A stretch of DNA of 34,040 nt, from contig JAUSEW010000028.1 in assembly GCA_030651475.1 (NCBI GenBank), forward strand, positions 1 to 34,040, read 5' to 3'. This document shows, piece after piece, positions 1-34,040 of the stretch. Within the stretch, counting starts at the first letter, position 1, and each line of letters opens with the position of its first letter. Below the pieces are notes generated by a model that was not told where the DNA came from, did not search any database, and worked only from the letters and a program-made list of their open reading frames with translations. This stretch comes from Candidatus Levyibacteriota bacterium. GTDB taxonomy: Bacteria > Patescibacteriota > Microgenomatia > Levybacterales > UBA12049. The position numbers were made by a program, and so were the translations under genes.

Positions 1-515
1 GATAACGCTAGCCTCCTACGCATTACCGAGACTTCTGGCACGTAGTTAGTAGAGGCTTATTCTATAGTCCGTGAAGAGACTATCAAAAGGAGTTTACGAC
101 CCTAAGGCCTTCTTCCTCCACGCGGCGTCGCTGGGTCAGACTTTCGTCCATTGCCCAATATTCCTGGTTGCTGCCACCCGTAGGTGTACTGCCCGTGTCT
201 AAGTGCAGTTGTGGCTGATCGACCTCTCAGTCCAGCTACCCGTCAGAGCCTTGGTAGGCCATTACCCCACCAACTAGCTGATAGGACGTAGGCTCCTCTC
301 TTGGCGCGAAGTTAATCGCTTTACCCATTCGATTTCTCTCAGGGACTATGGACTATTACCCCATCTTTCGATGAGCTATGGTCCACCTAGAGGTAGATTC
401 CTACGCATTACTCACCCGTCTGCCGGTTTCCCGCATTGCTGCGGGACCCCTTGACTTGCATGCTTAAGGCACGCCGCCAGCGTTCATCCTGAACCAGGAT
501 CAAATTCTCAAAAAG
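1..515 (-). rRNA. rrs: 16S ribosomal RNA, 5' portion only (truncated by window edge)
   Basis: Reverse complement reads GAGAATTTGATCCTGGTTCAGGATGAACGCTGGCGGCGTGCCTTAAGCATGCAAGTCAAG ... ACGGGTGAGTAATGCGTAG ... CTATCAGCTAGTTGGTGGGGTAATGGCCTACCAAGGC ... GTGCCAGAAGTCTCGGTAATGCGTAGGAGGCTAGCGTTATC, i.e. canonical 16S landmarks up to the 530 loop. 5' end approximate. Confidence 0.97.
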
Positions 516-579
516 AAAACGCGAAAAACGCAAAAATCTATTCGCGAAAATTCGCGAAATTAAAATTCGTGTCTTTCGT

Positions 580-600
580 AAAAACCCCGAAGGGGTTTTT
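580..600 (-). terminator. Terminator/attenuator-like hairpin in the 16S leader
   Basis: AAAAACCCCGAAGGGGTTTTT: perfect stem with T tract on both strands, between the putative rRNA promoter and 16S. Confidence 0.55.
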
Positions 601-675
601 GTTCCTACCACTTCCTGATTATCAAGACTATCAAATCTTGAATTTTAAAGTGTCTGTTAATAACTCCTGGTAATT

Positions 676-681
676 ATTATA
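676..681 (-). promoter_or_regulatory. Putative -10 box of rRNA promoter
   Basis: Minus strand TATAAT (GTCGATATAATAATTACC) about 160 nt upstream of 16S; -35 is not clear-cut. Confidence 0.45.
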
Positions 682-711
682 TCGACGGTTAAAATTTCAA
701 AGTGCAAGTAC

Positions 712-735
712 AAAAAATCCCGCCAAAGGCGGGAT
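712..735 (-). terminator. Rho-independent terminator of the 829-1746 gene
   Basis: Minus strand TCCCGCC-TTT-GGCGGGA followed by TTTTTTG. Confidence 0.7.
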
Positions 736-828
736 CAAATCTTTCCCCCATCTTTGACAAGAAAGTTTTACATACCAATAATCATTATAATCATTTTCAA
801 GAAATTGTCAATGCCGTATTTTAAAATA

Positions 829-1746
829 TTATTTTTGGCGGTCGGGAGTTTCGGTTTTTTTATTGAGATCTCCCTTGTTGGGCTTTTCGCTTTCACTTCT
901 TTTTTCCTGCTTTTGTCTATTTTCACTTCTGTTTTCTTCTAAATCTTTTTTAATTTTATCAAGTGTTACTTTTGTTTCTTTTATCGTTTCTGCAATTTTT
1001 TTCTGTTCCGAAACTTGGGTAGATTCTGATGGAGTAGCTTGCGTAATGGGCACTACTGTAGGCACAATTGTTATTGTTGGGATTGGCGTTGATGAAGGTT
1101 GCGGGAAAGACTGACTGCTAACAATTCGGGGTGTTGGACTTGGTATTGCAGTTGGCGTTGGGGAAGGAGGAATTGGCGTTGGGGTTAGCACTGTTTCCTG
1201 AAATTGGTAGCTAATCACATTTTGTTCTGTTTTAGCCTGAAGAGTAGATAAGCCATTTTGATATTCGTCAATTTTACTTATAAGTTTTTCTTCTGCGGTT
1301 TTTCTTTCGGTATCGCTTGTCAGATTTGTCACTTCGAGCTGCGCTCCTTGCACTTCGTCAACAAAAGTCGACAAACCGCTTGCGTTAGATTTAGATAAAA
1401 CCAAACTCTGGGCTTCTTTAAATCTAGTTTCCGTTAAGTTTGTCCTAAAAGCTACTCTTGTTGCAGGGTTCACGGATGCAGCAGCCAAAACTACATTTTC
1501 CAAACCTCGTTTAACCGGATAAAATAAATCTCCCGGCACGCTATCTTGGGATAAGAAAATAAGAACTGTAATCGGCAAAAAAGCAAAAAGGATAATCCAA
1601 GTGCTTATATTTAAAAATCGCCTTAAGGATCTCTTTTCTTGAGGCGGTTGCTGTTGATCGGAGGAAATATTAAGCGCTTCCGGCTCAAGAGAAACTTGCT
1701 GAACGGGAACTTGTTGGGCTGTATCTTGGGTAGGAAAAGTATCCAC
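829..1746 (-). CDS. Membrane-anchored DUF5667-like protein with P/T/S-rich linker
   Basis: Single TM then SVPGDLFYPVKRGLENVVLAA...RTNLTETRFKEAQSL (DUF5667-type), TPTPIPPSPTPT linker, charged C-terminus. TTGACA-17-TAGAGT lies just upstream. Confidence 0.75.
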   Translation of the reverse strand: MDTFPTQDTAQQVPVQQVSLEPEALNISSDQQQPPQEKRSLRRFLNISTWIILFAFLPITVLIFLSQDSVPGDLFYPVKRGLENVVLAAASVNPATRVAFRTNLTETRFKEAQSLVLSKSNASGLSTFVDEVQGAQLEVTNLTSDTERKTAEEKLISKIDEYQNGLSTLQAKTEQNVISYQFQETVLTPTPIPPSPTPTAIPSPTPRIVSSQSFPQPSSTPIPTITIVPTVVPITQATPSESTQVSEQKKIAETIKETKVTLDKIKKDLEENRSENRQKQEKRSESEKPNKGDLNKKTETPDRQK

Positions 1747-1777
1747 ATCCTAACTCTAATAAAAACCCGAACCTCTG

Positions 1778-1879
1778 TCAACTTGTTATTCTTTTCATCG
1801 CTTTATACAAAACAATTCCCAAACTTACCATCACATTGAGTGATTTATTCACTCCCCACATCGGAATTTCGACGATTAT
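1778..1879 (-). pseudogene. SpoU/TrmH methyltransferase 3'-end remnant f1
   Basis: Minus frame reads IIVEIPMWGVNKSLNVMVSLGIVLYKAMKRITS*, matching the C-terminus of the intact gene at 5649-6182. Confidence 0.85.
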
Positions 1880-1892
1880 TGATTTATTATTT

Positions 1893-1931
1893 TTGACAAC
1901 TAATTTAGGCGATCGCTTAAAAAAGTTGTCA
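1893..1931. repeat. GCGATCGC-centred palindrome, copy 1
   Basis: ttgacaactaatttaggcgatcgcttaaaaaagttgtca; outer arms TGACAACT/AGTTGTCA. Confidence 0.85.
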
Positions 1932-1947
1932 CATTCTAATGCACTAC

Positions 1948-2091
1948 TTAGTAGATACCCACGGCTAAAGCCGTGGAACTCTGCCGCTGATGCGGCCGTT
2001 TAGATAGATATTTCTGTATTTTACTTTTTAATTTAGAAAAGGCTTCAGGTAATCTTTTCTCTCCCTCTGCTAATGATTGATTAGTTTCCAT
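1948..2091 (-). CDS. Small ORF (47 aa) whose C-terminus is read through a hairpin repeat
   Basis: METNQSLAEGEKRLPEAFSKLKSKIQKYLSKRPHQRQSSTALAVGIY*; preceded by a TTGACA promoter. Probably a truncated gene. Confidence 0.4.
   Translation of the reverse strand: METNQSLAEGEKRLPEAFSKLKSKIQKYLSKRPHQRQSSTALAVGIY
1951..1996. repeat. REP/IS200-end-like double hairpin
   Basis: GTAG-ATACCCACGGCTAAAGCCGTGG then GCCGC-TGAT-GCGGC; resembles REP or IS200/IS605 end hairpins. Confidence 0.5.
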
Positions 2092-2144
2092 AGTTTAACT
2101 GTTGTTAATCTTATCAAAAAAAAGCTTTTGTCAAGAGAGCAAAA

Positions 2145-2197
2145 CTATAAAACGTTAGAAGTCTTACCCATCACTTCGTACAAAACAATTCCCAGGG
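2145..2197 (-). pseudogene. SpoU/TrmH 3'-end remnant f3 (short)
   Basis: Minus frame reads SLGIVLYEVMGKTSNVL*, immediately downstream of the 2209-3069 ORF. Confidence 0.7.
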
Positions 2198-2208
2198 AAA
2201 GACCGTCC

Positions 2209-3069
2209 CTATTTATACTTTTCTAAATAAGAAATAACCCTTTCTGCATATATCGGGTTTATCTGCGCCAATGCCTCTTTCAATCTTACAATATTATTAT
2301 TAAATATACGTAATAACTTTAAGGATGACTCATGAAATAACATATTAAAATCCGCACTATCCATTTGTCCTCCTGAAGTTATTCTGTCCGCAAGTTCCCC
2401 AATTTGCGTGACCGCTATGCTTGGTGCCACTTTTACTAAACCCGCAAATCCCAATTGAGATTTAACATATTTCGCATCACCTTCAGCGGTAGTAGCCTCT
2501 TTCCAGATATCTAGCCATCTATCATGCGAATCCCCTTCCTTTGCCAAACTAAATTGTGCATACAGAAGCGCTCTCGCTGTACCTTGGTCAAACTCATCAC
2601 TAATTGAATTAAGATAGTGAAACCTGTGAATATCTGCTAAATAATTTATCGAATCTTTCATCTTCAGTAGATCGTTTTCATTGCCTTCCAGCTTAGACAA
2701 TCCAAAAGTTACCAACCAACTAAGTTGACTCATCACGTTTCTGTCATCAGCAGAAAATATCTTACCATTCTTGTTTTTTATAACAAATTTATTAAAGAGT
2801 CCTGATGTTGCTTGCGTAATTCTCTCCCCAAGTACTCGATCCGAGTTGGCTGCCGCAATTAAAAACTGCGTAGGAGTTTCATCATGCAAAATATCTATTG
2901 AAGGCCTTGAATTTTCTTCCGGAGTACTTACTCTAAACAAAATATAATCTTCCAATTCCCTTTGAGATAATTGACGAAGAGATGTAGCAAACATTTCCGG
3001 CGTAGTAAAGGGGTGTCCATGATCAGGAATTTTATCCCACCAACTTGATTGTGATGCTTCTGCTCTCAT
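2209..3069 (-). CDS. Hypothetical protein (286 aa)
   Basis: Long ORF with a TTGCAA-17-TAGAAT promoter upstream; no recognised family. Confidence 0.7.
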   Translation of the reverse strand: MRAEASQSSWWDKIPDHGHPFTTPEMFATSLRQLSQRELEDYILFRVSTPEENSRPSIDILHDETPTQFLIAAANSDRVLGERITQATSGLFNKFVIKNKNGKIFSADDRNVMSQLSWLVTFGLSKLEGNENDLLKMKDSINYLADIHRFHYLNSISDEFDQGTARALLYAQFSLAKEGDSHDRWLDIWKEATTAEGDAKYVKSQLGFAGLVKVAPSIAVTQIGELADRITSGGQMDSADFNMLFHESSLKLLRIFNNNIVRLKEALAQINPIYAERVISYLEKYK

Positions 3070-3114
3070 AGCAGCAAGATTCTATCATTTACGAGAAGGT
3101 ATTGCAAAAACAAT

Positions 3115-3137
3115 CGACTACGCTCAGGGCCTTCGGC
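3115..3137. repeat. Short REP-like repeat
   Basis: cgactacgctcagggccttcggc; makes the aberrant tail ECRRP* of SpoU remnant f2. Confidence 0.45.
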
Positions 3138-3227
3138 ATTCTTCCATAACTTTAAACAGTATAATTCCCAATGAAGCCATTACGTTTAAACTTTTATTTA
3201 CTCCCCACATCGGGATTTCTACAATCT
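3124..3227 (-). pseudogene. SpoU/TrmH 3'-end remnant f2
   Basis: Minus frame reads QIVEIPMWGVNKSLNVMASLGIILFKVMEECRRP*. Confidence 0.85.
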
Positions 3228-3246
3228 GAAAGAGTAATAGGACTTT

Positions 3247-3828
3247 TTATTGAACTTGATAGGAGATTTCTTTTTCAAAGATACCATTGGTATAGACTTT
3301 CACTTTATATTGCCCAACAGGACGAATAGATGTTGAATTTTTGAGAGTCCAGACAAAACTTGTGTTATTGGTATTAGATTTTGTAATTTTTATGCTTCTA
3401 TTGTCAAGAAATTTATTGTTTAAGTATCTCACATACTCAATTCGTGTTCCCACTTTTGCGTTCTGAAGCGTAGTCACAGCATAGATGTTCTTATCTGTGG
3501 TTAAAAATGTAGCTGTAGGCTTAATTGCTTCCCCTGTTTTTAGATCTATACCCTTGGCAGTAACAACACTTATAATAATACCAGGTGCTTTACTGCGTGG
3601 AAGAGTAGGTTTTGGCTGTACTGCCGGTTGAGCAATAACCTGCTGGGTTTGAGTAGTTGAGCGAGACTTTTGGGTGACAAGGTAGCCGATCAATATGAGA
3701 ATAAGGACACCAAGACCACCAAGTATATACAGTCTTGTTTTAGAAAAGCCGGTAGGTGGTACTGTGGCATTATTTGGGATTTCTGGTGAATTTTGAATAG
3801 GTTGAGTAGCTGATTTATTTTCTTCCAT
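3247..3828 (-). CDS. Single-TM anchored surface protein, unknown function
   Basis: TM RLYILGGLGVLILILIGYLV followed by a beta-rich extracellular-looking domain; 3 bp from the upstream ORF. Confidence 0.65.
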   Translation of the reverse strand: MEENKSATQPIQNSPEIPNNATVPPTGFSKTRLYILGGLGVLILILIGYLVTQKSRSTTQTQQVIAQPAVQPKPTLPRSKAPGIIISVVTAKGIDLKTGEAIKPTATFLTTDKNIYAVTTLQNAKVGTRIEYVRYLNNKFLDNRSIKITKSNTNNTSFVWTLKNSTSIRPVGQYKVKVYTNGIFEKEISYQVQ

Positions 3829-3831
3829 GTT

Positions 3832-4299
3832 TTATTTATTACTTTCTGATTTATTCTCTCCGCTTGTTGTTGTTTGTCCCTGTGGTACATCTACACCACT
3901 CTGCGTTTCGTTAGCATTATTCGTATCAGATTGCTTCTCATCTGATTTTTGACTTGACCCTTCAGAACTTGTATCGCCTCCGCTTTTATCTCCTTCACTT
4001 TCAACTGCCTCCTGTGGCTCAACTGCCTCTTCCGGCTCTACTTTTTCGACTGGTTCTACCGCTTCTGTTTCCTCCTTGCCTTCAATATTTTCATTATCCT
4101 TAACGTCTTTTTGGTTGTTTTGCGCTTCAACATCATTTGCTGTTCCTTTTTCACCGTCCTTAACATCTTTTGCGTAATCACTTATGACAGTTGTGGTGTT
4201 TGTATTACCTGGTGAAACAAGAGGAGTCTGTGCATGAACAATAGAAACATCTGCTAGGATTGCAAGAAAAGGAATTAATAATATTAATAATTTTTTCAT
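3832..4299 (-). CDS. Secreted acidic low-complexity protein
   Basis: Signal peptide MKKLLILLIPFLAILADVSIVHA; EAVEPVEKVEPEEAVEPQEAVE repeats; TTGACA-17-TACGCT promoter upstream. Confidence 0.65.
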   Translation of the reverse strand: MKKLLILLIPFLAILADVSIVHAQTPLVSPGNTNTTTVISDYAKDVKDGEKGTANDVEAQNNQKDVKDNENIEGKEETEAVEPVEKVEPEEAVEPQEAVESEGDKSGGDTSSEGSSQKSDEKQSDTNNANETQSGVDVPQGQTTTSGENKSESNK

Positions 4300-4345
4300 T
4301 CTAAATCTTAACTCGTAATTAGCGTATCAGTTTATAAAATGCTTG

Positions 4346-4388
4346 TCAAACCAGTTTTTCTGCAATTTTAAATAAAACAATTCCCGGA
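4346..4388 (-). pseudogene. SpoU/TrmH 3'-end remnant f4 (short)
   Basis: Minus frame reads (P)GIVLFKIAEKLV*, immediately after the stop of the 4402-5589 ORF. Confidence 0.55.
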
Positions 4389-4401
4389 AATAGAATCCCA
4401 T

Positions 4402-5589
4402 TTAAGCTTTTGCAGAAACAATCTCCATATATCTTTTTTTTATGAATGCCCTGAACTCTTCCTTTTTGCTTGAAGGGAAAAAATAGGATCCCATATACCT
4501 AAAGACTGGAATTGAGCAATTCGATGATAAAAAATCCAAAATCCGACGCTGACGCCTGCCCTCTACGTATATACCTGTAGTTTCAAGAATAAGATTGCCA
4601 ACACTCTCAAAGTTTTTACGGTGCCGCAATTCAAAAGTACTAGGAAAAGACATTGTTTCCCCTACTTCTCCGCAAACCAATTCCGTTTTAGTTTTTCTTA
4701 ATCTTTTAACTCCACCCATTTCGCTCATTGCTTCCATCACTTTTACTGCATCTGTTATCCTTTGCTTGTGTTTTGCATAAAAAACATAGAACCTTTGAGG
4801 ATATTCTCTTCCTCCATGTTTTATAGAGTAGCCAGTTTCCACAATTCTAATTGGTATACCGATAGATTTTAATACTTTCGCCATGAATTGAGCATTTTGA
4901 AAAGAAAATCCTAGCTTAAATAAGAATTTGCCAAGAAATACGAACGTAGACTGCTCTATATTTCTTTCCCTTTCAATAGAACCCCTAATCTGAATGGGAG
5001 AAAAACTGTCCAGTAACTCCTGAAGTTTTTTGTCATCACCTTCTTGTCTAATCATTTCTCTAATTTCTCTTACAGAAACAGTTTTCCTAGGCAAGATTAT
5101 TCCCCACCCCCTTAAGACTCTCCCGTGCATGCTAATTTCTCTTTCCGATAACCCCAAATTCTGCGCTATCGTGGCTAGATCGTTCACTCCGCTCTCTATT
5201 TCCTGTTTTATTCTAAGGCTTATTCCGCCACGAGATAAAGATCGCTTTTCTCTTGAAACTTGCAATAAAGGCTTATCAAAGGATATTCTCCTTAATGGAA
5301 ATTTATCTTGGGTTTCTAGCGAACAATTGCTATGCAAATCAATTATAAATTGCCTACTGATTTTCCCAATTCGCTCCCTGGTTAAGCCATATAGAAATCC
5401 TATGGAGCCTGCCGTTGTTTCAGGACCAACATTATATAAAAGACCTATGTCTAATTCCCTATCCCATCCGTCTCTGGTTATTTTTTTACTTTTAGGGGAC
5501 GGGTTATTGTGGGCTCCCTCTGCCATAGCTGTTTCTATAAATTCTATTTTCCTAGCGTATGACTCTGGCGTTGCTCTTACTCTTTCCAT
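4402..5589 (-). CDS. HTH protein with sigma-70-region-4-like motifs (paralog of 9875-11035)
   Basis: LDIGLLYNVGPETTAGSIGFLYGLTRERIGKISRQFI and VNDLATIAQNLGLSEREISMHGRVLRGWGI; extended -10 TGGTATAAT close to the ATG. Confidence 0.7.
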   Translation of the reverse strand: MERVRATPESYARKIEFIETAMAEGAHNNPSPKSKKITRDGWDRELDIGLLYNVGPETTAGSIGFLYGLTRERIGKISRQFIIDLHSNCSLETQDKFPLRRISFDKPLLQVSREKRSLSRGGISLRIKQEIESGVNDLATIAQNLGLSEREISMHGRVLRGWGIILPRKTVSVREIREMIRQEGDDKKLQELLDSFSPIQIRGSIERERNIEQSTFVFLGKFLFKLGFSFQNAQFMAKVLKSIGIPIRIVETGYSIKHGGREYPQRFYVFYAKHKQRITDAVKVMEAMSEMGGVKRLRKTKTELVCGEVGETMSFPSTFELRHRKNFESVGNLILETTGIYVEGRRQRRILDFLSSNCSIPVFRYMGSYFFPSSKKEEFRAFIKKRYMEIVSAKA

Positions 5590-5648
5590 AATCGAAGTAT
5601 TATACCATAAAAAGCCTGTAGTGCTAGAAGTTAGGATTTGAATTCTTT

Positions 5649-6182
5649 CTAATGCTTGCCTTCCATCGCTTTAAAGAGTACAATTCCCAAACTTACCATT
5701 ACATTCAAACTCTTATTTACCCCCCACATCGGAATTTCGACGATTTGGTCAGACATTTCCAGAACTTCTTTGGAAACACCGTGCGTTTCATGCCCGACTA
5801 CCAAAGCAATTGGAAAACCATAATCTGCCTTATCGCAAGGAACACTTTTTTCGTCTTGTTCAATAGCAATAATTTTTAATTTTTCATTTTTAATTTTTAA
5901 TTTGGCAATCGCTTCCTTCGCGGAAGGAGCGTATTGCCATGCCACCCATTCGGTCGTATTGATTGATGCTTTTTTAATTCTGGTATGAGGAGGAGTTTCT
6001 GTTTCCCCGCAAAGAATAACTTTTTCTGCTGCCACAGCATCTGCCAATCGGAAAATTGCGCCCACATTATAAGTATCCAAAACATTGTCCAGGATAATAT
6101 AAATTGGATTTTTCTTAATTTTCTTTAGCTGCCTTTCCGAAGGAATTGTGGTTCTTAATTCCTTGGCTTTTAATTTCAACAT
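5649..6182 (-). CDS. SpoU/TrmH-family RNA 2'-O-methyltransferase (intact)
   Basis: YIILDNVLDTYNVGAIFRLADA, LVVGHETHGVS, IVEIPMWGVNKSLNVMVSLGIVLFKAM motifs; TATAAT 6 nt before the ATG. Confidence 0.92.
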   Translation of the reverse strand: MLKLKAKELRTTIPSERQLKKIKKNPIYIILDNVLDTYNVGAIFRLADAVAAEKVILCGETETPPHTRIKKASINTTEWVAWQYAPSAKEAIAKLKIKNEKLKIIAIEQDEKSVPCDKADYGFPIALVVGHETHGVSKEVLEMSDQIVEIPMWGVNKSLNVMVSLGIVLFKAMEGKH

Positions 6183-6214
6183 GAGGGTATTATATAATAT
6201 TTTGCTGTTGGGGT

Positions 6215-7255
6215 TTAGTCTTTGCCGCTTTTTCCGCTGTTTGATTCTCCTCCGGATTTACCCGAATTAGAATTGGATGAACCGGAAGTGTTCGATCCTT
6301 GCGACGAATTTCCTTGCGATCCGCTTTGAATTTGAGTAACGTTTTGCACTGCTTGCCGGAAACCGATAGCAGCTTCCTGGGCTTTCTTAATGGCTTCTTT
6401 TGCCTGCTCTGAAACTTTTCCCTGCACTTCCAAAAGTTTTCCTTGTTTTTTCTGTTCCGCCTCCAGCAATTTTTCTTCTACTTTTTTCAAAGCTTCATTT
6501 TTTTCTTCTATTGCTTTTTTAATCGCTTTTTCCCGAGCATTAAGAGAATTTTTCGACGCCTCACCAACTTCCTTGTTCAATTCATCAAGATCTCGCTGAA
6601 GTTCACGGGCAGAATCAGATGCGTTATCTACTTTCCTTTCCGCTTTTCTTATTAGATCACTTTTGATTTCATTTTTAAGCTCCTGCTCCTGCAATGAATC
6701 TTCAACTTCAGCTTTTGCTTTCAGAAGAGATTCTTGGGCCGAAGTAACCTGTGATTTTACTTCTCCTGTTGCCTGATTTTCCAAAATATCCAAAGTTTCC
6801 TGTTTTGCTTTTATGTCATCATTTATCGTTTTGGCAAGAGTATCAACATTTCGTCCTGTTAGTTTTGCCTGACTAACTTGCGCTGATGCGTTTTTCAAAT
6901 TAGATGCGACTCCATCCAGAGCGACTTTTGCTGCATTTAGATTATTTTTGGCCAGCATAAATCTAAGCTCTGCTATTCTTTCTCCTGCAATATCTTTATA
7001 TATTTTTGCTCTGGTTTCAGGGGTAAATGCGAGAAGCAAACGGAAATTCTGCTTGAGCTGATCTAAGAAGAATAAAGGGCTGTCCGGCAAAATTAGACCC
7101 GGACCTTCGGTAGTTGGAGGAATTGAGAGATCAGCGCTTGTGGTTGAATCTCCCAAAACTTGCGCTTGGTGATTAGCATTAGCTTTTCCGACAGAAACTA
7201 AAATAAGTAAAGATGTTAAAGCAAGGGACAGGAAGACATAAAGTCTTTTGCTCAT
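6215..7255 (-). CDS. Secreted DUF5667-like coiled-coil protein with S/G/N-rich tail
   Basis: Signal peptide MSKRLYVFLSLALTSLLILVSVGKANA; GPGLILPDSPLFFLDQLKQNFRLLLAFTPETRAKI...ERIAELRFMLAK. Start chosen at internal Met (ORF track extends to 7297). Confidence 0.7.
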   Translation of the reverse strand: MSKRLYVFLSLALTSLLILVSVGKANANHQAQVLGDSTTSADLSIPPTTEGPGLILPDSPLFFLDQLKQNFRLLLAFTPETRAKIYKDIAGERIAELRFMLAKNNLNAAKVALDGVASNLKNASAQVSQAKLTGRNVDTLAKTINDDIKAKQETLDILENQATGEVKSQVTSAQESLLKAKAEVEDSLQEQELKNEIKSDLIRKAERKVDNASDSARELQRDLDELNKEVGEASKNSLNAREKAIKKAIEEKNEALKKVEEKLLEAEQKKQGKLLEVQGKVSEQAKEAIKKAQEAAIGFRQAVQNVTQIQSGSQGNSSQGSNTSGSSNSNSGKSGGESNSGKSGKD

Positions 7256-7320
7256 ATATTTATTGTCAACCACTTTAAAAACATTGTCAAGGGGCAAGTT
7301 AAATGATAATATATATTTCT

Positions 7321-7350
7321 ATGGCCGTTCGATAAGCTCAGGCCATAGTG
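7321..7350. repeat. REP-like hairpin
   Basis: tatggccgttcgataagctcaggccata, in the 5' region of the 7364 gene. Confidence 0.5.
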
Positions 7351-7363
7351 AGGAATTCGAACT

Positions 7364-7816
7364 ATGACTGCGACAGGACATGCAATTATTGGAACTATTA
7401 TTGCCGCCAAGATTGGAAATCCGGCTCTGGCCGTTCCAATAGCTATCGCCTCTCATATAGCAGCTGATGCTCTGCCTCACTGGGACACGGCAACAAATAT
7501 TGCAAAAAAGGGCAAGGAAAGGGTTATCGTAGAGTCCTTTTTCGACCTTATTCTAGGTTTTGCGCTTTCGTATTTGTTGGTTATTTTTCTTTTTCCGAAG
7601 ACTGATCTTTCCTATGCTTTTCTTATAATTTTAGTTTCCCAAAGCCTTGATTGGCTTATGGTTCCGTATCGTTTATTTGATATTAATTTCCCGCTGTTTA
7701 GGTGGACATATAAATTTCAAAAGCTTTTCGATAGTAGTCTTGACGCACCTTGGGGCATAGTAACTCAAGTTATTTTGCTTCTTCTACTGATAGTCGCGGC
7801 GCTGAAACTTTTTTAA
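7364..7816 (+). CDS. Membrane protein, YdjM/DUF457-like metal-dependent hydrolase type
   Basis: MTATGHAIIGTIIAAK...IASHIAADALPHWD...SQSLDWLMVPYRL; His/Asp-rich membrane protein. Confidence 0.55.
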   Translation: MTATGHAIIGTIIAAKIGNPALAVPIAIASHIAADALPHWDTATNIAKKGKERVIVESFFDLILGFALSYLLVIFLFPKTDLSYAFLIILVSQSLDWLMVPYRLFDINFPLFRWTYKFQKLFDSSLDAPWGIVTQVILLLLLIVAALKLF

Positions 7817-9785
7817 TATCTTCAACCTTCCAAGCGGCGAAGTCGCATTTGGGGTAATTACTGCAACCATAGAAACGGCGGCCTCTTTTGGTTCTCTTGA
7901 TCACAATTTGTTTTCCATCTTTCGGACATAATAAATCCGTTGTTTCGACGAAAGATTTGGTAAATTTACATTTAGGAAATTCTGAACAGGAGATAAATTT
8001 ACCAAATCTTCCAATACGGATTACCAATGGCGCTCCGCACTCCGGACATTTTTCATTGGTTTCTTCAACTGCAATTTTTACTCTATCCGCGTCTTTTACT
8101 TCTTCCAATTTTTTCTCAAACGGCGTATAAAAATCTCTAATTATCGGCACCCATTTTTTTTCTCCTTTGGCAATTTCGTCCAAACCTTCCTCCATTGAAG
8201 CCGTAAAAGGAATATCGTCTATATCCGAAAAATTCTTCACCAAAAAATCGTTCACCGCAATACCAACATTGGTCGGAGTGAATCTTCCTTCAATTCTTTC
8301 TATATAGCGCCTGGTTTCTATCGTGGAAACTATTGTCGCATAAGTGGACGGCCTCCCAATCCCCTTTTCTTCCAAAGTTTTTATCAAAGATGCGTCATTA
8401 TAGCGAGGAGGGGGCAAAGTTTCATGCTCAGCCATTTCCGAAGACACAAAATCAAGTTTTTCATTGGCAATAAATTTAGGTAAGATATTATCGTTTAATA
8501 CTTGCGAATGAACTTTGAGAAATCCATCAAATACCAAAACCGAACCATTGGCTTTCAAACGATAATTATTAAGCGTATTTACCAAAACAGTTGTCGATTC
8601 TATCGCCGCATCTGCCATCTGACAGGCAATTGCCCTTTTCCAAATCAATTCATATAATCTAAAATGGTCATTGCCAAAAGCTGATATTTCAGGCTTTATT
8701 TTCGCTAATTCTGTAAATTTTGTTGGTCTTATCGCCTCGTGCGCTTCTTGAGCAAGTTTTTGTTTTGTTTTATAAAATCGCGGACTTTCAGGCAGATATT
8801 TATCGCCATATTCTTTTCCTATAAAATTTCTCATCCCCGAAACCGAAGCAGTAGACAGATTGAAAGAGTCGGTTCTATGATAAGTGATAAATCCTTCCTC
8901 GTATAATTTCTGCGCCAGCCCCATGGTTCTCTTTCCGGAAAATCCAAACCTGCGGCTTGCTTCCTGCTGAAGAGTAGAGGTCGTAAATGGAGGAGCAGGA
9001 CTTCGTTTCGTTTCTTTCTGCAAAACGTCCGAAACTGTAAATTGCTGTTTCCCCAAATCATTTTTTATTTCCAACGCTTGAGCTTCAGTTATAATCGAAG
9101 TCTTCGTAACTGAATATTCCCCATCATAAAGATTAAAAGTCTTTTGCGCCTCAATTTTTACCCCATTAATCTCAATTAACTCAAACTCTGTGGAGCGAAC
9201 CAAGAAAACAGCAATTGTCCAATACTTTTCTTTTCCAAATTTCCCAATCTCTCTTTCTCTCTCAACTATTAAACGTAAAGCAACAGACTGAACTCTTCCT
9301 GCAGACAATCCCCTTCTTACTTTCCGCCAAAGAAGCGGAGAAAGTTTGTAACCAACCAGCCTATCCAAAACCCTTCTGGCTGTCTGCGCATCAACTAAAT
9401 TAACATCTATATCCCGCGGATTTTTAAAAGCTTCCTCAATCGCTTCTTTGGTAATTTCATGAAAAACAATTCTTTGCAGTTTTGAATTTGAGCGGAGCAT
9501 ATCGGCGATATGCGAAGCGATTGCTTCTCCTTCTCTATCCGGATCAGTTGCTAATATAATAGTATCCGCGGTTTTGGCAGCAGTTTTTAATTCTCCGATA
9601 ATTTTCCCCTTATCCGCAACCAACTCGTATTGAGGTTGGAAATTATTTTCAAAATCTATACCGATTTTGCTTTTGGGCAAGTCCATAATGTGCCCCATTG
9701 AAGCGATAATTTCAAAATCCTTCCCCAAAAACTTTCCAATGGTTCTAGCTTTTGTTGGAGATTCTACTATTACCAATGTTTTCAT
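7770..9785 (-). CDS. topA: DNA topoisomerase I
   Basis: TLVIVESPTKARTIGKFLG, ATDPDREGEAIASHI, GRVQSVALRLIVERE, EGFITYHRTDS, two C-terminal CPxCG...C zinc ribbons. Confidence 0.97.
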   Translation of the reverse strand: MKTLVIVESPTKARTIGKFLGKDFEIIASMGHIMDLPKSKIGIDFENNFQPQYELVADKGKIIGELKTAAKTADTIILATDPDREGEAIASHIADMLRSNSKLQRIVFHEITKEAIEEAFKNPRDIDVNLVDAQTARRVLDRLVGYKLSPLLWRKVRRGLSAGRVQSVALRLIVEREREIGKFGKEKYWTIAVFLVRSTEFELIEINGVKIEAQKTFNLYDGEYSVTKTSIITEAQALEIKNDLGKQQFTVSDVLQKETKRSPAPPFTTSTLQQEASRRFGFSGKRTMGLAQKLYEEGFITYHRTDSFNLSTASVSGMRNFIGKEYGDKYLPESPRFYKTKQKLAQEAHEAIRPTKFTELAKIKPEISAFGNDHFRLYELIWKRAIACQMADAAIESTTVLVNTLNNYRLKANGSVLVFDGFLKVHSQVLNDNILPKFIANEKLDFVSSEMAEHETLPPPRYNDASLIKTLEEKGIGRPSTYATIVSTIETRRYIERIEGRFTPTNVGIAVNDFLVKNFSDIDDIPFTASMEEGLDEIAKGEKKWVPIIRDFYTPFEKKLEEVKDADRVKIAVEETNEKCPECGAPLVIRIGRFGKFISCSEFPKCKFTKSFVETTDLLCPKDGKQIVIKRTKRGRRFYGCSNYPKCDFAAWKVEDIKKVSAPRLSVEEAK

Positions 9786-9874
9786 AGTCCAATGCCTTAC
9801 ATTGTCACAACATTATACAAGGGATGTCAAGTAGACTTGCACTATAAGCTACTCTATGATAAACTCTTTCGGAC

Positions 9875-11035
9875 ATGAATAAGGAACGTTTACCGCTTTG
9901 TCATCAAAAGACTGTTGAGTTCATAGAAAGAGCAGTAGGAGATGGCGTTTTTCAAAGACTATCCGCAAGCGAAAGAGACCAGAATATCACATTTGTCTAC
10001 AACTTGGGTGAACCAGTTCTGGACGATCTGGGAAAAATGACTAAGATAACTGGCAGAAGGCGCCCCGTATCCAGAGAAGCAATCAGACAAATAAACAAAA
10101 AAGTCCTGCGAGAAGCTTATGAGAAGTCTTCGGAAATCCGAAAACAGCAATATCCTTTTGAGAACCTCGAGCTTAGTAAGCCATTGCCACGAAAATCTAG
10201 GGAAAAGATATCTTGGTCCCGAAGAGGATTGAGCTGGAAAATAAGCGAATTTGTACGACGAACAGGGATTACCGACCCAAAGGAAATTGCCAAACGATTG
10301 AAAATTTCAACGCATAAAGTCAGTTATGCAAGACGAGTCTTGAGAGGTTGGGAAATAACCATTCCTTTAGCTATCGCCCGTTATAGAGATTTTGCAAAAA
10401 AAGTAAAAAGCGAAAAAGATAACAAAAAACTCCAGACAATTCTCGATAGCTACACCACGGGATCCCTCGTTGGATTCGTCAATCGCCATAGACACGACAA
10501 AGAAAGAATATTAATAAGTCTCTCCACCGCTTTAAGAGAGGAGGGATTTTATCCTTCAGTTAAATCCATAAAAGATTTTGCGGAAAAAGTAAAAACAAAA
10601 GGCATTCCAATAAGATCTTGCGACACAAAACGTAAAGTAAAATTTAAATATAAGCAAATATTGTATGTGGTTTTCCCCGGACACGCAAAAAGAATCATCA
10701 AGGCTTTGGAAAATGATCCAAATTTGCAGAAGTTCAAGGAGAATCCAATTAAGCAAATGTGCGGAATAACGGATATTATTCCAACCATAAAAGCTCTTTT
10801 GAAGAAAAATAAATACGGAAGCCTTGAGAAGCTAGCGTCCGAAGTTCTTGGTTTTAGGCCTTCCGGCTTCTCAAAAGTAAAGCTTGCAGATTTATTAAAA
10901 GGTTGCCTTGTGCCGGTATTTAAATACACAACAAAATCTACCTGGTTCTACCCATTAGACAAAGCAAAAAAATTAAAAAGTTTTATTGCAAAAAGATATC
11001 GAGAGATTCAATCTCAAGCTTCACAAGTAGCATAA
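9875..11035 (+). CDS. HTH protein with sigma-70-region-4-like motifs (paralog of 4402-5589)
   Basis: ITFVYNLGEPVLDDLGKMTKI...SREAIRQINKKVLRE; ITDPKEIAKRLKISTHKVSYARRVLRGWEITIPL; TTGCAC-17-TAAACT promoter upstream. Confidence 0.7.
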   Translation: MNKERLPLCHQKTVEFIERAVGDGVFQRLSASERDQNITFVYNLGEPVLDDLGKMTKITGRRRPVSREAIRQINKKVLREAYEKSSEIRKQQYPFENLELSKPLPRKSREKISWSRRGLSWKISEFVRRTGITDPKEIAKRLKISTHKVSYARRVLRGWEITIPLAIARYRDFAKKVKSEKDNKKLQTILDSYTTGSLVGFVNRHRHDKERILISLSTALREEGFYPSVKSIKDFAEKVKTKGIPIRSCDTKRKVKFKYKQILYVVFPGHAKRIIKALENDPNLQKFKENPIKQMCGITDIIPTIKALLKKNKYGSLEKLASEVLGFRPSGFSKVKLADLLKGCLVPVFKYTTKSTWFYPLDKAKKLKSFIAKRYREIQSQASQVA

Positions 11036-12117
11036 GCTCCCCCATCCAGGCTTTTGATTAAGCCTTTTATTTCCATCATTGATAAAAGGCTGCCGACTTT
11101 TGCCGAATCAAGCTGTAAGCGCCTTACGATTTCATCAAAATGCACCGCCTCATTTTGAAGTAAATCTAAAATTACCTGCTCTTCTTTTACCGCTGTTTTA
11201 AATTTCGTATTCTTGGATTTATTTGAAAATTGAGAATTGGAAATTGGAAATTTGAGCTCATTGAGAATATCGGACACTGAAACTACTAACTTAGCTCCCT
11301 TTTTGATGAGCGAGTATGGTCCTTTTGACATACTTGAAGTAATTGGTCCGGGAACTGCGAAAATTTTTCTGTTAAATTTTCTGGCAAATTCCGCGGTAAT
11401 TAAACTGCCGCTATCCTCTGCTCCTTCTGTTACCAAAACTCCCAGAGAAAGTCCGGCGATAATCCTATTTCTCGCAGGAAACGAGCCTCTGGACGGAGGC
11501 TCTCCCAATGGCAATTCAGAAATTATAACTCCCTGCCCCTGCAAAATACTATTGTAAAGTTTTCTATTTTCAGAAGGAGTACAGCAGTCAACTCCGCATC
11601 CTAGTACCGCAATTGTCCGACCATTATTATCAACCGCAGCTTGATGGGAAACCGCATCAACTCCCATCGCCAGACCCGAAACTATTGTAAATCCGCTCAA
11701 AACCAAATCCGTTGTTAAAAGTTTTGTCACTTCCCTGCCATATTGCGTAGTCCTTCGGGCGCCTACGACTGCTACCGAAGGCCATGAGGAGCAAAGCAAC
11801 GAAGGGTTGCCTTTTCCATAGAGAACAAAAGGAGGATTATTTATTTTAAGCAAATCTTGAGGATAATCTTTATCTGTCAAAATCAAAAACCAAACATTTT
11901 TCTTTTTAAGATCGTTTGAATATTGTGCAATCGAAAACTTACTGCGAAAATCTGCAAGTTTTTCCGTTAGTTTTTCTCCCAAAAGCTTCGCCAAATCAAA
12001 CTTAGTAGCTTCCCATGCGCTTTTTGCACTGCCAAAATGTTTAAGCAGAAGCTTAAACTTCGCCGGTCCTATTCCCGGAAAAACCGAAAAAGGCAACCAA
12101 TAATTCCTCTCCTCCAT
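11014..12117 (-). CDS. dprA: DNA processing protein DprA/Smf
   Basis: VAVVGARRTTQYGREV, SGLAMGVDAVSHQAA, GRTIAVLGCGVD, FPARNRIIAGLS, VTEGAEDSGSLITAEFA. Confidence 0.95.
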   Translation of the reverse strand: MEERNYWLPFSVFPGIGPAKFKLLLKHFGSAKSAWEATKFDLAKLLGEKLTEKLADFRSKFSIAQYSNDLKKKNVWFLILTDKDYPQDLLKINNPPFVLYGKGNPSLLCSSWPSVAVVGARRTTQYGREVTKLLTTDLVLSGFTIVSGLAMGVDAVSHQAAVDNNGRTIAVLGCGVDCCTPSENRKLYNSILQGQGVIISELPLGEPPSRGSFPARNRIIAGLSLGVLVTEGAEDSGSLITAEFARKFNRKIFAVPGPITSSMSKGPYSLIKKGAKLVVSVSDILNELKFPISNSQFSNKSKNTKFKTAVKEEQVILDLLQNEAVHFDEIVRRLQLDSAKVGSLLSMMEIKGLIKSLDGGAYATCEA

Positions 12118-12167
12118 AAACTATCTCCCAAAGCACTCTCCCAAATCTTCTAAAATTCCAAATTTCC

Positions 12168-12206
12168 TTGACAACTTTTTCAGGCGATCGCTTAAAAAAA
12201 TTGTCA
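12168..12206. repeat. GCGATCGC-centred palindrome, copy 2
   Basis: ttgacaactttttcaggcgatcgcttaaaaaaattgtca, between the PaaX-like gene and dprA. Confidence 0.85.
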
Positions 12207-12225
12207 CACTGAATTACTCAAAAAT

Positions 12226-12780
12226 CTACAACTGTTTTTCTAACGAAGATACGTCTTTTGCCAAAATGTAAGACACGTATGGAGAAATTTCTAGAGAGTG
12301 GCGCAGAAAATCTATCTCGTCTTTGCATTCCAAACGGATTACGAATACGCTTTTTTGCAGCTGCTTGAAACCTAAATCCTTTAATTTCTCTCTAAGAAAC
12401 TCGCGGGCATTACGGCTGTCTTCGGGTATGTCAAAAATTACAACTCTCCAAAATCCATCCCATTTACCTGTATTTTTAAGAGTTAACGTGTCCATTTTAT
12501 ATTGAAGTATTCTTTTTCTGCCTTTTTCTTCGAGTGTCAACTGCACTTCCCCATCTTTTTCCTTCCATGAAATTAGTTTTTGCTTTTCCAATCTTTTAAT
12601 CGTTGATCTTAACGCTCCCCTTTTCTTAGCATCTTCCCATTGCTGCTTTTTAAACTCTTTGTACAAAAGCCCAATCCCGGGAAAAACAAGCGCTGTTCCT
12701 ATAACAACGCCTGTACCAAGTGTTAAAAGTAACGCTTTTGTCAATCCTGCAATTACCGCTCCTTCTCTTTTTCTACTCAT
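12226..12780 (-). CDS. PaaX-like regulator: TM segment + winged HTH + Cas2-type ferredoxin-fold domain
   Basis: N-terminal TM, RSTIKRLEKQKLISWKEKDGEVQLTLEEKG (wHTH), WRVVIFDIPEDSRNAREFLREKLKDLGFKQLQKSVFVIRL (PaaX-C/Cas2-like). Confidence 0.75.
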   Translation of the reverse strand: MSRKREGAVIAGLTKALLLTLGTGVVIGTALVFPGIGLLYKEFKKQQWEDAKKRGALRSTIKRLEKQKLISWKEKDGEVQLTLEEKGRKRILQYKMDTLTLKNTGKWDGFWRVVIFDIPEDSRNAREFLREKLKDLGFKQLQKSVFVIRLECKDEIDFLRHSLEISPYVSYILAKDVSSLEKQL

Positions 12781-12811
12781 ACTCCTTTTCCTTCTCCCAA
12801 TAATTAATTAC

Positions 12812-12852
12812 TTGGACAACTAATTATGGCGATCGCAGTTATTAGTTGTCAA
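12812..12852. repeat. GCGATCGC-centred palindrome, copy 3
   Basis: ttggacaactaattatggcgatcgcagttattagttgtcaa; arms GACAACTAAT/ATTAGTTGTC. Confidence 0.85.
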
Positions 12853-12914
12853 GGGGAAATGTCAACAATGCCAATTGAAGATATTCTGGAGAGAAAATAA
12901 TGGTGCGGATGAAT

Positions 12915-13322
12915 TTATGAGTTGACTGTAACTTTTAAAGATTGGGCGACTTTATTTTGCTTAAGCGTCTCTAAAGCTTCCCAAAAAGGATTATGACCCC
13001 TTTTACTGTCTTCTGGCTTCTCAATAGCTACTGCTATGTAACCTTTTTTCACTTCTTCATGTTGTACTTCTGGTCTTGGCTCCATCCTCTCCAAATCTTC
13101 CTTTCTATATGGATAAGAAAATCTAGGTTGATTAACAAGAACAGGAATCTTCTTTCCCGCATCGGCAATTTCTTCAACTTTAAAACCAGTTGCTAACCCT
13201 GCATCCAAATAAAGACGTAAACTGCCCTGAGGGATACTTGTAGTTACAACTTGATAATTTCTTATTTTAGACGCAAGACCAGGATGTTTTACGTCTTTAT
13301 TTTGCAATTCAGATTCTTTCAT
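12915..13322 (-). CDS. Hypothetical protein (135 aa), cassette cargo
   Basis: ORF with TTGACA promoter region nearly identical to that at ~2090-2147; no known family. Confidence 0.6.
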   Translation of the reverse strand: MKESELQNKDVKHPGLASKIRNYQVVTTSIPQGSLRLYLDAGLATGFKVEEIADAGKKIPVLVNQPRFSYPYRKEDLERMEPRPEVQHEEVKKGYIAVAIEKPEDSKRGHNPFWEALETLKQNKVAQSLKVTVNS

Positions 13323-13384
13323 AACGTTTAATTGCCTATAAGCTTATCAAAAAAAAACTTTTTGTCAAGTAGCAAAACTATAAG

Positions 13385-15142
13385 TTAGCGGGAGAACCAT
13401 TCTTCCAAAATCTTTTTGGCGATTGGCGCGGCGACATTTGAACCTTCTCCGCTGCTTTCCGATAGAACAGTTACTATAATTTGAGGATTGTCAGCCGGAG
13501 CGAAAAGGGTTATCCAAGCATGCGGCCACGTATCACCTGTTCCATGCTGCGCTGTTCCCGTCTTGCACGCAACTTTTAACTTTTCACTTTCTTTGCCCGC
13601 CGAAGCCTTGGCGAAGGCGGGTACTTTTAATTCGAAAAACGGCCACGCAACCCCGCCAGCACTACAGCTTTCAATCATCCCCTGCTTTATCAAAGAAATG
13701 GTTTTTTCTGAAAGGAATTTAGGATTTAGGATTTCGGATTTAGGATTTACAAGAAGGTGTGGTCTATATCCAGTTCCCCCATTGGCAATTATTTGAGTCC
13801 AATAATTTACCTGAAGTGGAGTAGTTAAAAGGTATCCTTGTCCTATTCCATAATGATACGTGTCTCCCAAATACCATCCCTCTCCAATTACTTTTTCCTT
13901 CCACAAAGGAGTGGGAACCGTACCTGCTTCTTCAGGAGATATATCTATGCCGAGTTTTTGTCCAAGCCCGAATTTCATTGCCATTTCCGAAAGTTTGTCA
14001 ACGCCGACTTTCTCCGCGAGTTTATAGAAAAATATGTCATTTGAACGCTGAAGTCCTTTTACTACATTTACCTGCCCGTCTGTCTTTCCGTATTGGGTAA
14101 AATACCAGTTTGAGAAAGAAAAATTTCCCAGCCACACAATTCCTGTATCCGTAATTTCAAAATTTTCATCGATAATTTTGTCTTCAAGTCCTGCTGCCGC
14201 GGTAATTAGTTTGAATGTGGAACCGGGCGGATAGACCTCGGAAATTGTCCGATTAATAAGCGGCTGATTTTCCGAATCCGTCAAAATTTGCGAAATACTG
14301 CTATAAATTCCTGATTCTGATGCGATTTTGTAATCCTTGCCAAAAGTGAACAAATTAGGATCAAAAGAAGGTTTGGAGACAAGTGCAAGAATTTCTCCGT
14401 TAGGCATTGAGACTATAGCAGCGCCTTTCTTGACATCTTTCATCGCATCGGATACTGCTTTCTGCAAATTAAGATTAAGGGTAAGAGTTATATTTTCCCC
14501 GGGTATCGGATCTGTTTGTCCAAGCGTTCTTATGGCATTCCCTAAACTATCCACTTCAACTAATTGTTTTCCGTCAATTCCCTTCAGTTTGCTTTCATAA
14601 GATTTTTCAATTCCTATCTTGCCTATCAAATCTCCGCCCCGATAATTTGAAAATTCATTACTTTGCAATTCATCTTTGGAAATCTGCCCGATGTATCCTA
14701 GAACATGAGCAAAAGCATCCTTGTATGGATACGACCGCAAAGAGTCTATTTCAAGATCTTTTCTGCCCTGCGCCAGAAACGTTAAAGCTTGCTCTTGAGT
14801 AAGAAGTTTTGTTTTTTCATTAGTTGAGGAAGTACCGTCTGGTACCTCCCTAAATCCCGGAACATTAAAAACCAAAGGGCTCCCGTTTCTGTCGAAGATA
14901 ATTCCTCTTGGCGCATGGATAACCACAGTCTTTATTCTGTTATTGTCGGAAAGATGCCTATAATAAGCGCCAAAGCTTATTTGGAGGAAAAAAAGTCTTA
15001 TAATAAGTATGCCAATCGCAAGAAATAGTATTGATGGAAGAAGAAAACTGCGTATCGCGTAGTTTTTACCGTAGGAATGAGTTCTTTTGCTTAATTTTTC
15101 TGTTTTTATATTTTCCCCAAAAACAGCGCCTATTTTTATCAT
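13385..15142 (-). CDS. mrdA: Penicillin-binding protein 2
   Basis: PPGSTFKLITAAAG (SxxK), SNDIFFYKL (SxN), KTGTAQHG (KTG), N-terminal TM and dimerisation domain; followed by mreD. Confidence 0.93.
   Translation of the reverse strand: MIKIGAVFGENIKTEKLSKRTHSYGKNYAIRSFLLPSILFLAIGILIIRLFFLQISFGAYYRHLSDNNRIKTVVIHAPRGIIFDRNGSPLVFNVPGFREVPDGTSSTNEKTKLLTQEQALTFLAQGRKDLEIDSLRSYPYKDAFAHVLGYIGQISKDELQSNEFSNYRGGDLIGKIGIEKSYESKLKGIDGKQLVEVDSLGNAIRTLGQTDPIPGENITLTLNLNLQKAVSDAMKDVKKGAAIVSMPNGEILALVSKPSFDPNLFTFGKDYKIASESGIYSSISQILTDSENQPLINRTISEVYPPGSTFKLITAAAGLEDKIIDENFEITDTGIVWLGNFSFSNWYFTQYGKTDGQVNVVKGLQRSNDIFFYKLAEKVGVDKLSEMAMKFGLGQKLGIDISPEEAGTVPTPLWKEKVIGEGWYLGDTYHYGIGQGYLLTTPLQVNYWTQIIANGGTGYRPHLLVNPKSEILNPKFLSEKTISLIKQGMIESCSAGGVAWPFFELKVPAFAKASAGKESEKLKVACKTGTAQHGTGDTWPHAWITLFAPADNPQIIVTVLSESSGEGSNVAAPIAKKILEEWFSR
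13595..13624. repeat. REP-like hairpin inserted in frame in mrdA
   Basis: gcccgccgaagccttggcgaaggcgggtac, encoding VPAFAKASAGK just before KTGT. Confidence 0.75.
13714..13748. repeat. Heptamer tandem repeat (AGGATTT) in mrdA
   Basis: ggaattt aggattt aggattt cggattt aggattt; encodes NPKSEILNPKF. Confidence 0.75.
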
Positions 15143-15540
15143 ACTTTTTTCTGCTGAAGATTCTTGGCAAGAGCGAAAAGCAAAACCGCGATTAACGAGC
15201 TTGCTAATGCCTGCTGAAAAACATAATTATAGCCAAAAATTACAAGATATAAGGCGCTTCCGATAAAAGATACTGTCAAAACGAATGGCAAAGTATAGAT
15301 CTCAAACTTCTTTTCGTATAGGAATATTAAAAATATAAAAGTTGCCAAAAATACAGAGGTTGCGCCAAGCAATCTAAATAACATTAAATCCAAAATAATA
15401 CCTCCGAAAAATGCCAGAAAGAAAATCCAGGTTTTTCTGTCAAAAGCCAAAAAGATAACGAGAACCAAAACAATAGGCCAGCTTGCTACGAACAAGGAAA
15501 GAATGGCAATTAAGAAAACAAACGCTAGAAAAAACTTCAT
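15139..15540 (-). CDS. mreD: Rod shape-determining protein MreD-like
   Basis: Small multi-TM protein between mreC and mrdA, start overlapping the mreC side and end overlapping mrdA. Confidence 0.75.
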   Translation of the reverse strand: MKFFLAFVFLIAILSLFVASWPIVLVLVIFLAFDRKTWIFFLAFFGGIILDLMLFRLLGATSVFLATFIFLIFLYEKKFEIYTLPFVLTVSFIGSALYLVIFGYNYVFQQALASSLIAVLLFALAKNLQQKKV

Positions 15541-16338
15541 TTATTTAATTCCCGTAACGATAAAAACCGTAGAAAGGCGCGGGAAATCCAATAAGCTTTT
15601 TACTTCTGCTCTTTGGAAAACAGCGCTTGGATTTTTGTCTATGGAGATTATCTTCCCAACAATAATATCCGTTGGCGCTCCCACGCCATCTATATTTTGG
15701 TTTGGCATTGTTGCTACAATATCATCTTTTGAGAGAGCATCCGACATCAAAACATTGTCCAAAATCATTAAGTCTCCCAAGCCTTTGATAAGCCCCAAAG
15801 CTCCTTTTTCTGTTTTGGCTGTAAAAGAAGAAGAGGAATTATTGACAACATCAACTTTGGATAAATAAGCAGTCACTTTTGTAACTTTTCCAACCAAATT
15901 ATTTTTGAAAATAACCGCATCTCCGACCTTAATTCCATCGGTTTCTCCTTTATCCAGAATCAAAGATGAAGGGTTTGAGATATTCGGGATAAAATTGAGC
16001 ATCCCCAAAATTTTGGCAGGCAAAAGTATGTAACTTTTGGGTTTGGCTGTTTGGAATTGATCCAATAAAGCCTGATTTTCTCTTTCCAGTTTTTGCCTAT
16101 CCATTATTTTTGAAGCCAAAAGCAGATTCTCTGCCTTAAGTTTCTTGATGTTTTGGTTTTGGGAAATTAAGGGAAGATTTTGAAAAAGATTAGATATGCT
16201 TCCTTCTATGGAATAAGAAATCCTTTGCAAAAACCCTTCTATTCCGCGTGTTTTCCCTAATATTGACAGTCCTAAAATTCCAGCCGAAAGAACAAAAACA
16301 AGAAGAAAAACAGGCAAAAAATTCTCTTTCCTCTGCAT
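15541..16338 (-). CDS. mreC: Rod shape-determining protein MreC
   Basis: N-terminal TM, coiled coil, LPAKILGMLNFIPNISNPSSLILDKGETDGIKVGDAVIFKNNLVGKVTKV. Confidence 0.9.
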   Translation of the reverse strand: MQRKENFLPVFLLVFVLSAGILGLSILGKTRGIEGFLQRISYSIEGSISNLFQNLPLISQNQNIKKLKAENLLLASKIMDRQKLERENQALLDQFQTAKPKSYILLPAKILGMLNFIPNISNPSSLILDKGETDGIKVGDAVIFKNNLVGKVTKVTAYLSKVDVVNNSSSSFTAKTEKGALGLIKGLGDLMILDNVLMSDALSKDDIVATMPNQNIDGVGAPTDIIVGKIISIDKNPSAVFQRAEVKSLLDFPRLSTVFIVTGIK

Positions 16339-16384
16339 GAAACAATTGTAATAGTTCTGCTTTTGGGTTACAAGAGGAATTAAC

Positions 16385-16423
16385 TGGACAACTTTTTTAG
16401 GCGATCGCAGTTTTTAGTTGTCA
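16385..16423. repeat. GCGATCGC-centred palindrome, copy 4
   Basis: tggacaacttttttaggcgatcgcagtttttagttgtca. Confidence 0.85.
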
Positions 16424-16489
16424 GCCCAAACACCAACCAAATACCAAATTGCAGTAGCTCTGCCTCTATCTTACAAGCACCGAAGGCTC

Positions 16490-16951
16490 CTATAGGCATC
16501 TTTTCCCTAAAGTAGGAATTATTTCTGATAGGTCAATTATGTCTTGTGGATTTACGGGAGGTAATCCGCGTCCTTTACGTACCTTATCGTCAATAACAAA
16601 GTGTTTATCTTTGCCAACCTTAAAAAGCCTTATACCGACTAGCTCCTTATGTTCTATCCTAAAAATCATATATTCTTCAGCCCTATTTTTTTCTGCTTGC
16701 TGTACACAATGAGTTATCTCTAAAATTATCTCTTCGCCTTTATATCCGATTTGATTGGAAATCTTTATCCCGTCCCAGCCTCCAAGATTTATTCTTAAAT
16801 CACTTCTTTGACGAAATCTTTTCAGGAAATTTAACGTTTCATCCCACAATGTTGGCAACACATCTCCTGCTAGTTTAGAAACATAGGCCTCCTTATCAGA
16901 TACCCTACGTTGCTCCAATACTCTTTCTAGAGCCTCTATTCTTTCCACCAT
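16490..16951 (-). CDS. Hypothetical protein inserted between mreB and mreC
   Basis: ORF (153 aa from MVERIEALERVL; ORF track extends to 16993). TTGACT-17-TACAAT promoter places the start downstream of 16993. Confidence 0.6.
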   Translation of the reverse strand: MVERIEALERVLEQRRVSDKEAYVSKLAGDVLPTLWDETLNFLKRFRQRSDLRINLGGWDGIKISNQIGYKGEEIILEITHCVQQAEKNRAEEYMIFRIEHKELVGIRLFKVGKDKHFVIDDKVRKGRGLPPVNPQDIIDLSEIIPTLGKRCL

Positions 16952-17002
16952 AATAGCTGGTTGGATTGTAGATAAAGGATAAATAAAAGTCAAGAGGTAA
17001 AA

Positions 17003-18136
17003 CTATTTTAGTCCCCCGACGACTTTGACGCGCTGGAGCAAAGAGTCGTTTTCCAAAACTTTCCCAATTCCCCGAATTACAGATGTCAGCGGATCATTGG
17101 CTATAATAACCGGAATGCGTGTTCTTTCTACGATCAAGTGATCTATTCCCGACAGAAGCGCTCCTCCTCCTGTTAGTAATATCCCGTGCTCCAAAATATC
17201 ACTTGTTAATTCGGGAGGCGCTTCCTGCAATGTATCCGCAATTGCTTCTATTATTTCGGAGAAAACAGGCGCTAACGCTTCTCTGACTTCTACTTCTGTA
17301 ATTCTCAAACTTTTTGGCAATCCTGTTTCTATGTCTCGTCCTCTAACAACTGCCATTCTGTTCCTTGGGCTTGCTTTTTCTTCTTTTGCTTCTAGACCTT
17401 GTTCTGGATTGGAGGCATTAATTTTTAAGCTTGGAATTTTTGTTTTGAGGCTTCGTTCGAATGCGCTTCCTATTGTAATTTTTAAATCCTCTGCTGTTCT
17501 CTCTCCCAAAACCAAACCGTGTCTTAATCTTATGTAATGAATTAGCGCATTGTCCATATCGTCTCCGGCGATTTTAAGCGTTTTGCTCACAACAATTCCG
17601 CCCAAAGAAATAATTGCGATTTCCGATGTTCCTCCGCCGATATCAACCACCATTACTCCTTTTGACTGGAAAACTGAAACATTTTCTCCGATTGCCGCTG
17701 CCATTGGCTCTTCTATAAGGAATGCTTCTCTGGCTCCGGCAGAAAGCGCTGCTTCCCAAACTGCCCGGCGCTCAACTTCCGTAACAGAAGAAGGAATGCC
17801 GATAACCACTTTCGGCCTTGACCAAGCTACGGGAACTACACCTCCAAACTCATGAACTTTCTGAATATAATGAGAAATCATAGCGGTTGTAGCGTCAAAA
17901 TCCGAAATAACTCCGCCTCTTAAAGGTCTTACGGTTATTATTGACGCTGGAGTTTTCCCAACCATTTTTTTGGCTTCGGTTCCGATAGCAATAATTTTTT
18001 TGGTTTTTTTGTGCATTGCCACCACCGAAGGCTCTCTTATGACAATCCCCTTTCCCTTCACCCAAACAAGACTATTCGCAGTCCCCAAATCAATACCGAT
18101 GTCATGGCTGAACAAACTAAATAACTTATCGAACAT
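17003..18136 (-). CDS. mreB: Rod shape-determining protein MreB
   Basis: DIGIDLGTANSLVWVKGKGIVIREPSVVA, VVDIGGGTSEIAIISLGGIVVS, LLTGGGALLSGIDHLI. Confidence 0.97.
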   Translation of the reverse strand: MFDKLFSLFSHDIGIDLGTANSLVWVKGKGIVIREPSVVAMHKKTKKIIAIGTEAKKMVGKTPASIITVRPLRGGVISDFDATTAMISHYIQKVHEFGGVVPVAWSRPKVVIGIPSSVTEVERRAVWEAALSAGAREAFLIEEPMAAAIGENVSVFQSKGVMVVDIGGGTSEIAIISLGGIVVSKTLKIAGDDMDNALIHYIRLRHGLVLGERTAEDLKITIGSAFERSLKTKIPSLKINASNPEQGLEAKEEKASPRNRMAVVRGRDIETGLPKSLRITEVEVREALAPVFSEIIEAIADTLQEAPPELTSDILEHGILLTGGGALLSGIDHLIVERTRIPVIIANDPLTSVIRGIGKVLENDSLLQRVKVVGGLK

Positions 18137-18253
18137 ATAATTTTAAATTTTCAATTTTTAATTTTCATTGAATTTTCAAAGTTAAATTTTTAAACATTTA
18201 GATTTCATTGCAAATTTTAAATTTCAAATTGAAAATTAGTTTCATCATATCAC

Positions 18254-18274
18254 CTTGCCCAAACTTTTCCAATA
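18254..18274. repeat. Direct repeat left copy flanking the 18326-18943 ORF
   Basis: cttgcccaaacttttccaata, identical to 18955-18975. Confidence 0.85.
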
Positions 18275-18325
18275 GCGGTATGCTATTGACAAATATATGA
18301 ATCTATGAAAAAATAATTCTATATT

Positions 18326-18943
18326 ATGCCAGAACAACCACCATCGCCTGGAGCAAACGCAATTTCCTCAGAAGCTGTAGCAGAAGCGCAGAAACAAACC
18401 GAATCTTCTTTTATCCAATTGATGAATCGAATGGAAGCAAGCATCCCCACAAACGGAGATTTCTTTATAAAACTGGGACAAAGAGAAGATGGTAGCCGAG
18501 TGCTGATTCTTAGAGAAGGAAGAAAAAGAACTGAGACTGATTCTGATTATATAGCAATAACCAGATTTGGACCAAAAAAAGTAATTCTGTCGACTTCTGA
18601 CTTCTCAACCGATTCGGCGGGGTTAAAGAAAATAAATGGGGAACTCAATATTTACACTAGAGATCGCGCTGAAAACCTTGAATTATCAGTTGCCGTACCT
18701 AAACTAAGCTTATCTCGTGCTGTGGCACTCCACCCAATCACTAGTGATGAGGATAAAAAATTCGTCAAAGAAGCAATGTCCAATAGCATAAAAGTGGCTA
18801 AAGAAACAAGCCAAACGGTAAAAAATAAGGCAGCTTTGGAGGCAGAACAACGAGATCAAGCCATAGCAAAAGAATTATTAGATTTGTTTCCTGCATCTAT
18901 TCAAGCGCCTCAAGCATCTACCAACACAAGTCCAGCCGCATAA
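18326..18943 (+). CDS. Hypothetical protein (205 aa)
   Basis: ORF flanked by 21 bp direct repeats; no recognised family. Confidence 0.6.
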   Translation: MPEQPPSPGANAISSEAVAEAQKQTESSFIQLMNRMEASIPTNGDFFIKLGQREDGSRVLILREGRKRTETDSDYIAITRFGPKKVILSTSDFSTDSAGLKKINGELNIYTRDRAENLELSVAVPKLSLSRAVALHPITSDEDKKFVKEAMSNSIKVAKETSQTVKNKAALEAEQRDQAIAKELLDLFPASIQAPQASTNTSPAA

Positions 18944-18954
18944 ATTGCCCCTCT

Positions 18955-18975
18955 CTTGCCCAAACTTTTCCAATA
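18955..18975. repeat. Direct repeat right copy
   Basis: cttgcccaaacttttccaata; the homology continues as TATGCTA... ATAATTCTA... before the next ATG. Confidence 0.85.
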
Positions 18976-19004
18976 TGCTACATTAAAATAATTCTAACTC
19001 TATA

Positions 19005-21386
19005 ATGGCAATTTTTAGGCTTTGCAACAAAATCATCGAGTATTCATTCTATGCCCTCTTCCTATTGGTTCCTCTTGCATTTACAAGCGTCACCTCGGAA
19101 CTTTTTGAATTCAATAAAATGTGGCTCACTTTTATATTAACTATTCTCATTTTAGCTTCTTGGACTACGAAAATGATTCTCCAAAAACGAATCTCCATAC
19201 AAAAAACTCCCTTGGACATACCCATTCTTTTATTTCTGCTTTCCCAAATTATCTCAACTATTTTTTCTCTTGACAGCCATACTTCTTTGTGGGGATATTA
19301 TTCAAGATTTAACGGCGGCCTACTCTCTATTTTTTCCTATATCTCCCTTTACTACGCATTTGTAAGTAATTTTGAAGGCATGCAAACGTCGGGTGGCAGA
19401 AGCGGAAAGGTTCCCGACAGCGCGCATCTCGACGAACGTCGAGGAGCACTGGCGGGAGGGAAACTTCTGACAGGACCCGATTTAACTTTATCAAAAATGG
19501 TAAAACGCGCTTTGTATTTAAGTCTTGCTTCCGGAGTTATTGTTGCTTTATGGGGGTTACCTTCACACTTCGGTTTTGATCCGACTTGTCTTATCTTCAG
19601 AGGAAACTTCGATGTTTCCTGCTGGACCAATGATTTCCAGCCCAAAATTAGAATTTTCTCAACTCTGGGACAGCCCAACTGGATGGCAGCCTACATGGCA
19701 ATTTTAATACCGATAACTTTGGCTTTGGCAATTAAAAAATCCAAATGGTTTCTGGTACTTTTTGCTTTATTCTTCCTTGATCTTTTATATACACGTTCCC
19801 AATCCGGATTTTTGGGACTTGTTGGAGAACTTTTAGTATTTGTAGCTTTATATTTCCTAATAGAAAAAGGCGTAAAAAAGACATCTCTGAAACTTTTACT
19901 GCCAAGCGCAATTATTTTTTTAATTATAGTATTTTTTGTGGGCACACCTATTGGACAACTTAATCTCTTAACTTTCTCTAGTATTCAAAGCAGAATTTCA
20001 TCTTCCAATACTAAACAGGTTCAAAAACCAACTCCTGTATCCCATTCGGGTCTGAGCCCCTCAGGGTCGAAGACTTCTGGCCCCTCTTTGGAAAATAATA
20101 TTACCGGTTCGCAGGAAATCCGATCGATTGTCTGGAAAGGAGCTTTGGATATCTGGAAACATAATCCCATATTTGGGACAGGAGTTGAAACTTTTGCTTT
20201 CGCTTATTACCAATACCGTCCGGCCAGCCACAATCTTACTTCCGAATGGAATTTTCTTTACAATAAAGCACACAATGAATACCTCAATTATCTGGCAACA
20301 ACCGGAATTTTCGGGCTGGGCACTTATCTTTTTATCATTGGCTACTTCCTCACGATTGTCATCCTGAATTTATTTCAGGATCTAAAATCTTCAAAGACGG
20401 AGATGCTGAAACTAGTTCAGCATGACACAAATAAAATTTTAATTACTGCCCTTCTCGCAGGCTACGTTTCAATACTGGTTACCAACTTTTTCGGTTTTTC
20501 TGTTGTTATAGTCAATATTTACCTTTTCCTGATTCCTGCCTTTGTTTTTGTTCTGGCAGAAATGCTCAAACCGGAACAAGAATTTATCTTCCCAAGAAGT
20601 GAATCAAGAATTAGGAATTATGAATTAAGGGTCAGCAAAATATCCTTATATCAATGGACGTTTATTCTCTTCATAATTCTTGCTTCTTCATTCATGATTC
20701 TAAATTTGTTTAGATTCTGGCAGGCTGATGTTTCCTATGCTTACGGATCCAATCTTGACAGAGCCGGCAACTTCCAGCAAGCCTATCCTTATCTTCACGA
20801 CGCGGTTTCGAAACGATCGGATGAACCGGTTTTCAGCGATGAGATGTCTATAAATGACGCTGTTTTAGCAGCAGAGCTTTTGTCCCAAAACAAACCCGAG
20901 CAGGCATCGCAGACCGCCCAACTCGCAGCTTCTTTGGCTCAAGAAGCAATATTAACGAGCAACCAAATTGTCGCCAGCCACCCCAACAATGTAGTTTTCT
21001 GGAAAAGCAGAGTCAGAATATTTTATACCCTTGCACAAATTGACAGCCGATATCTTCCGTCTGCGCTTGACGCAATAAAAGAAGCCCAAAAACTTGCCCC
21101 AACCGATGCAAATATATCTTACAATTTAGGAGTTTTATACGGACAAAATGGCGATTTGGACAAAGGCATAGAGGTTTTGCAAAATACTATAAAATTAAGG
21201 CCAGCTTACAGAGATGCGTATTATGCACTGGGGCTTTTTTACCATCAAAAGGCGCTTGACAAAAACGGAAAAGTTATTGATTTTGAGCTTCAAAACAAAG
21301 CGATTAAGCAAATGAAATATATTTTAGATAAACTTTTGCCAAACGACGCTTCGGCCAAACAAGCCATAGATGCTTGGGAAAGATAA
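19005..21386 (+). CDS. O-antigen ligase/polymerase-like (Wzy_C) membrane protein with C-terminal TPR repeats
   Basis: Multi-TM; LGQPNWMAAYMAILIPI, HNEYLNYLATTGIFGLGTYLF; TPR segment NISYNLGVLYGQNGDLDKGIEVLQNTIKLRPAYRDAYYALG. Confidence 0.88.
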   Translation: MAIFRLCNKIIEYSFYALFLLVPLAFTSVTSELFEFNKMWLTFILTILILASWTTKMILQKRISIQKTPLDIPILLFLLSQIISTIFSLDSHTSLWGYYSRFNGGLLSIFSYISLYYAFVSNFEGMQTSGGRSGKVPDSAHLDERRGALAGGKLLTGPDLTLSKMVKRALYLSLASGVIVALWGLPSHFGFDPTCLIFRGNFDVSCWTNDFQPKIRIFSTLGQPNWMAAYMAILIPITLALAIKKSKWFLVLFALFFLDLLYTRSQSGFLGLVGELLVFVALYFLIEKGVKKTSLKLLLPSAIIFLIIVFFVGTPIGQLNLLTFSSIQSRISSSNTKQVQKPTPVSHSGLSPSGSKTSGPSLENNITGSQEIRSIVWKGALDIWKHNPIFGTGVETFAFAYYQYRPASHNLTSEWNFLYNKAHNEYLNYLATTGIFGLGTYLFIIGYFLTIVILNLFQDLKSSKTEMLKLVQHDTNKILITALLAGYVSILVTNFFGFSVVIVNIYLFLIPAFVFVLAEMLKPEQEFIFPRSESRIRNYELRVSKISLYQWTFILFIILASSFMILNLFRFWQADVSYAYGSNLDRAGNFQQAYPYLHDAVSKRSDEPVFSDEMSINDAVLAAELLSQNKPEQASQTAQLAASLAQEAILTSNQIVASHPNNVVFWKSRVRIFYTLAQIDSRYLPSALDAIKEAQKLAPTDANISYNLGVLYGQNGDLDKGIEVLQNTIKLRPAYRDAYYALGLFYHQKALDKNGKVIDFELQNKAIKQMKYILDKLLPNDASAKQAIDAWER
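19382..19490. repeat. GC-rich hairpin repeat inserted in frame
   Basis: Contains CTCGACGAACGTCGAG; translated QTSGGRSGKVPDSAHLDERRGALAGGKLLTGPDL; compositionally foreign to the AT-rich host gene. Confidence 0.6.
20050..20074. repeat. Hairpin repeat inserted in frame
   Basis: GTCTGAGCCCCTCAGGGTCGAAGAC. Confidence 0.5.
20358..20426. repeat. Double-hairpin REP-like element inserted in frame
   Basis: GTCATCCTGAATTTATTTCAGGATCT...AGATGCTGAAACTAGTTCAGCATGAC; encodes VILNLFQDLKSSKTEMLKLVQHDT. Confidence 0.85.
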
Positions 21387-21389
21387 GAT

Positions 21390-22085
21390 ATGATTATTCC
21401 GGAAAAATATGTCTATATAGTCGCAGACCTCATTTTCCTTGTTATCTGGATTATTCTTTATTTGCACCGGAAAGATTTAAGAAAAGAAATGTTGGTTATG
21501 AGCCTGATAATCGGCATTATAGGTATTCCGGGTGAATACTTTTTATGGATTAAAGACTGGTGGAGGCCTCAAACAATTACAGGAACAGCAGTTGGAATTG
21601 AAGATTTTCTGTTGGGTTTTACTAATGGTGGCATTGCTGCTGTCTTATACGAAGAAATTTTCAGAAGAAGACTTTATGCGAGAACACATATTAAGCATAA
21701 TTTAGGAGGCATTTCTTTACTAACTCTCTTTTTCTTTATCCTTCTTACGCTATTCTGGGGACTTAATCTAACTTCGGCTCTATCAACTTTTATTGCCCTT
21801 ATCGTCATGGATGTTGTTTTGTTTTCCTTACGGAAAGATCTGCTTGTTAGCTCTTTATTAACCGGTATGCTAATGGTGCTCGTAACTTCTCCTCTTTATT
21901 ATTTCGGAATGATTTTCTCGCCAGGGTACATAGAAAAAACGTGGATGCTCCAAAACTTAAGCGGAATAGTTATTACGGGAATTCCTATTGAGGATATTAT
22001 TTTTTACTTTTTACTTGGGCTTACTGCCGCTCCGCTTTATGAATTTTGGCAAAATGAGCGGTTGAGGAAAATGTCAAAAAAGTAA
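21390..22085 (+). CDS. Lycopene-cyclase-domain-like membrane protein
   Basis: Multi-TM with GIPIEDIIFYFLLGLTAAPLYEFW. Confidence 0.5.
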   Translation: MIIPEKYVYIVADLIFLVIWIILYLHRKDLRKEMLVMSLIIGIIGIPGEYFLWIKDWWRPQTITGTAVGIEDFLLGFTNGGIAAVLYEEIFRRRLYARTHIKHNLGGISLLTLFFFILLTLFWGLNLTSALSTFIALIVMDVVLFSLRKDLLVSSLLTGMLMVLVTSPLYYFGMIFSPGYIEKTWMLQNLSGIVITGIPIEDIIFYFLLGLTAAPLYEFWQNERLRKMSKK

Positions 22086-22106
22086 AACCTGTGATATAAT
22101 AGCCTC

Positions 22107-22655
22107 GTGTTAAATATTATTACTGCTCCAAATCCGGTTCTTTCTCAATCTGCAAAGCAGATTCCTGAAGTAAACTTAAATATTTTAAAACTGATTGAGG
22201 AAATGGAAGAAACCTTACTGACGGCAAAAGATCCGCAAGGAGTTGGCCTAGCAGCTCCGCAGATAGACAAGTCTTTGCAGATTTTCCTTGCAAAACCCAC
22301 ACCCAAATCTTCCACTTTAGTCTTCATCAACCCCAAAATAGTATCAAGTATCAACGCTCCTATACAAAATACAAAATACAAAATACAAAATACAAAGTTA
22401 GAGGGTTGTCTTTCTCTTCCTAACATTTGGGGGGAAGTAAACCGTTTGCCTCAAATTACCCTTTCCTATATGGACACTCGTGGAGCTTCGCACAAACGGA
22501 CTTTTAAAGGATTTATTGCTACTATTATCCAGCACGAAACTGATCATTTGAATGGAATTCTTTTCCCAAAAAGAGTTTTAGAGCAAAAAGGCAAGCTTTA
22601 CAAATCAAGAAAAAATAAAAAAGGCGAAGACGTTTTCGAGGAAATAGAATTATAA
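22107..22655 (+). CDS. def: Peptide deformylase (GTG start)
   Basis: GVGLAAPQID, EGCLSLP, QHETDHLNGILF; TATAAT 6 nt before the GTG. Confidence 0.96.
   Translation: MLNIITAPNPVLSQSAKQIPEVNLNILKLIEEMEETLLTAKDPQGVGLAAPQIDKSLQIFLAKPTPKSSTLVFINPKIVSSINAPIQNTKYKIQNTKLEGCLSLPNIWGEVNRLPQITLSYMDTRGASHKRTFKGFIATIIQHETDHLNGILFPKRVLEQKGKLYKSRKNKKGEDVFEEIEL
22363..22397. repeat. Heptamer tandem repeat (TACAAAA) in def
   Basis: Four perfect TACAAAA units plus TACAAAG; encodes IQNTKYKIQNTK just before EGCLSLP. Confidence 0.95.
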
Positions 22656-23557
22656 TGAAAGTGGTTTTTTTTGGAAGTTCAAAATATGTTATCCCGATAA
22701 TTGAAACTCTTAAAAGAGATTTTGATCTTGTTTTAGTCGTAACTACGGAACAAAAGCAGGCTGATCGAATCCCCTCTTATTGTTTATCTCACAAAATTCC
22801 CTACGTATCTACCTCTAATTTTAGCAACCAAAATACAAAATACAAAATACAAAATACAAAATCGCCCCTAGCGATTCTCGCAGACTTCGGACTAATAATT
22901 CCGCAAGAGATTCTAAACTTTTTTCCCAAAGGCATAATCAATATTCACCCGTCGCTTTTGCCCAAATACCGAGGACCGACTCCCGTACAAAATGCAATTC
23001 TAAATGGCGACAAAAAAACAGGGGTAACGATTATAAAGTTAGATAATAAAGTTGACCATGGCCCAATTTTTACTCAAAAAGAGATAACCATTTCTCCTTC
23101 CGATAATGCCCAAACTCTTTATGAGAAGCTGTTCAAAATCGGCGCAGAGCTGCTGCATCAAAATCTAAATAAATATATCAAAGGAGAGATAAAGCTATCA
23201 GAACAAAACCACTCAAAAGCTACTTTCACCAAACTCTTAACCCGCAAAGACGGTTTTGTTGATTTATCTTCATTGAAAATTGTCCCGCGAATCGGGATCC
23301 CGTCGCGCGGGAAAAATTGTAAATTGAAAATTGCCCGTATGGTTCGGGCTTATTATCCCTGGCCTGGAGTTTGGTTTAAAATCGTATTGAACGATTCGGA
23401 AAAAATCGTTAAGCTGTTGCCTAATTACCTAAAATCCCAATATCCTAATAGCCCAATTTTAATCCAGGTCGAAGGCAAAAAACCCATGTCTTACAAAGAC
23501 TTCGCCAACGGCTACCTAGCCACTAAAGAAATTCTTGAGGGTATTATTACGATATAA
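22655..23557 (+). CDS. fmt: Methionyl-tRNA formyltransferase
   Basis: MKVVFFGSSKYVIPIIETL, LADFGLIIPQEILNFFPKGIINIHPSLLPKYRGPTPVQ, GVTIIKLDNKVDHGPI; starts on the def stop (TAATG). Confidence 0.95.
   Translation: MKVVFFGSSKYVIPIIETLKRDFDLVLVVTTEQKQADRIPSYCLSHKIPYVSTSNFSNQNTKYKIQNTKSPLAILADFGLIIPQEILNFFPKGIINIHPSLLPKYRGPTPVQNAILNGDKKTGVTIIKLDNKVDHGPIFTQKEITISPSDNAQTLYEKLFKIGAELLHQNLNKYIKGEIKLSEQNHSKATFTKLLTRKDGFVDLSSLKIVPRIGIPSRGKNCKLKIARMVRAYYPWPGVWFKIVLNDSEKIVKLLPNYLKSQYPNSPILIQVEGKKPMSYKDFANGYLATKEILEGIITI
22834..22861. repeat. Heptamer tandem repeat (TACAAAA) in fmt
   Basis: Four perfect TACAAAA units; encodes QNTKYKIQNTK. Confidence 0.95.
23283..23312. repeat. Hairpin repeat inserted in frame in fmt
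   Basis: TCCCGCG-AATCGGGATCCCGTCG-CGCGGGA (nested palindrome), encoding VPRIGIPSRGK. Confidence 0.7.
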
Positions 23558-23565
23558 CTCTACTT

Positions 23566-24144
23566 CTACCGAGGAACTACTTTTGACGCAGAAGACACAT
23601 AATGTCCCTTAGCTACAATAATAAGATCCAAAAGTTGATTTAGTTCTTTTTCGTCTGGATGGATAAATTTCTCTACCCTTCGCTCGTTTAAACGGCGCTG
23701 GTATTTGCTCATCAATATGTCTGACTGAGCAGGATGCCTGTCTATTTTATCTAAGATTTTTGCATCAGGTAACTCAATACTTTTACTTACTTTAATTACT
23801 TCATCGGGAGAAAAATAATACGCCTCATCGCCTACAAGAGACATTGGACATTCTTCTTTGTCTCTAGCCTCTGCAACTACAGCAATCATTAAATCTATAT
23901 TGGATTTACCTATTTTCTGCAATCCTGCCCTTCTTGAGGATTCTTTATCATATATAAATACGTGTTTTCTTGATAACGGTTCTTCCAAAACAAGCATGCC
24001 CGATTCCCTTGCTTCCCTCCCTCTCTCCATTGCTTTTATCCATACCTTACGAGCAATAATCATTGCGTTCTTTTTCTCTTGTTCTGAAAACGGTTTTCTC
24101 TCGGCCGCCGCTTGTTCTAAAAATTCCTCTATTGGTTCTGCCAT
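23566..24144 (-). CDS. Hypothetical protein (192 aa)
   Basis: ORF with TTGACA promoter (CTCTTGACAAGGGAG) upstream; no known family. Confidence 0.6.
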   Translation of the reverse strand: MAEPIEEFLEQAAAERKPFSEQEKKNAMIIARKVWIKAMERGREARESGMLVLEEPLSRKHVFIYDKESSRRAGLQKIGKSNIDLMIAVVAEARDKEECPMSLVGDEAYYFSPDEVIKVSKSIELPDAKILDKIDRHPAQSDILMSKYQRRLNERRVEKFIHPDEKELNQLLDLIIVAKGHYVSSASKVVPR

Positions 24145-24220
24145 ACAATTATAGACTTAGACTAAACCTTGCTATCTCCCTTGTCAAGAGAATATCACAA
24201 ATAATATAATATCGCAAACT

Positions 24221-25516
24221 CTACTTTACTTTAAATCTATTACCAAATTTTGTACTTTCGCTGACAAGAAGTCCTTTCTTAACAGACTCTAATAATAATG
24301 TACGAAGCCTGCTAGGACTCAATCTTGGATATTTCTTCCTGATCTCTGTAGTTGTAATGCCATCTTTACTTCCCCCTATAATAGAAATAAGAATAGAAAT
24401 AGTTTTGTCTTTACTGATTTTATTGCCATGAGGAGAATTATCTTTTGCTTTTTGCATAAGCCTTGATACCAACTCCGGATTTGAAATTATTCTATCCGCA
24501 GACTCTCGTCCGCGATTTGTAATCTCTGCCTCTCCTAATCTAAAACCATTTATGATGTGAAGCAGGGAATCGATTGCTTCTTTTTGTGTCTCCGACAAAG
24601 GAGAAATTTCCGACTGAAAACCCCGTTTAAATTTTTTGTGAACTGCATAACCTTTTCTTACAAAATGAGAAAGAATTCCTCCTATGGTGGGCTTTAGGGA
24701 TTCTTTATCGCCCGTATAACTATACTTATCAATAATCGTCTGTGTTACTTCATCAACAGTAAAAAATCTACCATGCTCTCTGATGATTTCAAAAACTTGA
24801 CCCGTAAGCGTCTTGTATTCCCTATAGCTCTCTGGCTGCTCAACAGAACGATTTGTAAGTTTATATTTTGAATAGGGTTTACCTGCCTCCATTGAGATTT
24901 TCGTAATGATACCGCTTTCCGAAAGGGAGTCTAAATGATGAGCTACCAAATGAGGATTTTCTCTTAGAAGATTCGCTAGCTCTGATTGACTTAATATTTT
25001 ATTATTGCCGATAAGGGCTTCAAGGATTCTAAGACGCGTCTCTACCGATCTCTTTTTCTCCTCCTTGCTCTCCTTTTTTAAATACTTTGATGCTGTTTGC
25101 CCAAAAACTTGGTACAAGGATACATCTGGGTGATTCAACGACCATTCAAGCAAAGCTCCTGCAAAAGGAACGCCTTTTTCTTTGCCATACTTTTCAATAA
25201 CAACTCTCGTTGGTAAACCAAGATTCACAACTTTTTTTATAACGCCTATTGGAACAAGTGTATCTTCACAATACTGAAAAGCGTTTCCTTTGTTTTGAAT
25301 CCAAGACGGATTGTCGCCTTGAATTTTTACCATTCTAGTATGAAGAGCACTCTTGGTATATGGCTTTCCATCTTTCATTGCCGTAAAAAGAAGAGCTTTT
25401 GCCTCGTTGTTTCCGAAAGCAGAAATAAAACTATAGACTTCCTTCTCCGATAATCTTATTTCAGCGTCAGCTAATCGTCCTTCCTGTTTTATCCCATGTG
25501 GGCTTAATTCACTCAT
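24221..25516 (-). CDS. Multi-domain winged-helix DNA-binding protein
   Basis: RLRILEALIGNNKILSQSELANLLRENPHLVAHHLDSLSESGIITKI and ISILISIIGGSKDGITTTEIRKKYPRLSPSRLRTLLLESVKKGLL wHTH-like units. Confidence 0.65.
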   Translation of the reverse strand: MSELSPHGIKQEGRLADAEIRLSEKEVYSFISAFGNNEAKALLFTAMKDGKPYTKSALHTRMVKIQGDNPSWIQNKGNAFQYCEDTLVPIGVIKKVVNLGLPTRVVIEKYGKEKGVPFAGALLEWSLNHPDVSLYQVFGQTASKYLKKESKEEKKRSVETRLRILEALIGNNKILSQSELANLLRENPHLVAHHLDSLSESGIITKISMEAGKPYSKYKLTNRSVEQPESYREYKTLTGQVFEIIREHGRFFTVDEVTQTIIDKYSYTGDKESLKPTIGGILSHFVRKGYAVHKKFKRGFQSEISPLSETQKEAIDSLLHIINGFRLGEAEITNRGRESADRIISNPELVSRLMQKAKDNSPHGNKISKDKTISILISIIGGSKDGITTTEIRKKYPRLSPSRLRTLLLESVKKGLLVSESTKFGNRFKVK

Positions 25517-25593
25517 ATGCTTATCGTATAAATTTTACCATATATTTTATTAGTTTGGGACAACAATTTAGGTCGAAGACAAGCGGAGAAATC

Positions 25594-25827
25594 TTATACT
25601 GTAGCTGTTACTTGTGGGGAAACAATTTTAGAAACTTTAGGAGCAAGTTTTCTTTTCAGCATTCGGACGCATTTGGTGCAAAGCCGCATTTTTTTCTTAA
25701 TTCCCATAACCATAATTCTTGCCACATGCAAATTCGGAGCAAAAATCCTTTTTGTCCTATTTTTCGCATGGGAAACATTATTTCCGTACATTATTCCTTT
25801 TTTGCAATTATCACACACTCGCGCCAT
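25594..25827 (-). CDS. rpmB: Ribosomal protein bL28
   Basis: [34 protein letters not shown]...LCTKCVRML. Confidence 0.92.
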
Positions 25828-25877
25828 AGACAAATTACCTTTTTTAAATTATACTTGAAAAGCGTAATAATTACAAT

Positions 25878-26549
25878 ATGTCTTTACTTCTTGGTGTCAT
25901 AACTCTTGGGATTTTGATTTTCTCTGCTATTCTCCATGAGGTTGCTCACGGATTTGTAGCGGATCGTTTTGGCGACCCAACCGCAAGACTTGCGGGAAGA
26001 CTAACTCTTAATCCCAAAAACCATATTGACCTAATTATGAGCATTATTTTGCCGCTTCTTCTTATTCTCTCCGGCTCTCCTGTTATTTTTGGCGCAGCCA
26101 AACCTGTTCCTGTCGATCCTTTCAACCTCAAGGAAGGACAAAAAGATATCGCTCTTGTTTCTCTTGCCGGACCTCTAACCAATATCGCCCTTGCTGTCGT
26201 AGGTACCCTTATTTTCAGGATATTTTTCCCGGAATTCTCTCTTTTCCAAATCGTTTATTCTTATCCTTCAATCGGAACGCTCTCCGACTTTCTGGCATAT
26301 TTTGTCGGTTTTGTCGTGCATTTAAATTTATTGCTGGCGATATTTAATCTTATTCCTATCCCCCCGCTTGACGGATCAAAAGTTTTCGCCCTTCTTCTTC
26401 CTAAAGAACTCGCTTTTCTATATCTCTCACTATCCTCAATCGGCATGTTTATCATCTTCTTTCTTCTTCTATTCCCCATAGGCGGTTTGTCTCTGGGATC
26501 TTTGATATTTAATCTCGTAACGTTCGCCGAACACCTGCTTGGCTTCTAA
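25878..26549 (+). CDS. Site-2 protease-like M50 family metalloprotease
   Basis: ILHEVAHGFVADRFGDPTA (HExxH), LIPIPPLDGSKVF. Confidence 0.9.
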   Translation: MSLLLGVITLGILIFSAILHEVAHGFVADRFGDPTARLAGRLTLNPKNHIDLIMSIILPLLLILSGSPVIFGAAKPVPVDPFNLKEGQKDIALVSLAGPLTNIALAVVGTLIFRIFFPEFSLFQIVYSYPSIGTLSDFLAYFVGFVVHLNLLLAIFNLIPIPPLDGSKVFALLLPKELAFLYLSLSSIGMFIIFFLLLFPIGGLSLGSLIFNLVTFAEHLLGF

Positions 26550-26551
26550 AT

Positions 26552-27289
26552 ATGGAAGATGAAAAAACAATCATTATCCTGCACGGATGGGGACTAAACG
26601 CAGATAAATATAATGGTCTTGCAAAAATTCTAGCCTTAAAATATAAAGTTTTCACTCCGGATCTTCCGGGATTTGGAAAAAACCTTACAGATAAAGAACT
26701 GTATCTTATGGACTATGTAAATTTCCTTAAAGATTTTATTAAGGATAAAAAACTGAAAAATATCATCCTTCTTGGGCATTCTTTCGGCGGACGAATAATC
26801 GCTAAATTTCTCTCTATCTGTAACGCAAAAGAATACGGAATAAAAGGTGTAATTTTAACCGGAACTCCGCTTACGCAACGAAAATTGTCTTTAAGAAAAA
26901 TCATCGGGGCGTTAATGGCGAAGATGGGCAAAAACGTACTTGGTATTCTTCCAAAGTCAATGTCCCAAGGCTCCCAAGATTTTTTTAGGAAAATTGTGTA
27001 TACTATTATAGGAGAGTGGGATTACTACAAAGCCAACAAAATGCGCAAAACTTTTACCCATATTGTTTCTGAAAATTTAGAGACATATTTAGATAAAATT
27101 AAGGTACCGACACTTATCGTTTGGGGAGAAAACGACACAATCACGCCAATAAGCATTGGCATAAAAATACAAAAGTTAATTGCAAATTCAAAACTAATTA
27201 TTATTGGGAATGAAACTCATAAATTGCCTTATGCTAATCCGCAAATTTTTTCCCAAAAAATAATACCTTTTATTGACAAATTAAATTAA
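26552..27289 (+). CDS. Alpha/beta hydrolase
   Basis: IILHGWGLNADKY, LLGHSFGGRI, LIVWGENDTITP, NETHKLPY. Confidence 0.88.
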   Translation: MEDEKTIIILHGWGLNADKYNGLAKILALKYKVFTPDLPGFGKNLTDKELYLMDYVNFLKDFIKDKKLKNIILLGHSFGGRIIAKFLSICNAKEYGIKGVILTGTPLTQRKLSLRKIIGALMAKMGKNVLGILPKSMSQGSQDFFRKIVYTIIGEWDYYKANKMRKTFTHIVSENLETYLDKIKVPTLIVWGENDTITPISIGIKIQKLIANSKLIIIGNETHKLPYANPQIFSQKIIPFIDKLN

Positions 27290-27294
27290 GCTTT

Positions 27295-28935
27295 ATGCAA
27301 ATACTTTTTATCGCGTCCGAAATTTTTCTAATCGTCTGGGTTTTAAGAAACACTCTTTTTTGGATTAGCCTTTGGCAGGAAAAAGAATATCGTCTTGACA
27401 GGCTTTTGGTTCACCTTCAAGAAACTGTCGCCGGGAGAAATATACTATTTTCTTCCGTAAGTCTTCTAAAGAATTTCGCATTTCTTTTCTATCTCGTTTT
27501 AATTGTTAAACCAACGTTTCTTAATATCGAACCGTCCATTATTGCACGTTACAACATTTTCGTCGGCATACTGCTTCTCTACTCTTTTGGTCAAGCTTTA
27601 GTTGAAATTGCACCAAAGACTATTAAACGCCCCGTTTGGACATTAAAAATAATTCTTATTTTTCTTTTGACAATCTTAACATCTTGTTTCCTTTTCTTTT
27701 TTCTTTCGAGTTCTACTGATAAGTTTTTCTCTTTACTTTCTGTAGATAAATTCCTACCATCCATCGTAGCTTTATTCGTAGGGCTATTCGCTCTTCCTTC
27801 TTGGATTGCCAAAAAACAAGCTATCAAAAAAGCAACGCAAAAAATCCAAAACTCAAAAAAATTAATCCGTATCGGCATAACCGGAAGCTATGGAAAAGGC
27901 TCAACGAAAGAATATTTAGCAGCTATTCTCTCCCAGAAATTTAAAGTTTTGAAGACTTATGAAACTATCAATACTGCAATTGGAATCGCCAAAACTATAA
28001 ATTCAGGATTAACTGACGATACGCAAGTTTTTGTCGCGGAAATGGGCGCCTACAAAAAAGGCGAAATTAAGGAGCTTTGCGAAATTGTCAGACCCAAAAT
28101 CGGAATTCTCACCTCCGTCATCGAACAGCATGCTTCTCTTTTCGGAGGCCTTGCAAAAACAAAATCCGCAAAATATGAACTTATCGAATCTTTGCCGCAA
28201 GACGGACTCGCGCTTTTCAACGCCAATAACGTAAACACCTTTGAGCTGTATAAAAAAGCTAAGGTTAGAAAAATTTTATATTTCGCATATTATGGCAATA
28301 AAGAAAAAATTAACGCCGATATAGTTGCTAGTAATATAAAAATGGGAAAATTCGATATCAGTTTTGATGTCAACGTAAAGGGAAAAAGAAAAACAAATTT
28401 TCCGGTAAAGGTAAATCTTTTGGGGGGATATAACGCGGAAAATATTTTGCCTGCGATCTTTTTGGGACTGGAACTCGGGATGGACAAAAACGAAATTCAA
28501 AAAGGACTTTCTGAAATTCGCCCCATCAAAAAAACCATGCAGCCGTTTCTAAGCACCGGTAAAACGGTAATCGTGGATGATACGTTTAACTCGAATCCTC
28601 AAGCTGTTCTTGCGGCTTTATCTTATATGAAAATTTACAAAGGAAAAAAAGTCTTGGTTCTATCTCCCATCATTGAACTTGGGAAAAATGCCCGCCAAAT
28701 ACATTACGATTTAGCCAAAGAAATAGGCAAAACCTGTGATATTCTATTTCTAACCAATATGAATTTTTATGAAGATATGAAAAAAGGAATTGGCGAAAAT
28801 TGTAAGCTGCTTATTCAAACTCCGCAGGAAATATCCGTATACATAACCAAACTTGGCGAAGACGACATCGTACTTTTGGAAGGAAAAGAAGCAGGCAAAA
28901 TCTTAAACTTTATTGCTTATGAAAAGACCAATTAA
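27295..28935 (+). CDS. MurF-like Mur ligase with N-terminal membrane segments
   Basis: GITGSYGKGSTKEYLAAIL, VAEMGAYKKGEIKELCEIVRPKIGILTSV, NLLGGYNAENILPAI, VIVDDTFNSNPQAVLAAL. Confidence 0.88.
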   Translation: MQILFIASEIFLIVWVLRNTLFWISLWQEKEYRLDRLLVHLQETVAGRNILFSSVSLLKNFAFLFYLVLIVKPTFLNIEPSIIARYNIFVGILLLYSFGQALVEIAPKTIKRPVWTLKIILIFLLTILTSCFLFFFLSSSTDKFFSLLSVDKFLPSIVALFVGLFALPSWIAKKQAIKKATQKIQNSKKLIRIGITGSYGKGSTKEYLAAILSQKFKVLKTYETINTAIGIAKTINSGLTDDTQVFVAEMGAYKKGEIKELCEIVRPKIGILTSVIEQHASLFGGLAKTKSAKYELIESLPQDGLALFNANNVNTFELYKKAKVRKILYFAYYGNKEKINADIVASNIKMGKFDISFDVNVKGKRKTNFPVKVNLLGGYNAENILPAIFLGLELGMDKNEIQKGLSEIRPIKKTMQPFLSTGKTVIVDDTFNSNPQAVLAALSYMKIYKGKKVLVLSPIIELGKNARQIHYDLAKEIGKTCDILFLTNMNFYEDMKKGIGENCKLLIQTPQEISVYITKLGEDDIVLLEGKEAGKILNFIAYEKTN

Positions 28936-30103
28936 TCCTAATATTTCTCCGAATCTGGAAAACGTTGATCTCGCAAATGCTTTCAAAATGATTTTTTCTC
29001 CCTCCTCTATTTTGCAAGGATCTTATATCAAAAAAGTGGAAACATGGTTTGCCAAAAATTTTAATGCTCAATATGCTTTCACATTTGCCGCGGCACGCCA
29101 AGCCGAATATGCAGTTCTTAAGGCAAGTGGTGTTTCGAAAAACGACGAGGTTTTGGTTCAGGCATTTACTTGTTCTGCCGTAGCTGAACCGATAATTGCC
29201 CTTGGAGCAAAACCTATTTATGTGGATATAGACCAACAAACTCTTTCAATGAACCCTCTCGATGCCGAAAAAAAGATAGGTAAAAAAACAAAAGCTGTAA
29301 TTTTGCAGCATACCTTTGGCATTCCGGGAGATATTGAGGGAATAGGAAAACTTGCTAAGGAAAAAAATCTTTTGCTAATTGAGGATTGCGCCCATATTAT
29401 TGGCGGAGACTACAAAGATAAAAAACTGGGGACTTTTTCCGATGCGGCAATTTTTAGTTTCGGCAGAGATAAAGCGATATCCTCTGTTTTTGGCGGCGCA
29501 GTCATCACTAACAATAAAAATCTTGGAGAAAAAATCAAAAAAATCCAAAATCTAGCGCCACATCCATCTACCAATTGGACATATCAACAACTTTTCCATC
29601 CCATTCTGACCTCTATTGTTCTTTATCTTTTTTCTCTTAATGAAATTTTGGGTAAATTATCTATTTTTATTTTTAGAAGAATTGGATTAATCATAAAACC
29701 CGACATGGCAGTTTTGCCGCAAAAATATCCAAATTCCCTTGCTTTCCTGGCTTTCTCCCAACTTACTCGTATTGCCGAATTTAACAAGAGGCGTCTCGCG
29801 GCCTTCAAGATTTATAAAAAAGAACTTATCAATCTTAATCTGAACCTTCCAACGAAAGATTATTTCTATTTAAGAGTTCCTATTCTCGTTGAAAACAAAG
29901 ACAGACTTTTTTCATATTTCAAAAAACGCAACATATATTTAGGAGATTGGTACAGCAATATAATCGATCCCAAAAGCGTGGGTTCTTGTCCGAATACGGA
30001 AAACATTGCCAAAAAAATAGTTAATCTCCCTTCCTATCCAACCCTTTCCCAAAAAGAAGTACTAAAAGTAGTAGCATTGTTAAAAGATTACTGTAGGGGT
30101 TAA
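28913..30103 (+). CDS. DegT/DnrJ/EryC1/StrS family PLP aminotransferase
   Basis: VLVQAFTCSAVAEPIIALGAKPIYVDID, LIEDCAHIIGG, FSFGRDKAISSVFGGAV (PLP lysine). Confidence 0.9.
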   Translation: MLMKRPINPNISPNLENVDLANAFKMIFSPSSILQGSYIKKVETWFAKNFNAQYAFTFAAARQAEYAVLKASGVSKNDEVLVQAFTCSAVAEPIIALGAKPIYVDIDQQTLSMNPLDAEKKIGKKTKAVILQHTFGIPGDIEGIGKLAKEKNLLLIEDCAHIIGGDYKDKKLGTFSDAAIFSFGRDKAISSVFGGAVITNNKNLGEKIKKIQNLAPHPSTNWTYQQLFHPILTSIVLYLFSLNEILGKLSIFIFRRIGLIIKPDMAVLPQKYPNSLAFLAFSQLTRIAEFNKRRLAAFKIYKKELINLNLNLPTKDYFYLRVPILVENKDRLFSYFKKRNIYLGDWYSNIIDPKSVGSCPNTENIAKKIVNLPSYPTLSQKEVLKVVALLKDYCRG

Positions 30104-30110
30104 ACCCCTA
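30094..30110. repeat. GTAG-associated hairpin at gene junction
   Basis: TAGGGGTTAAACCCCTA; contains the stop codon of the aminotransferase gene. Confidence 0.55.
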
Positions 30111-30120
30111 AAGCATAGCT

Positions 30121-31137
30121 ATGGAAACTAGAGAAATAACTAATAAAAATGTTTGGGAAAAGTTTAATTTATCTTTTCCCAATCCTTCTTACTTCCAATC
30201 TTGGTATTGGGGGGAAGTGCAAAAAGCAACCGGTGTTGAAACCCAAAGGCTGGGATTTTTTGACGGGAAAAAACTTATCGGAATTGCCCAAGTTTTCGAT
30301 ATCAAAGCCAAAAGAGGCCACTTTCTTTATGTCCGGCAAGGGCCTGTGCTTTCGGATTGGAACAAGAAAAATGCAAATTTCGTTTTGGACGAATTAAAAA
30401 ATTTGGCCAAAGAAAAAAATGCTTCCTTCATAAGAATAAGCCCCCTTCTTTCCTTGGGAAATTATGAATCTTTGGGTCTCAGAAATTTCGGATTAAGATT
30501 CTCTCCGACGCATAATCTTGACGCGGAAAATAGATGGGTTTTGGATCTTACTCCAAACGAAGATGAGCTTTTGCAAGCCATGAGAAAAACAACCAGATAT
30601 CTAATACGGCATGCGCCAGACGAAAATATCAAAGTTACGGTTTCGGAAAACGAAAAAGATTTGGATAAATTTCTTTCCATATACGCTGACACTGCTAAAA
30701 ACAAACATTTTGTTCCCCACTCCCAACTGAAAGAAGAGTTTGCGGTCTTTTCCAAAGAAAAAAAAGCTAAACTTTATTTGGCTTTCCAAAAAAAAGAGAT
30801 ATTAGCCGGTGCATTTATCGTTTATTACGGCAATGAGGCAATTTATCGTCACGGCGCCACAACCAATATTGGCAGGAAAACATCTGCTTCCTATATCGCT
30901 CAATGGCAAGCGATAAAAGACGCGAAACAGGCAGGGCTCAAACAATACAATTTCTGGGGAATAGCGCCGACTGATAATCCGAAACATCCTTGGCAAGGCT
31001 TATCTTTATTTAAGAAAGGCTTCGGAGGCAGACAAATGGATTTCCTCCACGCAATGGATTTGCCGATAAAATGGAACTACTGGATTACTTTCGCAATAGA
31101 TTATCTGACAATGGTTAAAAAAGGCTACAAAAGCTAA
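30121..31137 (+). CDS. FemAB-like aminoacyltransferase (peptidoglycan branching)
   Basis: PSYFQSWYWGEVQKATG...GPVLSDW...RKTTRYLIRHA...WGIAPTDNPKHPWQGLSLFKKGFGG. Confidence 0.85.
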   Translation: METREITNKNVWEKFNLSFPNPSYFQSWYWGEVQKATGVETQRLGFFDGKKLIGIAQVFDIKAKRGHFLYVRQGPVLSDWNKKNANFVLDELKNLAKEKNASFIRISPLLSLGNYESLGLRNFGLRFSPTHNLDAENRWVLDLTPNEDELLQAMRKTTRYLIRHAPDENIKVTVSENEKDLDKFLSIYADTAKNKHFVPHSQLKEEFAVFSKEKKAKLYLAFQKKEILAGAFIVYYGNEAIYRHGATTNIGRKTSASYIAQWQAIKDAKQAGLKQYNFWGIAPTDNPKHPWQGLSLFKKGFGGRQMDFLHAMDLPIKWNYWITFAIDYLTMVKKGYKS

Positions 31138-31175
31138 ATTTTGCTATTGACAAAAGCTTCGATTTCTTCTACTCT

Positions 31176-31206
31176 AAACTAAATCCCGATTTAATCGGGA
31201 AAGTTT
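31176..31206 (+). promoter_or_regulatory. 5'-UTR stem-loop abutting a start codon, with promoter upstream
   Basis: TTGACA-17-TACTCT, then AAACTAAATCCCGATTTAATCGGGAAAGTTT directly followed by ATG. Confidence 0.6.
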
Positions 31207-32193
31207 ATGGGTTCTATAAAAAACGCCTTCAAATTTATATTCTCTCCTACTGCTTCCAGAACCACGAGTATCTTGGTAATTCTTGTAATTGCCGCCGCAG
31301 TTCCTCTGACTGTTTTGGTCTCCCAAAAACAGCAAGAACTCCGCCAACACGCGCAAAGCACGCAACAAGTTTCGGTTTCGATACAAGAATGTAAACCTCC
31401 ATTCAATGTGTTTGTTGGCAAATATTGTTCTGCTGACCTTGCGCTTCAAAACGTGCAGAATGATCCAGAGAACTTTAATTTAAAAGTTGTTGAGTCGTCT
31501 AACGCTATCCTCCCCGAAGATTTAACGCTTTGCAACAACGGGAAGGATCCTGTTTACTATGTTTACGAAAAAGGTAAAGCTGGTAATCCGTGCACCGCTA
31601 CCGATCCTGCAAGTCGTCAGCAATTCCCTGGAATCTGTAATGACAGAGGAAACTGCGACGGCACCATTACGCTTCTACCTACTCCTAATCCGCCTATCGT
31701 AGGTGACTATCCTACTTCTACTCCTACCCCTACTCCATCTTTACAACGGTGTGATTCTGCTGACGGATCCGTACGAACAGATGGCGCTAATCAATATGTG
31801 TGTTCAAGTCAACCGCCTCCAGCAGAAAGTAATTGCCAATCGACCCCTAGCTTCAGTTGCGTAAACCCTTCTGATGGATGTTATATCTGTCCTGTTACAA
31901 GTACCACTCGAACCTCTCCCCCTCCGCCGCCAACCTCTACTCCTGCTCCCGCCGCCTCAGCCGGTCAAGCCGCCCCACCACCAACCACTCCTTCAGGCTG
32001 TCCTCTTAAATCAAAAGGTGATGCAAATTGCGATGGAAAGGTTAATATTCTTGACTACAATATCTTGAGAGATGAATTCACTCATAAGCTTCAGACGAGA
32101 ACAGCAGACTTTAATAGTAATAATGTAATTGACGATCTAGATCTTAGTATATGGAAAAACTCCATGCAGGATTCGAACATACAACATTATTGA
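31207..32193 (+). CDS. Surface protein with Cys-rich segment and C-terminal dockerin-like domain
   Basis: Anchor IAAAVPLTVLVSQKQQELRQHA; GDANCDGKVNILDYNILRDEF...ADFNSNNVIDDLDLSIWKNS (paired dockerin-like Ca-binding motifs). Confidence 0.8.
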   Translation: MGSIKNAFKFIFSPTASRTTSILVILVIAAAVPLTVLVSQKQQELRQHAQSTQQVSVSIQECKPPFNVFVGKYCSADLALQNVQNDPENFNLKVVESSNAILPEDLTLCNNGKDPVYYVYEKGKAGNPCTATDPASRQQFPGICNDRGNCDGTITLLPTPNPPIVGDYPTSTPTPTPSLQRCDSADGSVRTDGANQYVCSSQPPPAESNCQSTPSFSCVNPSDGCYICPVTSTTRTSPPPPPTSTPAPAASAGQAAPPPTTPSGCPLKSKGDANCDGKVNILDYNILRDEFTHKLQTRTADFNSNNVIDDLDLSIWKNSMQDSNIQHY

Positions 32194-32224
32194 TATTGAC
32201 AATGAAATACCCTAGAACATAACT

Positions 32225-33748
32225 ATGTTAGGAATTTTAAATAAATACAAATTGTTAGCCGTACTTGCTGTTGCTATTCTTGCCATTGCAATTCCAGTAA
32301 CCATCATCCAAGTTCAAAAACAGCAAGAGATAAGACAAAGAGCATCGACATCCGCAGTCTCTTTGCAGTTTGTTCCCAATACGATCACAAAATCTATAAA
32401 CGATAGTTTTTCTGTTGATATTAATTTGATAAACACTGATTCGCCAAAGGACATCTCTGCGGTTGATGTAACTATTAATTATAATTCTATTCTTGGGCTA
32501 GTTGGAGTCTTCCAGCCTGCCCCAGGGTTTGACGCCGTAGTCAACGAGACAACAGCCTCCTCCATACACTATATTGGTACTGCTCCCAACGATTCACATA
32601 ATAACGGAGCAGCTATTAAGCTGGGCAGCTTAACATTTAAAGGAAACAGTGCCGGCGCAGGAAACGTTTCGTTTGGCAATATTTTGGTTACCGCATCTGG
32701 AGTTTCCGACGCGCTCGCAATTGATACTAGCAATAACAATACTGGAACTTATACTATTACATCCGGCGCTGCTGGTTCCGCCCCAGCTTCCGCTCCACCC
32801 GCAGCGATAAAGTACGACCAACAGTGCATACTTAACGTCACCAGCGCACACTGCGGTGAGCAACCCACCTCTGATTGCATTCAGCAATACAGTAATGATT
32901 CTAGTTGTAAAATTTCATCTACTGCTACATCTGGCACAGTCGCGGCTCCGGGTTCTACTCAATGCACGGCAAATGGAAATTGGTGTAGCGGAGTTACTCC
33001 TGTTGGAAAAGGAAATTGCACGCCAGCCCCTGGATTTTCTTGTAATAATTCCTTCGACCTTTGCTGGCATTGTGATGTTCTCGCCCCTACTCCAGGACAG
33101 GCGTCAACTTCATCTAGTCCTGGCGGTGGCAGAAGTAGCGGCGGAAACGGTGCCTCCAGTTCTTACAGGATTGAACCAACATCTGTCCCTTCGGGCTATG
33201 TAACATTGTATTTTAATGTTACTCTACCCGGATTTTTTTCCACCTTGTCTACCGCGCCCATAACAGTTACTCTGATTCAAGGTAGCTCACCCGTACGTGA
33301 ATTTCCTAATATTTCACTTACTACGCGCCAGCCTAATGGTAACGTATTTACCGGAGATAGCGGAACAAAAATAAGAGCTTCTGACATAACATCCGGTCAA
33401 GACTACTATGTAGAAGTAAAAGCGCAATCCTACCAAAAAAAGATAATTACAGGTGGTGAACAAAAAAATCTTCAAGGGCTTAGAGCTTTAGGAAACAACT
33501 ACTCGTTACCTGCGATAACATTACTTTCCGGAGATATAAATGATGATGGGGATATCGGTGGGGCTGATTTGGGCATAATAATTGCGTGTTTTGGAAATAA
33601 AAATGTTCTTACTGATTCTGCTGGCCGAAATACTGAATGTGCTAGCAAAAGATCAAACCTAAAATTTGACGCGGACATAAATAAAGACGGAAAAGTGGCT
33701 GGTGACGATATTAATCTTTGGGCAAGAGGATCAAACGGCGTCTTGTAA
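32225..33748 (+). CDS. Surface protein with cohesin-like domain and C-terminal dockerin-like domain
   Basis: VSLQFVPNTITKSINDSFSVDINLINTDSPKDISAVDVTINYNS...KLGSLTFKGNSAGAGNVSF; GDINDDGDIGGADLGIIIACFG...FDADINKDGKVAGDDINLWARG. Confidence 0.8.
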   Translation: MLGILNKYKLLAVLAVAILAIAIPVTIIQVQKQQEIRQRASTSAVSLQFVPNTITKSINDSFSVDINLINTDSPKDISAVDVTINYNSILGLVGVFQPAPGFDAVVNETTASSIHYIGTAPNDSHNNGAAIKLGSLTFKGNSAGAGNVSFGNILVTASGVSDALAIDTSNNNTGTYTITSGAAGSAPASAPPAAIKYDQQCILNVTSAHCGEQPTSDCIQQYSNDSSCKISSTATSGTVAAPGSTQCTANGNWCSGVTPVGKGNCTPAPGFSCNNSFDLCWHCDVLAPTPGQASTSSSPGGGRSSGGNGASSSYRIEPTSVPSGYVTLYFNVTLPGFFSTLSTAPITVTLIQGSSPVREFPNISLTTRQPNGNVFTGDSGTKIRASDITSGQDYYVEVKAQSYQKKIITGGEQKNLQGLRALGNNYSLPAITLLSGDINDDGDIGGADLGIIIACFGNKNVLTDSAGRNTECASKRSNLKFDADINKDGKVAGDDINLWARGSNGVL

Positions 33749-33783
33749 TTGACAATCATTAATAGATAGAGAATAATAATTCT

Positions 33784-34040
33784 ATGTCCAACAGAACTTT
33801 AATTCTTATAATTGCGCTTATTCTTATAACCGTAGGGCTTTTGTGGATGGCGCTCAAAAATAGCCCTGTTCCTCCTCCTGCCAAAACTGTGCCAACTGTA
33901 ATGCCGGTTCTTCCGCAGACAAGTATTTTATTCGGAGATTTATCAGCTGTTCTTTCAACCACTTCTGCCAAAACCTATTCTCTGCCAATTAAAATTTCAA
34001 CAGTCAATAATAAAGTAACTGTAGTTCAGCTTGAGCTTTC
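33784..34040 (+). CDS. Membrane-anchored surface protein, 5' end only (cohesin-like start)
   Basis: Own translation: MSNRTLILIIALILITVGLLWMALKNSPVPPPAKTVPTVMPVLPQTSILFGDLSAVLSTTSAKTYSLPIKISTVNNKVTVVQLELS, runs off the window. Confidence 0.6.
   Translation, partial: MSNRTLILIIALILITVGLLWMALKNSPVPPPAKTVPTVMPVLPQTSILFGDLSAVLSTTSAKTYSLPIKISTVNNKVTVVQLEL

Follow-up and report, generated by a model that had tools for sequence, protein, structure and literature searches.

The window analysed here, a stretch of 34,040 nucleotides, is contig C11 in a Microgenomates MAG of the Levybacteria type with a size of ~0.91 Mb and contains one intact SpoU/TrmH gene followed by four in-order 3'-end remnants, each of which lies behind foreign ORFs. 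The SpoU gene, the cassettes, the remnants, the DUF5667-like gene and the 16S rRNA gene of the window are all on the minus strand. The intact gene (5649..6182) encodes a SPOUT-class RNA 2'-O-methyltransferase of 177 aa with a SpoU_methylase domain (Pfam PF00588, 115.7 bits, E 2.3e-33), which scores above the Pfam cut-off and below the NCBIfam equivalog cut-offs for RlmB and TrmH, and it is the sole full-length copy of its subfamily in the genome. It is followed by cassette 1 (4402..5589), encoding a 395-aa protein that belongs to no Pfam family and has a paralogue at 9875-11035, and then by remnant f4 (4346..4387; GIVLFKIAEKLV). Cassette 2 (3247..4299) consists of two ORFs of 155 and 193 aa, again without Pfam family, which are acidic or of low complexity and have a signal or membrane segment, and behind it lies remnant f2 (3124..3228; QIVEIPMWGVNKSLNVMASLGIILFKVMEECRRP; E 1.9e-13). 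Cassette 3 (2209..3069) with a 286-aa ORF, likewise without Pfam family, precedes remnant f3 (2145..2198; SLGIVLYEVMGKTSNVL), and cassette 4 (1948..2091) with an ORF of only 47 aa precedes remnant f1 (1778..1876; IIVEIPMWGVNKSLNVMVSLGIVLYKAMKRITS; E 3.9e-13). Beside the 47-aa ORF there is a near-perfect palindrome of 36-38 bp (1895..1930; GACAACTAATTTAGGCGATCGCTTAAAAAAGTTGTC). 3' of f1, a TTGACA element is followed by a DUF5667-like gene as chromosomal flank (829..1746; E 6.5e-6, just below the Pfam cut-off), and the 5' part of a 16S rRNA gene is cut by the contig end (1..515; Rfam RF00177, E 1e-139).

The original prediction of an intact SpoU gene with four in-order remnants could be reproduced in all its elements, with f1, f2, f3 and f4 reaching 100.8, 88.4, 34.0 and 19.8 bits, respectively, in a profile scan. 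That the remnants share a reading frame, which had also been pointed out, is not meaningful, as each of them merely ends at its own stop codon. When the whole genome was searched using the 32 C-terminal residues of SpoU as query, f1 and f2 were significant, and no further copies of the SpoU end were found in the genome beyond the array.

Remnants and empty sites in related genomes

A search of related genomes for the 3' end of the gene, as suggested with the original prediction, revealed about a dozen Microgenomates genomes in which SpoU is followed by remnants. The class-wide SpoU search covered the best 150 matches, and the remnants were taken from a second search. At 100 SpoU loci, the profile scan with a threshold of 18 bits gave 17 matches, all of them downstream of SpoU and on the same strand, versus none upstream (0.52 Mb) and none on the opposite strand; two weak ones among the 17 (L073, L077 +999) overlap with other ORFs. 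The remnants comprise 8-50 codons and are never long. In the window alone their starts look discrete, around codons 145 and 163, whereas across all genomes the left ends range from about codon 124 to 165, so that the proposed two start classes dissolve into a spread. The one-sided outcome of the scan, 17 versus 0, together with the genome-wide excess described below, rules out chance similarity as the source of the remnants. Diversity-generating repeats deserve mention, as the same genome does hold two DGRs with 3'-end repeats, in the first of which 24 of 26 repeat differences are at template adenines. However, this adenine-specific pattern is missing in the SpoU remnants, in whose vicinity there was also no ORF resembling a reverse transcriptase to be seen, and we regard the probability of a DGR-type or chance origin as practically negligible.

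In the relative L040, the intact SpoU has the same followers as f1 and directly adjoins the DUF5667 gene, and in L037 it directly adjoins the rRNA promoter; both represent empty sites, and the rRNA operon starts just after SpoU in many relatives. Remnant f1 is therefore read as the original 3' end of SpoU. The DUF5667-like gene lies behind a SpoU remnant in G032 (L119), and a 313-aa homologue of the cassette 1 protein lies directly after SpoU in G022 (L118). Similarly, frr comes immediately after tsf in ten or more relatives; the order in this genome is tsf-ORF-palindrome-tsf remnant-ORF-frr. The common orientation and the order of the remnants would also suit an origin from old tandem SpoU duplicates, degraded at their original position and interrupted by insertions. 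However, there are no tandem full-length SpoU copies at about 100 loci of relatives, the remnants have the short lengths given above, insert-free relatives have SpoU beside the very flank that here follows f1, and the arrangement of the inserts differs from genome to genome, all of which makes such a decay very unlikely.

The intact SpoU end and f2 show 13 synonymous and 3 nonsynonymous differences. Over 15 pairs of SpoU ends and remnants, pS is 0.755 and pN 0.084 (pN/pS 0.11), and 150 of the 207 differences are synonymous, compared to a drift expectation of 23%. Because the differences are mainly synonymous, each remnant was once a working gene end, which is in line with the earlier observation of nearly the same peptide encoded by different synonymous codons. 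Based on the empty sites, these synonymous differences and the recurrence in about a dozen genomes, it is well supported that foreign DNA was inserted at the SpoU 3' end at least four times in succession, with one or two genes each time and with replacement of the end, as originally proposed, and that the array is the record of these events. Accordingly, cassette 1 would be the newest and cassette 4 the oldest insertion, and the 3' end of the intact gene would derive from the latest inserted DNA. The 20-codon identity profiles of SpoU between genera are saturated and without clear break, since the relatives are too diverged for the left crossover to be located. Where remnant and intact end are identical without interruption, the longest such stretches are at differing codons and in most cases do not exceed those of matched gene pairs; f3 and f4 have GGGAATTGT in common with the intact gene above matched controls (P ~0.04, uncorrected), which weakly suggests this sequence as a crossover core.

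Other gene ends and recombinases

The special role that the original prediction gave to SpoU did not hold, as this genome has several gene ends of this kind, among which that of SpoU is used most. Stop-anchored remnants are present at eight more genes, i.e. galT, argS, tsaD, guaA, glmS, tsf, a PPIase gene and a surface-protein gene (all names except the last, as well as frr, were read by eye from the sequence). With a score of at least 38, the stop-anchored test gave 12 genes versus 0.9 expected, with eight non-paralogous ones besides SpoU. The E. coli baseline of this test is small (200 kb), and icdC is outside its search range of 5 kb. In the closed relative G013 there is no remnant excess within 800 kb, and the gene-end process is therefore not universal in the family. 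The inserts in this genome have 0.07-3.3 kb and are mostly single genes. Inserts of only ~70-80 bp occur at argS, tsaD and L052. At galT the repeat is identical over 36 bp and then divergent, and at the surface-protein gene 22 bp are identical; both look like integrase-type direct repeats. Moreover, five genomes have mirror-image remnants of the SpoU 5' end, all of which adjoin toxin-antitoxin or Fic genes, which ties the process to addiction modules.

No dedicated integrase able to explain the scars was found. There was no tyrosine recombinase near SpoU at the 100 loci using single-sequence phmmer, by which diverged ones could escape, and Pfam scans gave neither a tyrosine nor a serine recombinase in 37 proteins that are encoded outside the window in cassettes or next to them, or in the window's own cassette ORFs of at least 155 aa; a Y1 transposase was the only such find among the cassette and neighbouring proteins. 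The whole genome encodes two Xer-type recombinases, of kinds common to nearly all relatives and with XerC/XerD-like proteins as best NCBIfam match, and has no PF00239 match, i.e. no serine recombinase. The island integrase implied by the original prediction is thus missing from the cassettes examined. Among viral contigs, phages and plasmids, no carrier of the SpoU remnant type was found, only ordinary TrmH/RlmB relatives.

Possible origin of the insertions

The main rival to integrase-independent recombination are decayed or helper-dependent islands similar to e14, ICEs or IMEs, which would have used an own or borrowed recombinase, carried the replacement 3' end in attP and been left with one gene each by genome reduction. 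The galT and surface-protein repeats fit such islands, the e14/icd locus of E. coli K-12 has the same signature with intE inside the element, and streptococcal ICEs use housekeeping 3' ends including guaA, which is among the sites here. On the other hand, about nine different target genes within a genome of 0.9 Mb would require equally many specificities, the cassettes examined are without integrase or detectable fragment of one in a genome without serine recombinase, inserts of just ~70-80 bp occur, and the SpoU events show no clear fixed core. Islands are therefore a possible explanation, which we do not consider the probable one.

A second idea is an integron-like system acting in trans, in which single genes with their own promoter and a gene-end segment are moved by a resident, e.g. 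Xer-type recombinase. A compact unit of promoter-like start, one ORF and remnant recurs at several genes, the two Xer-type recombinases are conserved in the family, and the palindrome, which is rare outside this genome, is suggestive of a recombination site within it: four of its five genome copies are in inserts ending in a remnant, at four genes (SpoU array, galT, argS, tsf). However, the target ends have no common sequence, G013 has the same two recombinase kinds without remnant excess, both Xer-type enzymes are below the NCBIfam integron-integrase cut-off (TIGR02249, 116.6 and 66.5 bits, cut-off 265), and in G012 one copy of the palindrome lies between two converging gene ends without remnant. 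Such a system appears improbable.

With about even probability, the array is due to imported DNA that recombined at the SpoU end without site-specific integrase, by homologous or homology-facilitated illegitimate recombination (HFIR). The incoming pieces, DNA of related bacteria probably taken up via the competence machinery, would each have carried, besides their one or two genes, a diverged homologous version of the last SpoU codons. After joining to the conserved gene by one of these routes, the imported version would become the working C-terminus with the new gene behind it, and the last 12-34 codons of the resident SpoU would be displaced downstream as remnant. Survival would be limited to events that spare the host gene and leave flanking repeats of insufficient length or similarity for the insert to recombine out again; we argue that this stability filter would account for both the short, mostly synonymous remnants and the remnants at either gene end. 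Competence and homologous recombination genes are present in Patescibacteria (PMC12455944), and HFIR is a described process, as outlined in PMC3240628. The many unrelated genes affected, at both 3' and 5' ends, support the integrase-independent route, whereas the 36-bp and 22-bp repeats and the GGGAATTGT shared by f3 and f4 speak against it, as does the fact that neither a donor molecule nor a circle nor a pair of strains differing by a cassette came to light. Tentatively, and with more doubt, some Patescibacteria might in general gain genes by integrase-independent capture at gene ends, in which imported DNA with a diverged substitute end is joined to the 3' or the 5' end, with any conserved gene as landing site and arrays recording the order of acquisition.

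Patescibacteria acquire genes despite their tiny genomes, here perhaps without a dedicated integrase. Gene-end remnants are readable scars, as they show that an insertion took place, where it belongs in the series and what the former end was, and any assembly can be screened for them even if the mobile element is not known. As there are about a dozen remnants here versus no excess in 800 kb of G013, the question is comparative and testable.

Comparison with known systems

The nearest precedent is e14/icd of E. coli, where likewise foreign DNA sits inside a housekeeping 3' end, a mainly synonymous substitute end is provided and the old end is left behind; here too, the empty site is present in relatives (L040, L037; tsf-frr). 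The icdC remnant of E. coli K-12 has 165 bp with 10 synonymous and 2 nonsynonymous differences (pS 0.29, pN 0.016). However, e14 is a prophage of 15 kb that encodes its integrase itself, whereas the inserts here are far smaller, lack a detected integrase, are stacked four deep and occur at nine genes. Streptococcal ICEs and IMEs use the 3' ends of guaA, rpsI, rpmG, lysS and others, ICEs more rarely 5' ends, with repeats of 12-54 bp (PMC4701971). They resemble the sites here in the conserved gene ends including guaA, in similar repeat lengths and in some 5' ends, but their gene content includes a tyrosine or serine integrase and a conjugation module, neither of which was found here. The SCC elements of Staphylococcus insert into the 3' end of rlmH, itself a SPOUT-class RNA methyltransferase gene, and stack in tandem; their recombinases are Ccr serine recombinases. 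Both the kind of target and the tandem stacking are thus shared with the SpoU array, in contrast to the serine recombinases. Integron arrays, finally, are also composed of single-gene units, each with a recombination-like end segment and the newest beside the anchor; unlike in integrons, there is no integron integrase match at the cut-off, target-gene remnants form the end segments, and the cassettes have their own promoter-like starts and nine different anchors.

The SpoU array and its empty sites

On the minus strand, the intact SpoU/TrmH RNA methyltransferase gene (SpoU, 5649-6182) is followed by a 395-aa ORF, the 3'-end remnant f4, two ORFs, remnant f2, a 286-aa ORF, remnant f3, a 47-aa ORF with a palindrome and, outermost, remnant f1. 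Beyond f1 lie a DUF5667-like gene and the 5' part of a 16S rRNA, which is truncated by the contig end. ORFs are mechanical calls, and the basis is one MAG of 910,733 bases, of which the window is contig C11, with diverged relatives. Content, order and orientation of the elements are as listed in the original prediction. In the whole genome, the last 32 residues of SpoU match only SpoU itself, f2 and f1; remnants of 8-13 codons are weak singly, but significant collectively.

In locus L040 of a relative, 34 bp separate intact SpoU from a DUF5667-like gene, which has a TTGACA element resembling that in the window; in the window the DUF5667-like gene comes after f1, 3.8 kb further. In the relative G022 the outermost remnant precedes an rRNA promoter and leader, both of which lie directly 3' of intact SpoU in its genus-mate L037. 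These arrangements indicate that the outermost remnant is the native SpoU end and that all DNA between is inserted. The remnant-DUF5667 pattern recurs in G032. Decay of tandem copies in place was rejected, since none of about 100 SpoU loci carries tandem full-length copies and relatives have empty sites.

A rare near-perfect palindrome, GACAAYTTTTTTAGGCGATCGCYTRAAAAARTTGTC, occurs at gene ends (window 12170-12205; G000:C6:19378, C21:6950 and C21:21013 of the same genome; G012:C47:2337), and four of the five copies in the window's genome lie within inserts bearing a gene remnant. In some genomes, remnant junctions contain or adjoin REP-like CCCTGAGCGAAGTCGAAGGG palindromes (L048 8597-9140, L052 8531-8590, window 3110-3130). 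Furthermore, a protein family of ~310-395 aa with no Pfam match (window 4402-5589 and 9875-11035; L118:8803-9744), one member of which has faint sigma-70 region 4 similarity, is found directly behind SpoU in two genera.

Remnants in relatives and behind other genes

A C-terminus profile run over 100 SpoU loci, with roughly half a megabase covered to either side, gave 17 matches of at least 18 bits, all of them downstream of SpoU and in its orientation; the upstream side and the opposite strand had none. Two weak ones among the 17 (L073 and L077 +999) overlap other ORFs and are to be discounted. The loci compared are titled as Levybacteria, Shapirobacteria, Daviesbacteria, Amesbacteria and other Microgenomates groups. 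Besides the window, good 3' remnants are present in L118 (G022), L119 (G032), L048, L052, L068, L077, L087, L090, L102, L105 and G338, the last having two remnants and no full gene in that stretch. Five Daviesbacteria-type loci (L068, L084, L090, L161, weakly L096) carry the mirror image, a SpoU 5' remnant ending at codons 36-62 upstream of intact SpoU, and L068 and L090 have both kinds. All five 5' inserts contain toxin-antitoxin-type genes or Fic: HEPN/nucleotidyltransferase, AbiEii, Fic, PIN with a MazE-type antitoxin, and HepT/nucleotidyltransferase.

Of the 945 genes in the SpoU neighborhoods of relatives, hardly any but SpoU have clear remnants. Possible 3' remnants behind other genes of relatives lie at L113:3009-4242, L087:9332-10292 and L040 topA. 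In the window's own genome, SpoU is not the special site that had been proposed, as eight other genes have 3' remnants: galT, argS, tsaD, guaA, glmS, tsf, a peptidyl-prolyl isomerase and a surface-protein gene (names by eye). When the last 25 residues plus stop of each gene in 872 kb of this genome, which served as a control, were aligned to its downstream 5 kb, 12 genes scored at least 38 versus 0.9 expected, three of them resembling paralogues. In the same stop-anchored test, neither 800 kb from G013, a relative with a closed genome, nor 200 kb of E. coli showed an excess. Inserts measure 0.07-3.3 kb, with cargo such as an AMP-binding enzyme, a response regulator, a TrpR-like repressor, a sulfatase and a radical-SAM protein. 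At least ten relatives have frr immediately after tsf; here the two genes are separated by two ORFs, which flank a tsf remnant.

Two further matches in this genome (G000:C6:47250-49938 and G000:C27 (L212):445-2987) were set aside from the remnant count as diversity-generating retroelements, each comprising a target gene whose 3' end holds a variable repeat, a template repeat downstream of it and a putative reverse transcriptase ORF; in the first, 24 of 26 differences fall at template A.

Route of insertion

No tyrosine or serine recombinase was found among the cassette proteins scanned, one of which is a Y1 transposase. No serine recombinase is present in the genome, which encodes two Xer-type recombinases like most relatives, G013 among them. 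A 289-aa Xer-like tyrosine recombinase (G000:C9:67308-67778 and relatives) occurs family-wide beside a 317-aa Xer. Runs identical between remnant and intact gene vary in position and are mostly unremarkable. These observations argue against a single recombinase with a fixed core and, less strongly, against nine integrases that have since been lost.

We favor that imported DNA is joined by homologous or homology-facilitated illegitimate recombination. Such DNA would recombine at gene ends, and products with repeats long enough to recombine out would be lost, a filter which may explain why the remnants at both gene ends are short and diverged. The ingredients of such a route have been described: competence in Patescibacteria (PMC12455944), gene-end ICEs (PMC4701971) and homology-facilitated illegitimate recombination as a process (PMC3240628). 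Our literature search yielded no publication that treats SpoU as such a site or describes gene-end cassettes in Patescibacteria.

Remnants as former working ends

The 15 remnant/intact pairs compared, from ten genomes, show 207 differences, of which 150 are synonymous (pS 0.755, pN 0.084), versus 23% expected for a drifting useless copy. This substitution pattern indicates that the SpoU remnants were working gene ends, and as the differences are mostly synonymous, the replacement end came from a diverged homolog. The SpoU remnants thereby resemble the classical case of the E. coli K-12 prophage e14, used as a control, where the differences between icd and its displaced remnant icdC are likewise mostly synonymous (10 synonymous, 2 nonsynonymous).
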